A DNA stretch of 64,000 nt. It comes from Phaeodactylum tricornutum CCAP 1055/1. Taxonomy: Eukaryota; Bacillariophyta; Bacillariophyceae; Surirellales; Neidiaceae. The notes beneath the pieces are model-generated. The model was given only the letters and a program-made list of their open reading frames with translations. It searched no databases and was not told where the DNA came from. Positions within the stretch are counted from its first letter, which is position 1, and each line of letters begins with the position of its first letter. Positions 1 to 64,000 of this stretch are shown one piece after another. A program made the position numbers and the translations under genes. The stretch lies in the NCBI RefSeq assembly GCF_000150955.2, contig NC_011684.1, positions 248,001 to 312,000 on the forward strand, in the 5' to 3' direction.

Positions 1-422
1 AGTCCCATACCAGCTAGCACGAAGATGATCATGACAGCGATCCATGTTGCTGTAATGTCGGGTTGTAAATATTTGGCGCCCAATGGCGGGTAGGCTTTTG
101 CGAGTCCAATAGACAGAACGATGTGTACAGGAAACTGGTTGGTCCAATAAAAGCTCGTAAGGCATCGACAAACGCGCTTTCCCATAGACAGAATTGGGGG
201 AGTTTCTTCAACAGCAATGCTCTTTCCTTTGATATCTGAGGATGATTCATGTCCTCCCTCGAAAGAAACTTGTTTGGCTTCTTCGTTTGTGTCGTCAACC
301 GATTCCGAAGCTACGGGTGCGTCGCTCGTCACCTCGCAGGAAAGAGCACCAGATTGGTGTTGGTCGTGCTCAGAGACTGCAGAAGAATCATTTTGGCTTG
401 CATCCGTGTTCATGATACTCAT
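1..422 (-). CDS. SBF/SLC10A7-like membrane transporter, N-terminal part (cut by window edge)
   Basis: The frame opens at the ATG ending at 422 (a second ATG lies at 413) and stays open to the window edge, giving about 140 residues. The first ~85 residues are acidic and Ser/Glu-rich, as expected for a cytosolic tail. Membrane segments follow. The stretch 'AKAYPPLGAKYLQPDITAT' is nearly the same as in the complete gene at 963-2252, so the two are tandem paralogues in the same orientation. The family (SBF-like, including SLC10A7 and yeast Rch1) are ten-helix membrane proteins linked to solute or calcium homeostasis; substrate cannot be read from sequence. The rest of the gene lies left of the window. 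Confidence 0.8.
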   Translation of the reverse strand, partial: MSIMNTDASQNDSSAVSEHDQHQSGALSCEVTSDAPVASESVDDTNEEAKQVSFEGGHESSSDIKGKSIAVEETPPILSMGKRVCRCLTSFYWTNQFPVHIVLSIGLAKAYPPLGAKYLQPDITATWIAVMIIFVLAGMG

Positions 423-962
423 CTGGCTTGACAAGATCTCTACTCGTGGAAGAATGCAAGAGGTTTTTATAGTGTACAAAGTGGAGTCGTCAATATGGTC
501 GAAGACGAAAGTGGAGTTGTCGAGAAGTAGGTAAGGATTGTACCGTGGCACCAGGGGGGAGCAGAAATTTTTGGCAATTGTGATGTCTTGATCGATTCTG
601 TTCGCGCATGCGAAGGGACGACGAAGAAAATGTGAGAAGGAAAGCCAAGGTGATGTGGAATTCGGACAAACTGATCGAAAGAGGTTCACTAGCCAGTCAG
701 GCCTTTATGCAACGAACCCTATAACCCGGTCAAAACAGGGTTTTATAGATTTTTGGAAGGGATCAGAACTCGACCCTAGTTATTTTTTTTGCCCCCAAGT
801 TTCACTACCTTCTATCGCGGCTTCTACTATGGGTTTGTGTCTGTATCTATCTGGATCGAAATACCTTAACATACAAATACAGTACAATTCAACCAGACTG
901 TGAGAGCAGCCTCGCGGTGGTTGGACCGACCACTGGCTTGCTGCCTCGTCGACGGCTGTCTC
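423..962. other. Intergenic between tandem SBF-like genes
   Basis: 540 bp between the 3' end of the complete SBF-like gene and the start of its truncated paralogue. No convincing gene is seen. It should hold the promoter of the left gene and the 3' UTR of the right gene. A GACTGTGA copy lies at 896-903. Confidence 0.5.
896..903 (-). promoter_or_regulatory. TCACAGTC motif copy upstream of the left SBF-like gene
   Basis: On the coding strand of the minus-strand gene starting at 422 this reads TCACAGTC, 474 bp upstream of the ATG. It is one of about ten exact copies in the window, most of them intergenic. Function is unknown; the regulatory role is inferred from recurrence and orientation only. 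Confidence 0.25.
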
Positions 963-2252
963 TCATTTCTCCGTCTGGTGCGATATTAATCGGCTGCCGT
1001 CATAGGACGTAGGTTGCTCCTCGTCGCCATGATTCTCGTTGTCATTAACGTATTCGCCCGAACCTGTTTCGATGGTTGCATCGGCCCATCCCAGTCGCTC
1101 CCGTTCCCGGTCGACGTAGGCACTCAGCCTCGGTGCGAGAATGGTCCCGACCACCAGCTGCATTGGATGCCAAATAAGTAAGGGCAGCGTGTACGAACCT
1201 ACGGCGGGGTCATCTCCGTAGATAGCGTTGATCAGCGGGACACCCATGGCAACGGTTTTGTGCGTGCAACCGAACAAGCCCATGACCCGTAACGTGGGCT
1301 CGTCCCGAAAGAGCACGCCCAGCGTGTACCAGGCTAGAACCATGAGGGACATTAAGAAGAGGAATTGGAAGGCAATCATGAGAAAGATGTCACCAATAGA
1401 AGACTGCGATTCCTCTTCAAAGGTTTTGCAAAAGACCGTGTAGACAATAAAAACGAGACAGTATTGCTGGGCTTGTTTGAAGTAGTGTTTGTGCTTTTTG
1501 ACAAACTCGACGACGGTTTTGGATTTCTTTTGCAAAATTTGCCCAACAATCACCGGTACTACCACGCGGAGAGCTAGTTTGTAGAAGACTTCAAAGAGGT
1601 CAATGTCTCCCGTTACCCCGAGGTAGCCCAGAATGAGGACGGGACTGAGAAAGACCCCAATTAAATTTCCAAAGGCCGCATTGAAAATGGCGGCGGCCTC
1701 ATCGCCACCGCTACTTTTGGTGAGCACCAGGACCATATTGATGGTCATGGGTAAACTGGCACATACCACCATACCGTCGGCCAAATCCTGTCCGAGGATG
1801 TTACCCGCCTCGAGCGCTCGACTGAGACCGTAAATGATGCTCGAGACGACTCCAAAATTAAACATTTGCACGAATCCGTTGAAATAGACACGTTGCAATG
1901 CTTTGGAGAATTCTTCCGTTTTCAATCCCAAGCCAGCCATGACGAAAATGAAACAGACGGCGAGCCAAGTCGCGGTGATATCGGGTGCCAGGTACGTAGC
2001 GCCGAGGGGTGGGTAGGCCCGGGCGAGTAGAATAGCCGCGATGACGAGTAACAGAAACTCTTGTTCCCAGTAAAAGGCAATTACCCGCTGTGTGCAGGAT
2101 ACTGGCGGAGACGATGACGCCGAGTTTGACGGAGAGTTTTGATCGGAATTTGGTTCTATCGGGAGCTGCTCCTCCGAGCCCGTGGCTTGTTTTGTTGGGG
2201 ACGATGTGTCGGCATCCGTCGAGCACTCGTCGGGTGGGTCTTGCTGGCACAT
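963..2252 (-). CDS. SBF-like (SLC10A7/Rch1 family) membrane transporter
   Basis: 429 residues. A hydrophilic Ser/Glu-rich tail of ~55 residues precedes about ten hydrophobic segments. Family-like motifs include '[12 protein letters not shown]', '[19 protein letters not shown]' and '[16 protein letters not shown]'. The last ~60 residues are hydrophilic and acidic. The full ten-helix core fits the SBF-like family (PF13593), whose yeast and vertebrate members restrain calcium entry; bacterial relatives move organic anions. Which applies here is unknown. It lies head-to-tail with a truncated paralogue (1-422), which points to tandem duplication. The ATG at 2252 is the first in frame and gives a complete N-tail. 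Confidence 0.85.
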
Positions 2253-2957
2253 GGTGTCGGTAGGCCTCGGGGTAGAGTTAGATGGGATATGCCCGTGTAC
2301 AATGTGTGTACACTACGAAAGAATGAGAGAGAGGCGACGGCTGTTGCTGGGCGTTAGTGACCGTAAATGACAATCATTCGTTCTTGTGGAAGCGGAATGC
2401 GTCCTCCATCCTCGTTCCCCTCGATGCTCATCGATGGGTCCCGTCAAACCGAGGAACGAATGAGAAAAAGTACCTCGCCTCCGTGTGGTTTTGCTGTGTC
2501 ATATATCTCGTCATGCGTAAGAAATTATTGTCGGAGTGGAGGTTTAGGTCTTATATTATTCACAATATCAGACATGTCCACCCTAGAGGTTCCATTAATC
2601 TCGCTGGGACAGAATCGAACGCGTTCGAAAGAAAGCGTGACGTAGCGACCGAGGAAGTGTCAGACTCGAGAAGCCAAGGCCCTCTCCCGTACGGTCTCAA
2701 CGAATTGGTCGTTCGACGGTACAACGACAGACACGCCGTATACCGATTGCCTTTCTCGCCCCCTCTTTTTATTCTCGTCCGCCGATCCGGTCCGTCCGCT
2801 CACGACGATGATGTTCAGAGATTGGGTCCAAAAAAAGACTTCCTTCCCGAGCGATCCTTTATTCTACAAAGGCTACTACTACTACCGATATCACCGTTCA
2901 CACGACTAATTACTTGTGACGAACCCGTACACACTCAGAGTAGTCTATCCTACCATC
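2253..2957. other. Divergent intergenic region
   Basis: About 700 bp between divergent genes (SBF-like, minus; four-helix membrane protein, plus). It must carry both promoters. Some frames are open across it but show no protein-like composition. No repeat or RNA gene recognised. Confidence 0.45.
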
Positions 2958-4364
2958 ATGAGATTGATTGCGTCCTTCCTCGTCGCAGCGGCCTTATCTT
3001 TACGTATCCGGCACGGATCAAGCTTTTCGACCGTGAGGTTGTCGAGTCGTGGACGCACAACGGCAGTCGGAACAGTCCCTTCCTCCCCATCGCTCGTACC
3101 GATCGTTCCGGTGCGCGGTCGCCGTGTTCCCGCTAGCCTTACTTTCTCACGGAACACACCAATGTCCGTGCCGCTGGCAACGACTCGGACCGATCACGAA
3201 ACCCCCAAGTCTCCCAACGCTCTGGACAACATCAAAGCCAGTATCTCGCAAACCGCCGCAATGAAAGCCTTCCAACCCTACATTCGCATCGAATCGGAAG
3301 CGGACAAGAAAAACGTCCAGCTCTTCACCTTCTTTCGCGTCGCCATTCCGGCCGTCGTCATCGGCACTCTGGCCACGCTACTCTTTCCCGGACTCGCCCT
3401 GACACTCGCGACACTTTTGAACGACGCCGGGGTCTTTGCCGTGCTGAGTCAGGACAGTTCCCAGTTTGTGCAAAACTTTCTCACCGTTGCTGGACTCTTG
3501 TTCAGTATCCTTGTCGGACAGACCTACTACTTCATGTACCAGCAGCAGGAATCCGTCTACTACGCCCTCTTCAACGAAGTTACCGAAGCCAAATCGTTGC
3601 TGGAACAAGTCGCGCTGGTGTGCCAAGGTCGTTCCATGTACCGACGTTGTTTGGAAAGCATCTCACGCTACGTTCAGGAAGATTTGAAACGCCTGCAGGC
3701 CGACCCGGCCGTACTCTTGTCGGCCCGTCCCGTCGACGATCCTCTCGAATCCATCATGTACATGACCAGCGTCGGCGTACCCAGTACGGTGTACGAGACG
3801 GTCCGTAGTTTGCGGCAAGCCCGTGCCGCAAGGCTGGGCGCCTTGCAGCGGAAATTACCCGCCGCACACATGTGGCTACTCTGGATTCTCGCCGCAATTG
3901 AACTCTCCAGTTTCCCTCTACTCGGAGCCGGTACCCAAGCCATTGGGGGTTACAAAATATTGACCGTGGAGGGGATCTTGTTTGGCGTCATGACGGCGGG
4001 CATTGTCTTGACCTTGCGCGTAGTGGGGGAATTGTGGAGACCTGCTGGTGGGGCCTACAACGTTGATGCCGTCTTGTCCGTCATGGTTCGTGGGCTTGAA
4101 GAGGAATTGGCTGGACGGATGAAAGGCCAACGGGGATACATTACCCCCGGATGGTCGCCGTCACCGGTTCGCGGAGAAATGGTCGACATGCCCACCAGCT
4201 CCAGCGAACGTGATGTGCTGCGGAAACCCTTCAGTTCGAACGGCAATTCGACCAGTATGGATAACACCGTGCTACGAGAACAAGGACCCAATCTAGTGGT
4301 GGCCGGCCAGCGCACTTGGCACTTTATCCGAACACTCCAGTCGGCATGGCGTCGCAAAGACTAG
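2958..4364 (+). CDS. Four-helix membrane protein, DUF4239/bestrophin-like, probably organellar
   Basis: 468 residues from the ATG at 2958. The N-terminus 'MRLIASFLVAAALSLRIRHG' looks like a signal peptide and is followed by a basic Ser/Arg/Thr-rich stretch ('GSSFSTVRLSS'), the general form of a diatom plastid presequence, although the F motif is not the ideal 'SAF'. Four hydrophobic segments follow at roughly 120-145, 165-190, 305-330 and 340-360. The middle loop is Arg-rich and helical. The layout resembles DUF4239 (bestrophin-like) membrane proteins, but I cannot prove the family. The C-terminal ~90 residues are polar and probably disordered. The plus orientation is divergent from the SBF-like gene. 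Confidence 0.7.
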   Translation: MRLIASFLVAAALSLRIRHGSSFSTVRLSSRGRTTAVGTVPSSPSLVPIVPVRGRRVPASLTFSRNTPMSVPLATTRTDHETPKSPNALDNIKASISQTAAMKAFQPYIRIESEADKKNVQLFTFFRVAIPAVVIGTLATLLFPGLALTLATLLNDAGVFAVLSQDSSQFVQNFLTVAGLLFSILVGQTYYFMYQQQESVYYALFNEVTEAKSLLEQVALVCQGRSMYRRCLESISRYVQEDLKRLQADPAVLLSARPVDDPLESIMYMTSVGVPSTVYETVRSLRQARAARLGALQRKLPAAHMWLLWILAAIELSSFPLLGAGTQAIGGYKILTVEGILFGVMTAGIVLTLRVVGELWRPAGGAYNVDAVLSVMVRGLEEELAGRMKGQRGYITPGWSPSPVRGEMVDMPTSSSERDVLRKPFSSNGNSTSMDNTVLREQGPNLVVAGQRTWHFIRTLQSAWRRKD

Positions 4365-4648
4365 ATCTGGAGGAACACAACTGAATTTAAACTTTCTCCT
4401 TTTCCTTTATAAACACTAAGATTTGCTTTGCTACTGGCACACGCTAGAATCACAACGTGGTGAAACGGTATAGTGCTTCGTCTGGCCTTTTGTGTCGGAA
4501 AGTTCCATTGCTGCAGAGCGCAAACATACGAACAGGACCGAGGCTCACGAAAAAGTAGCCATTCAACAAGAAATGCAAAAATTGAAAAAAGAGAAAAAGC
4601 GAAAACATGCGAGATTTGTCAGCGTAGTATGTTACTGTTAATGCTTTT

Positions 4649-6416
4649 TTACGATCGGTACAATAGTTCCCTTGTATGCGCGCTTCGCATGACTTTCTGA
4701 CATAGGCTGGTAGGAATCTGCTTGGTTTGCATGAATTCACGCATGAACCCAATAGCTTGGGTTCCCAATTCAGTGGCGGGCACGCCGTTGAGTATTTGAC
4801 CCTGCAACCGCGCCGGAGGCAGGTACGGCACCATTTCTTCCGCAGTGGCACCACCGTGACGCTCCACTAGCTCGAGTACATCGGTCAAGGCGTCTAGGTC
4901 GTTCATTTTCATAAACGGGCAGGTTGCGCAACCACCAGCGGTCGAACAGCCCTCGCCGCCCGCAACACCAGGTACAATTCCCAAGGCGGAATTTTCCGAA
5001 GCCGCCACAGCCTCTTGCGCTACGGGGAAAATAATCTCGGCCCGTATTTTATCCGTTCCCAGTCTGCTTCAAAATTTGCTGAACAGAGGACACGATGGAC
5101 GTGACCATTCCCGCTTCGGTTCCGAGAATGAATTTGAGCGTTGCTGGAGTCGTATCTGCGTTGACCGCTTCACGGACTTTGCGTGCAATAAAATTAAGAA
5201 TGTCTGACGTCGAACCAACAACGCCACGATCATCCAAGGAGCGCTCCATGGCGATTTCGAACATTTCACCCGGAACCTCCAAGTGTGCCGTCACGAAGCA
5301 ATCATCGTAACTGGATCGCACCAAGTCGACCACGGACGCTCCAAACATGTGGTGTACGACACAATTGCCGGATGGGAAAACGGCAATCGAATCACGGAGC
5401 GCCCGAATGGTGTCGCGACTGTGCGAAGCGTGTAAAGAAGCGATTTGTTCGTCGTTCCAGCGAGCTTCAATCGTACTCAGCAAGGTAACGAGATTCTCCC
5501 CCATGTACGTATCCGGTCCGTACAGGATTTTCAGTTCCGGTCCCATTTGTGCGCTTGCCTGCAAAAGTGTTTGGAGAACGTTGCTACTGGTACAGGTAAT
5601 GGTTGGTACGATAGACTGCGACACGGCCTTGGTTTCCAAAGACGTATTGATGTAGACGACGTGCAAAGCGGCTTGTCCGACACTTTCTTGTTCCAACCAC
5701 ACTCGGTAGGATTCTCGTTCGGCCGATTCGGCCAAACTACAGCCGATCGGTTTGTGCGTGGCCCTCAATACGGGAATATGGCCGTGTCCATTTTGTTGCA
5801 AAATGGCCTGGACGGATTCGCTCATAAAGTCCACGCCGAGACACGCAATGGCGGTACAGTTGTGGTTGGCGGCCATATCGACGGCCATGTCTCCCATTTT
5901 CAAACTGTCGGCAATGCCCACCCGCCCGGGCAAGCGAGCCCCCGCCGCCTGCAACACGCCCTGTAGTTCGACATCCATGTAGTAGTGTGCCACAATACCG
6001 CTCTGCGTACGTTCCAGTAGATCCACTAGGTCCTGTACGGCCTCGGCGTCGGGTTGCAAGTAGGTGGCTTGGGCGACGGCAAAGGAACCTTGTGGGGTCA
6101 ACGACTCGGCGCCGATCAAGAGCGAGGGGAATGTGGAGACGGACTGATCGACCGGTGCGGTCGAAAATGAGCGACGAGAAAGGAAAACGTCACTGGTATT
6201 GGGCGTAAACAGAGTTGTTCGACGAGGACTTTGTGGTGTTGGTGCAGGGGTTGCTTTTTGTGTCCACGTCAGATTCGTGGCGGTGCGGAATGCAAGTCTT
6301 CGAGTCAAAATTGACTGTGAGTTCCGACTGGACTTGACAACAGAAGCAGTACTAGCAGATGACCGGCCCCGACCGGACAGAGACACCAGCACCGCTCGTG
6401 AAGAAGGAAATAGCAT
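4649..6416 (-). CDS. nadA: Quinolinate synthase (NadA), with an apparent one-base frame break near the 3' end
   Basis: NadA condenses iminoaspartate with dihydroxyacetone phosphate to quinolinate, the first dedicated precursor of NAD, using a 4Fe-4S cluster. The start is the ATG at 6416; ~95 residues rich in Ser/Arg ending near 'SRRSFSTAP' look like a mitochondrial presequence. Family motifs: 'IVAHYYMD', 'CLGVDFMSES', 'GCSLAES' (first cluster Cys), 'TCTSSNV' (second Cys), 'GNCVVHHMF' and 'FILGTEAGM'. This frame ends at 5049. The adjoining frame continues the protein ('AEIIFPVAQEAVAA') and carries the third cluster Cys in 'GGCATCPFMKMNDL', ending at 4649. The switch must fall within about 5050-5070. 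No intron of usable length fits, so a sequence error or a real frameshift is likely. No SufE domain is fused, unlike plants. Confidence 0.85.
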
Positions 6417-7544
6417 CTTGTTGACGAGCACAAGGGCGTTCTAAGTAAGAAACGAATCAAAACTTGTCGAATGCAATCCGAAGTTGGATTGCGTTGGCGG
6501 ATACGAGCTTTCGTAGTGAACGTTTCCGTCTGCAATCAATGAGAAAGAGACCAGGTAACCAGAGACACCCTGGATTGCGGGCTTGCTTGGACGTTCCGAG
6601 TGCGCGACACGTACTATCGTGGTAGTTGTGCTTCGGGAAGAGATACGCTGCGCGATAGGAGATGAACCGACTGTCAATTACAAACGGAGTGGATTTTGCT
6701 CGATCGCCTGACTGCCAATGTCTTGCACAACTATAAAGTGGTGGATCCTGTTGTTTTTGACGACTCGATCGAGTGTGGTGGGGGTGGTGGGAGAAAGTGG
6801 CACGGGCAACGAGGAAAAGGAGGCGAGAGAAGGAAGGTTTCTCTAGACGCAACCTGGCATCAAGGAACGCGGGATGCGTGCCGTGAGAGGGAAGGGGGTC
6901 GAAAACGAACGTGATCCAATCGGCGGAGATCGGAAATAGAGAGGTTCGTTCGGCTTCCGGCTGGCGGGATGTGTCGACCTGTGGTGTCACGGCAAGGCGG
7001 TAGGTACTCTACACACTTCACAGTGAAGATTTGTACTACCATCCTACTTACTCACAGGAATAGGAGAATTAATATATTGTCAAGTAGGGTAAGACTACAT
7101 CCGGGTTCGACAAATGCAACGGCGCTAACGTAAATCTATCTGTCCTTCGACCGGCCCCACCGTGTGGAGGGATGGGAACACCATTTGGTGACGACTCGGC
7201 ATCCGGAATCATGCATAATACGAATGGACGCTTCGCGGATCTTTTGCGATTGCTCGAAATCCCTCTCCCCCCCCCCGGTATATATATCGTACTGTTTTTG
7301 GTACGACGGCATCAAGACACGCAAACTGCCGTCGGAACCAGTGGCCTCCAAAGGAAGAAAACGTATCAAGGGAAGAACGCAATTGTGTTCAACAGTCATG
7401 TAATTTACAGTTACTTCACTTTCGGGAGCATTCCACATTTGTATATCATTCCTTTCTGCTCTTGTCGTTGCACTATCATAGTCTTCCTCTTCTCTAGCAA
7501 GCGATTGGTGAGCGAGTCTCAATAGTTCCAAGAAGAAGATCAAA
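6417..7544. other. Divergent intergenic region between NadA and isocitrate dehydrogenase genes
   Basis: 1.1 kb holding both promoters. A 177-codon minus-strand open stretch (6457-6990) has no protein-like features and is not called. There is a short palindromic sequence (cttcacagtgaag) near 7015 and a C-run near 7265. No RNA gene or repeat recognised. Confidence 0.45.
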
Positions 7545-9284
7545 ATGTCCTCCTTGTCAACACTCCGAATCTTGCACTCGACGGCTGGTCGCCGTTGGGC
7601 GTCTTACTACGGTATCTACCCCAAGAGCGCTGCATGCAGCAGTAGCAGTGTCGCTATCGCTCGTTTCTTTTCGACTGCTGCTGACCGTCCCCCCAAGCAC
7701 GCCATGCTCAGTGTCGAGAATAAAGTCGTGGCCCCGCCCATGGTGTACATTGCCGGCGAAGAAATGACCCGCTACGCCTGCGATCTCGTCGTCAAATCAT
7801 GGCTAGAGCCGTACTTTGATCTTTCCCAATGGGAATATTTCGATCTTTCTTGCGTCAATCGCGACAACACCAACGACCAAGTCCTCCGGGACGCCGTCAC
7901 GGCGGGACAACGCATCGGGGCCATCTTCAAGGAACCCACCATTACTCCCAGTGCTATTCAAAAGAAAGCCTTTGGGTTGAAAAACAGTTTGGGCAGTCCC
8001 AATGGTGCCATGCGGGCGGGTTGGAATGGCATTACCATTTCGCGTGATACCATTCATATTGACGGCATTGAACTGGGTTACAAGCGACCCGTCTTTTTTG
8101 AACGACACGCCGTCGGAGGGGAATATGGAGCCGGATGGAGCAAGGTCGGGCGAGGCACGCTGTTGACGACCTATTTGCCGTCGGATGGGAGGGATCCCTT
8201 TGTCGTTGACAAACGTGATTTGACCGATCAGCATAATGTGGTCGTCACCTACCACAATCCCTACGATAACGTTGAACCCCTCGCGCACTTGTTCTTTCAG
8301 CGATGTCTCGACGCCAACATTACACCCTACGTGGTGACCAAAAAGACCGTCTTTAAATGGCAGGAAGGATTCTGGGCAGTCATGAAAGACGTTTTCGATG
8401 AGCATTACAAGTCTCGATTTGAGGAGAAGGGCCTTTTGCAAGCCTGTGGCGGAGATTTGCAGCATTTGATTTCCGATGCTGCAACGATGCAGCTCATTCG
8501 TTGGACCGACGGCGGCTTCGGTATGGCGGCTCATAACTATGACGGTGATATGCGTACGTGATGACCCAACATAGGGACAGGACGTTTCAAATGACGCTTA
8601 ATCGCTTTCCTGACTACCGTCTCACCTTGTTTGCTTTGCATTGCAGTGACGGATCAGATTGCCCAAGTCCACCGGTCGCCAGGTTTCATCACAAGCAACC
8701 TGGTCGGCAAGGCCCCTGACGGAAGCCTCATCAAAGAGTTCGAAGCCTCCCACGGTACCGTCAGTGATTTGTGGAACGATCATTTGGCCGGTAAAGAAAC
8801 GTCTCTGAACCCTCTCGGTCTTGTGGAAGCTATAGTTGGTGCACTCCAACACGCAGCCGTCCTTGATGCGGAAAAAAATCCCGACGACGAACACAAGGTC
8901 AAGGCTCGGGATCAAATTTTCAATTTTACCACAACCTTGCGCACTGCGATGCACAACACCTTTCGCTACGGACAGGGCACGAGAGATATGAGCGGGCCTT
9001 CGGGATACACAACGGAAGATTTCGTGCGTAAGGTTGCCTGGCGTTTACAACGATACCTCGACGCGCAGTACGACGAGGCCCCGCCACCTCAACTCGGTGA
9101 ACCTTCTCGTAAATTGCGGCGTAATTACGACATTGATGAAGAAGCCATCAATGGCCTTTTTCAAAAGTATGACAAGAATGGTGACGGTTTTATTGACTTT
9201 GAAGAATTCACTAGAATGCTGGTCAAGATGAATTTGGCGCCGCTTCTGACCAAGAAAGAAAAGGAGAAGAAGCCGGACGTGTGA
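7545..9284 (+). CDS. Mitochondrial isocitrate dehydrogenase fused to a C-terminal EF-hand
   Basis: 548 residues in two exons, 7545-8553 and 8647-9284; the 93-nt intron has GTACGT...TTGCAG ends and restores 'NYDGDMLTDQIAQ', the family's conserved block. An Arg/Ser-rich presequence ending near 'ARFFSTAAD' suggests mitochondrial import. Catalytic-domain landmarks are 'NRDNTNDQV', 'SPNGAMRAG', 'ERHAVGGEY' and 'EASHGTV'. After HGTV the human NADP enzymes have Arg-His; here it is 'SDLW', so NAD may be preferred (inference). The last ~45 residues contain a canonical EF-hand loop, 'DKNGDGFIDFEE', implying calcium binding. I recall a characterised diatom NAD-dependent IDH of this kind, but cannot confirm it is this gene. 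It supplies 2-oxoglutarate in the TCA cycle. Confidence 0.92.
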
Positions 9285-9510
9285 AGAGGACAATGAGGTC
9301 AGACCTGAGGTGAAGAGGGCAGACAGCCCAGAAAATGGTTAAGTACCTTCCCTATTAAGTATCCGACCGTGTCGCTGATTAGCAAGGTTTGAATAAGCTT
9401 TCCTACTTCGATTCGAAAAAGCAGTTTCATTGTTAATGTAAGAGTTCATTATCGTTCTCATTTTTTATTTCTTTGGTTCTTCTATTCTGCTTGTGACATG
9501 CCTTGGTCTG

Positions 9511-12500
9511 TTAGCCGGGCATAGCAGCCTTGTTGAAAACTCTTTTCCTTGGCAAAATCTTGCTCAGCAACCATTCAGAACTGAAATTTGGGGGCATAGC
9601 TGACGTGCCGTATACCCTGCTACCGTATTGGAGACTGTTGTAGTACTGGTGGATCGCAGAGAGCAAGTCACCACCATGTTCTCTCCACCGTGGGGATTGG
9701 TGTAAATAATCAAGCACTGCAACGTGATCGCTAAACGAAAGGATCTCACCATGCTCGGCGTCGTCCGCACTATCTTTTTTCTCAAAGAAATACACCCCAC
9801 TGCTTTCACCTCCAATCTTGGAATTACGCAAACGGTCCCATAACCGGTTGAAAAACTTTTGCTGCAGTCCTTGTGGATGGTTTTTCCGCTGGGCCGTATG
9901 TCTAGTTTTGGCTTCAGCCACAATGGCTTTGATCCCAGCGTCGATAGCACCACACTTCATCACGTGCTTCTCAATTACGGTGCCGGCAGTGGCTACGCTA
10001 TCAATTGAACTAAAAAAATATCGTCCTGCCCCGCTTCCGGTGCAGTGCCGACAACCGAGACCTGGAAAACCAACTTGAACACGACGATTTTTCCTTGCCA
10101 TGTCTTCTTCTGTCGCACGGATTGGAATAGTTTGCTGTAGAACAACGACCATAAAGTCGGTAAGATCTGGTTTGTCCTCTTCCAAAACAGTCTCAGTCAA
10201 CGACTTTATGGGGCCTTTCCGTTCCGCTCCCTCTTCTGTCTTGCTTGACAGCCGTGCAGCTAACGTGGATACAGAGCTGTCCTCGTCTTGTGCGTATACT
10301 TCTTTGGGCGGTTGAAATTCTTCGTCGAGAACAACGTCATAGATGTTTGTTAAAAATGCAATGAGCTCTTTCACAATTTCGATAGCATCATCTAATTGAT
10401 GCATGGGAATCTTAGATTGGCGAAGGATGCTGGGCAAGATGAATAGAAACTGGAACAGGTACTCACTCCCCAACGACTCAGAAGGCTTCAGACCATCCAA
10501 AGTTTTTCTGACAGAGTCCAGAGAAGGAGCGAGCTCGTCAAAACTAACGCGAATACTATTGACGACGTCTTCTATTTGTTTGTTGTAGAAGATGTTCCCT
10601 TCATTGGACCTGTCTTGCACGTGTTCGACAAATAAATCCAAAGCCTTGCTTGTCGATACTTTTCGAAGGGAGCCTATTTCAGCGAACTCTTCCCGAATTG
10701 AAGTTGATATGCAGATCCTTTTCGTCGACTTTGACAAAATTCCTAGACCAACGTTGTGGTTGGTTTCTTTTTCAAGACGAGCTCGCTTCTGGATCATACG
10801 GTGCTTCGCATGTTTCAATTTCTTTGCATTGTGACCATTTCGAAACGGGGCGAGAAATGATACGTGATCTGGGGTTTGGCCAACATCCAAACGCCACCCT
10901 AATTTGCGAAGTAACGGCCAGACCAGACCAAGAAAGAATTGGCGAGAGAGTGGAATAGGCGTAAAGCACTTCCAATCACTGAGGGGGAGAGGCACTAAAA
11001 CATCAAATTTCAACATGTCGAGAGTAGGACCGAAAGATTCATTTATATCAGTCCGTTGTTCCAACACTCCCTTTAGAGCTTTCATAATACGGTCTTTACG
11101 AAACTCAATGTCTTCATACAAGTTGCCAAAGGTGGAGATAACGACAATCGCCACTTGCCATAGTAGGTTTAGGTACCAATGTGTACATATTTTGGAAGTA
11201 CCGTTTTCAACGTCAACTTGTGTACGCAGCGTCGTATTCCTTGCTTCCTCGCTTTCTTGGTCAACACACACTATCCTTCCATCAAGCTCCTGTTTGCTGG
11301 AACCATGTTGATTGATGAGACAGTGGATTACACACGGATCTTCCTGTAAAAGTTTCGCAAAGGATAATTGAAGCTTTTCTTCAACATTGAACAAAATGTT
11401 GGCTCCATCTGTCATGGCGAAATGTCCTATGATCGTATCAAGCAGGCAATCCAATGCGGATTGTGCCAACGGGCACCAATAGGAAAGTCGAAGTTGGCGA
11501 TAAACGCCCTCTAGACCAATGCCCGAGAAAAAGTCATTACGCATTTCGGTTGCAATCGTCGTCCTTAACTGTTCCAAGATCTCGGGCTTCAAATTCTTGA
11601 TCTTGCTGTGATTCAAAAGCGCGCGGCGACCAAAGTATAGTTTGTACCGAGTTGTCGCCATTTTGCGTTCGCGGTAGTTAGAACTCATTGCATCCACGAT
11701 CCGTCGAAACACCCAGTCCGCTCTCTGCCTCAGCCTCGCAGCCGCGACAAAATGTGTCAATCTCTCCGTATTCGATTCCGACGCCAACATCATGTCAACG
11801 GCCTCGTTGAAATCAGTCGTCTCAGCTAATACTTCTTCGACAAAAATGATTGCATTTTCAAGATCTTTATTTGATATCAGATATAGCGCGGCGTCAATGA
11901 GTGGACGAGACGGTTGCGAGGACTCTTCGTGGCGACGCGAACGGATAAAATCTGACACAGATATGAATTGTACTCGCGACATCTGTCCTTTTTCAAAAAA
12001 GATGTCTGTACAGAATAGGTAATCGTACTTGCCCAAGCTGTCACGTTCTAGCAGAATATTGTATGGATCATATTTTGGGGCTTCGCATGGTCGGTCAGTG
12101 TTGCCCGAAAATAGGAAAGATCTTATCTCTTCCTTTAACAAGCTGAGATCCTGGTCTTGAAATGGCCGAACGCCGTGTTTTCTCAGCCGGATCAAGCCAC
12201 AACCTTCCTTTGCAGTTCTAAACGTGAAACGATGATCCACTATTTCTGTAGTTGATGCGACTTTCGAAGAGCCATCACGGAGTACGGGCAGTACGATCGC
12301 AGAGGACTGAGACCCAGCGATATTGTCCACAATAGCAGCGCAGTTCTCTGTGACGTCAACTTCTCCACTGGATGCACCATCATAGCATAGAAAGAGACCT
12401 AACTGAGAGCTACTCGCTTCAGTCCGAACCGACAAATGGAAGAGAAAACGCACATTTCCCATTGCTAAAACAACAAAATTGGTTGTGAGGTTTCAGCCTG

Positions 12501-15216
12501 GGCTTCACAATGTTTTCAAGCTCAATATATAAGAACCAGTCTCACCTTGGGTTGCCTGAACTGAAAATGGTTGCCTAGGAGCACCGAAAATGACATCAGG
12601 ATGAAAAGGAAGATTCTTTGTTTCCGGCAAGCGTTTCATAGAAGCATCGATGTAGTCGTTCGGCTTTGAGGACGCAACATTGGGTGCCGCCAGCGTTGGA
12701 GTGACTTGGGATTTTGCGTCAGGCTCTATATTCCCTATCGCATCAAGACCCATTTCTCGAGCAACTTTTCTGCATTGAGCCTTCCAACCGCTCACTGAAG
12801 CAATCGCGCCCAATCCCTTCAGGTCAGGCATCCCCTCTTTTGTTCTGAACTGGACAAATTCATTCGCGATATGGGTTGTCCTTGCAGAGAGAAACTGCTC
12901 GGCATTTGATATGTCCATCGACGTGAGAAATCGTTTGGTAAGTGCGCTTAATGCATCGAACGGGTCTGTCACAGATTTTGCTGTTTTTTCTACTGCCCTT
13001 TTGGCACGTACTTGGCGCGGAGAGGGCAACGGCTCAAATTGCTTCAGCTCCGCACGTATTTTATCCAACCATTCAGTCACAGCTTTGTCTGCGTCAACCG
13101 CAATTTGTGATTTTCGAATCGCACGACCAAGCAATGACTCTGGAGTTCGCTTTGCTCCGAACAACTTTGCCGCCGTGTCAATCCCAGCAGATTTCAGAAA
13201 TGAAGTTAGAGTTTTCCCAAGGACTTCTTCTAAAAGTAGCGGCGAGTGCAATGCATACTTTCCTTGCTTGTTCAGAACAGGTAGCTTTTCTTTCATTACA
13301 ACAACAGACGATTTTGAGACGTTGTGTTTTGCCCCGGAATATCCACGCGGTTCCTCCGATCTTAGCTCTGAGCTTGCTTCTGGAAGATCAGCAGGGGGCA
13401 GATCCGTTAGATCAATAAAGGGTAACACCTTTCCGGGAAGCTGCTCAACTTCAATGGATTCTTTGACGGATGCTTTCCACCCCGAAATCATTGCGACCTT
13501 CCCTGAACCTTTTAATGGAGGTAAACCCTTGCTATTGCGCCAAAAAACCAGTTGTACGGACAAGTCCTTGGTTCGCATATTCAGGAAATTGGTACCACTC
13601 TTAATTCCCATACGGTCAACAAGAAACTCATGGGCAGCACCCGTTAACACAATTATTGGGTCATTCATCCATTTTTGGTCAGTTTTTCCAACCGCAGGGA
13701 CAGTAGAGATTGCGGCCTCAAGACGAGACCCAATTCCGAGTAGATGCTTGGCGAGCGCTACCGCGGGCATTTTCTTCAGATTGCACTGGTCTCTCCACAT
13801 TTGCTCAATATCGCAAATTGATCCGGTCTCTGTCTTTTTTATTGAAAGAAACTCAAAAAGAGTTTTTATTCCAGCCGATGCAAAAAAATTGCGAATATTC
13901 AGAGGAATGAGGCATGAAATCGCCCCATCTAAAGGAAATCGTTTCGCCACTTGGGTCGCACTGCTCTCATTGCCAGCCGGCAACATTGTTAGCCATCCTC
14001 GCAAAGTCGATTCGGCTTCAACATTTGGACCAGCGAGCGAGACTGTTTCATCGGGAGCTTGGACTGATCCGGCATTTTCAAATTTGTTTTGTTCGGCTTT
14101 ATCCTTTTCCATGGTTCCGTTGCCTCCATCGTGATTTTGCTGTCTGTTCGTAATCTGAGTAGTCGGAAGAGTACTTGCTGTTTTTGTACTATTCTCTCCA
14201 TGATCCATCGGTCCCGTTGCGTTCTGTCCTTTGCCGGTAGACGAAATGCCGTCTTTTTTCTTGAGTAATTCCACGATCTCTTTTCGAATCTCCTTGGCTT
14301 GCCGGGCAAGATATTCGTCGTCATGACTCGATTTTAGCACACACCGAAGCTGATCGACCGTAAATATCCAAAAGTTACACCCTAAAAATTTGCAGACCTC
14401 CTCAGGTAGAAAATCGCGAAGATCGAACTTGTCGCAAAGCAGTTTTTGGGCTGCGTCTCGCTCCTTTTTGGCTACCAACAGCTTCTTCTGGGTGGCACTC
14501 TTTCGGCGGCGCTTTGTCGGTTGCTCGACTACATCAGCCTCAAACGACTTCGGTGGTAATTCGGGTATCGGAAGTGATATCGGACCAGGAGAAGAATCAG
14601 CTACCCGTTTCCTTGCTGGGCTTTTTCCCAAAACAATGCTCATTAGATCGGAGCGTGGAGCCTCCCGCACCTTCTCGTCGACGTCCATAGGTGCAGTGTT
14701 CTTCATAGGAAAATTCTGCGTTTGCAATTCCAAAAACGAATTCGATTTGTTAGGCTTGAGGGTCGAAAGCGGCATTGAGGCATCCTCTTCGTCATCCGCA
14801 TCGTCGAAAATTCCATGGCTAACTGTAGTAGCGGTCGGCACGATTTCTGGCTTGCCTTCCGGTGGCTTCGTTGGTTCGAAGGTTGCAGGGCTTGCAGTCG
14901 TGCCCTGGATGGCCAAGCCGGATACCGGCACGGTCGCAAGGTCGGGCATTTTAAAACTAAGTCCTGAGAGAACACTTGCTTTCTCCACTGGCGCTCTTCC
15001 GGTTATCATGGTTGCCGCGGGCATGCCTGGATGAGCCAGAATAGTAAATGTCCGTTTGGTTCCGGGAGATGCACAAGGTGCGGGAGCATCAAGCTCCTCC
15101 CGTGAAGCATGCTGCCGTGGTTCTCGGCTTACAGCAAGCACGACATCCCCCTCTTTATAAAAGCTTTCGTCATCCTTGTCATTTGGATTCTTTTCAACTG
15201 GACTAGAGTCCTCCAT
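9511..15216 (-). CDS. Giant diatom protein with repeated ~65-residue modules and a C2HC-like cysteine motif
   Basis: 1874 residues in two exons, 15216-12546 and 12464-9511. The 81-nt intron (GTGAGA...TTTTAG, 12465-12545) joins the frames exactly. The N-terminal third is disordered (Ser/Pro/Lys, several 'PARKR'- and 'KRRRK'-type basic patches), suggesting a nuclear protein. From ~14.45 to 12.73 kb it encodes about five related helical modules; the clearest pair shares 'LPPLKGSGKVAMISGWKA' and 'MPDLKGLGAIASVSGWKA'. The second exon is mostly helical without a family I recognise. Near residue 1690-1735 lies a Cys/His motif, 'GFPGLGCRHC' then 'RYFFSS' and 'HVMKC', of a type I associate with diatom-expanded proteins. 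Function is unknown. Confidence 0.8.
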
Positions 15217-16055
15217 TGCGCTTCTTCCCTTGCAAATTAATGAAAATAAATAAATATGTCAGTTAGTCTAGTTCAGCCAAAGCTTTTCCCTAGAACGAGA
15301 CCCAACAATCAAATATGTAAAATTCATCGAATTATTGTTGGAACACAAAGAGTATTGGAAAGATGGTATTGGGAGATGTAAATACCTTGGCATATAAATT
15401 TGGGCCGGCTGTGACAGTAGGTTGAATCTTAAGCTTTCAGCTCCGTAGTTTTTCTACGGGAGTCTACTGCTATGACACCTAGCGGAAAATTCAGTATTTA
15501 TTCCACCCTAGTAGTACGCTCCAGAAGCGCTAGTCGACTACGTTGCGCACCAAAATCAGCAACAATTGAAAAACAATCATATGGTACAAGGATCGCGCCG
15601 ATTTTCGGTACCAAGCCAATCGATATTCTCGTCAAAGAGGTACGTACCAAGTTGGTTAGTTTCCAAGTTTTCTTGCTTTCGTCAAAAATAGAGAACGGCT
15701 CAATGAATATTGACAACAGTGAGTGGTTGGTCTTTTGTGGTGATACACTGTGCCATTGTAGGAACAGCCGCCGTTTTGCGAGTAGTCGAAAACGGCCTTT
15801 AGAAAGACTGCCTTCTGATTGGACAGAAAGTGTCGGGATTCTAACACGTCGGACCATCGTTCGCACGTTCGCCAGCAAACATATGTACAACAGGTTATCT
15901 TTAATCATTCATAGTCAACACGGGGTTTTGTCGTTTTATAGATATTCGACGATGGCGAATGTCATCTCTTTGCAGTTAATTGTGGGTGTTCTATAACGCG
16001 CTTATCTTACTTTTTGATTAATCAGACCACTAGAATCCCAGCAATTAGTTCTCAA
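15217..16055. other. Divergent intergenic region
   Basis: About 840 bp, AT-rich, between the giant protein gene (minus) and the VKOR-Trx gene (plus). A 174-codon plus-strand open stretch lacks protein-like composition and is not called. No repeats or RNA genes recognised. Confidence 0.4.
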
Positions 16056-17183
16056 ATGAAGGGAATTTGCTTCGTTTTGGCGTTCTGGCTCTTTACAGCT
16101 CACATTTCGGCGTTCCAACCGACGTCGCTTTCGATTTTTCAGAGTTCCGGGGCCCAATTACGAGTCAGGCGAACAGCAGTATTTCTGAAGGTTGACCGTG
16201 ACAATTCGATAGAGGGAGCAGAACTATGTTGGAATCCCAAGCTCCGTCGCGTTATGGGCCTGGTTGCTTCAGCTGGCATGATTGAGACGGCCTACCTAAC
16301 CCTTACGAAGTTGACGGACAAGGTGGATATCCTTTGTGGAGCCGACGGCGGCTGCTCCTCCATTCTGAACGGTCCATATGCCTTCATTCCAGGGACAAAC
16401 ATTCCTCTATCCTTATTAGGTTTCGTGGCCTACGCTACTGTAGCGTTTCTGGCCGTGGAGCCAATCCGAACAAATGAAGAAAACGACCAAAGCAACAGAG
16501 TCTTGTTGACGACAGCGACCACCATCATGGGCGTCTTTTCCGTCTTTCTGATGTCTATTTTGTTTGGTGTGCTACACGAATCATGTCCATACTGTATTGC
16601 ATCAGCAGTGTTCTCTATAGTGTTGGCGAAACTGGCATGGTTGGGCGGTGCCCTACCCCAGGAGCGCGTTAAAGAGGGCGTCGCCACAAGCGCCGGAGGA
16701 GCCCTGGCGGCCTTTGCGGCCGCCACCGTTTTTTACGTGAATATCAACAACAACATCAACCAACCGTCATCGCAAGTGAATTTTGCAGGAAATTTTTTTG
16801 GCAAGCCGACCCTGTTGGCCGACGCAAGCGGCGCCAGCAGCAAACAGCTTTTGTACGAGCCTCCTACCGTTTCTACTGTTAGTTCCGAGCGGGCCTTGGC
16901 GCTGTCATCTCAGCTACAGGCGCTAGATACAAAAATGTACGGGGCATACTGGTGCTCGCACTGCTATGACCAGAAAGAACTTCTCGGCGTCCAGGCCATG
17001 GCCAAGATTCCTTATATCGAATGCAGCAAAGACGGTGTAAACTCGCAGACCAAAGCGTGCAAAACTAGGGATGTGCCGGGCTATCCGACATGGGAAATCA
17101 ACGGTAGGCTTTTTCCGGGAGAGCGAGAGATCGATGAATTGGAAGATATTGTACGGCAAGTAAAAGTTGAACAAACAAAATAA
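16056..17183 (+). CDS. Plastid VKOR-thioredoxin fusion (LTO1-like disulfide-forming enzyme)
   Basis: 375 residues from the ATG at 16056. Plant LTO1 makes disulfides in thylakoid-lumen proteins and is needed for photosystem II assembly; a quinone takes the electrons. Residues 1-20 form a signal peptide ending 'HISAFQP', matching the diatom plastid cleavage motif. The VKOR domain carries loop cysteines C94 and C100 ('CGADGGCSSIL') and the active 'CPYC' at 177-180 within four to five membrane helices. The C-terminal thioredoxin-like domain has 'WCSHC' (C300/C303), further cysteines at 323 and 335, and a cis-Pro stretch 'VPGYPTWEING'. All expected redox cysteines are present. It converges on the RING gene with only 48 bp between stops. 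Confidence 0.92.
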   Translation: MKGICFVLAFWLFTAHISAFQPTSLSIFQSSGAQLRVRRTAVFLKVDRDNSIEGAELCWNPKLRRVMGLVASAGMIETAYLTLTKLTDKVDILCGADGGCSSILNGPYAFIPGTNIPLSLLGFVAYATVAFLAVEPIRTNEENDQSNRVLLTTATTIMGVFSVFLMSILFGVLHESCPYCIASAVFSIVLAKLAWLGGALPQERVKEGVATSAGGALAAFAAATVFYVNINNNINQPSSQVNFAGNFFGKPTLLADASGASSKQLLYEPPTVSTVSSERALALSSQLQALDTKMYGAYWCSHCYDQKELLGVQAMAKIPYIECSKDGVNSQTKACKTRDVPGYPTWEINGRLFPGEREIDELEDIVRQVKVEQTK

Positions 17184-17231
17184 AAGCGAAGACGCCGTCT
17201 TTTTTTGTGTCATCAGCCTGAGCGTCTATAC

Positions 17232-19037
17232 TCATCTTAGTCTGCGAAATTCGTTGGCCAAATCGTTGGCGCTGAAATTGTTATTTGCTTCTGAATATTC
17301 ATCTGCGCTCGGAGCCTCCTCCTCCATGGAATTGGAATGGCGCGGACGTTCCAGGTGCGTCTCGTTGGGAGCTATGGCAACCCCATCCATTGGAGCAGGG
17401 ATCGACGGGGGTGCGACAGGCAAAGAAATATTGCTGGGCACACCGACAGCTTGCGCCTGGGCATCGAGTTGATCCAAAAGAGCGGCTGCGTCAATGCCGT
17501 TCATGACTGTTTGCTGGACGACCGTATTGAAACTCATGCAAGTGTGACAGCGTACACCCAGAAAATGCCAGCGACGTGTGTGATCTCGATTTTCACAATC
17601 ATTGCAAACAATGTTCACGATACGGGCCATTTCGGGTGGTACAGGCTGCAGAGCGATGCCCATGGCGATCGCTGACCAGGTCGCTGCCATTTCCTCTGGG
17701 GTTTCAGCTGTTTTTTTGCACACTGGACAGCGTGAATCGTACGTCGTTAGTTCCTTGAAACAATGCCAATGAATGGCGTGACCGCAAGGCATTTCGTGTG
17801 ATGCATGACGGGAACTAAACAGGTCTTCCTGACAGACTGGGCAATTGCTCATGTACTTTCCGGCCTTACAATTATGCTCATCGAAAAGTTGTGCGTCAAT
17901 GCACATGCCACAGTCATGACAGTGTCTAAAGCTTTCTCGACCCCCCACACGACAAAAGCCGCAGTCTTGACAGTGATACGGCCGCTCTGCGTCAGACATC
18001 CATAGATTACAGATATTACAGTGATACAAACCAAATTGAATGCCACAGTTTACACAATTGTTGCTAAAATGAACATGGCGAAAATTTGAGGTCAGATCTA
18101 TAGGCCCGGCAATCACTGCACGATTACGCACGGAAACGTACGTTTTACTCGATTGCCGCAAATAGCATTGTCGACAAATTACCTCTCGTACGGCAAACCT
18201 GTCAAAAGCGTGGTGTGTTTCTTCGTTATCGGCATCTTCCAAATCCAATGGCATTGATCGTCGGCGTTCGAGCTTCGACTTTTTGGCGATGGTGGCAGCA
18301 ACTTCAGCCACGGCCACAATCTTACGCTGAGACCACTGTTGAAGCGGAGGTGGGAGCACGGGGCATTCTTCGTGACAAATACGGCAACCAAATGCCAAAC
18401 CACAACAAGGTGAAATCAGTGTACAATTCCGATCATAATGATGACATTTCGGACGGGATTGTTCCATCAGCCGAGACACTTGAGCCGGATGTTCGGCAAA
18501 AATAGATGTATTCGCAGCAACCGCTGCCCTACTAGTGTCATTCCAATCTTGTAGACTGAAACTTCGGCCGTGAAAATGACGGTAGCTTCCTGGTGCAACC
18601 TGGTGTAACGGGAATCCAGACTCAGAAAGCCGGGAGGTGTGTGTGACGGACGAAGCGACCGAACGAACATCATCGTAGCCGTAAGAAATATCATCAGGGC
18701 AGTCGTCTTCGCCGTGACCTTCGCTCATGACAGCATCCCCCTCTTCGTCTGAGTAGTACTCGGCTGCAGCTGCCGCTACACGCGCCATGTTGCTAACGTA
18801 AGACACAGGATCACCTTCACGCGAAGAAGAGTTCGTGGCGGCAGAAGCTGTCGTACCCAGACTGGACCGGCGTCGCCCATCCATGAGAGATTGAACCGCT
18901 TTCGACTTCTCGGTAGCGCTAAGCTTTGGATTGGCCATGATTTCTCGAATATATTTGCGCCGTTTTTCATCTTTGATCGTTTCACTGCTACTTCGAGTCG
19001 AGCCAGTATTTGACGTCGCCGAAGCTGCATCTGCCAT
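17232..19037 (-). CDS. CHY-CTCHY-RING zinc-finger E3 ubiquitin ligase (RCHY1/Pirh2-like)
   Basis: 601 residues; ATG at 19037. The first ~190 residues are disordered. A CHY-type zinc finger begins at 'CHHYDRNC' and 'CCGLAFGCRICHEEC', is interrupted by a ~45-residue Lys/Glu-rich insert, and resumes at 'VICRQCYLRQ'. Next is a CTCHY finger ('CVNCGIQFGLYHCNICNLW', 'HCHDCGMC'). A RING-H2 domain follows ('CPVCQEDLF', 'MPCGHAIHWHCF', 'CPVCKK'), then a zinc ribbon ('CNDCENRD', 'GVRCHTC'). This is the domain order of RCHY1, which ubiquitinates p53 in animals, and of plant MIEL1/BRUTUS-type ligases. It has no haemerythrin domain, so the MIEL1/RCHY1 group fits better. The substrate is unknown. Confidence 0.9.
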   Translation of the reverse strand: MADAASATSNTGSTRSSSETIKDEKRRKYIREIMANPKLSATEKSKAVQSLMDGRRRSSLGTTASAATNSSSREGDPVSYVSNMARVAAAAAEYYSDEEGDAVMSEGHGEDDCPDDISYGYDDVRSVASSVTHTSRLSESGFPLHQVAPGSYRHFHGRSFSLQDWNDTSRAAVAANTSIFAEHPAQVSRLMEQSRPKCHHYDRNCTLISPCCGLAFGCRICHEECPVLPPPLQQWSQRKIVAVAEVAATIAKKSKLERRRSMPLDLEDADNEETHHAFDRFAVREVICRQCYLRQSSKTYVSVRNRAVIAGPIDLTSNFRHVHFSNNCVNCGIQFGLYHCNICNLWMSDAERPYHCQDCGFCRVGGRESFRHCHDCGMCIDAQLFDEHNCKAGKYMSNCPVCQEDLFSSRHASHEMPCGHAIHWHCFKELTTYDSRCPVCKKTAETPEEMAATWSAIAMGIALQPVPPEMARIVNIVCNDCENRDHTRRWHFLGVRCHTCMSFNTVVQQTVMNGIDAAALLDQLDAQAQAVGVPSNISLPVAPPSIPAPMDGVAIAPNETHLERPRHSNSMEEEAPSADEYSEANNNFSANDLANEFRRLR

Positions 19038-19992
19038 ATTGAAATACAGGGTACGATCTTTAGATTCGATATTTGAAGGACAGCAGCGCTTGAGACCGAG
19101 GCTCTACCTGTGCTTTTTGCTTCTTGAGTTTGATGGTGCTCTGCTTCTTTTCAGAAATCTTGAGTTGGGAGCTTTTCACACTCGACGATCGTCGGACGCA
19201 GCCAAACCCTGTAAAGTCATTTCAGACGACAAAGCAAGCTTTTTGGCGTCACGAGGTCGTAAGAAGTAGACACAGTCATATTGGAGTTATACTACTGTCT
19301 ATTTGGACAGGAATTTTTAGCTATCACTTAGGACATGCAAAATCAGTTTCTCAATGGTAGTGACCGAAGAATAATATCTTGCGAGACCTTTCGGAAACTT
19401 AAACCAAGTCAGCAGCGTTTAAAGGTAGACGGTACCTCGACAACCAATACCGAGGGTCGTCCTTATACTACCTAACCGCAAACTTTGCACTGGAGAGACG
19501 TATAGTGAAAGAATTAAAGTGAATCATCAGGGTTACATCAAGATACAAAATGAAAACAAACGGAATTTGAAGCCTTGACGAATTTTTTCAATTTCTACTG
19601 TTCTGTAAAGACTCCTATGCACAATTCTTTTGCAGTTGACCATGCTCTAAGCTGGAAACAAATTACTGCTTCTGAAATTGAGGATGGGAAGATTGAGAAC
19701 AAAGTACAAAACGTTTTGGCTTACTGAAAAGCGAAACGGAGGGAGACCAGGGAAATCACCGTGACATAGAATATAAGACTCATCGAAAACCCGACTCAAT
19801 TCAAACGTTCACTAGGGCATGTCGGCGCGTCCACCTTTTCGAGTGCATTTTGGCCAAGCAATACAAAAAGAGATCATTTCGCATTTGAAGTAACTTGTTC
19901 AATTTCAGACCCATAATTTTTCTGGGAGCCAATAGCGAATATATGATAGGTGTGCCTTTGTGGAGGAAACGCTAGAGAGATACGTTTCTAGA
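19038..19992. other. AT-rich intergenic region left of the transposon
   Basis: Nearly 1 kb upstream of the RING gene without any convincing reading frame. It holds that gene's promoter. No repeat family recognised until the 9-bp target duplication at 19993. Confidence 0.4.
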
Positions 19993-20001
19993 AAATGAAA
20001 A

Positions 20002-20059
20002 GAGGAAATTCGCTAACTGGGTGCTAAGACCCTGCCAAATCCACTAAATGGGTGCTTAA
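20002..20059 (+). repeat. Left terminal inverted repeat of the transposon
   Basis: Begins GAGGAAATTCGCTAACTGGG and aligns to the reverse complement of 20519-20576 with about seven differences. Confidence 0.8.
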
Positions 20060-20518
20060 CCGCTGTGCATGCCTTTTTTGCTAAATAGATCTTTTTTCTT
20101 AGAGGCAAAATTTCAATTGAAAGATCTCTCATGACTAAAAGCATATACCTGAGAAATTGAGACAATAACTCAAGAGCATCAAATCAGGCTGGGCTATTTG
20201 TTCACTGTCAGATTCACAGTCAAGTAAAGCAAAACAGTTGCAGGGGATTGCAATATTGCTCTGACCTCAAAGTAAATTGCTACCATACCAGGAAGGTTTA
20301 ACTGGCAAATGCTTGGATGATACCCTCAAATTTGGTCAACTGCCTGACTGTGAGGGACTTTGATGCTATAATAAAGTCCTTTCACTGGCAGTCTTCTGTC
20401 ATAGGAAGTGCTTTCTTTGATATTAGCCCATTTACGAATCTTTAAATGGGCAAAACACTTGTACACGTGAAATAGAAGTCAACGGAAAAATGCTTTTTAA
20501 GTATTTTGAGTTCCTTAG

Positions 20519-20576
20519 GTTACCACCCATTTAGTGGATTTTACATGGTCTGAGAACCCACTTAGCGAATTTCCTC
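20519..20576 (-). repeat. Right terminal inverted repeat of the transposon
   Basis: On the minus strand it begins GAGGAAATTCGCTAAGTGGG and pairs with the left end. It is followed directly by the second AAATGAAAA copy (20577-20585). Confidence 0.8.
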
Positions 20577-20830
20577 AAATGAAAACTTTTTCGTCATGGA
20601 CTTGAAACCCCCTTGCCGTCCCTCCTTGTGTGTCCCTAAAAGTTGCATGAGCTAAAAACGACACCTTGTCCGAAGGACACATCGATGACAGTAAGAAGTA
20701 TAAGAACTTCCCAATTTGAATGAAACAACCGAAATGGCAGTTTTTTGCGAGCTTTCTGTTTGTTGACAATGGTTGTTTCACAGTAGGTCAAATTACGATT
20801 GATGCAAGTGTGCACAAAACCTTATTCAAA

Positions 20831-23034
20831 ATGGGTGGACCAAATCAAAAATGTGAAGAAACGCCGGTTTCTCAACAAGAAAAGCTTACACGATGGCGAG
20901 AAGAACGGCAAAGGAAGCAGAAAAGCACCAAAAATCAAAGCTCTTTTATTTTGACCAAAAGCTTAAATCGGTCCCGAATCAGTCTCGGCGGAAACAGCTT
21001 AAGTAGTCTCCCTGCTCAACAAACAACAGAAGTTCAGGAACGGATTCCGAATAGAGTGATTCGGGGTGCGAAAAGCATTGACGATGCTCGATCGCGCCTT
21101 TTTAGGCAGACAAAGAATAATTTTCGAAGTCCATTAGTGTCTGTTGCCAACGTCCGCTGCCCCGCGCATCCTGGCTCCTCTCGTGAAACCAAGTTGTGCC
21201 TTAACAAACAATTGAGTCTCTTAGAAATGAGTAATTGTAAGCAAGCTCCATTGGATGCGACAAAATCTACCTCGACATCACCTTTCTGTTCATGGGTTGC
21301 GTTGGATACCCCACAATCAACTTCACCGTTATCCTGGAACGAAGATTACGTTGAGCTTGCGGAGCCTCCAATTGATAGCACACCAATTCCGCAGACATCT
21401 AAAGTGTGTCGTCAATCTATGCTAGATTACCAAGCAGCGCCGCAGTCAAAGCTTTCAAGAAATCGAGCCAGCGGAGAACAGCTTCGTGACGACCTGCCTT
21501 TACTGGAATCGGCTCTACAGGAGTTTCAGCAAGGCTTAGATTCATTCGATTGGCGCAACGAGACCACTGAGGAGTCGGCACAAGGCATGGATCCAATTTG
21601 TAGATCGTATAGTGGAGAAGACCCCCAATTTCTTTTGCCTATTCCATCGTCAAGAGAAGCAAATTCAACGAAACAACACAACAAAGCCTCCACTTCAGCG
21701 GATATTGCCCAAAGGCATTTATCTCAAGACAGCGAACTCCGTACAAATACATCGGTGGAGAAGCCATCGATTCGACAACGATCGCAAGCGCCATTTGCTT
21801 TTCCTTCTTTAGGGCACCCGTCGCTGCTCAGACAGATATCCAACCCTGAAGACAACGGCTTACCCATCCCTGCACCTCTCACGACACCTCGCAACAGCTC
21901 CTTTTTAACCTTGGATCTGGAAACGCCAGAGGAGGACTGGCCCAGGCGACAGGATGCCAAGCAGCTCTTGCTACCCATCCCTTCCTTGCGTGAGCACTTG
22001 CCGCCCTTCAAAGATAAAGCACCAAAGTCGGACTTTCCGTCTCGCGAAGAATTCATTGACTATACCAAGGGGGAAAATTCAGGCACAGAGAAAAATAAAA
22101 CAGCTTTTTCCAGCCAAAAGGAATCATCTTGGGAAAGATCTCCTTCTAATATACAACCAATCAAGGCATCACTTCCGAAGACAGCCAATTCTAATCTCGC
22201 GGAGCCTCGCCTCCAAGAAATGCAAGTCTGGGACCTGAAAGATGAGGATGACTCATTCGACTGGCGTCACGATGTGGTTTCACCGGATTTTCATCCGTCG
22301 CAGCCATCCCGGAGGCGAGCTTCTTCCGTCTTGCTTCCCATTCCGTCTCTACGCAACGATCTGGATGGGACTCCTGATCAAGATCTGCAAGCGAACCGAA
22401 AGGAGGAAGCAACCAACACGGTCGATAATAGTACAGACGCTGAAATCGAACATAAGTGCAGTGGACAATTGAAGGCGCCTGACAAGCTTGCGGACGAAAA
22501 ACCTAAGAAAGTGTGGAGTCCTAAAAATTGTTCCTGCAAAACCAATGTTCACAGCGAGACGTCTGTCAAGTTTAAAGATTTCGAGCAGCACTTACCACTG
22601 GAAACGGTACCAGAGGAAGCGATGGACCAGATACCAACCTTAAAAGAGCAACTGGTTCTTTCTCTGAATGAGATCAAACGACTACAGGATCAAGTGAAGG
22701 TAGCCACAGCGTTTGAGAACCGGGTTACTCCCTTCCGGGACGTCTTTGAAGATGTAAGTAGCTCGCTCTCTTTCGAGTCCATGGACTGGATCATGAAAGT
22801 ATCTAATATACAGCTTTGTTGTCTTTACAGCTCCGAAAAATGAGGGCTGACAATACAAAGTTACGCCGAGACAAAGAGCAGATTGAGCAAATGGTGGAAG
22901 GCTTGCAACAGCAAATGATGACGGCGGTACAGATGGCTGTGCAAAAGACCAAAGGACTTCAAATTCAGTTGGAGGCGTCGCAGTCAGAACTGCATGCCGC
23001 CCGTGAGCTGATCAGACAGCTAAAATCTGAATGA
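20831..23034 (+). CDS. Ser-rich protein with repeated LPIPSLR motifs and C-terminal coiled coil
   Basis: 708 residues in two exons, 20831-22753 and 22831-23034; the 77-nt intron has GTAAGT...TTACAG ends and joins in phase 0. An ATG at 20720 is also in frame, but the 20831 ATG (AAAATGGG) begins the polar region and avoids an odd hydrophobic leader. Most of the protein is disordered. Short motifs recur: 'LLPIPSSRE', 'LLLPIPSLRE', 'LLPIPSLRN', 'GLPIPAP', and 'DSFDWRNE'/'DSFDWRHD'. The last ~110 residues form a heptad-rich coiled coil rich in Glu, Gln, Lys and Leu. I recognise no family. The repeated motifs suggest several docking sites for one partner, perhaps as a scaffold (inference). The transposon lies just upstream. 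Confidence 0.75.
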
Positions 23035-23905
23035 ACTTTTTATTTATATAAAACAAGCTCAAAACGATACTGTAGTATTATTCTGAGTACGCCAAACATG
23101 CTCGTTTTCTACTAGTAGAGATATCTAGTGCGATATATTAGAGATTTCTATTCTCTATTAGCAAATCTGCAGCACTATTAAAAGAAATCACATTATACAA
23201 ATAAAATTAATAGCGAGTAGTAACATCAACTGACAGTGAAGTGCTTTTAGAGAGGACGAACGAATTGGGTATGTTTGGGTTTTGACAGTGAAGCACTATG
23301 GTCCGTCGAATGATTCCTCTCCAGAAATATTGCCCGTACACCTAGACATACATCGTAAGCGTGAAGTACAACTTATCCTTTCCGTCTTGGAACGGAATAT
23401 CAAATGCTCCGCGAGGCGGAAAATAGAGGCGATTCTGCTCGTGGTTACGAGAAAGGATAGAGCGAAACGATGCCACTCGCTAGATACGATAGTAAGTTAA
23501 ATCGAAAAGAGACATAAAACTTAACGAATTCTTGAAAAAGTCTATATGGCGTTAAAATTATTGCCTGCGTAGGTTAAATAGAAGTATTATTTATGAAATA
23601 TCATCTGCAGCTGCCTATCAATCTATCGATGGAGCGCAAGCAGATCACGTAAGTTGTCACGTTCACATATTGTTTCTACCGGTACTCCTTTGGTCTCCTT
23701 GAAACCAAAGAAAAATATATCGCCGTGGCGCGACTAATCATTGCCTTATATACAGACCTGAATAAAGTATCTGCGGATCGTGTCACTTTGCGTGATAAAT
23801 TCTCCTCGCCAACATGTCTTTCATCACCATATTCACATTCAAGTATACTCCCTCACATTTCGAAAGTACGGGTACAAACTATCATTCCATCCCTCAAATT
23901 ATTTC
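23035..23905. other. AT-rich intergenic region with a possible structured RNA
   Basis: 870 bp between same-strand genes. The first 200 bp are very AT-rich, with palindromic runs near 23110-23160. TGACAGTGAAG occurs twice, near 23230 and 23285. A multi-stem foldable stretch lies at 23374-23459. No convincing protein gene. Confidence 0.4.
23374..23459 (+). ncRNA. Candidate structured RNA (three hairpins inside a closing stem)
   Basis: An outer stem TATCCTTT (23374-23381) pairs perfectly with AAAGGATA (23452-23459). Inside are three perfect hairpins in a row: CCGT-CTTGGA-ACGG (23382-23395), TCCGC-GAG-GCGGA and CTCGT-GGTT-ACGAG. The layout is cloverleaf-like but has no tRNA A or B box and matches no RNA I know. 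The strand is arbitrary because the fold is symmetric. It could be chance, as it rests on pairing alone. Confidence 0.25.
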
Positions 23906-24823
23906 ATGATTGCCAAGAAATCTGAGCAGGCTTCTGATCTTCGACTCGTGCGTAAGCGCCTGGCAGCTCGTTTACGGCAACAGCGTTGTCGAGCTCGAAA
24001 AAAGGCAGCCATTGTCGCTCCTGTCATCAAGCCCCAGGATGAGTCGAAGCAGAGCCAATGCCCGGCCCCAAAACAGACCCAAAATGATTCGTTTCCTCGG
24101 AATCAGCGTTTAAAAATTACTCATAGGGTTGGACCCAAAAATGAGAGAATCTGCCATTCGATGTACCAGGGTCCACCGTTGCCATACCAGCATCGGCTAA
24201 CCCAAAATCAGCACAATGTCGGCCACGATCGCCACCATCATCACGGTATTTTAAATCATCATTTCGCCGACGTTCCCAGGGCCTATCACCGCCAAAACAT
24301 GTACTATGGAAGGGCTCATTACGAAACATGCCAGCATCGGATCGCGAAAAGTTACTATCCGTCCCAGATGAATCGACCTCGGCACGGAGTTATGGCCCGG
24401 CATTCATCCATGATGAAGCATACCGTCCCTAGGTTCCAAGCATCACTGGCCTCTCGCATGCCAGTTAGTTCTCCCTCAATGGTAATTTTACCAAACGTAT
24501 CATCAGACGATGAAAGCAACAAATTCAGAAAGCGAACGAAGCCTTGTTTTCCTATGCCCAAAAATCCGCCAAGAGATTCGGCTAGAAAGGGATCTGTTTG
24601 TGACAAAGCAGGCACACCGCTAGCTACAAAAGAACGTGCCGCTATTGAAGCAATTTTGTCGCTTGGATCTTGCAGCAACGATGAGCAATCGACGAATAGC
24701 AGCAATGTTTCCGACCAAGAGATGGTTTCATCCGCTGTGGGTGAAGGTTTCCGGCGTCCTTCAGTTGTCTTTACATCAGCTTTGACGAATAGGTCTACCT
24801 TGTCAAGTACTGTACCATTTTGA
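23906..24823 (+). CDS. Putative basic DNA-binding protein, His-rich, diatom-type
   Basis: 305 residues from the ATG at 23906. Residues 15-35 hold a dense basic helix, 'RKRLAARLRQQRCRARKKAA', resembling the basic region of bZIP factors, but no leucine zipper follows. Residues ~90-180 are rich in His, Tyr and Met, possibly metal-binding or simply low complexity. Near the C-terminus is 'ERAAIEAILSLGS', a short helix that I associate with diatom proteins carrying the same basic motif. The rest is Ser-rich and disordered. A nuclear role is inferred from the basic helix. No known family is assigned. Confidence 0.65.
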   Translation: MIAKKSEQASDLRLVRKRLAARLRQQRCRARKKAAIVAPVIKPQDESKQSQCPAPKQTQNDSFPRNQRLKITHRVGPKNERICHSMYQGPPLPYQHRLTQNQHNVGHDRHHHHGILNHHFADVPRAYHRQNMYYGRAHYETCQHRIAKSYYPSQMNRPRHGVMARHSSMMKHTVPRFQASLASRMPVSSPSMVILPNVSSDDESNKFRKRTKPCFPMPKNPPRDSARKGSVCDKAGTPLATKERAAIEAILSLGSCSNDEQSTNSSNVSDQEMVSSAVGEGFRRPSVVFTSALTNRSTLSSTVPF

Positions 24824-25760
24824 TCAATCTCGGGAGGCTTCGTTGTGGAATTTTGTATCACTGCTTCTGGTTTTACGCACTTGTTGAGCATCTATTTGCG
24901 ATAGACTATTAAGTAGCCAAGTAGGTATGCCACGCCGATGCCTTTTGTAGTTTCCATCTTCAATTATTAATACAAAATGGGGAACTCCATCTACAGAGTA
25001 TCTAAATAGAGAGCTAGTACACATTCAGGGCAACAATTTATGCATCAAGAAGACCAGTTCAGTCGGCGAAATCATATATTGCAGCTTCGAACCAATAATA
25101 TTGGAATCGGGAATTTATAGAAAAGAGTTTGTAGGATCAGAAGGTGGTTTGGAATCAGAATTCCACCTCGTACGTCGAAGTACCCAGACTGAGAGAAACT
25201 GTTGGCGCTGTGAAGTCCAGGATTGACAACTTGACTATAGGAGGGTTTTCACGCAAGGGTTTGCAATCAACGATTTATATGCCGTGCCTCCTCTACTCAC
25301 AGTAACTGTCAAGCTCGCTTCCAGTATCTGTCCCCTATGAAAGGTGGTTTGCGCCGTGTCTTACACAGGTAGAGTGCACCCTGAAATGGCTATGACACCT
25401 GTCCAGCCTACGCCGATCACCCGCACTCCAGACATTGCCTTTCTAACAAACGGTCTTGTAGAATAAGACCAAGAGAAATATCAAGCGACGAAGAGAATTT
25501 TGCATAATTGATCCGTTTGTGCTCGGGTTTGGGTCTTCGTGCTTCGAGGAAAACAAACCGGTGATCAACTGGTTGGTCTATCTACACGAACTGTATCATT
25601 TGTGTGGGTGGCAGGCCCGTGTCGACGACATTCTAAGCTGCTCAGCCACATTCGCGCTAAGCAACTCAAAACCATCTACTCACTGATATATTCCGATAAG
25701 TGCTATTACTGTAATCTTAATCGCTGTCGACGTGAAACCACGCACATCCAACGAATTGAA
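24824..25760. other. Intergenic region
   Basis: About 940 bp between two plus-strand genes. Open frames run into it from both sides, but no independent gene is convincing. It includes a CTCACAGTAACTGTCAAG stretch near 25299, a relative of the recurrent TCACAGTCAA motif. Confidence 0.4.
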
Positions 25761-27482
25761 ATGATGCGATCAAGGAGGAAACGACGTCAAACTACAACGA
25801 CAAACTTTCTAGCAAAATTGACGCCTACGTTCTTGCCCCTTATGCTGCTTTTTTTGTCCGTGCTTTTGACTAAGGGCTTTCCGATAGTAGCACAAACCAA
25901 ACCCGGTGGTGGTGCGACGAGTAGCGGTGGCCAACAATCAATACCATGGAAACTCTCCCTGAAGGCAGACAATTCAAATGAGGGCGAACCCGCCAACAAA
26001 CCCTCCGGTTCTCGGAAAAGACGAGGACGGAAAGTCAACGGCCACGACCCGCACGACCATTATTCATCTGGGAATTCAACCGCGACTGCTCCTGCAGAAG
26101 CAGTAGCCGAGTCAAACAAAAATAAAGAAATGATGGAAGGCTTGCTCAAGCGTGTGACTCAACTTGAGCAAATGGTCGCTCGGCAGTCGGTGGAGGTTAG
26201 ACGTCTCAAGGAAGAGTGCAAGGATTTGACCGAAGCGGCTGCAGCTTTTGCTCGTGTGGTGGAACTGTTGCGGGATGCTGGTCTTCAAACAGGTGGTAGC
26301 CCTAAGGACCTGCAACAAAAAGAGGTTGATGACAAGCAGGCTGCAATGGAAGCCAATTCAGAGAAACGGATCATTGAGTATTTTGACGACTCAGAAATCC
26401 TCGGTAAGGCGCCTGCTTCCGTAATCGAAGCGGCGGACGCCGCGGGTTCCGCCATCCTGGCCATGATGCTAGGCGGCAAGCAACGTATGTTAGTTGACGT
26501 GCGAGACGCCGAGCTTTCTCGTGATCCCGAGACGCTGGTACAATTCATCGAGCTCGCCATTTTACCCGTCGCGGCCGGTTTGGAAGGTCTCAAATCACAG
26601 CGGAACCGGCTCAAAATTGTTTTTCCTACTGTATCCCAACTGCTAGTCTATCGGAAGACTATGGCATTGGCAGCGCCAGAAGTAGTTGCGTTGAGCACAT
26701 TTGGATTAGAACCAGTCGAAAAGCAGGATAATTTGGTCGTAATCGTTGCGCCCTCACCTGATGACGAAGAAGGTTTGATGGCGATGAACGAACTACTGCA
26801 TCCGACGGATCCCAACAGAATATCGATAAAGCAGCCAGTGGTTATTTTAAATCACCATATGGTCCCCATTTCTGGACCTGTCGCTGATTTTGAGGTAGCT
26901 TACCACTTAAGGCTTCTATCAGTTCAATACATGTCCGGTAATGACGGTGCAGCGCAGGAATACTTCAAGCAGTTTGAAGGATCCGCTCCTCCATTACCTG
27001 TAAATACGCCGAGAAATGAGACCGGCGAGAAAGATTCCGCGGCCGATGCAAACGCCACAACAATAGCTGACACAGACGATTTTGATCGTCCCGGTGACGC
27101 CTTGTTGGAAGCTGCCATGGAGCATGCCCAACAAGTTGGTATGTCGCAAGGAGTGACTAGGGCCATGGTGATACGGGCCTATCCTAAACCGTGGCACGTC
27201 TTTGTCGATACATCGCCTGGCACCGACGCAGACTTTGTTGTGGCGGCGACCTATGACAACGAACCGTCACCACAAGAAGTCAATATAGCGATTGTGGAGT
27301 GTCTAGAGGGCAGCGAGCGGGAAGATGAGCTAGTGGCACAGCAAATGCAGGAAGCTCTTGAGTCGGGACAATTGGATAGGGTCTCGAAGATGTTGGAAAT
27401 GCTGGATTTGGAAGACGGTGAAGAAGACGAAGATGATGAAGGTGACAGCGCTTGGGGTCTCTTTGGCGAAGACACTGTTTGA
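25761..27482 (+). CDS. DUF1995-like protein with N-terminal signal/anchor, probably plastid-associated
   Basis: 573 residues from the ATG pair at 25761. Residues 1-45 hold a basic stretch then a hydrophobic core ('LPLMLLFLSVLLTKGFPIV'), consistent with a signal peptide or anchor. Residues ~120-165 are helical with heptads. From ~200 a globular domain resembles DUF1995: 'KQRMLVDVRDAEL', 'RNRLKIVFPTVSQLLVYR', 'VVILNHHMVPIS' and 'AYPKPWHVFVDT' followed by 'EVNIAIVECL'. DUF1995 proteins in plants and algae are plastid proteins, one (LPA3) aiding photosystem II assembly; the link here is inference. A Ser/Asp-rich insert splits the domain near 400-450. The C-terminus is strongly acidic. Confidence 0.7.
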   Translation: MMRSRRKRRQTTTTNFLAKLTPTFLPLMLLFLSVLLTKGFPIVAQTKPGGGATSSGGQQSIPWKLSLKADNSNEGEPANKPSGSRKRRGRKVNGHDPHDHYSSGNSTATAPAEAVAESNKNKEMMEGLLKRVTQLEQMVARQSVEVRRLKEECKDLTEAAAAFARVVELLRDAGLQTGGSPKDLQQKEVDDKQAAMEANSEKRIIEYFDDSEILGKAPASVIEAADAAGSAILAMMLGGKQRMLVDVRDAELSRDPETLVQFIELAILPVAAGLEGLKSQRNRLKIVFPTVSQLLVYRKTMALAAPEVVALSTFGLEPVEKQDNLVVIVAPSPDDEEGLMAMNELLHPTDPNRISIKQPVVILNHHMVPISGPVADFEVAYHLRLLSVQYMSGNDGAAQEYFKQFEGSAPPLPVNTPRNETGEKDSAADANATTIADTDDFDRPGDALLEAAMEHAQQVGMSQGVTRAMVIRAYPKPWHVFVDTSPGTDADFVVAATYDNEPSPQEVNIAIVECLEGSEREDELVAQQMQEALESGQLDRVSKMLEMLDLEDGEEDEDDEGDSAWGLFGEDTV

Positions 27483-27712
27483 CAAGATATGTCGTTATTC
27501 TACTGCTGCAGATGGTGTAAAGCAAGTGATTTATTAATCTCCTCAGTCTGTGGAAGGACGTCAGGGCAGACTGGCCTGTACAGCAACCTTTTCGTCGAGT
27601 CAGGCAACACTTTTCCCGCCAGCTACAGCCAGTCTTTTCCCCGAGAGGCTGACTATAGCCCCAGGCTTACGTATCAACTGCACGCTAAAAAAACCTTCGC
27701 ACGCCTTCCGCT

Positions 27713-28846
27713 TTAAATAATGCTTTTGCCCATGAAAGATGTAATAAGCTGTAAGCCTAGCTCGACTGTAGCTTCCGCGCCTTCGCCACAGGATAATGAA
27801 GGATTGAGTTCTACAATTTCGGCGCTGGCAAGGTTGCCCGTATAGGCCACCGCTTCTGCCACATAGTGCGCCTCCCGAAAAGTCAAACCACCACGGACAG
27901 TTGTTCCCGTTGCGGGTGCCAAGACAGGATCGACCGCATCGATGTCGTAACTCAAATGCAGTGGGCGGTTTGGATTTTTGGCGCACAAGTGATCCAAAGC
28001 CATTTCCATAACTTGACCAATCCCATACCGATCAATTTCGTGCATCGTGTAAGCCGCAATATCCAGGGATTGAATCAACCTCCGCTCTGCCGGATCGACG
28101 TCCCGCAAACCCACGTACACGATAGAGTCAGGAGAAAGACGCGGTCCATCAGCGAGCCACTCCAAGCCGGGAATCTGTCGGTGATCGGGAGCGACGCCCT
28201 CCATAAGCATGCCGACGGGCATGCCGTGCATGTTTCCGGATTCACTCAACGCTGGGGTGTTTAAATCAGCGTGCGCATCAATCCAAATCACCCCAGTTTC
28301 CGGTTGAGCACGCAAAATACCGGCCAGACTACCCATACCTATAGAATGGTCGCCGCCTAAAATAAGAGGAAAGCGCTTTTGCTTCAATGTCTTTTCCACG
28401 GCGTTGGCGAGCATTTCACAGCCAGCACCGACGAGCTTGTGGTTTTTTGCATTTCCCTCGAAGGTTCCGCTTTTTTCCGAAAGCTGCAAAGCTTCAAATT
28501 CCAAGTCCGGTACATCTTCTACTCTCCATCCCAAGGCGGACAACATCTTGCGCAATCCCGCTTGACGCAAAAGCTCCGGTCCACTGTCGGTGCCCACGAA
28601 GGGCTGTCCGTAGGTCATGGGTGCGCCTACAATGGTACAAGTACGCGGATCGGCACTGTGCTGGAACAGCGTGGAGGAGTTTTTGCGATAGCTCGGAATG
28701 ACGCGATCGCGAACGATTCCGAAACCAGCACCAGTCTTGAACTCGCCAAACTCTGAGGAGCTAAACGACCGAGAAGAATAGCATTGACTTCGGTTCGCGT
28801 GACGCGCTATGCTACAACGAATACCAGTTATGCGAAGAGCTGTCAT
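27713..28846 (-). CDS. Arginase, mitochondrial
   Basis: 377 residues; ATG at 28846. Arginase hydrolyses arginine to ornithine and urea, closing the urea cycle that diatoms keep in the mitochondrion. The first ~45 residues are Arg/Ser-rich without acids until 'SSEFGEF', as in mitochondrial presequences. All manganese ligands are visible: 'GGDHSIGMGS' (His), 'IDAHADLNTP' (Asp-x-His-x-Asp) and 'SYDIDAVDP' (Asp-x-Asp). Also present are the substrate-loop 'SGNMHGMPVG' and 'EIVELNPS'. Length and spacing match eukaryotic arginase rather than agmatinase. It converges on the DUF1995-like gene with 230 bp between stops. A TCACAGTC copy lies 127 bp upstream. Confidence 0.95.
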   Translation of the reverse strand: MTALRITGIRCSIARHANRSQCYSSRSFSSSEFGEFKTGAGFGIVRDRVIPSYRKNSSTLFQHSADPRTCTIVGAPMTYGQPFVGTDSGPELLRQAGLRKMLSALGWRVEDVPDLEFEALQLSEKSGTFEGNAKNHKLVGAGCEMLANAVEKTLKQKRFPLILGGDHSIGMGSLAGILRAQPETGVIWIDAHADLNTPALSESGNMHGMPVGMLMEGVAPDHRQIPGLEWLADGPRLSPDSIVYVGLRDVDPAERRLIQSLDIAAYTMHEIDRYGIGQVMEMALDHLCAKNPNRPLHLSYDIDAVDPVLAPATGTTVRGGLTFREAHYVAEAVAYTGNLASAEIVELNPSLSCGEGAEATVELGLQLITSFMGKSII

Positions 28847-29475
28847 CGTTGATTGTTCTAAAATATAGGGAATGAAGCTGCGTCAACAAGAGGCCTTGTG
28901 AAATGTTTGGGAACACTCTACTCTAGAGCAACTACGAGTACATTCTGGATCGCCTTGACATCGGGTTGGACTGACTGTGAGAACACGAGTCCTACAACGA
29001 ACAGACAGTTTCGGTCCCTTCAAAGCCATGCGATTCGTGTATTTGCCATGATAACCGATGCCTGGGAGATCTGTGATTGGTCCATCTGTTTGGAAGAACT
29101 AACTGTAGCAGCAAAACTTGCCCCTCATAGAGTTAGACACGGCTGCAACATAGGCATGACCATCCTATTGCAGCATGCTCAGTTAACTAGTAGCTACTCC
29201 GCGTCTACTATATCTCAGGGGAAAATTGTCGCTCGAAGACTGAAAAAAGTAGGAACAAGACTCGTTTCGATAAGTATATATGTCGCCGAGCAATTCTCAG
29301 GGGTCATAGTCATCCCACGAGCCTCCAGAGGATTGATTTCGGGAGAGTTCCGCCCTTCATCGCCCATTTTTTTGCGTTCATCGAAAAGTACGGCAAAGAC
29401 TCACTCATTGCGATATCCAGAAAAAGTATGGTCATAGCAAGTCCAGCATAACACTACCCAGTATTAACGTCTACG
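28847..29475. other. Divergent intergenic region
   Basis: 630 bp between arginase (minus) and an unknown gene (plus). A 179-codon plus-strand open stretch here shows no protein-like features and is not called. Confidence 0.4.
28973..28980 (-). promoter_or_regulatory. TCACAGTC motif copy upstream of arginase
   Basis: Reads TCACAGTC on the coding strand, 127 bp before the arginase ATG. Same orientation relative to the gene as copies near the USP14-like and DUF3067-like genes. Function unknown. Confidence 0.3.
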
Positions 29476-30753
29476 ATGGTAGAATTGTCAACAAGAAGTT
29501 CCACGAATCTCGAGATGGATCTGAAAGCTCTCGTCGATCGCTTGGGTGCAGAACGGGGTCAGTCCGCGTCATTTGACCGCTGGCGTAAACAATTTCTCGA
29601 GTTGCATGAGTCTTTCCTATCTCAGCAAGGAATCGAAGAAGCGAGTGATGCTTACAAAAAGTTGTGTACATATGGAGAAAAGTTTGCGACGACTCTGATT
29701 CATGTCCAACGCTTAGTCGACGAGGACATTTTTCTCAACAAAGGAGAGTCACATGTGTCCGTGAAGGGCCAGAATGCGTTACATCAGCTGAATACTATTA
29801 TGACCGAGGTTGTTCAGAACCTCCATGATATGGTGCCATCTAACACAACCGAGGAAAGGACTTGCGGTTACAACAAGTATCAACTTGGAGCAGCTCTCGT
29901 AGAGGACAACTTTTCTGCGTACAGCTATCTTCTTCACTGCTGTCAAATTTCTACGCGCATGCGTCAGTCGTGCCTCGAGGACGTGGCAGATAAGCAAATC
30001 TTAGAAATGATTGAGTACTACGAGCTCAACTTGAAACGCTTCTGTGATCTAATGGCCGATTTGGGACTTTATCGTTGGATGGTAGTACAAGCGGCAGAGG
30101 CAGGAAAACCTCTGGCTTCGCCACCAAAATCTCGGCGCAAAGCTAACATTCCACGGCGGACAAATAATACTGCGATAGAGAGATCCTCCTCCCCAACAAA
30201 ATCTAGAATCAAGTCGCCCCCTTCATCGCCTCTAGTAAAAGTGCAATCGCCGACATCACCTCCGGAAAAGTCGAAGATAATTGATGCCGTAAAGACCAAG
30301 AAGATACCGAAAGTTCCAATCTCGCCTCGAAAAACCAAGAAGGAGACGATTCCTACTCAAAGCAACGGGAAAAAGGTCCGCAATGGCAACAGTAAACCAA
30401 AGGCCACACGTAGTCTCCAATCGCAAGACTCTGAACCAATCAAACCTGATAAAGAGAAAGAAGAGGAAGAGAAAGCTAAGGAGCGCGAAGAATACTACGA
30501 CATGGATCGTGATGACATGACCCCGGAAGAAAGGCGCCGTGGTGGGAAAGGTCCTGCAGAATTTGTCGTCTTTGTTGATATTAAAACGGGAGCGGTAGGT
30601 AAGTTTCCGCGTGGCCTGTGCGTCGAACGGGGTCTACTTACAATTGTGAAAGGAAACCGTGGCAATGAAATTATTGTGGAAGCGACTAAAGGCGAGCCTG
30701 AACGCAAAGAACTAATGAACATGGCTTTGCAGTCGGCCACAAAGCAAAAATAG
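29476..30753 (+). CDS. Unknown protein: helical N-domain, Ser/Pro-rich linker, acidic segment, small C-domain
   Basis: 425 residues; ATG at 29476. Residues ~10-205 are predicted mostly helical by composition and regular spacing of hydrophobics ('FDRWRKQFLELHESFL', 'MIEYYELNLKRFCDLM'). Residues ~210-330 form a basic, proline-directed linker with repeated SP sites ('SSSPTKSR', 'SPPSSPLV', 'SPTSPPEK'), likely phosphorylation targets. A Lys/Glu run (~335-350) leads to 'MDRDDMTPEERRRGGKGP' and a compact end with 'EFVVFVDIKTGAVGKFPRG'. I recognise no family and assign no function. No signal peptide; probably cytosolic or nuclear. Confidence 0.7.
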   Translation: MVELSTRSSTNLEMDLKALVDRLGAERGQSASFDRWRKQFLELHESFLSQQGIEEASDAYKKLCTYGEKFATTLIHVQRLVDEDIFLNKGESHVSVKGQNALHQLNTIMTEVVQNLHDMVPSNTTEERTCGYNKYQLGAALVEDNFSAYSYLLHCCQISTRMRQSCLEDVADKQILEMIEYYELNLKRFCDLMADLGLYRWMVVQAAEAGKPLASPPKSRRKANIPRRTNNTAIERSSSPTKSRIKSPPSSPLVKVQSPTSPPEKSKIIDAVKTKKIPKVPISPRKTKKETIPTQSNGKKVRNGNSKPKATRSLQSQDSEPIKPDKEKEEEEKAKEREEYYDMDRDDMTPEERRRGGKGPAEFVVFVDIKTGAVGKFPRGLCVERGLLTIVKGNRGNEIIVEATKGEPERKELMNMALQSATKQK

Positions 30754-31198
30754 CGCGCGGTGGCCGCCAATCTAGTAAAGGGCACTTCAAAACCGTAAAA
30801 CAACACTGTGCATCACACAAAGAAAATTTCATTTTACCGTAAATCATAATCAAAGATCAACACGTTAGAGGCAATGATACTTATAAAGTGCCCCTATCTC
30901 ACAGTGAATGCTGAATGATGAGAACCAATTTTCATAGTTGATAGACTGCAGGCGTCTGTGAGTCTTCCGTTTCCCATTTCCTTTACTGTGAGTGTATTTA
31001 CCGTTGCGGATAATGAGGAATTAGAGAATTGTGAAAGATCGAATACAGAGGGCCATTCTCGGTACAAGAATCTTCCTCCTCTGTAGCTAGAGGCGTCATA
31101 CACAATATCAACGTTTCATACTCGCTTCCGTACATACCCGAAGCGCGGTTAACATAGTGGCTCGCCCGATAAGCACGCAGGGTTCAAGTCAAGAGATA
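30754..31198. other. Intergenic region
   Basis: 445 bp between same-strand genes. Holds TCACAGTGAATG near 30899 and TACTGTGAG near 30986, variants of the recurrent motif. Nothing else seen. Confidence 0.4.
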
Positions 31199-31981
31199 AT
31201 GTCTCGCGAACGGACGAATACCGGCGGTAGCAGCAGTGCAGCCGGCATTCCCGCTGTCGCCTCTTTGCGAGAACGCACCAACACTGGAGGTTCTATGCGT
31301 TCAGTTGAGAGCCAGGATTTGGAATCCGTCCGTCTTATGTCGCCTCGGCGGTACAGCAACAATTTGGCACCGAGCCCTTTGTCGAAGAACTCAATGTCAA
31401 ACGTTGCAACTCGACGTCGTAGGATTGTCGACTGGATTCAAACACAATACATTCCGAAAGCATTTACACGACAGAAAACGCAAGTAGTGCCCTGGGTTAC
31501 AGGCTTGGACCGAGTTGTCTTTGGTTCGACGAGTGCTGCGGAAGCTGTTACTATTGCTGGGATACAACCCCCAAGGTATCTTTGGTACATGATCAGTGGT
31601 TTCCTTTGCGACATCTTGCAGTTCACATTTGACTTTTTCTTGTACCACGCTTTCAAGGTGAACGACGCTTCTCTTTGCTGGGCCTTGAGTTTCTTCATCT
31701 CCATTGTATTTCGGCATACGTCGCATCGTTATCTTGTTTTTGGCGACTATATTGGTGGATACTGGGCAAGCCTAATTCGAATGTACGCCGGCTATTCCAT
31801 CATTATCGTACTGAGTACGATCTTCAATGCTCTTGTCACTAAAGTCTGGCATATTTCCCACGGTATTGCGTGGGTATCAACGTTGCTGTGGACAGGGATT
31901 GCAAATTATTTTATTTTGAAAAAGATTTGGAGTTTTGGAGGATCCAGTAGCGGAACGCCTGTATCACAGAATCGGGTGTGA
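31199..31981 (+). CDS. GtrA-like four-helix membrane protein
   Basis: 260 residues from the ATG at 31199. The N-terminal ~120 residues are polar and start with a duplicated phosphosite-like motif, 'RERTNTGGS' at residues 3-11 and again near 24-32. Four hydrophobic helices follow from ~135: one with 'WYMISGFLCDILQFTFDFF', one ending 'FRHTSHRYLVFG', then 'MYAGYSIIIVLSTIF' and a last one ending 'NYFILKKIWSFGG'. This matches the GtrA-like family, in which bacterial members move polyprenyl-linked sugars. The eukaryotic role is unknown. It converges with the USP14-like gene (125 bp between stops). Confidence 0.75.
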   Translation: MSRERTNTGGSSSAAGIPAVASLRERTNTGGSMRSVESQDLESVRLMSPRRYSNNLAPSPLSKNSMSNVATRRRRIVDWIQTQYIPKAFTRQKTQVVPWVTGLDRVVFGSTSAAEAVTIAGIQPPRYLWYMISGFLCDILQFTFDFFLYHAFKVNDASLCWALSFFISIVFRHTSHRYLVFGDYIGGYWASLIRMYAGYSIIIVLSTIFNALVTKVWHISHGIAWVSTLLWTGIANYFILKKIWSFGGSSSGTPVSQNRV

Positions 31982-32106
31982 TTGGGTCGGGCCTGCTCTG
32001 TATAAAGTGTGGAGCCGAGATTTCTCCTGAGTCTAGAAATCAAGGATCGTTGCCACTACTTTTTCGTGGTGCAGCCTATTTTAATACGCATTTACTGAGC
32101 ATTCTA

Positions 32107-33807
32107 CTATTTCTTCGCTCGATAAAAGTTGAGATAGGACATGTGCCAATCGCCACCACCTTTAAGCTTGAGGACATCCTCCGTCTTGCACGGGCTCACT
32201 TCGTCGTCGTCAAAAACAAACCAGTCCTCGTTGGCTTCGTCTGTATCGATAATCTTTTCAACTTGATTACCACTCGGGTTGTCGGCTTTCACCCAGGCCA
32301 TGTAATGTCCGCCATCGGCATCGCGTCCTTTATGTGTAATGACAGCAAACAATTCGTACTGACCCTGGAAGTTTTCCGGGAGACCTGGTCCAATCGGCGT
32401 TTTCGCTGTTCCGTCCGTCGTTTCTAAACTCATGGCCAAGGCAGCTTGGAGGTCTTCGTCCGCTTCCACTTCGGTTCTAGAAGGCTCTTTCGCCTTATCG
32501 TCGTGTTTATCATTCTCTGTACCATCAACTTGCATGGCATCGCCATTTTCACCTTCCATATTCGAATGTCCTTGTAACTTCTGATTAATCCGATCCTCTT
32601 CCTCTTTCAATGCCTTATCCCTCGACCTTTTGAGCACTGCCTTGACGCTTTCCGTACAAAAATCGTAGACGTCCAAAGTACTGCCGAACGCCACTGGTTT
32701 CATTACTTTGCATTTGACTCCGGCATGATCCTGCGAGTCTGGTGTAGCCTTCCAGAAAAAGCGTCCAAACTGCATCACTAGTATAGGCGGCAGCCTGGCA
32801 ATCCGTTGTTTACGGGTCCAGATAGCGTTACGGCCAAGAACATCGGAATGCTTTTCCATAGATCCTTGCAAACTCAATGCAATTCCATCGTATACGTGCG
32901 ATACATTCTGGGTCGCAGCAACATCCGATCCCCCCTGAATGTTGCACACAAGCTTCCGGTGCAAGTCTTCCGTGACAACGGGCGGTTCCAGTTCGACTTC
33001 GTCGCAAGTGAGAGTTTCTTCGAGTTTGAGTCCAAAAATAGCATCCATCCAGTTGGAAGCGCCTAAAAGCGATTCGGAGCTAACATTGGGCAGGGAAGCT
33101 TGCAAGAGCTGTTGTCGGTCACCGAGCGAAGCGGCAATCGTGAAAAGACCGTTGAGGAACTCTTCCGCATCCTGCTGTATGGGATTGCCGTTCCGGCCAC
33201 GTTCGGCAAACTGCGGAAAAGCCATTTTTGTGGCTTGAACCAATGCCATGGGTTGCACGGGATTAGCTTGACGATCGAGAGATTGGTAAGTGCTGCGGAG
33301 ACTGGACAAGAACATTGTGTGTGCAGCATTGCGGTTCCCAGTGTTGGAGTCGGAGGCCGGAGTGTAGACGCTCAATCCCTGGCGAAGGGCCGGAATGACA
33401 CGCAAACACTGTACGACTGAGTTCAGGTAGCAGGTGTTTCCCAGATTGACGAGGCCGGAAGGTTCCTGGACTTTGGCGACTTCCTCCGGAGCCAAGTCTT
33501 CCAAAAAAACTGTCGTTGTCGAAGGTCCGGTGAGCTTGGCCGCACTGCCTATGAGTAGTAGTTGAATACCGGCGCTTCCTGCTTTGGCTACGGCCCCTTG
33601 CCAATCGAGACTTGCTAGATCCAGGTCATCCTTCATGACGCCCTTCCATAGACCCTTTGATTTGGCCATAAGCTTCATGCGATCCACTGGCACGCCCGTC
33701 TTTTCTTCAAGCTCGGTCTTCAAGCCCTTCACTCCCGTTTCGGGAACGAAATTAAAGTCAACAGTCTCTTTGCCCCATTTGATTGTTAAAGGGACGGCAG
33801 TAGACAT
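32107..33807 (-). CDS. Ubiquitin carboxyl-terminal hydrolase, USP14/UBP6-like
   Basis: 566 residues from the ATG at 33807. The protein trims ubiquitin chains at the proteasome. The N-terminal ~80 residues form a ubiquitin-like domain ('LTIKWGKETVDFNFV', 'GVPVDRMKLMAK'), which docks on the 26S regulatory particle. The USP core starts with the Cys box 'GLVNLGNTCYLNSVVQCL' and 'QQDAEEFLNGLF', and ends with the His box 'HKGRDADGGHYMAWVK'. The order and spacing match USP14 and yeast Ubp6. A Lys/Glu/Asp-rich insert (~410-470) lies before the His box. All catalytic boxes are present, so it should be active. A TCACAGTCAA copy is 172 bp upstream. Confidence 0.95.
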   Translation of the reverse strand: MSTAVPLTIKWGKETVDFNFVPETGVKGLKTELEEKTGVPVDRMKLMAKSKGLWKGVMKDDLDLASLDWQGAVAKAGSAGIQLLLIGSAAKLTGPSTTTVFLEDLAPEEVAKVQEPSGLVNLGNTCYLNSVVQCLRVIPALRQGLSVYTPASDSNTGNRNAAHTMFLSSLRSTYQSLDRQANPVQPMALVQATKMAFPQFAERGRNGNPIQQDAEEFLNGLFTIAASLGDRQQLLQASLPNVSSESLLGASNWMDAIFGLKLEETLTCDEVELEPPVVTEDLHRKLVCNIQGGSDVAATQNVSHVYDGIALSLQGSMEKHSDVLGRNAIWTRKQRIARLPPILVMQFGRFFWKATPDSQDHAGVKCKVMKPVAFGSTLDVYDFCTESVKAVLKRSRDKALKEEEDRINQKLQGHSNMEGENGDAMQVDGTENDKHDDKAKEPSRTEVEADEDLQAALAMSLETTDGTAKTPIGPGLPENFQGQYELFAVITHKGRDADGGHYMAWVKADNPSGNQVEKIIDTDEANEDWFVFDDDEVSPCKTEDVLKLKGGGDWHMSYLNFYRAKK

Positions 33808-33978
33808 GGTAGCGGCTGATCTCTTAGAATAAGGTTGAGAAAGGGAAGGATTGCACCACCGTCTTTGGAAAGTACCCACGGTTCGCTAGCAATAATTTGC
33901 ATTTGTACGCTGTTGATCCCAGCCTTCGTTATCTCCGTCGTAACTGATGCACACCGTGTGAGACGCACTGTTCGGCTC

Positions 33979-33988
33979 TTGACTGTGA
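33979..33988 (-). promoter_or_regulatory. TCACAGTCAA motif copy upstream of the USP14-like gene
   Basis: Reads TCACAGTCAA on the gene's coding strand, 172 bp upstream of its ATG. One of seven exact 10-bp copies found by eye in the window. Function unknown. Confidence 0.3.
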
Positions 33989-34349
33989 GCATCATTTGAT
34001 CCCCGAGCACGGCAATCATTCGTCGGTTTCAAAAAACAAAACGATTAGAATTTCACTTACAAACGCTGGAAATACTTTTATCCGGTGGTGCTCTCTCCGT
34101 GACCTTCCTTGCGAATCTTGGATGCACATTGCGGCGCTTGTACTTTGATTGGGGATAGAAACGCGGGACAGCCGTCGTTCACTCATAGTCAGTAGGAGTC
34201 AGCGAGGCCGGAACGTTTGCGGGTCATCAGACTTGACCGAAAACCTCACATTTTCAACTGCAAATCAACTGGAATGGAACATGGAGTAGCAACTGCCGCG
34301 GAGGAAACGGCTGGACAGATAGCAGTGACACATTAAGTAGCCAGGAGTC

Positions 34350-34359
34350 TCACAGTCAA
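34350..34359 (+). promoter_or_regulatory. TCACAGTCAA motif copy, plus strand
   Basis: Lies upstream of the decayed plus-strand coding stretch at 34579-35102 in the same relative orientation as the other gene-upstream copies. Function unknown. Confidence 0.25.
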
Positions 34360-34578
34360 CGCGACCCAATGCCTCCGGTACTGGACTCTAGAAAGTCCCG
34401 AGTGAACGGTTTGGCTTTCATTGGCCTCTCCTTGACACGGAATCACCGTCATGTTGGACACGAAGACTCTACCACTCACCAAAAGGCATCCGACCTTAAT
34501 GCCGTCGTGGACCAGGACCAAAATTAGCTGCTGTGACAAACGACGATGGCTGGCTAGTGGGAGGCAACGAACCGGGCT

Positions 34579-35102
34579 GTAAATTACAAGCTGCGCGCTA
34601 GGGATTCGGCACACGTAGAGATTATGCGCATCAGCACCTATCGACCCGACTGGGGTGGTCTCGACCGGGATGATCTGGTGCACCGCTTCAATTAGGGCGA
34701 ACTCATAGTCCCACAGACGGAAGTTGTCCCCACCAACGTTGTGGCCAACGCGGATTATCCCTTTGAGTTGGAAACTCGCTTCGATGGAGATGAAACATAC
34801 ACCATACAATCCATACTGAATCCAAAAAATCCCTCCACCGGAAAATTGGTGTTTACGATTCATGCACAATCAGCTGTTTCAGACTTTGAACTTTCCGTCA
34901 CTGTTTTGCCTTGGTGTGTTCCATTCCACTGTCGTCCGCAAAGCCGAGTTCCGTCGTCCTCAACACCGAAGCGTCTTCTTCCAACGGTGTCTGGGTTCGC
35001 TTTGCAGAGCTTCTGATGTACTGTTCTCACCCATATATCCAATCCCGAAAAGACCGCCGTCGTACCCGTGGAGCAATTTGGGGAGCTTGTACTATTTGTT
35101 AA
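34579..35102 (+). pseudogene. Protein-like but interrupted stretch, family unknown
   Basis: The plus strand reads protein-like text in pieces, for example 'AHVEIMRISTYRPDWGGLD' (~34615), 'NADYPFELETRFDGDETYT' (~34750), and in another frame 'NGVWVRFAELLMYCSHPYI' (~34985). The pieces are split by in-frame stops and a frame change and have no clear start. It may be a decayed host gene or a gene with introns I could not place. No relative elsewhere in the window. Family and function are unknown. A G-run follows at 35134. Confidence 0.35.
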
Positions 35103-35133
35103 GTGGCGAGCCAACAAAAAGTAAGAATAACAT

Positions 35134-35151
35134 GGGGGGGGGGGGGGGGGG
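35134..35151 (+). repeat. Homopolymer run of 18 G
   Basis: Eighteen consecutive G residues (C on the minus strand) just downstream of the coiled-coil gene's stop. Prone to length error in sequencing; may form a G-quadruplex. No function assigned. Confidence 0.9.
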
Positions 35152-35190
35152 ATTTACAGTTTGATATGCTTTTGAGTAGATTTTCTTTGT

Positions 35191-36180
35191 TTATGCATTC
35201 GTTGTGGACTTGCTTTCTTCAAGCGGTAGCTCGGAAAGCTGCGGTATATGATTGGGCGTTAAAGGCATTTCTTCATGGGATGGAGCGATCTTAGTTTCTA
35301 CAGCAGATGACGTGCTGTCATTTGCTGAACGGCCGTACGATGCTACTGCCCTTTGCGGAGAAGAGAAAGACTTGGTCCCTGCGGTAGTGACAGATGCTGT
35401 ACTGACGCTCTTGGTTGCTGTTAGGATTCCCCAAACGTTGTGTTCCGTCAGGAACTGTCCGGCCCATTGCTGTGATTCCATTGTTTTCTCGTACCGCTCG
35501 ATCTCTTTTCGTAAAACCGAGACGTGAGTCGATAAGATAGCGTGATCAATACGATACGAGCGTAATTCGAGGTCAGAACTCAGGCCACTATCCATTGTAG
35601 CGCAAGTGGACGTCAACGCTAGAGCACGGGCGCTAGGACGTGCCTTGTTCTTTGGTCCATCATCTATAGAATCTCTGGTGGCAAATTCGGCGGATATTTT
35701 TTTTGCCGCAATCCGATCAACTTCGTGAAGAAAATGCAACCAGGGTAGCGTCTGATGCTGTAAGTGGTCAGCCCGAGCAACCGCATCCAACTGCCGGCAT
35801 AAGGCATCGTACGTAGCATGATGTGATGCTTTTGCGACGGTACGTTCCGCGGTCATGGTATCTTCAAGTTGCTCGCATTTGGTTCGAAAGAAATCCAATT
35901 GCGTTTGCAGCTCTTCTTCCATCGAAGTCTTCGAAAGCTCGGTTTCACGAATTTGCTTTTGCAGCGTTTCAATGCGGTTTTCTCGCTGGCCTTTCGGAGT
36001 TTGTTCGGGATACTTGGTAAGAAAGTCACTCCACGCAAATTCGAACTCCCGAATATCCGAGATGTCCTGGGATGATGCATCAAAACCCAGGTCGACCAGA
36101 GAGACTTCTGCCTTGAATTGCTCAGAAAGCGGTGCTAGCGACGAAACGGCCGTCGTTGCGGAAGCTAGCGAAGCCGCCAT
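35191..36180 (-). CDS. Coiled-coil protein, related to the gene at 38234-40210
   Basis: 329 residues from the ATG at 36180. After a Ser/Ala-rich start, 'FEFAWSDFLTKYPEQ' (~45-60) opens a long coiled coil. A polar break is followed by a second coiled coil beginning 'LRSYRIDHAILSTHVSVLRK'. Both blocks have counterparts in the neighbour at 38234-40210 ('YEDAFATFLEHYPEL'; 'LRQFQVDNAFLTSEVTVLER'), so the two are likely paralogues, separated by the lectin-like gene, all on the minus strand. The C-terminal ~70 residues are Ser/Thr-rich. No known family; a structural or cytoskeletal role is only a guess. Confidence 0.7.
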   Translation of the reverse strand: MAASLASATTAVSSLAPLSEQFKAEVSLVDLGFDASSQDISDIREFEFAWSDFLTKYPEQTPKGQRENRIETLQKQIRETELSKTSMEEELQTQLDFFRTKCEQLEDTMTAERTVAKASHHATYDALCRQLDAVARADHLQHQTLPWLHFLHEVDRIAAKKISAEFATRDSIDDGPKNKARPSARALALTSTCATMDSGLSSDLELRSYRIDHAILSTHVSVLRKEIERYEKTMESQQWAGQFLTEHNVWGILTATKSVSTASVTTAGTKSFSSPQRAVASYGRSANDSTSSAVETKIAPSHEEMPLTPNHIPQLSELPLEESKSTTNA

Positions 36181-36985
36181 GGTACGCTGGAAAACGGATA
36201 GTTGCAGTCGGATTGACTTCTTCGTCTTTAGGTCGTCGATGGTCAACGTGTTGTCGCTAATTGTCGGACTATTATTATAGGCGATAACCAACAAAAACGA
36301 GAGACAATGAGTCCGCCACAGTGACCTCGGACATGTCGTACTCGCCAAATTACCAAAATTTCACAGATTTCCGTGACGCCAAATATCGATATTTTGAACC
36401 GTTTGTTCCGTGGCGTTTTGTGTCACGCTCTGTGGGACAATGGTTGAAAATGTCGGTATCAGCCTGTCGTCGAGACTGCATCAGGATTCTGCACCGTCGA
36501 CAGCCGAAGTACTGGGAAACCACTGTTCTGCATGGCACCATGCAATAGATGGAGTAATCGATCTTCCGCTCAGTTGTCGATTGACACTATGCAAAACGCA
36601 CGACTGCCTTATTTCAGAGTTCGCGCAGCCCGTCATGTCTCTCGACGTGCACCAACCCGGCTTCAATTCTCATCTTTCATATTGATATGAATACCTCTGA
36701 GTATACCATGCAGCTAACGTGCACCTAGATTGTATTCGAATCGGTCAGCATCAGTATTTATAGTTAATCAGAGGAAATAATGAAGCTAGTTTCCACAAAT
36801 TTCACACGACTGGGTGCCTGCAGACTCGACCGTTCGGCCAAAAGTATCGAATGAAACATGTACGGTACTTTCCCCCTACCCATGACCAACGATATTATTC
36901 ATGAATACTGATAACTGTAATTTACCACTCTAAACTTGAAAATGTTCGTTCTTTTTGACGATGCAAATCCGTCATTCGTATGAAA
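36181..36985. other. Intergenic region
   Basis: About 800 bp between two minus-strand genes. Several short open frames on both strands, none protein-like. Nothing else recognised. Confidence 0.4.
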
Positions 36986-37678
36986 CTAAGCTAACAAAGT
37001 CCAGTAAGCTGTTTCCGAAAAAACGGCATAGGCACAGCTTTGTATTTCAACAATTTCAGCGTACTTGGGGTGGTGATCTTGGGTGACACAAGAATTTAGG
37101 TGTCCTTTGGGTCGAAGCTGAAATCGATCGCCGAGGACCAAAGAGCCTTTATCGACGATGAAAATCTGTCGTGGAACATCTGGTTTGCAGCTCTGCAAGG
37201 TAATTTTCCAAGCTCCGGAAGTACGTTCCATGCAAAGACCGCTACTCGCTTCTTGTACAAAGACTTCTTTGTTGGCATTTACGTTTGCGTTCGGTAAAAA
37301 ACTGAATCGATTGGGAAACCCATGCTTGCCGTCGTTATCGCAATTTACTATTTGAATGCTTCCACCAATCGTACAGTTGTTCACGCATTGCATGCACCAC
37401 CTCCTTTCGAAATCTTCTTGCTGCCAGAAATAGCCTTCTTCCCAATATAGTTTCAGAATGAACGATTCGGTAGTTGTACTGTTATTCGCTTTCGGTGGTC
37501 GCACGGCAACTGGGCGTTGCGGAGTCGGAGCCGGTCTGGACTTCGTGAACTCTTTTGTCTGCCGGAGTCTTCTTCCTTCTTTGGGTACTGCTTCCTTCAC
37601 TCCTCTAACACTCGACGCCAATTCTTTTTGCGCTAAGGCAACCAGGGGTAAAAGGACGGCAACGTATAGGAGCCTCAT
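36986..37678 (-). CDS. Secreted ricin-B-lectin-like (beta-trefoil) protein
   Basis: 230 residues from the ATG at 37678. 'MRLLYVAVLLPLVALAQ' is a clear signal peptide. A basic Pro-rich linker (~20-65) precedes a domain with six or more cysteines and the repeating pattern of beta-trefoil lectins: 'GSIQIVNCDNDGK', 'SGLCMERTSGAWKITLQSC', then 'FQLRPKGHLNSCVTQDHHP' and 'AEIVEIQSCA'. It ends at 'AYWTLLA', a Trp-containing tail. The fold suggests sugar binding outside the cell, perhaps at the cell wall, but the classic QxW motifs are weak, so family assignment is moderate. Diatoms carry several such secreted proteins to my recollection. Confidence 0.65.
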   Translation of the reverse strand: MRLLYVAVLLPLVALAQKELASSVRGVKEAVPKEGRRLRQTKEFTKSRPAPTPQRPVAVRPPKANNSTTTESFILKLYWEEGYFWQQEDFERRWCMQCVNNCTIGGSIQIVNCDNDGKHGFPNRFSFLPNANVNANKEVFVQEASSGLCMERTSGAWKITLQSCKPDVPRQIFIVDKGSLVLGDRFQLRPKGHLNSCVTQDHHPKYAEIVEIQSCAYAVFSETAYWTLLA

Positions 37679-38233
37679 GTTTTCCACGGCTTTTCCTTTT
37701 TGTGTTGTTTCCTCGGTTTCTCCTCTTTATGACGATTTCTATTTTTGTCGGTTCTTATTTTTATGTCGACTGATCTGGCAAGACCATTCCAAGTTCAAAA
37801 CGATGGGTATATACAGACACATGAATCTAGAGGTCTATGCAGGCGCGATCGAAAGTGATTCTCCTATGTATTCGATTTAAGGAACCAGGTCAAGAGTGCC
37901 AGGTCCCATTTCAACGATAAAAAAAATCGAATGCAAATTGGTATAAGTTTCATGGTACTGAGAAACAGTAAATACAGAAATACTAACGGGATCCTGCCTG
38001 CTGGCGCAACACAAGACCCAGAGAAAAGTATTGGTCACACTAAATTTTTCCAGGGCTGTTGATACATTAGGGATGGATCACTATCATTGATTTAATTTTG
38101 TTAACGTAATCTTTGGTGACGGTCATGAGCAGCTCCACGACAACTTAAACAAACACATAAATGAAGGGTGTCGTACCCAACAAATTTGAACTCTATGTGA
38201 AAAGTAAGGACGGACTAACATAAAGCCACACAG
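37679..38233. other. Intergenic region
   Basis: 555 bp, AT-rich, between two minus-strand genes. No gene, repeat or RNA recognised. Confidence 0.4.
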
Positions 38234-40210
38234 CTAAAACGCAGTTCCCAGTTTCTTTTGATAACGATGCTTCAGTCGTTTCATTTGTTTGCCGTCCATC
38301 TGCAGCAAGACTGAATCTACCCATGCATGTTTCTTGACAGCAACGAGCTGGTTGGCCAGTTTGCGCTCCAGAACGGTAACTTCAGAGGTCAGAAAGGCGT
38401 TGTCAACTTGAAATTGACGCAAGTCGCTTTCTTTCGCTTCCGACAAGTAGGTTCCTGGAGGCGCCGCCACGGCGTCGCGGACAGCTTGGGTTTCTGGAAA
38501 GTCCGGAAGAGTCACAATCAAGTTGCTCGGCTCGACTGGTTCCTGAAACTGTTTCACAAGCAGCTGATGTTTTTTGACGCGAGACTCATTCTTGGAAACC
38601 ACTTGCCAATTCATTTTACCTTCTAGAACGCGTGCGGCTTCCTGTATATCCCTCACTTCCTGCTGCAATTGAATTTCCCGAGCAGCCTTGAGGCGGGAGG
38701 CTTCAATCAATCGAACGTGATACGAGGTTGCCATGATTCGTTTTTCCTCCTCAGCCGCCCGGAGTTGGGCTACAAGAGCGTTTTCCGCTTCTAGTGTGAT
38801 CTCAAGCAGTCGTTGGAGTTTCGCAACTCGAAGATTCTCCATGAGCTCCGGATTCTTCTTTGCCAGTTCGGGATAGTGCTCCAGAAACGTCGCAAAAGCG
38901 TCCTCGTACTTTTCGACGAAAATCAGATCGATCTCTTCACCATCCGAATCGGACACAAACTGGAGCTCTGTATCTGCGACTGAATGCTCAGTATCCTTAA
39001 AGGTAACGACATGCTGTGGGGATGAAGATTCAGGTGATGTTGCCGACGCGGTGGTTTTGTGCGGTGATTGCCAACTCTCTGGACGTGAAGTGGTGGATTC
39101 CGTGGAAATGATTTTTCGAAACTCGACTTCGATTGTGCTGTCGAAACTGGCATCTACCCGGGCTAAATCGTGGGACTCCTTCGTTGACTCGACGGCAGAA
39201 TGAGGATTGACTGTATCACACACTTCTGGTCCGGCGAGCGTAGAGAAATCGGGGCCGGCTGCGTCACTTGTGACTATTTCTACGGCGGTCATTGCCTCTG
39301 GTGGTGATGATTCAGTTTGGACTCTTGCTGTATAGATTGTGGTTTGTTCGACAACTCTTCCAGAGGCTGCCTCCGTCATTGTCCCGTTCGGCAGTTTGGT
39401 ATTTTCGTGTGGAATCCATGTGGTAATATCCGCAAGATGTTCGCCCGACGGCACCGCGGTGCTCCCCGTAGTACCGCTGGCCGCCGCCACAGTCTCCCGT
39501 CCCGCTCTGGCGGAATGCGTTTCATCGTCGTCCGTGTGCACGGGAACTTGGACAATCACCGTAACTGGCCCTCCCGATTCACTGTCGTCATCGTTTTCAT
39601 CGCCCGTATCCTCCGTTCCTTCTTCCCCGTAGTATCCTGCATCTTCGTTACTAGTGTCCGATTCGATCGCCAACGATTGCTCGTGGACAAGTTCGACCTC
39701 GTCTCGGTATCCGCTACCGTCGTGTTCCGGATCATCGTCGTCGCTTGGCGTCGTATCTATGGTATGTGCAAACATGCGCACGGGCCGTCGTCGTCGCTGT
39801 GCTTGCCTTTCATGATCCATAGCATCGTCATGGTCGTCAACCCGGGCCATGTCCGTCATGGCGGTGAGTTCGTCGTCGTCGTGCAAACTTTTCGGAGGCC
39901 AGACGGTCCCCGTAGTCCACGTGTCCAAGTTGTTAATTTCCGTCGTCGAGACGGGTTCGGTTCCCAGACTCGCGTCATTTGTGTGACTGCTGTAGGTGTA
40001 GTCGAAATAGGAAGACTGGGTCTCTTCGTCGGCAGTATTGAGCGTGTGCGTTGTGGCACTGCGGGCGGAGGTTGGGGCGTAGGAAACTCCCGGCGCATCG
40101 ATCCAATCATGGCGTGAGTGCAACTCTTCGGAAATCGTTTCTTCGTTGGAAGAATTCGGGAGCGTATCGTTCTCATCCAATGTGCGGGAATCCGGCTCGG
40201 GCAGCGCCAT
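38234..40210 (-). CDS. Acidic protein with C-terminal coiled coil, related to the gene at 35191-36180
   Basis: 658 residues from the ATG at 40210. The first ~430 residues are disordered and rich in Asp, Glu, Ser and Thr. Around residue 440 'YEDAFATFLEHYPELAKK' begins a coiled coil (~450-545), and 'LRQFQVDNAFLTSEVTVLER' begins a second one. Both blocks match the shorter neighbour at 35191-36180. The C-terminus is basic ('KRLKHRYQKKLG'). An out-of-frame ATG at 40316 starts a 47-codon stretch 'MGNAASHEERG', a typical N-myristoylation start; it overlaps this gene's 5' end, so the true N-terminus needs transcript evidence. No known family. Confidence 0.7.
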   Translation of the reverse strand: MALPEPDSRTLDENDTLPNSSNEETISEELHSRHDWIDAPGVSYAPTSARSATTHTLNTADEETQSSYFDYTYSSHTNDASLGTEPVSTTEINNLDTWTTGTVWPPKSLHDDDELTAMTDMARVDDHDDAMDHERQAQRRRRPVRMFAHTIDTTPSDDDDPEHDGSGYRDEVELVHEQSLAIESDTSNEDAGYYGEEGTEDTGDENDDDSESGGPVTVIVQVPVHTDDDETHSARAGRETVAAASGTTGSTAVPSGEHLADITTWIPHENTKLPNGTMTEAASGRVVEQTTIYTARVQTESSPPEAMTAVEIVTSDAAGPDFSTLAGPEVCDTVNPHSAVESTKESHDLARVDASFDSTIEVEFRKIISTESTTSRPESWQSPHKTTASATSPESSSPQHVVTFKDTEHSVADTELQFVSDSDGEEIDLIFVEKYEDAFATFLEHYPELAKKNPELMENLRVAKLQRLLEITLEAENALVAQLRAAEEEKRIMATSYHVRLIEASRLKAAREIQLQQEVRDIQEAARVLEGKMNWQVVSKNESRVKKHQLLVKQFQEPVEPSNLIVTLPDFPETQAVRDAVAAPPGTYLSEAKESDLRQFQVDNAFLTSEVTVLERKLANQLVAVKKHAWVDSVLLQMDGKQMKRLKHRYQKKLGTAF

Positions 40211-40965
40211 GGAATGTGTTTTCCCCGGAGGCTCCGGTCCACTTGGTCGGGGTGTTGACGGGCGTCGTCGTGGAGACACTCGTGCCGCGCTCCTCGTGGG
40301 ACGCCGCGTTACCCATGGTATGCGATTGCGCGGGGTCTGGTTCTGTGCGGCAGACCAGGGTGACACGAATCACGGGGACGCTGAGACTACTGGAAACGGT
40401 GTGGGAGAGGAAAAGGACAATTCCACACTGTCCACGGTATGCGGCTTTTGGGTGGGCAAGAGTAAGGGACAACACACGGGGAAAAAACGTTGCTTGGTAT
40501 TTTGTCACGGAAGGAAAATCGGTTTGGCGAGAATCCTCCCCGAAACCGAACCAATCGCGAAGGCGCGGTGAGGGTTGGGTTGGCAGGGGTCGAGAAAACC
40601 GTTGAGAGGGAGCGCGTACCGCTGGACACACATTTGGCGAAGCTGCGGCGAGCGCGCCCTTCCATGGGAATGAGTATACCGGGAAACGCATCAAGCTATT
40701 TCAATATTAACTGTAAATCTGAATTTGCGATTTTCGAAATTGAAACTGTTCGTCTCTCCCTGTGCGTAGAAAACAATGGGCGGTCATTGTGCCTCGCAGT
40801 CAGAGCTTGTTTCACCTTTCCTACCGCGATCCGTGGCGTACCAGGACAAACTGTGCACCGTTAGCGACAACGGCGTCCGTAAATAGCTCTACACTCCGTA
40901 AAAATCGAGGAAAGAGAAAACGTTGATCGCCATACTACCCCACGTAGACGACCGACGGTGGGAGT
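40211..40965. other. Divergent intergenic region
   Basis: 755 bp between the acidic coiled-coil gene (minus) and the cyclophilin gene (plus). Contains the MGNAAS-starting frame (ATG at 40316, minus) and TTAACTGTAAAT near 40706. No other gene seen. Confidence 0.4.
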
Positions 40966-41805
40966 ATGGCGCACGTGGAGGAAACCGCTACGGTGGTATG
41001 TGGCACCACCAAGGGTGACCTTGAATTGGAATTGCACCGCGCCTGGTCCCCGCACGGCTACGATCGGGCCGTGGACTTGTTCGAACGCGGCTATTACGAT
41101 CACACCCACTTCTTCCGTGCCGTGCCTAATTTTCTGGTCCAATTCGGTATCACCTACTCGGCTGACCCGAACTTGGTACAGCTTGGTCGGAGTACCATTC
41201 CGGACGATCCTCAACTACCCCACAAGATTCCCTTCGAACCCGGTACTATCTCCTTCGCTGGCGGTGGTCCCAACAGTCGGACTTCGCAGCTCTTCATCGC
41301 TTACCGCGGCGCCTCCAGCTTTGGCCAGGAATTGTGGGAGACGCCTATTGGTAAAGTTGTGGGGGGATTTGAACACGCTTTGGACTTTTACAGCTACGGC
41401 GACATGCCACCGTGGGGCGCCGGACCGGTGCAGGGTAAAATTCACGGAGGCCGGGAATATATTGATCAGGAATTTCCCAAAATTGACAGCTTTACCACGT
41501 GCTCGGTCCAGCGGTTCGCTCCGGAGAACGCTTCCGCCGAGAAAGCGGCGCTCCAATCCGGTAACGGAGCTAGTGAACCGGTGGATGCGAGCCAACGCGA
41601 ATTGCGCGGAGCACTGGCTGAATCAGCGGATACCCATGAAAGGCTGGCACAAGCAACCGAATCGGAACCCGAGTCTACCTTGACCTTCTTAGTCGACAAA
41701 CAAAACATTCACGCTTCCCTTGGAGGTGCTCTCGTCGTGCTGGGCCTCGTTTTCCTGCTTTTGATGCAAAAAGGCAACAAAAAATTCGCCAGCAAGGCGC
41801 TCTAG
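40966..41805 (+). CDS. Cyclophilin-type peptidyl-prolyl isomerase with C-terminal membrane anchor
   Basis: 279 residues; ATG at 40966. Cyclophilins catalyse cis-trans isomerisation of proline bonds during folding. Core motifs: 'HFFRAVPNFLVQFGI' (catalytic Arg kept), 'GTISFAGGGPNSRTSQLFI' and 'WETPIGKVVGGFEHALDFY'. The active-site Gln of 'MCQGG' is changed ('LVQFG' keeps Gln, loses the double Gly), so activity may differ. No signal peptide is apparent. Residues ~190-240 are a polar linker and ~248-268 ('GGALVVLGLVFLLLM') form a single membrane helix with a short basic tail, giving a tail-anchored protein with the isomerase in the cytosol. Converges with the hydrolase gene. Confidence 0.9.
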   Translation: MAHVEETATVVCGTTKGDLELELHRAWSPHGYDRAVDLFERGYYDHTHFFRAVPNFLVQFGITYSADPNLVQLGRSTIPDDPQLPHKIPFEPGTISFAGGGPNSRTSQLFIAYRGASSFGQELWETPIGKVVGGFEHALDFYSYGDMPPWGAGPVQGKIHGGREYIDQEFPKIDSFTTCSVQRFAPENASAEKAALQSGNGASEPVDASQRELRGALAESADTHERLAQATESEPESTLTFLVDKQNIHASLGGALVVLGLVFLLLMQKGNKKFASKAL

Positions 41806-41885
41806 CGCAACGCTTTTTCGTTTTCTACTTTATCCCAACAACTGCTTCCATTTTGATGCTCGCATTCATTGTGAAAGATTTTCGT

Positions 41886-42968
41886 TTATCTCCTTACTTT
41901 GACGCCGTTGGGTAGTACGATGAAATCATCTTGTGCTGGATCGTTGTCTCGCAAAAACACATCCAGGATGCTCTTATACATGGATTCGTCTTCCAACATG
42001 GCGAAATGGGAACATCCCGCCAATGTCATGGACTGCGATGTAGGGAACAACTCACCCCAAGCGTTCGCCATGTCACTCGTGACGAAATCATACTGACCCC
42101 GCAAAATCAAAGCGGGCGGCAGGTTTCGAGTAGTCAAGCAGTCGTCGTTTTCCGACCGCCAACGTCGGGCAACGTACTTTTGAACCGCCACTAACCCTTT
42201 AGGACTGGAATAAAATCCGGCCATTTGGTACGATTGTTGGAGAGGCAACGGGATGGGCTGCGTTCGGCATTCATGCCGTTGGCTGAACAAGTTTTGTACG
42301 TCCGTCTCCTCGGCTCCATCGTTGCCCAGTTCGATCCGAATTTCGTCCAGTAAAACGTTGCACTCGTCCATAGCGGCCTGGACGGACACGGGCGCACTGG
42401 ACAAAATGACAGATAAACAATTGAAAATACTGTGACCTCTGACTTGGTGGCATAGGTATTCATAAGCCAGGATGCCACCAAAGGAGTGCCCCAAAAGATG
42501 AAAGTGCTTTACGGGAAGTCTAGAGATGAGGCATTCGAAATCAAACACCATACCCTTAAGATCGGTCAGATTAACGTGGCTGTCCGCCTTTGATTGCCCG
42601 ACGCCGAGTGGATTGTAAAACACGATGGATCGGTTTGTAATCAAATGAACCAAAGGAGAAAGATAGGTAGAAGGCATCAACGGGCCTCCCGCCATGCACA
42701 CCAGCGGCGGGGGCATTTGATCGTCCAGATTGCGCGGGCGGAATACGGTATAGTGTAGTACGCCACGCTGAGGAATAGTAATGCTGTGGGAATCACATAA
42801 GACTCCCGTTAAACCCAGCGGAGGGTGCTTTGGAATTATAGAAGAAAGCTCGGACTTGGCCGGAAATTCCAAACGCTGCTGATGGCGTCGGGCCTCATCC
42901 GTTTCGTCAGAGGAATCTTCGGCATCTTCTTTATCCATACGAGATAGTTGCAAGTGAGCGGGAAGCAT
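41886..42968 (-). CDS. Alpha/beta hydrolase, proline iminopeptidase-like (S33)
   Basis: 360 residues; ATG at 42968 (a second ATG at 42938 is in frame). The oxyanion-hole region is 'PLVCMAGGPLMPSTYL', the early strand 'RSIVFYNPLGVGQS' resembles the 'DQRGxGxS' motif of S33 peptidases with DQR replaced by NPL, and the nucleophile elbow is 'LLGHSFGGILAYEYL'. A late Asp sits in 'LILRGQYDFVTSDM' and the catalytic His in 'LAGCSHFAMLED', so the triad is complete. Substrate cannot be predicted. An acidic N-tail of ~40 residues has no targeting features. Confidence 0.85.
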   Translation of the reverse strand: MLPAHLQLSRMDKEDAEDSSDETDEARRHQQRLEFPAKSELSSIIPKHPPLGLTGVLCDSHSITIPQRGVLHYTVFRPRNLDDQMPPPLVCMAGGPLMPSTYLSPLVHLITNRSIVFYNPLGVGQSKADSHVNLTDLKGMVFDFECLISRLPVKHFHLLGHSFGGILAYEYLCHQVRGHSIFNCLSVILSSAPVSVQAAMDECNVLLDEIRIELGNDGAEETDVQNLFSQRHECRTQPIPLPLQQSYQMAGFYSSPKGLVAVQKYVARRWRSENDDCLTTRNLPPALILRGQYDFVTSDMANAWGELFPTSQSMTLAGCSHFAMLEDESMYKSILDVFLRDNDPAQDDFIVLPNGVKVRR

Positions 42969-43688
42969 AATTCCTGTAGCTTACAGTTAATCTAGCTTTG
43001 GTCTCATTGTCAGTGAGCAATGTTTCATATATCCATTTTTCCGGAGGTTTACGTAACCTCCGTTGACCAATTATCTTTGGTTCATTCTGGAAATAAGATT
43101 CGCTGTCAAGTTTTCGGAAAACGGTGTGTTCGGGAGAAGTTGAATTAATTTGAAATTTCTAATGATTTCAAAGAATGAGAATACCGTGTCATTTTAAAAT
43201 GAACTGCTACTCAAAAGAGCTCTGTAGAATGCCTACCTCAGCTGAGTACAAATGCCGGTAGAATAGACACAGCTTTGCGCTTCTAATCTAGTTTCTGTTG
43301 GCAAGAGATAGATATTGGAGTCTACGGGCAATCTTTTGTTGGGAATGCTGAAAGTTAGCTGGCTGACTTGAAAACGCATGTCCATGATTTCCGACAACGC
43401 AACAAAACCCTGATTTCGTCGACCAGAATCATTTATGATATGGAAGGATGACCGAGAAAGCTGTCCTACCCTACATCACAGTCAAGCGTCTTATAGGGTT
43501 CGATATCCCCTATTCTATCAGACGATCACAATTCTTGTGTTTTGGCTACGAAAGTATCCACGATCCTTAGAAGGATTGTAATAGCCCCATTATCGATGCA
43601 GTTTCCTGAGAAAAACAACGGATCTTCCTTTTACTTCTGTGAAGCAGGAACTTGCTTACGCGACTGATCGGTAAGCGACAAAAAGAAG
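42969..43688. other. Divergent intergenic region
   Basis: 720 bp between the hydrolase gene (minus) and the DUF3067-like gene (plus). A perfect 8-bp hairpin, CGGAGGTT-TACGT-AACCTCCG, lies at 43042-43062, ~75 bp upstream of the hydrolase ATG. A TCACAGTCAA copy is at 43476. No gene seen. Confidence 0.45.
43476..43485 (+). promoter_or_regulatory. TCACAGTCAA motif copy upstream of the DUF3067-like gene
   Basis: Exact 10-bp copy ending 204 bp before the ATG at 43689, in the same orientation relative to the gene as the copies near USP14-like and arginase genes. Function unknown. Confidence 0.3.
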
Positions 43689-44426
43689 ATGATATTATGC
43701 TCCAAAATCGTTTGTATCGTCGGCATGGTGCTGGCAACGTTGCGATTTTCACCGGCGGCTTTCATTCGGACGACCACGAGTCGGACAAGGACATTCACCA
43801 AGAGCAATCTTTCAACAAACAGTAAAACTCAACGGTTCAGTTTTTTGCGAGAACTATGGGACGAAGTGATTGAGTTTAGTACGCTCGGTCCGGGGGAGCG
43901 TAAATTGCTGAAACAACGCAGAATCCAAAATGCATCAAAACGGGAAGGCGGCAGCAACATCGATGACAAGTTCAGCTTAAGGTCTTTCCAAGCAGCAAAA
44001 GAAAGGGATTGCAAAATGAACAGCGAGGACGTCAACATGGACTTGAACGGGATTTTGGCAAAAGAAGTAACGGGTTTGACAACAGGGATGGAGCCTGTAC
44101 AAGATGTGGACGGCTACGCTCTATGTGATTTACTTGTGGCCCGATGGGGGGCTCCGTTGGACGTTGACTTTGTACGACAAAACAATGCTGTCTATTGTTC
44201 CGTCATGCCCGTCTCGTTTGGCTCGCGCAAATGCCGACACATCAACAAACTTGACTACCTTATGCACCTGCAAGGGATTGTTGAAGTCTTACGCGCGTAC
44301 AGAAATTTGGATCCGTTCATAATGTTTTTGTTGACGACAAATAAGAAACCCAAAGCTGGGACCGATGCAGTGCTGTTTCGGCTACAGCTATCTGATGAGC
44401 AGAGAAACCATATTCTATCTTCATAA
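43689..44426 (+). CDS. Plastid-targeted DUF3067-like protein
   Basis: 245 residues; ATG at 43689. A hydrophobic signal peptide ends 'RFSPAAFIRTTTS', matching the diatom plastid motif (A-F then a Ser/Thr/Arg-rich transit region). Residues ~130-230 resemble DUF3067, a small domain conserved in cyanobacteria and plastids: 'ALCDLLVARWGAPLDVDFV', 'VYCSVMPVSFG', 'LDYLMHLQGIVEVLRAY'. A basic/polar stretch links the two. The family's role is unknown; cyanobacterial origin and plastid location are inferred. No introns. Confidence 0.75.
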   Translation: MILCSKIVCIVGMVLATLRFSPAAFIRTTTSRTRTFTKSNLSTNSKTQRFSFLRELWDEVIEFSTLGPGERKLLKQRRIQNASKREGGSNIDDKFSLRSFQAAKERDCKMNSEDVNMDLNGILAKEVTGLTTGMEPVQDVDGYALCDLLVARWGAPLDVDFVRQNNAVYCSVMPVSFGSRKCRHINKLDYLMHLQGIVEVLRAYRNLDPFIMFLLTTNKKPKAGTDAVLFRLQLSDEQRNHILSS

Positions 44427-45093
44427 ACTTAGCTTTTGAAGTATTCAAATGGCTTATGGATTCCAAGTAATGAGATGCACACCTTTGTAAGTATACACAA
44501 TCCATAGGTGGGACTGTCTTTCTTTCTACTGCCAAGGTGCACATTATCGCTATTATTTTGTCATTAACGGTAAAATCCAAGTTTCTCGGCATAAAGTCTT
44601 CGATAGCCAGAAAAAAATTGTTGTCCGATGCTGACGGGTGGGATGAAACCTGCCGTTTTGGACTTGCCAATTTAATCCCCTCTCAAAATCCGTGATTATT
44701 GGTCAGCAACGCAATGTAGGTATGCAGGGCCATCAAATTTAGTAGGGATGGACCCTTGCGCTTTGTAACATGAATCTTCTCTTGTATATGCTTACTGCCT
44801 AAGGGTTTCATGGTTCGGGGCACAATTATCGGTAGGGGCGGGCGTCTGACCGCGGGACCATGAGTTTTCCGATCGCTAAATGTAAATCTGATACCGAGCA
44901 GTATGTGCTCTACGTCGAAATGTTTGCCGCTGATAAAATAACGCTCAGTCAAAATCCGTTTAGCTCTACGACAAAACATTTGCTAGAATTGATATGATCC
45001 TCTTCAAATACGTTGACAATTTGATGTGAAAAAAAAGTCAGACGATCGTAGCATAATTTTCACGCTTACATTTACTTCACATTGAAAATCACC
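44427..45093. other. Intergenic region
   Basis: About 670 bp between two plus-strand genes. A 98-codon minus-strand frame (44683-44979) begins with ATG and is basic, but shows no family features; left uncalled. No repeat or RNA recognised. Confidence 0.35.
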
Positions 45094-47934
45094 ATGGTTG
45101 TTTCATCGAGCTGTCCTTACCCATCTTCGGCTCACGGAACGGCGAGTCGACGCGGCCACAAAAAGATGCGCCACATCAAGAAAGAGCAAGCACCAGCTGT
45201 ACCGACCATAGAAATTCAGACAGTCCTGCGTCTCCGCCCGCTCCTGAAAAAAGAACGGGACGACCACATCGTCATTGAGCCGCTACTTCAAAACAACGTT
45301 CCATCACGGTCCGTTGCCTTGCATCCAATTCCTCGTCCAGAAGTAAGTGCAAGCAGTCAGCTTGTGCGCCAGAACTTTTCGCCAGAAACAGTCGTCACGT
45401 CGCACGATTTGGAGTTTACGACAGATCATGTGTTTTCCTCTGACACCTCTCAAGAAAAACTGTACTTTTCAATCGGCTCGCCCATAGCATTGTCATCTAT
45501 GGATTCGCTGCTGAAAGGCTCTAAGAAGACACACATGATAGTAATTACTGGATCTAAGAATAGTGGTAGATCTTTCTCGACCTTTGGTCCAGTTTCCAAA
45601 AGGAAACATGCCTCAGACGGTTTGGTACCTCGGATACTCGACAGTCTTTTTAGTCAGGCGCGTCATCAAATGAAACACGCGGCAGGGAACTTCGCAGTCA
45701 ATATTTCCATCATGCAAGTTCATGATGAGAAGAGCGACGAATGTACGTTGCACGATCTCCTACAGCCCATCAAAAGCGGAGGAACTCCAAGAAAGCGGGC
45801 GGCGACTGGCTTTGCACATTGGAGTGGTACCGGAAACGCAAAAGCCAACGCCGTGAAATCTCTTGTGGCGAACTTTGAGCGGCAACAATGCGCTACGCGT
45901 GCTACCAAGACCATTCCCATGAGGCGTTCGCCGGCTCGTGGATACAATTCAATGAAAGAACCGGTCTTTGTTGAACAGGATGCCAACACTTCCGATTTTC
46001 AGATAATCAATGGTCAGATCAAAGCATGCTACAATACCGAAGAAGCTCGCGAAATACTGATTGCTGCAACAAAGCGGTCCGAAAAGATGTCAAAAGGCCA
46101 TTTGCTCTCATCGCACGTACTCGTCACTATGGAAACATCTTGGATGGGCAAAAACGAGACAAAATTTGGAGGAACGATTGTCGTTCTCGATCTCGCAGCA
46201 CCCGCTTTTCAAGACAATACCACATCGATGCCCAATCATAGACGCGTCAAGGACAGTATCCAGACTAGACACGATGCGTATTGGGCTGTTCGTAAATGCT
46301 TTGAAACTCTGCAGTATAATCAAACTGTAGCCTCGCTTATGTGCGGTGATGGCCGGCAAGAGAGCTTGAAAAAGGTCCCGTACCGTCAGCACATGTTGAC
46401 CATGCTTCTACAGCGCTTTTTTAAAGGAACCACGTCCATCACGTACATGCTCACGGTGTATCCAGGTCACACCGACTATGCTGAAAAGAAAAATCTTTTG
46501 CAAGACCTACAAATTTTGTCTACACGCGAGCCGGGGCAATCGGCTATGACCGGATTGCGTAGTCGGCGTCCCAGTGTGGAATCCGGAGGAGATCAAAAGC
46601 CAAACAACCAGCTAGCACCGCCCTTGTCCATGGCTTCACATGCTACCAACCGTGGATCGCAGCCTGTAGATCGGCAGATATTAAAGAAAGCAATCTTGTT
46701 GACACCGATGAAGGAAGACATGATTGAGATCCCAAACATTGCCAAGAATCCTTCCCTGACGTACAGTGACTCAACACAAGAGAAAATTATGGACGACGGG
46801 GATGAGCGGAGATTTATTGACGATGAATATCTGGTGCCTTTGCCTCCCCCACCTATTGCTCCGAGTTTTTCCGCTCGGCAATTGCCTCAGTACATACTGT
46901 CGCCCGACGCCAGCGCGCCACCGGAAGACGGAATCGAAGCAGGCCTAGCCCCGAGTTTGGTGACAACCCCAAGATTGGCCACGGTACCATCCACTTTTGA
47001 CTTTGCCCGCGAGCCCAAATATGATCTCTGTACTGCTGAACATTCTCCTCGTCCCGCAGAGCCAGACTCGCATCAGACAGACTTCGTCTGTGCAGTAGAG
47101 GAGCGCCAGTCCCCTACGGCTCATCCAGATCCATCCTCACTGATCGCAAACCAGCCGCGCTCTCCAATACAAGAATTGGCACAGTCGGTTGACAGAAAGC
47201 ACCGCAACGTATTCAATTCCAAGAGCTTTCGCCCAGTAAAGACATTCAACAAAGTTGTACTTGCATCAAAAAAGAAGGCCAGCCAAGTAATTGCATCGCT
47301 GGAGCAACGTCCATTTGTGGATCCGGAAGTAAAGGTTGGCCCTTCGAATTTGTCTCTTTCTGACACACATGCAGCGCCAGTTGATGACAGAGAATACATA
47401 CTTGAGCTCGAACGAAAAAACTCCATGTTGGTGGAAGAAAACGAGAGACTTCGAGCACGCAACGAACAACTTGAGATCGAAAATAAGTCAATTGTGTCAC
47501 GCGGCTGGGACTCAGTACTTTCAAATGACGAAAACATTAAGCCAATGGATGAAAGGCGGCCACCGAGCATAACGAAGCCCTTGGCCCAAAAACTGTCACA
47601 ACTGGTGCAGACCAAAAGTTCCAACACTGGTTCCAGAAGTACAGACAACCCATGGAATCGACATGCCAAAACTGCAATCCCGCCTGTTCCTTATTCTACT
47701 CATAACGATGCCCATGGACAGCACTCCCCGAACTTTCGGTCCGCAGATTTACAACGCACTGAGCAAAACCCTCGTTTTCGTCACATTTCCGAAATGTCTA
47801 GTGGTAAAGGTAGTAAACCCCCACCTAGCAAGTGGATAGATGGCAACAAAGGTAGCAAGTCTCCCAGTTTTGTGTTGAATCTGCAGGGGGGCTTTCACGG
47901 TGGCCACCCTGGGGCTGTTGTGCCCGGAGGCTAG
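45094..47934 (+). CDS. Kinesin-like protein with degenerate nucleotide-binding motifs
   Basis: 946 residues from the ATG at 45094 (context ACCATGG). Kinesin landmarks are in order: 'TVLRLRPLLKKE' (~45), 'FTTDHVFSSDTSQEKLY' (~112), P-loop region 'VITGSKNSGRSFSTFG' (~149), 'GLVPRILDSLF', switch-I-like 'HLLSSHVLVTME' (~336), switch-II-like 'VVLDLAAPAF' (~363) and 'VPYRQHMLTMLLQRFFKG' (~428). The P-loop has lost the GxxxxGKT Lys-Thr (GR-S instead), switch I lacks NxxSSR, and switch II lacks the Gly of DLAGSE. It probably does not hydrolyse ATP. A long disordered region leads to a short coiled coil (~775-805). It may be a microtubule-bound scaffold. Confidence 0.85.
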   Translation: MVVSSSCPYPSSAHGTASRRGHKKMRHIKKEQAPAVPTIEIQTVLRLRPLLKKERDDHIVIEPLLQNNVPSRSVALHPIPRPEVSASSQLVRQNFSPETVVTSHDLEFTTDHVFSSDTSQEKLYFSIGSPIALSSMDSLLKGSKKTHMIVITGSKNSGRSFSTFGPVSKRKHASDGLVPRILDSLFSQARHQMKHAAGNFAVNISIMQVHDEKSDECTLHDLLQPIKSGGTPRKRAATGFAHWSGTGNAKANAVKSLVANFERQQCATRATKTIPMRRSPARGYNSMKEPVFVEQDANTSDFQIINGQIKACYNTEEAREILIAATKRSEKMSKGHLLSSHVLVTMETSWMGKNETKFGGTIVVLDLAAPAFQDNTTSMPNHRRVKDSIQTRHDAYWAVRKCFETLQYNQTVASLMCGDGRQESLKKVPYRQHMLTMLLQRFFKGTTSITYMLTVYPGHTDYAEKKNLLQDLQILSTREPGQSAMTGLRSRRPSVESGGDQKPNNQLAPPLSMASHATNRGSQPVDRQILKKAILLTPMKEDMIEIPNIAKNPSLTYSDSTQEKIMDDGDERRFIDDEYLVPLPPPPIAPSFSARQLPQYILSPDASAPPEDGIEAGLAPSLVTTPRLATVPSTFDFAREPKYDLCTAEHSPRPAEPDSHQTDFVCAVEERQSPTAHPDPSSLIANQPRSPIQELAQSVDRKHRNVFNSKSFRPVKTFNKVVLASKKKASQVIASLEQRPFVDPEVKVGPSNLSLSDTHAAPVDDREYILELERKNSMLVEENERLRARNEQLEIENKSIVSRGWDSVLSNDENIKPMDERRPPSITKPLAQKLSQLVQTKSSNTGSRSTDNPWNRHAKTAIPPVPYSTHNDAHGQHSPNFRSADLQRTEQNPRFRHISEMSSGKGSKPPPSKWIDGNKGSKSPSFVLNLQGGFHGGHPGAVVPGG

Positions 47935-48296
47935 TTTGGCCAATGTCGACAACAATAAGTCAAGATTTATGTGCAACTGGCGAAAGCAGTATGACGACGT
48001 TTCCAAGCACTTAGAATACGTTTGGAAGACGCAGTTGCTCTCACATAATAACTTAGAGCTTTCTAGAGCATGATTAATATTTACTATCTTTAGTAGTTGT
48101 CATCGAAATTTTGCTACTCAAGAATGGGGATCTAGAAAGATCGTCCACATCTGAAGTTGCAGACAATTCAGAAAGGGATGCTTGGTCCGTGCTATATTAC
48201 CGCTGTCTTGCACTACAAACGTTCTCGTCGCTCATCCCACAAAAGAAAATCGTACTAAAAAAATAGGTTTGTTTCAGCTTCTAGGCGTCGCTTGGT
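47935..48296. other. Convergent intergenic region
   Basis: 360 bp between the stops of the kinesin-like and PHD-finger genes. AT-rich 3' flanks. No gene seen. Confidence 0.4.
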
Positions 48297-50819
48297 CTAC
48301 GGCTGTGGATCGGAGCTATTGTGTGCGGAGAGATATTGCATGTACTTCATTGCGTTGGGTATAGGTACTGACGGCTTTGCCGTTTGATATTGGTTGAAAT
48401 ATGCATACCCAGGTTGAAAAGGATTAAGGTGAGGTGGGAAAGCTCGCAATGAATCAGTAGTGTGGCTCGTTTGTGCGATGTTCGAACAATAAGACGGAGG
48501 TAGCGGCGAAGGATTGATCGCAAAAGTAGCAGCTGGTTGGTATTGTACTTTTGAACTCAATCCTTGTTGGACGTAAGCTGGCGTCCAATAATTTGGAGGT
48601 CTAAAAGGAGGAATGTAGCCGAAGGTATCATATGGAGCCCCGTTTTGTGAAGAGGTACTCGAGATACCTTGTCCGCAAGTTGATGCAAATTGAAGGCTAG
48701 TCAATGCCTCCGAATTTGACTTATCCGCGGTAGAGTCCTGATTTGTTCCATTTGCTGGAGCTCGGAATCCGGGAAGGCCTCCGTCTGGTTGTGATGGGCT
48801 CCGTAGCGTCATCGGGATTGAATCACATTCGGAAGACAGCTCTTCAAGCGCGTCGTCAAAATCGGTATCTGATTTCATGAAAGACGTGTCCGAACTAGTC
48901 GATGACAAAGTGCTTCGATCAGACAACAGCTCTCGTAACAAAGTTGCGCCAGGGGAGTTAATGGTGACCGATTGGTTGGAGCCGTAGACGTCTGGGCATG
49001 ACGCGCTCGACGGAGATTTTTCACTTATCGAGGAGCCCGAGTTGGACGGCGATTCTACAGTCCCCTGATCGTCTTCGAGTTCCACAGACCTTTCGCTTTC
49101 GCAACCCACACACCCTTCAAACGCGCTCACGAAGCAAGCTGTTGATTCACTTCTCGAATCAATGTGTATAGTTGCCGGAGGAGGACACAGATGGCTTACA
49201 TCTGCAACTCCGTTCAACGGGAAGGATGTCTGAGAAGAGGTTACTATGCCTTTGGTATTATGTGCGGTCCCGAGTTCTTTGTGGACAGAGAGCAAAGTAG
49301 GCAACATTTCTTTTCCGGAGGTAGGAGTCGGTCGTCCCTTTTTTCTGGGAATATGCTCAGATTTACAGTTTTCACAAAGCCATTCCTTTTCAGGTACAAC
49401 ACGGAGGTTTACACAACGAGGATGGTAGGTTTTGTTGCATCGATCGCAAATAAGTAAAAGCCCCCCATCTTGGCAGACAAAGCACGTATCATACTCCAGA
49501 GGCTGGCGGCGTAGCAGAGACTTCCGTTTTTGGTAAACGCTGCTCTTGCACTTCCATCGGTAGTAATGAACTATAACCTTCTCCCTTCGCGTCTTCAAGG
49601 CGCGGGCAGTAGAATCCATACCATTCCCATCTCCATGGGCATTCGCTGCTAGTCGTTCAAAGATAGATTCAAGTTCTCTACGTTGATCACCGTTCGTGAT
49701 CTCAATCGACATATCCGGATTTTCGTGGTACATACCGATAAACTCTGTAAGTGCAGCCTTGGTATTGTAGCCACTACGGTGTAGAGCCTCCATGAGCTGG
49801 AATGAAACATTCGACTCCTTCGCCTTTTCCAAAAAGCCGTCAAGGTCCTGCCCGGACAGTGTCGCCAATCGGGCAAGCTGTGGACTCCAAATTACAACGC
49901 CTTGCTCCGATTTTTTAAAATTGTTTGACGGTATTGGTAGTTCTGTGACTTGAAAATTGGGCCCAATACGGCTTCCGGGATTTTCGCAAGGACTATGAAG
50001 GTCATCGTCACCGAAATGATTTTGGGAAGGATACGATCGTTTATTGTACTTGTGTGATATTCTTTGAGGGCTAGCGCCCATTCCGCCGCTTCCCGGAGTC
50101 CTGAGCCTTTCTTGATAGGGACGAGGGGCCGGCGAATGGAGCATTTGTGATTCGTTACCAATGTTTGCTTCATCGGGCGAGTTGAGATTTCCATGTCGGA
50201 GCTCAGAACCGGGACAGACTTTTTCCGTGTACATTGCCTCATTGTGATACCAGTCTTTTGGTGCATCGTGGCGAATTTCCGAGACACTCAACACACACGT
50301 ATCGATGTCATTCGGAATTTGCGTTGTTATCGATAAAGAAGGAGAGTGTTTTCCGTTCTTCGCAGCAAAATCATTCTTCGATGAGGTAAAGCTTTGTCTG
50401 TCAGCGAACAACGCGTTCGGTTGCTTTCCTCCTGTGCCGGATGGATTGATCACCACCGACGATGATGTGAAATCGCTTGCTTTCCCGTTACATGGATCAA
50501 TTTCGTGTTTCCAATCCATGCTTTTAGACATCTCCCCAACGCCTTGGTTCTGTAGAACGTCAACATCGTCGTAGTGGTCCGTCCCCGTATTTTTGTGATT
50601 TCCAGAAAAATTACTGGCCACCGATGAGTCATTCCCACTCAAGACACCGTCTTTGCTTTGAGTGCGTGCATCGTCTTTCATAGTGTTCGACATACGCCGG
50701 CGTTTGTTCGCAGTCGGGTACCGCTGGGTCGCACTCATGGTCAAATGTGTTCCGTTCGTTTCGGGCGACCGCTCGGACGAGGGAAGCTCGACGCATTGAT
50801 TTGTCCGGGACTTTTCCAT
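48297..50819 (-). CDS. PHD-finger nuclear protein
   Basis: 840 residues from the ATG at 50819. The N-terminal ~300 residues are disordered with 'RRRMSNT' and other basic patches. Around 320-420 is a helical region ('LARLATLSGQDLDGFLEKA', 'LHRSGYNTKAALTEF') similar in feel to ELM2/SANT-adjacent segments, but not assignable. A PHD finger lies at ~440-495: 'CFVCQDGGLLLICDRCNKTY', 'HPRCVNL' and 'EWLCENCKSEHIPRKKGRP', with the Cys4-His-Cys3 pattern complete. The C-terminal ~330 residues are Ser/Pro/Tyr-rich. PHD fingers read histone H3 tails, so a chromatin role is likely; specificity is not predictable. Confidence 0.85.
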   Translation of the reverse strand: MEKSRTNQCVELPSSERSPETNGTHLTMSATQRYPTANKRRRMSNTMKDDARTQSKDGVLSGNDSSVASNFSGNHKNTGTDHYDDVDVLQNQGVGEMSKSMDWKHEIDPCNGKASDFTSSSVVINPSGTGGKQPNALFADRQSFTSSKNDFAAKNGKHSPSLSITTQIPNDIDTCVLSVSEIRHDAPKDWYHNEAMYTEKVCPGSELRHGNLNSPDEANIGNESQMLHSPAPRPYQERLRTPGSGGMGASPQRISHKYNKRSYPSQNHFGDDDLHSPCENPGSRIGPNFQVTELPIPSNNFKKSEQGVVIWSPQLARLATLSGQDLDGFLEKAKESNVSFQLMEALHRSGYNTKAALTEFIGMYHENPDMSIEITNGDQRRELESIFERLAANAHGDGNGMDSTARALKTRREKVIVHYYRWKCKSSVYQKRKSLLRRQPLEYDTCFVCQDGGLLLICDRCNKTYHPRCVNLRVVPEKEWLCENCKSEHIPRKKGRPTPTSGKEMLPTLLSVHKELGTAHNTKGIVTSSQTSFPLNGVADVSHLCPPPATIHIDSRSESTACFVSAFEGCVGCESERSVELEDDQGTVESPSNSGSSISEKSPSSASCPDVYGSNQSVTINSPGATLLRELLSDRSTLSSTSSDTSFMKSDTDFDDALEELSSECDSIPMTLRSPSQPDGGLPGFRAPANGTNQDSTADKSNSEALTSLQFASTCGQGISSTSSQNGAPYDTFGYIPPFRPPNYWTPAYVQQGLSSKVQYQPAATFAINPSPLPPSYCSNIAQTSHTTDSLRAFPPHLNPFQPGYAYFNQYQTAKPSVPIPNAMKYMQYLSAHNSSDPQP

Positions 50820-50928
50820 GGTAAAGAAATTGATGAAAAGCAACCAACTGTTAGAAAGTCAGATTGTACCATACAAAGAGCTTACTGCTAACGCTTTTGG
50901 TAATTTGAAACAGCCAGTTTTGCCTGCA

Positions 50929-51057
50929 TTAAAATATGATGTGCGCCATGCCGACAACGCCTAGGAAACCGGCCGCAACAGATAGAGTTACGAGTCCCAC
51001 CGTCCGTGGACCTGGACTGGTTGTGGCGGCATCGAAGCAAGCCACGTCTAGGAGCAT
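50929..51057 (-). CDS. Possible small single-span membrane protein (42 residues)
   Basis: ATG at 51057, TAA at 50929, in-frame stop 9 bp upstream. The peptide begins 'MLLDVACFDAATTSPGPRT' and continues with one hydrophobic helix ('GLVTLSVAAGFLGVVGM') ending 'AHIIF'. The composition is protein-like for so short a frame, and TTACAGTCAA lies 102 bp upstream on the coding strand. It matches no small subunit I recognise and could be chance. Confidence 0.3.
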   Translation of the reverse strand: MLLDVACFDAATTSPGPRTVGLVTLSVAAGFLGVVGMAHIIF

Positions 51058-51630
51058 ATAGAAACCTTAATGTCACAACTTATAAATAACTGATTTTAAT
51101 ACGCAATATTGTTGTCGGAAACGACACCATTTTAACAGAAACACAATTTATGTTAACGTTGACTGTAAACAGATTTGCGCTCCATTATCCACAGCGCCCA
51201 GCTATAATAGCGGAACTACCTAAGGTAAGAAGGATGAAGGCCACGTCCGATCACTGCATTCGTACTCACAGTTTCATAATACAATCCAGAATGACCACGA
51301 AACACAGAATACGCAAATCGCTCACTCCATGATTTTTGTTTGCCGCAAATTAATGCAAGAAGTCTGTTTCCTACCAAGTACGTTTAGTCCCGATATAACG
51401 TTGATATCTCAAGGCGACAAACGCTTCTACCGTTCCTTACTGCATCGCATCTCGCGCAGCCACTTACAAGTCGCCTTTAAGTTCCAGGCGAGAGCGAGAA
51501 TCTAGTTGTGCCGGAAAAGAGTATTCCAACTATGCTAATTTGATGTTTTGCCAAAAAAACTTGACAACAGCTCAGCCTCAATAGTTGCGACATTGATCTC
51601 CAGTGTCTGAGTGATTGTGCAGCACATGAA
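51058..51630. other. Intergenic region
   Basis: 570 bp upstream of the small frame and downstream of the CAF-1 gene. Contains TTGACTGTAA at 51159-51168. Nothing else recognised. Confidence 0.4.
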
Positions 51631-54600
51631 CTAGCCGATTGGCTGCGTAGCAGACGTCGACTCGACAGCTGGCTTTTTTGATAAGAACGATGTCAAAATC
51701 TTGGATGAAGCAGGCGGTTCTTTTCGCTTTTTAGATGGGCTTTTCGAGACCTTTTCGAACAAAGGTTCGCGAGGCTTCACGGCTCTTGGCTCGTTGTCAA
51801 CGGCTACCGACAAAGTAGCTTTCTTTGTAGAAGATACGGCAGTTAATTGTACCCCAGTCTTTCGCTTCTTACCTGACGTTGATGTCGCCTTGATCGATGG
51901 GGTGTCCTGTAAAGCCTTCCTCTCTTTTTCAGTGGGCATAGTTAACGCAGTCGCTAGTGCTTCTGTACCAGGCAGGATTGGCGGGTTCGACGACAAGTCT
52001 GCCAAGCCCAACTCCGACTTGGCCGGCTCCTTCACTTGCCAGTAAGCCCCACTGACAGGATGTTTCCGTTTCTCCGCAACAGACTCGAGAATGCGCATGG
52101 CTTCCGCGCGGCTCGATGCAATCGACTCGTGAGCTATCAAGAGCTCGTCGACTACACGTTCTTTTGAATTGAGTGTACTATTGTGTACAAATTTCGCAAT
52201 AGTGCGTAGTACATCTTGTGAATCATTTTCAACAGACTTGAGATCCTCTAGTCCAAGCTTATCGAGTACTTCACCTTTTACCTCCCAATAGATGCCCTTT
52301 ACAGGGTGCTTCTTTTTGTCGGCCATGGACTCGAGCACTCGCAATGCATGAGCACGGCTGCTAGTGACGCTTTCATGCGCCTTTCGAAGCTCGTCGACGA
52401 CCTTGTCTTTCGATGCAAGGGTGCAATTGTGGACAAACTTGGCAACGGTCTTGAAATCGTCCTCGGACATTTCCTGACTTCCCGGTGCCTTGTTACTAGC
52501 TTCGGCAGGAGAAGCATCGGAGAAGCTTTCGTCGATCAACTCGGGGGGAAACGCGTCCAAAAATAAATCGCAATCATATAGAACCAATGCCTTATGAGAT
52601 GCTAAAATACGAGAGGCCTGCCGAACATCCAAGCCCTGAACGCATTTAGCAGCGCAGGAGACATGGGCGTCAACGATAGGTTTGCCATCTCTCGGCGCGA
52701 TGACATGTACGATTTGTTCCTTCTGTTTCGGACTATCGGCAGCAGCCAAGGCTTTTATACGAAGCCTTCTCGTTTCATCGTCTAATTCGTCATCGATTTC
52801 ATCGTCGGCAGCCAACCAGCCGTCTTCGTCGTCTCCTGCGGCTTCTTCTTCCTCTTTGTCTTCTTCATCATCGTCTCCCTCGCCGTTCTCCAAATCTTCT
52901 CCGATTTCGTCGTCACCTTCTTCCCATTCCGCCTCACTATCGTAGTCGTATTCCAATAGAGTGGTCTCTTTCCGAAACGGTGTCTTTCCCGTCACAATGG
53001 AACCTCTTTTACTCCACGTGCCGAAATAGGGTGGCCGAACGTCTTCGTGAAACCGGAGGAATTTATATTTGTTTGGAACGGTTATCGTTTGCTGCTCTGC
53101 AAAGGGCTGGGCCCCGAAGGCTCCATTTTCCGGCACTACAGTCACAAAAACCTCCATATTTACCATTTTTGTCCGGCGGTGTCGACTTGCTTTCCAATAG
53201 CGTCCATGTCTGCTACACGCTTGAGACTTGGAAGGAACGACCCCTCGTTCCAAAGCAGCACGAAAGGCGACGACATCGAAATGACTTTTCGTTGGCTTGA
53301 GAGGAGAAGTGGGAGCAGAGCCCAGTGTCGGCTCCATCTCGCAGTCTACCGCTTCCATCGCTTCGACAAAGGATGTCAAATGCTCATGCGTTGCCTCTTC
53401 CGAAGCTTTCTTCGTTGCAGATAAGAAACTCATCAAGCAGGATTTTTGCTTGCGCAATTTGGCTTGTTTCGCTTCCGTAGCCTCACGTGCGGCATCTTCC
53501 TTTTCCTGAAGCTTGCGATCGGCTTCGTCCTTTTTACGCTGCTTTTCCGCCTCGGCTTCGTCTTTTTTCCGTTGTTTTTCCGCGGCAGCTTGTTCTTTGA
53601 TTCGCTGTTTAGCGGCGGCCGCTTCGGCTTGTTGCGTAGCCTTGGCGACGGACGCCTCCCGTAGCTTTTTCCGCTGGGCCTGTTCCGCGAGTTTGGCCGC
53701 TTCTTCGTCCCGGGCGTACTTGAGCAAGCGTGTTTGCTCGAGCACGAGACGAGTGGTGAGCCTTTCAAATTTTTTGGTCGAGGCTGGTTGGGGTGGCGCT
53801 GGCTCCCGCAACCACCAGGCGTCCATTTCGGTCAAGACTTGGAGGACTTTGGCACAGCTTTGAAACTCGGCCGCGAGCTTGCGACGCGCGGAACGCGCTT
53901 TGAGGACGAGCTTGCGCGAGACGGGTTCCAGCAACTCCGGAACGGTCAATTCCCATCGCCATACGTGATCCGGCCGATCGTCTTCCAGTGCACGGACGGG
54001 TGGCGGCGACGGTGCCGCTACCGAATCCCCGTCGCCGGTGACCGAGGCCGCGGACGGGTGTTTTACGTATTGTTTACGGTTGGCCACGAGCGGGATCTTG
54101 GCCGTGACGAGAGTGTGGGTAAATACCTTGGTGTTGTAGATTCCATTGAGCTCGTTCGCAACGTATGCCGCCAGCGCTGCCAGCGGCAAAGCACTGCCTT
54201 CCACGAGTGCCGCTAGGCATTCTACGGCTGGTTCCGGAAAGTCACTCGATTCCGTGGCTAAAATCTCATCTTTCGACAACGGGGATATTTTGGGCAAGGC
54301 CACGGTAAAGTCTTCTTCCGCAATAGTTCGGCAGCGTTGCAACACAGATTGGGCGCGGGCCTGAGCCTGAAGGCGGAGTGAGTCGTATTGCGCCGACGGA
54401 CGCGTCTGTGTTTCGTTGGTGGAATGGACCGTACGGTGGTCGGAAGAGGCCTCTGTGTCTACTTTGGCACGAGGAGGACTCGAGGTATCGAGACGGGCGG
54501 AACCGTGGCCTGGTTGCACCATCGCGGCATCGTGTACTGACCGTAAGCTCTGGGTGGTACCCGTGGGCACGATCGTCTTGGTACAACTCTTGTTTGTTCC

Positions 54601-55404
54601 CACGGTATCAATTGTAAGATCCACGACGGCTGGTTCGTGCGTGTCGGTCGTCAGCGTCTTCCCCCTGGAGCCCCGATCCGTCGTTGATTTTGTGGAGGCC
54701 TCCTCGGGTGGAATCGTCGGCGCGTCTTTTGTTGCGGAAGCGACCGTTGGTGGTGGTGGCGTCGTCGGATCCCGCCGATCGTTCGGTGTGTTGTGATCGA
54801 AGCAAGGGAGGAGATTCACACGGCCGAGGCAAATGTCCATGAGGGCCGCCTGCTGGGGTCCGAGTCCGGCACGGGTCCCGACGGAGGATGGCACGACGGG
54901 ACGAGCGGCGGGAGTGGTAGCCTGGGACTGGGACCGCGCACTGCGGGTATTGGCCTTGTTTGTCGTCGTCGTCGTCGTCACGGGGACGGCGGTGCGGGGC
55001 AGGGACGTCGGAGTCGTGGAATCCGTGCGGAGCGTCGTACGGCTCCCACACGCCTTCCGCGGGTTCGTCGGGCGGACGGACGATGGTGATCGTTTCCCAA
55101 CCGCAAAGAATCCGGCGAGTGTCTTTTGCTGTTGTCGAGGCAACGCACTACGGGATGGCTTGGTATCTGTTGGAGTTATTTTGCGGGTTTCCGGAACGCT
55201 CCCGCACGGCGTCGCGTCGTCCGCCGCAGCGTTCGACGAGGGCGACGCATTCGCAGCGGAAGTGACGGTGACCACGGAAGCCTTCGATGTTGCAACTGAC
55301 TTTTGTAGACGTTTGCCTAGTCCGGTGGTGTCGTCCTGGTGTGTTTGGTCATTGTCATCCTCGACGATGTCCAAAGGAACTTCGATGGAGGCAAGGGAAG
55401 GCAT
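51631..55404 (-). CDS. CHAF1A: Chromatin assembly factor 1 large subunit (CAF-1 p150-like)
   Basis: 1257 residues from the ATG at 55404. CAF-1 deposits new H3-H4 behind replication forks, recruited by PCNA. Near residue 95 is a PCNA-binding box 'QKTLAGFF'. Residues ~560-660 are the KER domain, a highly charged helix with repeated 'KQRKKDEAEAEKQRKK'-like units, followed by 'QKSCLMSFLSATKK'. The acidic ED domain (~805-890) starts 'RPPYFGTWSKRGSIVTGK' and 'LLEYDYDSEAEWEEG', the family hallmark. The C-terminus has two consecutive copies (~985-1125) of a winged-helix-like unit, 'VAKFVHNCTLASKDKVVDEL' and 'IAKFVHNSTLNSKERVVDEL', where one is usual. A second PCNA-like box 'SKILTSFLSKK' is near the end. 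Confidence 0.93.
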   Translation of the reverse strand: MPSLASIEVPLDIVEDDNDQTHQDDTTGLGKRLQKSVATSKASVVTVTSAANASPSSNAAADDATPCGSVPETRKITPTDTKPSRSALPRQQQKTLAGFFAVGKRSPSSVRPTNPRKACGSRTTLRTDSTTPTSLPRTAVPVTTTTTTNKANTRSARSQSQATTPAARPVVPSSVGTRAGLGPQQAALMDICLGRVNLLPCFDHNTPNDRRDPTTPPPPTVASATKDAPTIPPEEASTKSTTDRGSRGKTLTTDTHEPAVVDLTIDTVGTNKSCTKTIVPTGTTQSLRSVHDAAMVQPGHGSARLDTSSPPRAKVDTEASSDHRTVHSTNETQTRPSAQYDSLRLQAQARAQSVLQRCRTIAEEDFTVALPKISPLSKDEILATESSDFPEPAVECLAALVEGSALPLAALAAYVANELNGIYNTKVFTHTLVTAKIPLVANRKQYVKHPSAASVTGDGDSVAAPSPPPVRALEDDRPDHVWRWELTVPELLEPVSRKLVLKARSARRKLAAEFQSCAKVLQVLTEMDAWWLREPAPPQPASTKKFERLTTRLVLEQTRLLKYARDEEAAKLAEQAQRKKLREASVAKATQQAEAAAAKQRIKEQAAAEKQRKKDEAEAEKQRKKDEADRKLQEKEDAAREATEAKQAKLRKQKSCLMSFLSATKKASEEATHEHLTSFVEAMEAVDCEMEPTLGSAPTSPLKPTKSHFDVVAFRAALERGVVPSKSQACSRHGRYWKASRHRRTKMVNMEVFVTVVPENGAFGAQPFAEQQTITVPNKYKFLRFHEDVRPPYFGTWSKRGSIVTGKTPFRKETTLLEYDYDSEAEWEEGDDEIGEDLENGEGDDDEEDKEEEEAAGDDEDGWLAADDEIDDELDDETRRLRIKALAAADSPKQKEQIVHVIAPRDGKPIVDAHVSCAAKCVQGLDVRQASRILASHKALVLYDCDLFLDAFPPELIDESFSDASPAEASNKAPGSQEMSEDDFKTVAKFVHNCTLASKDKVVDELRKAHESVTSSRAHALRVLESMADKKKHPVKGIYWEVKGEVLDKLGLEDLKSVENDSQDVLRTIAKFVHNSTLNSKERVVDELLIAHESIASSRAEAMRILESVAEKRKHPVSGAYWQVKEPAKSELGLADLSSNPPILPGTEALATALTMPTEKERKALQDTPSIKATSTSGKKRKTGVQLTAVSSTKKATLSVAVDNEPRAVKPREPLFEKVSKSPSKKRKEPPASSKILTSFLSKKPAVESTSATQPIG

Positions 55405-56745
55405 GTTGTTCACCAACGATCGCGCGCGACTCTGGGGAAGGGTGAACGAAACTGGAGCCGATACGGCGTCGCACTGTCTCGTTGTTTTTTCGTGAGTGCT
55501 TGTCTACACAGCGTTTCGGAACCGATGCGTGTGGGGATACTTGGTAGAAGAGTGCAATAGTGGTTGTCGAAACCACCGGGTGCAGTCGTCGTAGCAGTGG
55601 GTAGGTAACGAACCTGTCCGAGGAAGGAATAGGTACACACCAAAGACGCGAAGAGTCGGATCCGCATAGGCGACCCACACCGTGGGTGCCGTGTACGAGA
55701 GTGTTGCAGGAGAGGGAACGCATCGGATCCGTCCGTCCGCATTGCGAGCGTACGGAACAGGGATGGGTCGGCGCGCATTCGAACCGTCCGCGCCGCGACC
55801 TCCTCCCGTTCTTGATTTCGACTTCCGGGTTTTCCGCCTAGTCGTGGAGGGACTAGTTCTTCGGACTGGCCATAAGTTCCGGAAGACGTCCCCGTCTCCC
55901 AGTGGCACATTTCCGAACACAACGACATACGGAGTATTTTGAGTCATGCTCCATAAACGTGTTCCGAAACACATATTACCCGACTATTGACTCTGTCAAT
56001 ATGAGGAGTCGATGGAAAATTCACAAACATCAATTCGTCACGGGACGGGAAACCGATGTTTAACATAGCGTGTCAAGGTTCGATAAACGAAAAGAAGCTA
56101 GTCTATTCCTTTATCTATATGAGTTGTGAGCCAGTGACCAGCTTCGTTCCAAATCTTGTTCTCCTAACCATCCACAAAAAGACATCAGAAACGCCGAGTG
56201 ATGTCAGTGCAATCTTTCCACATTTAGGAAGTAGAGAGCCATATGTAGTTTCAGCGGAAGAAGTCACTGGTAATCTTTATAGTCTCTGATTCGTGAATGT
56301 CAGTCATAAAGTTCACGATGTGACACGTCGTTACATCTTCAACATGGGTTGTCTATAAGAACTTTTTCTCACTTGGGTCGTGCCCGACATGACCATTGTC
56401 CATTCTGCGTCGAACTATAGTACCATTCCAATACGATCCGTGCTCCGCCTCCTATCGGGAGCAGGACACCGCCTTCCGTACGATTCTCACGATTGGGGAC
56501 GCGACCACCAAAAGGACCTCGTGAGAAACGTGAAAAGTGCTTGGATTTAGAAGTTTCCCTTGCCTTCGCAACGCCGCGAACACGGGTGGCCGGGTAGGTA
56601 ATCTTACCGATCGACCGGTATTTTTCTGTTTTTTTTTAAACGCTCACAAACATTTTCTTGCAATCTTTTGTTGGTTCGATACCATCACAACAGAAGAAGC
56701 AACAACAAAAACAGCGGAAAGCCCCACGAGAGTCTGCGTTTCGAC
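55405..56745. other. Divergent intergenic region
   Basis: 1.3 kb between CAF-1 (minus) and an unknown plus-strand gene. Several overlapping open frames near 55500-55950 lack protein-like composition. No repeats or RNA genes recognised. Confidence 0.4.
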
Positions 56746-57885
56746 ATGTCGTATACGCAAGCCCCTCCTCCGCACGGCGATGACCTCCTTCGCTCAACAA
56801 GTACCCTCGCGCTCAACAACGTCGGAGTCGCACTCCTAGAGCGATCCTGCTTCCGTCAAGCTATGGGCACTTTCCGGGACGCCCTGGCGAACCTCCAAGA
56901 CATTAACAGAAGTTTTGCTAAGTTGCGCCTCCAACACGCGACGCACCGCTTGGCCTCTCCCCAAATCGATCTGCCCCGCGAAAGTGCCAACCCACATTCC
57001 GACAAACTTCATGCATTCCGTATCGAAACGCTTTCGGACACGGATTCCGTACCAAGCCTGTTGGCCCGCATGACGCAAACATTGGTACCGACGACTGCGC
57101 CGCTAGAGCCTTCGCCTTCGTCGTGCGATATCCAGAAAGCATATTCGACCAACTTAGTTCCCCGCACCTTGATCCTATGCCCAATCCGCATGGAACAGAT
57201 AAATGTAGGAGAAGGTACTAAGCTTGCCGTCCTGCTCTACAACTTTGCGGTGGCGCATCTGTGCTTGGCAGAGACGATCACGACGACCATAGTCAGTGAT
57301 GACGACGATGAGGAGGAAGGCGACGAAGATACCAACTACCACGAACAGCAAGATATGGACTGTCTCACTTCAGAACAAGATTTTCTGTACGATAACGCCT
57401 TGCAGATCTTAAATCACATCAAGGACATGCTATATTCGTGGATTGCCAACGAAAGGCGCGCCGATTTTAACATGCCACACGCGTCGGGGGCAACATCCGT
57501 GCAACATGTCACGTCGGGAGCCGGCGAAAGCCGATGGTACGGAAATTGTCTCCCGTACCTCTACGCGGCTCCACCGGAAGTTGCCTACTTGCTCGCCGTT
57601 GGCTGCGACCCTGGTCGCTTGTTGCGGCAGTTGTTGCAAATATTGGTATGGGACTACACTGGTCACGTGTTCGCGGCCAACGAATTGCACGGTGACGCCG
57701 ATGCCGCGTTTGAACAGACCTGGTATTTGAGGGAAACGGCGGCTCAGTTGCAAATGTCTTTTTATCAAAACAGCAGCCTCGCGATGACGATGACTCGAAG
57801 GGGATGGCGTTTCCCTAATCGCGAAATCAACACTTTTCAGGATCCAATCAGCGTCATCGCAACCGGGACCGCTGATGCAGCATAG
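56746..57885 (+). CDS. Unknown protein with a TPR-like N-terminal repeat
   Basis: 379 residues from the ATG at 56746. 'ALNNVGVALLERSCFRQAM' with 'GTFRDALANLQ' looks like one TPR-type helical hairpin. A second helical block contains 'KLAVLLYNFAVAHLCLAE', consistent with further TPR units after a long Ser/Pro insert. An acidic run (~185-200, DDDDEEEGDED) follows. The C-terminal third is helical with 'YLLAVGCDPGRLLRQLLQI' cut by polar loops. I recall diatom-specific families with this layout but no function. No targeting signal. Confidence 0.7.
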   Translation: MSYTQAPPPHGDDLLRSTSTLALNNVGVALLERSCFRQAMGTFRDALANLQDINRSFAKLRLQHATHRLASPQIDLPRESANPHSDKLHAFRIETLSDTDSVPSLLARMTQTLVPTTAPLEPSPSSCDIQKAYSTNLVPRTLILCPIRMEQINVGEGTKLAVLLYNFAVAHLCLAETITTTIVSDDDDEEEGDEDTNYHEQQDMDCLTSEQDFLYDNALQILNHIKDMLYSWIANERRADFNMPHASGATSVQHVTSGAGESRWYGNCLPYLYAAPPEVAYLLAVGCDPGRLLRQLLQILVWDYTGHVFAANELHGDADAAFEQTWYLRETAAQLQMSFYQNSSLAMTMTRRGWRFPNREINTFQDPISVIATGTADAA

Positions 57886-59560
57886 GACTTGTGTGGGTTG
57901 TCACGAGATCAGCCTTACATTAATGCTGGTCGAAATTCTGACCGTGACGTTTGCCAAAGTCTTGTGGAATGATGAAGACTTAAAATACGTTGATGCAGGA
58001 CCAGAATCATTAATAATAAATCGGATTCTGTCCTGGTAAATATTTTTATATCTGAAAACTGATGACGTCGTATCATAGAAAATCCGATGATTCAAAAGTA
58101 GCTACGAATTTGGACAACACGAACATTAACAAGTGTTTTTGTTGAACCCAGCGCATGGGATCTTGTGATGTACATGTCTGAGAGCGTTATACATAGGGCC
58201 GGTTCCAATGAAAACGGGGGGAATGTCAGCGGAGGACAGGCGTTGACCAATCAAGACGATCCCACTACAATGTTGGTCAGTGATAATACAAATGATATTT
58301 GACTGTGAAAAGGATCAATCCTCCATTATCCTACGCGTGAGGGCTTCTTTCCGGATCCGCACTGTCTTTGCAAATCCGCTTACGATCATCAGTTACTATG
58401 AAGGTGCGGGTTTGGTACATTCTTTGCGCCTCTAGAAACTAGGAGCGATTTGATATCGGTCAACACGCGGTCCGCCTGGACTCTACAACATATTCATGTC
58501 TTGATACAATTCCAAACAAATGTTGCATGTTTTGTGATTCTGTTACGGTTGTGAGGAGTCTTGGCAGGGTTGCCTTGGAAGAATCCAGTTGGACACTGTT
58601 TGCCTTGACGAGTCTTCTCGACCTGGTCAACGGCGCCTTGACGACTGCAATGCCACCTAGGAACCTGTAATCATTTTGAAAACGGTATATTCTTCGTTTA
58701 TGAGCAAGGAAATCTATCTCCAGGAATCGAGGGAGCTTAGGCCAGGACACTTAAGTCTATACAGAGGCATCAAGAAACGCACTTTACATGTAGGGATCAA
58801 TTTCAAATGAGATTATTTCAGGCTGCTTTCTTTTGACAGAGAATCCATTCAAAGTATGCAACATGAATTTTACTACTACATAGTATGTAATGCGATCCTC
58901 TGATTGACTGTGAAAAGTCTATGGCTGCTGTTTACGTTTCAGAGGCAAGAAAGCAAGTAGATTGTATGCGTCTTTCATTCTACTTTGCAGTGTGCAACGT
59001 CATTGAGACGTTTGATGTGCCACCACGGATATAGAGCTGGCTTGTCTACTCGTCGTGATGACTGTAAGACATAGCAGTCTTCCCAGCTTGGGGCTCTCAA
59101 TACAGTTGAAGAGGGTCGGCTATACCATTTTTCGGCCAAAGGACAACTGAACCCATCTACTTTCATTATTAATTATTTGACAAACTGACAGTAAGCAATA
59201 CGTAGTCCAGCTAGAAAGCGGTCCCTGGTATCGTAGAAAAAAAAATCTCTATTTAAAGTAGGTGCACGCACGTGTCTGTCTATTCAACCTACCACAACTT
59301 CATGACGACGCTTTGGGTGAGGACAAATTAGCTCGTTTTCCTTCTATCAGCACACTCGACCCGCTTTTCATGATTTGGGGAAATCGAACTATCCCCGACA
59401 ACCTTCAAGCTTACTTCGGAATCTCCTTTCGGCACTCCAGACTCTGATTTTGTCAGAACCTGTCTTGCAATGTTTTGTATGCCGATTTGCCGTTCATTCC
59501 ATCAACAGCATATATTCAGGCTTGAACCACTCCACTTTTACGGTCTGAAGTAAAGCGAGC
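57886..59560. other. Intergenic region upstream of the Dicer-like gene
   Basis: 1.7 kb, the longest stretch without a called gene. Two TTGACTGTGA copies (58299-58308 and 58904-58913), both on the plus strand. Minus-strand frames at 58460-58750 and 58975-59166 are short and not convincing. No helicase-like sequence precedes the Dicer-like gene; an in-frame TGA sits 15 bp before its ATG. Confidence 0.45.
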
Positions 59561-62500
59561 ATGCTTGGAAGAACGCGACAATACTCCGCTTTTGCGTCAA
59601 GCACAGACTGTCATATAGATGGAGCAAGTTCTTTTTTTTGGTTGGGACAATTCGAGACCCTTTGCGCTTTTGATAGCTGGACGTCGTCGCAAAATGCCCC
59701 CCGGCGAAAAGACTGGCATGAATTCGAGGAACTCGAAAAGTTACCCTCCCGTAAAACAACAACCCAGGATATAGCATCGACGAATCCAGTTCAAGCCATG
59801 CTACAGCTGTACCAGGAGCTTGGTATTTCCAGCCTAAACAGCTGTATGTCGTTTATGTCGCAGCTTCACAAGGGGCAAATACGCTGGACGTGTAAGTTTC
59901 AGTGCCCAATTTCGGGTCGAGTTCACTCGGCCTGCGACGTTTTAAACGATGACAATGTAGGTTGGTCGACCAAAAAGGCAGCACAGAAGGCTTGCGCTGT
60001 AAATGTTCTTAACACCAGCTTTCATGGCGATAAATTGCAATACGGTCAATTTGATGGTCGCAGAGCAAAGACGTTAAAAACGTCGAGGGGAGTTTTAGAC
60101 GTTTCTATTCCTTGTGGACCATCAGCACATTTCAGCTTCCCGAAAGACCACTGGAAAACAGCTCGGCTCGTTCCACAACGGCGGTGTTCACTGTTTGAAC
60201 TCATCATTATGACAAATGACGCCCAGCCACTCTCCCTGCTGACTCAACGAGTTGGTCTTTTGTACCCAGAGTGTCTGTCTTTTATTTCCGTAAATGAAGT
60301 CTTTGAGACTCATTTCGGGACACCACGAGAAAAGCAATTATACAAAGCTCGACTCATTCGGGCAACGCCTTGTACTCTAGTGGACGCAAAAGAAGTCGCG
60401 TGGCTACAAATCTTCAATCGGATTGTTACAGATTGGAAAAATTATGGTTTAGGACGGGACGCCGTGCGGTGGCTCCTTCCTGAGCGGTACTTGCGATGCC
60501 AAGATTTCGCCGGACATGCAACAAGTATGCTAGTACCCTTGAGTCCTGTTGGTGATCCAGCGATTGACTGGATTATGGTCAAAGATGAACTGGAGAACAA
60601 TGTTCAATGTTGCCTTCTAAAAGGATCAGATCATCCAATTGAAGTGGTGTCGACCGACATCTTGCGCAATCGCATTTTGATGCAAGGTCGGACGAGATAC
60701 TTATATCGCGTGTCTACAAACAAAAGAGTTTCTTTACAATCAGATTTTAACAGCAAAAGGAATAATCCTGGTTCTTGCAATCTTCAGAATGAACTACAGG
60801 GATGCAGAGCTGACCTGGGGAAGAAAATGTTTGAGGACAACTATTGGGAGGAATGCGGTACGCTCCTCATATCGTTTCAATTACCTTGCCACTTATTGCG
60901 AATGCCAGCCTCACAACAAGCCAATATTTTGTGCCGTGTTTATTTATGTTAGATACAAGTTTCCAGTCTCCTTACAAAGTACCGATCCCTACTGTTAGAG
61001 TGGATCGATTGGCCAGATGCAGTCCGTTTTGTGACAAAATCAATGACAGTGAGGTTTCGGTTATGTTAGAACCTGAATCTACCTTCCTTTTGCCAACCCC
61101 CCTGGGCTTTCTCCATGTGGCGTCGTTAATGGAAGATTTTATGGCGGATTTAGAGAGAAAGATGTACATCTTTCAATGTGCATCACATCTGGAACAAGCG
61201 TGTGAAGCACAAGCTTTAAAATCAAATACGACGCTCGATGGACACCCTCCTTCTGTACGACCGAACTGGAAGCACAGACAAAGCAATCTGGCTAGACTCC
61301 TACTCGAAGCTACGACCGTTCATCCCCAACCTTTTTATGAGAGGTTAGAGTTCCTTGGTGATGCCGTCTTAGGCTTTTGTCTGGCACTGAATGCGATGAC
61401 TCGAAATGCCTCTCTAGAATATGATTGGGAAGAGCTTGGCCTTGTTATCTCGAACGCGGGCAAAAACAAGGCTCTCGCAGCCATTTGCCATCGAGCTGAT
61501 CTAGAGGCCCTCGTTACGTACCCAAACTATCGTTGGAAGAGTGCTTATCGCCCTGGACAGTCTATAAAGGCGAATGTCTCACTCGAGAGCCAGAAGACAA
61601 GCGACACATCTCGTTTCGCGCCCCATGAGATCGTGGAAAGTGTAATCGCTTCAGTATATTTGTCGGATATGGCAGAACTCTCTGCAATAAAGGGAAGTCG
61701 TCTTGTAACGCTCATGAATTTGCTGCAACCACCAATGAATTACAAAGGCAACACTTGCTTTACAAGGCAAGATAATGAGTGGTTTACTCTTGCTGAACCC
61801 TGTATTAAGGCGCGCTACGATTTTTCAAACAATCTTGAGTGGAGCAGAATAATCGACAAAATCGGTCAATTGATAGATACGGATGCTCCACGAGCAACGC
61901 GGCTCCAGGTGGGGTACCAAAACTACCTTGACTGCCTTGCGCCGTCTTCATCTGCGAAGGATTTGGAGAGCGAAATACCAAAGATCCTTCTCCAATGTGC
62001 TCTTTTCGACGACTCTCTAGCGGATGAAGCGGAGAACGTCCATTCCGGCGCCGTTGAAATAGCCCTCGTACGTGACACGCTAGGCCAGCTCGGTGGATAC
62101 AGCCTACAACTCGCAATTTCGGAAGACGCCTTCCGCAGATTTCCCGAAGCGGAACCTCGAGATTTGCATCTTGTACGGGCTTGCGTAAGTAAATGAGGTG
62201 GTCTACTTTACAAGCGTGTCGTCGTATGTCTGAATACGCTCATTTGTGTTCTAGGCCATCGCAGACGATGTTGTCGTCTACATTATGTTGAAAGCTGGTT
62301 TAGACGGAGCCTTGTATGAGCAACCGCCCCCGTTCTCACATGTTTTTGAGTCCATGATGAGGGAATCAGATGAACGAGGAAGGCGACTCTGGCAGCAGAG
62401 TAAGGGATGGCTGTTAGAGTGTGGACTGCGTGGTTTTCGGTCACGCCATCGAGCATTTGCCTGGGAGGGTTTTGCTCACAAAGACAAAATAGAACCGCAG

Positions 62501-62734
62501 TATCCTGGAATTGCTGGTGGGCGACTTGCGGGCCATCGGAAAAAGGTACCATCTTATTTAACGGAGGACTTGGCGTTCTCCTTCAAATGCACTATCGGTG
62601 CACTAGTCCTTTCGCTGGGCCTTGATGAAATGTGGAATTTGATTGGTCCGTTATTTCACGAAGTATTACTGCTGTCTCCTCAGGAATTGCGACGTGAGTT
62701 CCAACTATCTTCTACGATAGTTCAGAGCGCCTGA
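59561..62734 (+). CDS. Dicer-like protein: dsRBD, PAZ-like region, active RNase IIIa, degenerate RNase IIIb; no helicase
   Basis: 1002 residues in three exons, 59561-60857, 60953-62184 and 62255-62734, with 95-nt (GTACGC...GTTAG) and 70-nt (GTAAGT...TTCTAG) introns. Residues ~76-145 resemble a dsRNA-binding domain ('NPVQAMLQLYQELG', 'KKAAQKACAVNVL'). A region at ~200-420 ('RTRYLYRVSTNKR') sits where PAZ is expected but is too divergent to confirm. RNase IIIa (~540-690) has 'ERLEFLGDAVLGF' and 'HEIVESVIAS': the acids are present (one Asp is Glu). RNase IIIb (~790-965) keeps the fold ('LQLAISEDAFRRFPEAEP') but reads 'DTLGQLGGYSL' and 'AFSFKCTIGA', losing the catalytic acids. There is no helicase, as in Giardia Dicer. 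It should process dsRNA into small RNAs, if at all with one working site. Confidence 0.85.
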
Positions 62735-62946
62735 GGTGAGATGCTTTTCTGCGCTTCTCAGGAGTTGCAGAATAAAGGCAATATTTGAGATTAACAAAAT
62801 CTTTGAAGAATAAAATCGTGCTTGAGAATCACGCGACGTTCCGAATTCGTCTACAGAGTCTACCCAAACGTTGGGACGATAGTAAAAGCTTACCGTATGG
62901 ATCGTAACAACCTTGATATCAAACAGCCCCTACATGGAACAACATA

Positions 62947-64000
62947 TCAGTCGGCGTATTCGCTGCTTGAATCGTCGTTCTCCTCGCCATCGAAACTCAA
63001 GTCAAACGGAGAATCCATGTCAAAAGGGACCGATTCTTGCCGGGTCAAGTGGGCAAGCTGTTTCCAGTCGCTTCGAACAATACAACTGGCCAGAACTACA
63101 GCTGCAGAAATGTATCCAACGGAAATTGAAGCTGCGACTGCCTGCAAGTCGAATTCAAAAGCAAATATGCAAAGAAAAGCCAGAGGCATTGCACATAGCC
63201 ATCGACACGCAAGAACGGTCGACGAGGCTAGAATGAAACGACCTTGAGAGCCGACAAGGCTCCAGTATACTTGGGCAAATGCCATGGTAAGATTTGCAAA
63301 CCCTGTCATACCAACAAGACTACTGAAAAGATGCTGTAAGGTTGGGTCTGTTGTGAGGGCAACCGTAATGTTTGGCCCTACCATGAGAAAAACAGAAGTG
63401 CAAACAACTGCTTCAACAAGTGTCCAAAAAATAACCTTGCTGGCTAGAGTCTGAGCTTGGAAGGGGATATTTTCGGCCAAATAATACGATACTCGAACAG
63501 CTGCTGCTTCCCCTATTCCTTCGGACGTTGCTTCGAAAATTTCCCATACTATTCCCATTAGCGCCCACGTCGCAACTTCAGCACCACCGAGTCGGCGAAC
63601 AAAGAACGTTAGGAGCTCCCACTGAAAGATACGAAATGTTCTTAGCACGGTGTCTTAATGGACATGTACGTTGCAAGATATCATCCTGTTCTTACCTCGC
63701 GGAGCTCCACTAAAGAACCAATCAAGAGAGGGATTGTAAAAGAGACGAAGCAAACAACAGATTCCTTGTCCTGCAAAATAATAGAAGATAATGTTAGGCT
63801 ATTTCGCTAGCTCAGAAACCGCATGGCCACGTTGCCAGGTGACGAGACTGACCGTTAGCGAAAGCGAACTGAGTAGCCCGCCCCGGAACGGCTGCACCCA
63901 TCCTTTTACGACAACGTATAAAACCTTAGCTAGGACTTGGGCGATTCCAAAGATAACTTGAATCCATCCCACCGTCACCAGACTTGGTTCCGCGGTCGTT
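62947..64000 (-). CDS. MATE-family efflux transporter, C-terminal part (cut by window edge)
   Basis: Three exons on the minus strand: 64000-63853 (open at the edge), 63770-63696 and 63621-62947. The introns are 82 nt (GTCAGT...TTGCAG) and 74 nt (GTAAGA...TTTCAG), both phase 0. Joined, they read hydrophobic segments with 'FTIPLLIGSLVELRE' and 'WELLTFFVRRLGGAEVATW', then 'TSEGIGEAAAVRVSYYLAE', typical of MATE transporters (alternating-access export of drugs, organic cations or citrate coupled to H+ or Na+). About six membrane helices follow, and an acidic Ser-rich tail of ~35 residues ends at 62947. The substrate is unknown. It converges on the Dicer-like gene, with ~210 bp between stops. Confidence 0.85.

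Follow-up and report, generated by a model that had tools for sequence, protein, structure and literature searches.

The Dicer of Phaeodactylum tricornutum lacks the catalytic acids of its second RNase III domain and probably cuts with one active site per molecule

Positions 59561-62734 of the window, the 64,000-nucleotide stretch of P. tricornutum DNA analysed here, encode the Dicer of this diatom on the forward strand, and the second RNase III domain of the protein (RNase IIIb) carries none of the four catalytic acids. We consider it probable that the first domain (RNase IIIa) is the sole working blade of the enzyme and RNase IIIb a structural pseudo-partner, and that cutting both strands needs two molecules or two binding events.

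The Dicer-like gene consists of three exons, all on the forward strand, and gives a 1002-amino-acid product, with the ATG at 59561 and a stop codon that ends at 62734. It runs through three stop-to-stop frames, 59549-60952, 60835-62196 and 62255-62734. Exon 1 (59561-60857) occupies the open frame 59549-60952 and supplies the start codon and the N-terminal region. Its in-frame codon score of 0.048 is the highest of the six frames, yet low against those of the 17 training ORFs (0.095-0.223). The predicted intron 1 (60858-60952) is one choice among 18 frame-preserving GT-AG joins (40-200 nt, donors from 60700 on), all of which finish by 61000, that is, 5' of the RNase III motifs. Exon 2 (60953-62184), defined by the reading frames and the list of joins, contains RNase IIIa followed by the first half of RNase IIIb. 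The 70-nt intron 2 (62185-62254, GTAAGT...TTCTAG) has four frame-preserving GT-AG joins (35-150 nt), and exon 3 (62255-62734) holds the second half of RNase IIIb, followed by the stop. The in-frame codon score of exon 3, 0.069, is again the top of the six frames, and both halves of RNase IIIb lie in frames with coding-like codon use.

RNase IIIa was recognised by Pfam PF00636 at 42.9 bits for the protein (E 8.7e-11), with the best stretch at 61339-61668 (aa 562-671). Its first metal motif, ERLEFLGDAVL (61339-61371, aa 562-572), keeps its acids. In the second, HEIVESV (61624-61644, aa 657-663), the second Glu is kept and the first acid is Glu in place of Asp. The initial annotation had credited this domain with the metal-binding acids, which holds for E565, D569 and E661, but the fourth metal-site acid, the first of DxxE, is E658 instead of Asp, a conservative change. 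In the best 80 of 567 bacterial RNase IIIs found with a Thermotoga maritima bait, a set that is therefore no broad sample, the column of E658 contains Asp in 57, Asn in 11, other residues in 12 and Glu in none, so the activity of RNase IIIa is not certain. The second-motif deviation of this domain was already in print in 2016 (PMC4791657). It is conceivable, if very unlikely, that both RNase III domains are dead or nearly so, and that the protein is a scaffold in a small-RNA pathway in which another nuclease makes the cuts. The unusual Glu would fit such a role, as would the weak score of the second motif against the bacterial profile (-0.8 bits). However, the three remaining acids of RNase IIIa are kept, the first DxxE position is other than Asp in 23 of the 80 bacterial sequences, four Drosha RNase IIIa domains carry NxxE (PMC4791657), and duplex small RNAs are reported as processed by the P. 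tricornutum Dicer (PMC11910954).

RNase IIIb was placed at 61987-62665 (aa 778-980, split by intron 2) by the profile of the same 80 bacterial sequences. The total score was 12.7 bits, which none of 2000 shuffles reached (1051 of them obtained a score, the best being 6.7 bits). The motifs follow in the expected order, with erLEFLGDAVLel of the profile aligned to DTLGQLGGYSLQL and LadalEAligAvYldqgle to LAFSFKCTIGALVLSLGLD. In the first motif DTLGQLGGYSL (62074-62106, aa 807-817) replaces ERLEFLGDAVL, and in the second, LAFSFKCTIGA (62570-62602, aa 949-959), Phe and Lys stand for Asp and Glu. The four catalytic positions in this alignment are Gly810, Gly814, Phe951 and Lys954, and the loss of the catalytic acids, first noticed from the sequence by eye, is thus upheld in the register of the profile. 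Three essential columns of the bacterial set are E in 80 of 80, D in 80 of 80 and E in 79 of 80 (one gap), against G, G and K in RNase IIIb. The one remaining acid, D807, takes the place of the first E in ExxExxxD, a less strict column with E in 73 of the bacterial sequences and Q in 7.

The stretch containing the first motif of RNase IIIb also aligned to the T. maritima RNase III 1o0w (phmmer, E = 0.03), and the match of its surroundings to the RNase III profile suggests that the fold is kept there. The second-motif match alone is weak, at -2.1 bits in the full protein and 1.0 in the RNase IIIb piece. Pfam PF00636 gave RNase IIIb alone 14.8 bits, under the 27-bit cut-off, and a profile of three Dicers was blind to it (1.9 bits, equalled by 11 of 2000 shuffles). 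Judged on its sequence, RNase IIIb is divergent along the whole domain and not at the acid positions alone. Two tandem RNase III domains are predicted in one chain, RNase IIIa by Pfam and RNase IIIb by the 80-sequence profile, in agreement with the original description of a Dicer-like protein. Other acids are present in the domain, namely D807 next to the first motif, E947 and D948 right ahead of the second and E875-E883 in the insert, and the products are reported to be double-stranded (PMC11910954), as they would be if RNase IIIb were active through other metal ligands and the enzyme an ordinary two-cut Dicer. We regard this as highly improbable, as all four pocket positions are altered (Gly, Gly, Phe, Lys), a Lys there should repel metal, and the corresponding bacterial columns show little or no variation in three cases out of four.

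An artefact of the gene model, in which the true mRNA join returns the acids of RNase IIIb, or an error in the assembly, is scarcely credible. Intron 1 is ambiguous, with its 18 joins, and the enumeration covered only GT-AG introns within set length ranges. Against this, both degenerate motifs survive unaltered in all four frame-keeping joins of intron 2. An alternative join bringing the acids back, which the initial annotation had raised against its own reading, was rejected, since no enumerated join changes the four positions of RNase IIIb. The forward frames of 61700-62900 contain neither ExxExxxD nor (D/E/N)xxE followed by Ala, Ser or Cys. Their sole acid-pattern match is E...GD at 62508, in a 22-codon run between stops, and bare DxxE occurs at 62023, 62483 and 62716, in none of the three cases in register with the second motif. 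That variation in RNase IIIb is in print for two diatoms, as described below, also argues against an artefact.

The oddity of RNase IIIb in the P. tricornutum Dicer is not new and has been in print since 2016, when Bollmann et al. (PMC4791657) credited this domain, in P. tricornutum as in Thalassiosira pseudonana, with 'variations in both motifs'. The RNase IIIb domains of the two species form a tight cluster in the same work, and these two observations, from this source alone, suggest that the variation is old and has been kept. For T. pseudonana, 'variations in both motifs' need not equal the loss of the four acids. PMC4791657 was the only literature match for the catalytic residues of RNase IIIb in the P. 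tricornutum Dicer. A 2011 review (PMC3145265) had described the key residues of the two diatom proteins as conserved, a statement that is corrected here. Our search of the literature on inactive RNase III domains found a trypanosome precedent; a narrower, Dicer-specific search returned no paper.

Pfam searches of the 1002-aa product at E up to 10 returned two RNase III models and nothing else. The absence of a helicase, also noted at the outset, is therefore supported for this product, and no zinc finger was found in it by Pfam. The nearest long upstream ORF (56602-57885) matched nothing in Pfam at E up to 0.1. A helicase is not required of a Dicer in the wide sense, because helicase-free protist Dicers exist, Giardia's being among those named in PMC3145265. 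Neither PAZ nor a C-terminal dsRBD gave a Pfam match, in the full product or in pieces. A faint dsRBD-like stretch, GWSTKKAAQKACAVNVLN (59960-60013, aa 134-151), matched Pfam dsrm, but at 13 bits (E 0.16) it stayed under the cut-off of 23 and was seen only when a 53-aa piece was scanned alone; PMC4247016 states a dsRBD too. After the N-terminal part, exon 1 continues with a long stretch at the usual place of the Dicer platform and PAZ, free of domain matches. The platform/PAZ/connector region had no PDB match (phmmer) and no Pfam match. By eye, LLPTPLGFLHVASLMEDFMADLERKMYIFQCASHLEQ resembles the Dicer connector helix, a likeness that we do not claim: a four-row Dicer profile sets the connector segment at the right place, yet at -3.0 bits, and the total of 11.2 bits, unmatched by any of 2000 shuffles, is due to the ERLEFLGDAVL motif.

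Across the 27.45-Mb, 88-contig genome a six-frame search with PF00636 returned only the Dicer-like gene and a small locus on C13, which we read as encoding a Mini-III-like protein. No second Dicer-like RNase III was detected in the genome by this search, which would miss a very divergent RNase III, because RNase IIIb itself was missed. Searches of the same genome with Dicer_dimer and PAZ gave no matches, but with the controls equally silent these negatives do not speak for absence. Relatives of the exon 2 protein were found neither in the viral contigs nor in the genome contigs scanned, and homologues neither among phages (tblastn) nor among plasmids (megablast). Rfam, at its gathering score, had no match anywhere in the window.

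How such an enzyme would cut can be considered against the small RNAs reported for P. tricornutum. Grypioti et al. are said to have used Dicer knockouts with small-RNA sequencing in 2024. PMC11910954, citing Grypioti et al. 2024 and describing the approach as 'reverse genetics', states that the P. tricornutum Dicer processes 26-31-nt double-stranded small RNAs, and RNAs of 26-31 nt are cited in PMC12203969 too. The size of P. tricornutum small RNAs differs between reports, with 22 nt cited in PMC4791657 and a most abundant population of 24-25 nt in PMC4247016. The proposal in the initial annotation that the enzyme would nick one strand fits poorly with 26-31-nt double-stranded products, and nicking is therefore unlikely to be the whole story. 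A homodimer, the better of the options offered there, or two one-site molecules may be at work. The miRNA-like duplexes of P. tricornutum carry 2-nt 3' overhangs on one strand only, and the authors also propose a Dicer-independent origin for them (PMC4247016). Asymmetric cutting might be the source of these one-strand overhangs.

Canonical Dicers cut each strand with a different active site, two in all. For the P. tricornutum enzyme we infer that RNase IIIb would still be folded sufficiently like an RNase III domain to partner RNase IIIa of the same chain, would be unable to bind the catalytic metals, and would leave RNase IIIa as the only active blade. As RNase IIIb would be without catalytic metals, each Dicer molecule would have one active site and make one strand cut per binding event. 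Duplex small RNAs would then result from two opposite-strand cuts made by the RNase IIIa sites of two molecules; alternatively, a single molecule may bind twice, in opposite directions. A single-sequence AlphaFold2 prediction of the exon 2 piece (336 aa) had a mean pLDDT of 33.4 and provides no structural support for the RNase IIIa:IIIb pairing.

It is also possible, though we think it unlikely, that two Dicers pair through their RNase IIIa domains in the manner of budding-yeast Dcr1, and that RNase IIIb now serves in RNA binding, protein contact or the like. Dcr1, with its single RNase III domain, cuts both strands as a homodimer, and the length of its products is set between neighbouring dimers (PMC7528652). 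Pairing of this kind would account for double-stranded products with a single type of active site, and the strong overall divergence of RNase IIIb agrees with it, but the match around the first motif of RNase IIIb, with the fold that it suggests, does not, and the layout of Dcr1 is absent from the P. tricornutum Dicer. The preferred reading remains pairing of RNase IIIa with RNase IIIb within one chain. A bolder extension, which we put forward only tentatively, is that diatoms have had a one-site Dicer with a kept pseudo-enzyme RNase IIIb since the pennate/centric split at the latest, and that the spacing of the RNase IIIa domains of two molecules cooperating on one dsRNA, not a PAZ-to-active-site ruler, sets the unusually great length of 26-31 nt. 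If a major algal group cuts with one site, neither its ruler nor its strand logic can be the canonical one, and the long duplexes and one-sided overhangs in the literature could be explained. A one-site Dicer would also bear on RNA silencing as a tool in diatoms.

The P. tricornutum protein resembles Dicer and DCL enzymes (Arabidopsis DCL1, animal Dicer, Giardia Dicer) in having two RNase III domains in a single chain, a long region upstream of RNase IIIa and a reported role in small-RNA production. It differs from them in the lack of a helicase and of a PAZ or C-terminal dsRBD detectable by Pfam, and in an RNase IIIb without any of the four acids, whereas DCL1, DCL3 and one animal Dicer, in the chains as printed, keep E, D, D and E in both RNase III domains. 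The T. pseudonana Dicer-like protein likewise has two RNase III domains with an RNase IIIb that varies in both motifs, but its RNase IIIa clusters with those of excavates and oomycetes, unlike that of P. tricornutum (PMC4791657). A PAZ domain is reported for the T. pseudonana protein in PMC3155517, and two RNase III domains only in PMC4156623. In trypanosomes, KREN1-3 and KREPB8/7/6 have catalytic and non-catalytic RNase III domains, respectively, which are thought to pair and to cut a single strand (PMC9508840), and the P. tricornutum Dicer similarly combines one domain with acids (RNase IIIa) and one without (RNase IIIb). The trypanosome proteins are separate zinc-finger proteins of an editing complex that acts on mRNA/guide-RNA hybrids, whereas the diatom Dicer is one chain. 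Budding-yeast Dcr1 combines one RNase III domain with two dsRBDs and has no pseudo-domain, in contrast to the P. tricornutum Dicer with its second, degenerate RNase III domain and no dsRBD found after it by Pfam. The two are alike in what we propose for the diatom enzyme, since each Dcr1 molecule contributes a single kind of active RNase III site, and two copies are needed to make both cuts (PMC7528652).

In the window, G000:C16:248001-312000, the Dicer-like gene lies at positions 59561-62734 on the forward strand, where reading-frame analysis gives three exons encoding 1002 residues. Intron 2 is clear (GTAAGT...TTCTAG), and intron 1 is one among 18 frame-keeping GT-AG joins when lengths of 40-200 nt are enumerated. 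The conclusions on the RNase III domains concern exons 2 and 3 and are independent of the choice of intron 1. By codon use the stated frame ranked first of six in four segments: exon 1 scored 0.048, the RNase IIIa segment 0.110, the first half of RNase IIIb 0.171 and exon 3 0.069. For the training set of 17 ORFs, scored on itself, the range was 0.095 to 0.223. A MATE-family transporter gene (62947-63654, reverse strand; PF01554, 34.1 bits) lies approximately 210 bases from the Dicer gene, in convergent (tail-to-tail) orientation. The gene for chromatin assembly factor 1 subunit A (51631-55503, reverse strand; CAF1A_dimeriz, 88.9 bits) sits approximately 4 kb from it; both would be chromatin-related, and their proximity is probably due to chance. 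At 7512-9284 on the forward strand, an ORF resembling isocitrate/isopropylmalate dehydrogenase (Iso_dh, 21.3 bits, below the cut-off) precedes a second ORF in which an EF-hand-like stretch, DKNGDGFIDFEEF, was identified by eye; the two may perhaps form one calcium-sensing dehydrogenase.

Searching the Dicer protein with the Pfam family PF00636 gave 42.9 bits (E 8.7e-11), with the best stretch, aa 562-671, corresponding to RNase IIIa. The initial annotation credited this domain with the metal-binding acids, which holds except at the first acid of the second motif, EIVE, where a glutamate occupies the usual aspartate position. We compared this position with a bacterial RNase III profile built from 80 loci, all of which were used and which represent the best 80 of 567 relatives of a T. 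maritima bait rather than a broad sample. Glutamate occurs at this position in 0 of these 80 and a residue other than aspartate in 23, and an NxxE motif is reported for the RNase IIIa domains of four Droshas (PMC4791657). RNase IIIa is expected to be active. We also observed that in the DCL4 chain 9kby_A of the PDB, N and Q take the place of the two DxxE acids in each RNase III domain; these were presumably engineered for trapping, making the chain unfit as evidence of natural acid loss.

RNase IIIb on its own scored 14.8 bits against PF00636, below the cut-off of 27. The bacterial profile matched it in two pieces in the correct order, totalling 12.7 bits, a score reached by none of 2000 shuffled sequences (1051 scored, top 6.7 bits). 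The second piece alone is weak (-2.1 to 1.0 bits), and its support comes from position and order, not score. Using phmmer, the first half aligned with T. maritima RNase III at E = 0.03. Counting against the match, a profile of three Dicers (DCL1, DCL3 and an animal Dicer) gave RNase IIIb only 1.9 bits, matched by 11 of 2000 shuffles. Judged from these alignments, the divergence spans the whole domain. In the first motif the first E is replaced by D, the second E by G and the D also by G; in the best 80 of 567 bacterial sequences these columns hold E in 73 and Q in 7, E in all 80 and D in all 80, respectively. In the second motif F replaces D (D in 57, N in 11, others in 12 of the same 80) and K replaces E (E in 79, one gap). 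The reported absence of the catalytic acids from RNase IIIb is confirmed, and slightly sharpened by the glutamate in RNase IIIa and the one aspartate remaining in RNase IIIb.

Could another exon join restore the acids? Intron 2 allows four frame-keeping GT-AG joins of 35-150 nt, and both RNase IIIb motifs are unchanged in all four. Scanning 61700-62900 in all three forward frames gave no ExxExxxD, no LGD and no D/E/N-xxE followed by Ala, Ser or Cys. The one E...GD match in these frames, at 62508, falls within a 22-codon run between stops, and none of the three bare DxxE matches (62023, 62483 and 62716) is in register with the second motif. At the DNA level, within these joins and frames, the loss stands. 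The acids near the RNase IIIb motifs are D807, E947 and D948; single-sequence structure prediction of the exon 2 piece returned a mean pLDDT of 33.4.

No helicase, PAZ or dsRBD domain in the protein exceeded the Pfam cut-offs, in agreement with the helicase-free architecture first described. A dsrm match at aa 134-151 (13 bits, below the cut-off of 23) appeared only when a 53-aa piece was scanned alone. A long dsRBD protein on the same contig, L089 (G000:C16:615982-616173, reverse strand; 952 aa seen, dsrm 38.4 bits), is a possible partner for a Dicer with no clear dsRBD.

We searched the whole genome (27,450,724 bases, 88 contigs) for related genes. In six frames PF00636 found two loci, the Dicer gene, through RNase IIIa (36.5 bits), and L002 (G000:C13:843058-843432, reverse strand), the sole other RNase III-like locus detected; this search is blind to a very divergent second RNase III, as RNase IIIb itself escaped it. 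L002 comprises two reading-frame pieces bearing YIGDVVYEL and ALEALLGYLY, a pattern that by eye we take to be Mini-III-like, and its N-terminus resembles a diatom plastid-targeting leader; NCBIfam named neither piece. PF14622 found the Dicer gene only. The genome further gave one Piwi match, one RdRP frame with two matches and one dsRBD match.

Both the gene and the RNase IIIb deviation are already known. In 2011 the conservation of key residues in two diatom proteins was said to support a dicer role (PMC3145265), whereas a 2016 account says otherwise, describing variation of both motifs in RNase IIIb of P. tricornutum DCR1 and T. pseudonana DCR (PMC4791657). We take this DCR1 to be the same protein, since the RNase IIIa detail reported there, a deviating second motif, fits the glutamate found here. 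The RNase IIIb domains of the two diatoms cluster tightly and their RNase IIIa domains do not; varying Dicers occur also in T. adhaerens, Naegleria and Albugo, among others, and neither section 17 nor the discussion of that paper draws a mechanism from the diatom variation. The P. tricornutum Dicer is reported to process double-stranded small RNAs of 26-31 nt, the majority of which derive from transposons with repressive marks (PMC11910954, citing Grypioti et al. 2024; the RNAs are cited also in PMC12203969), and diatom gene silencing seems not to take the canonical path (PMC11910954). Other sizes given are 22 nt (cited in PMC4791657) and 24-25 nt, the most abundant population (PMC4247016). 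In the literature searched we found no statement on the consequence of a single active site for this Dicer, and this mechanistic consequence is the testable part, beyond what is known.

RNase III domains function as pairs (PMC7528652), so that with RNase IIIb dead the internal IIIa:IIIb pair would contain a single active site. The initial annotation proposed a nicking enzyme, a homodimer or another role. This interpretation is supported in part. Given the reported duplexes, and with no other Dicer-like RNase III detected, both strands are probably cut by RNase IIIa sites, which would require two molecules or two binding events. The main rival is a IIIa:IIIa homodimer of the budding-yeast style. 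For the internal IIIa:IIIb pair, the trypanosome editing endonucleases, in which such a pair can work as a one-strand cutter (PMC9508840), provide a precedent for a working RNase III pair with one site, as proposed here for the Phaeodactylum Dicer.
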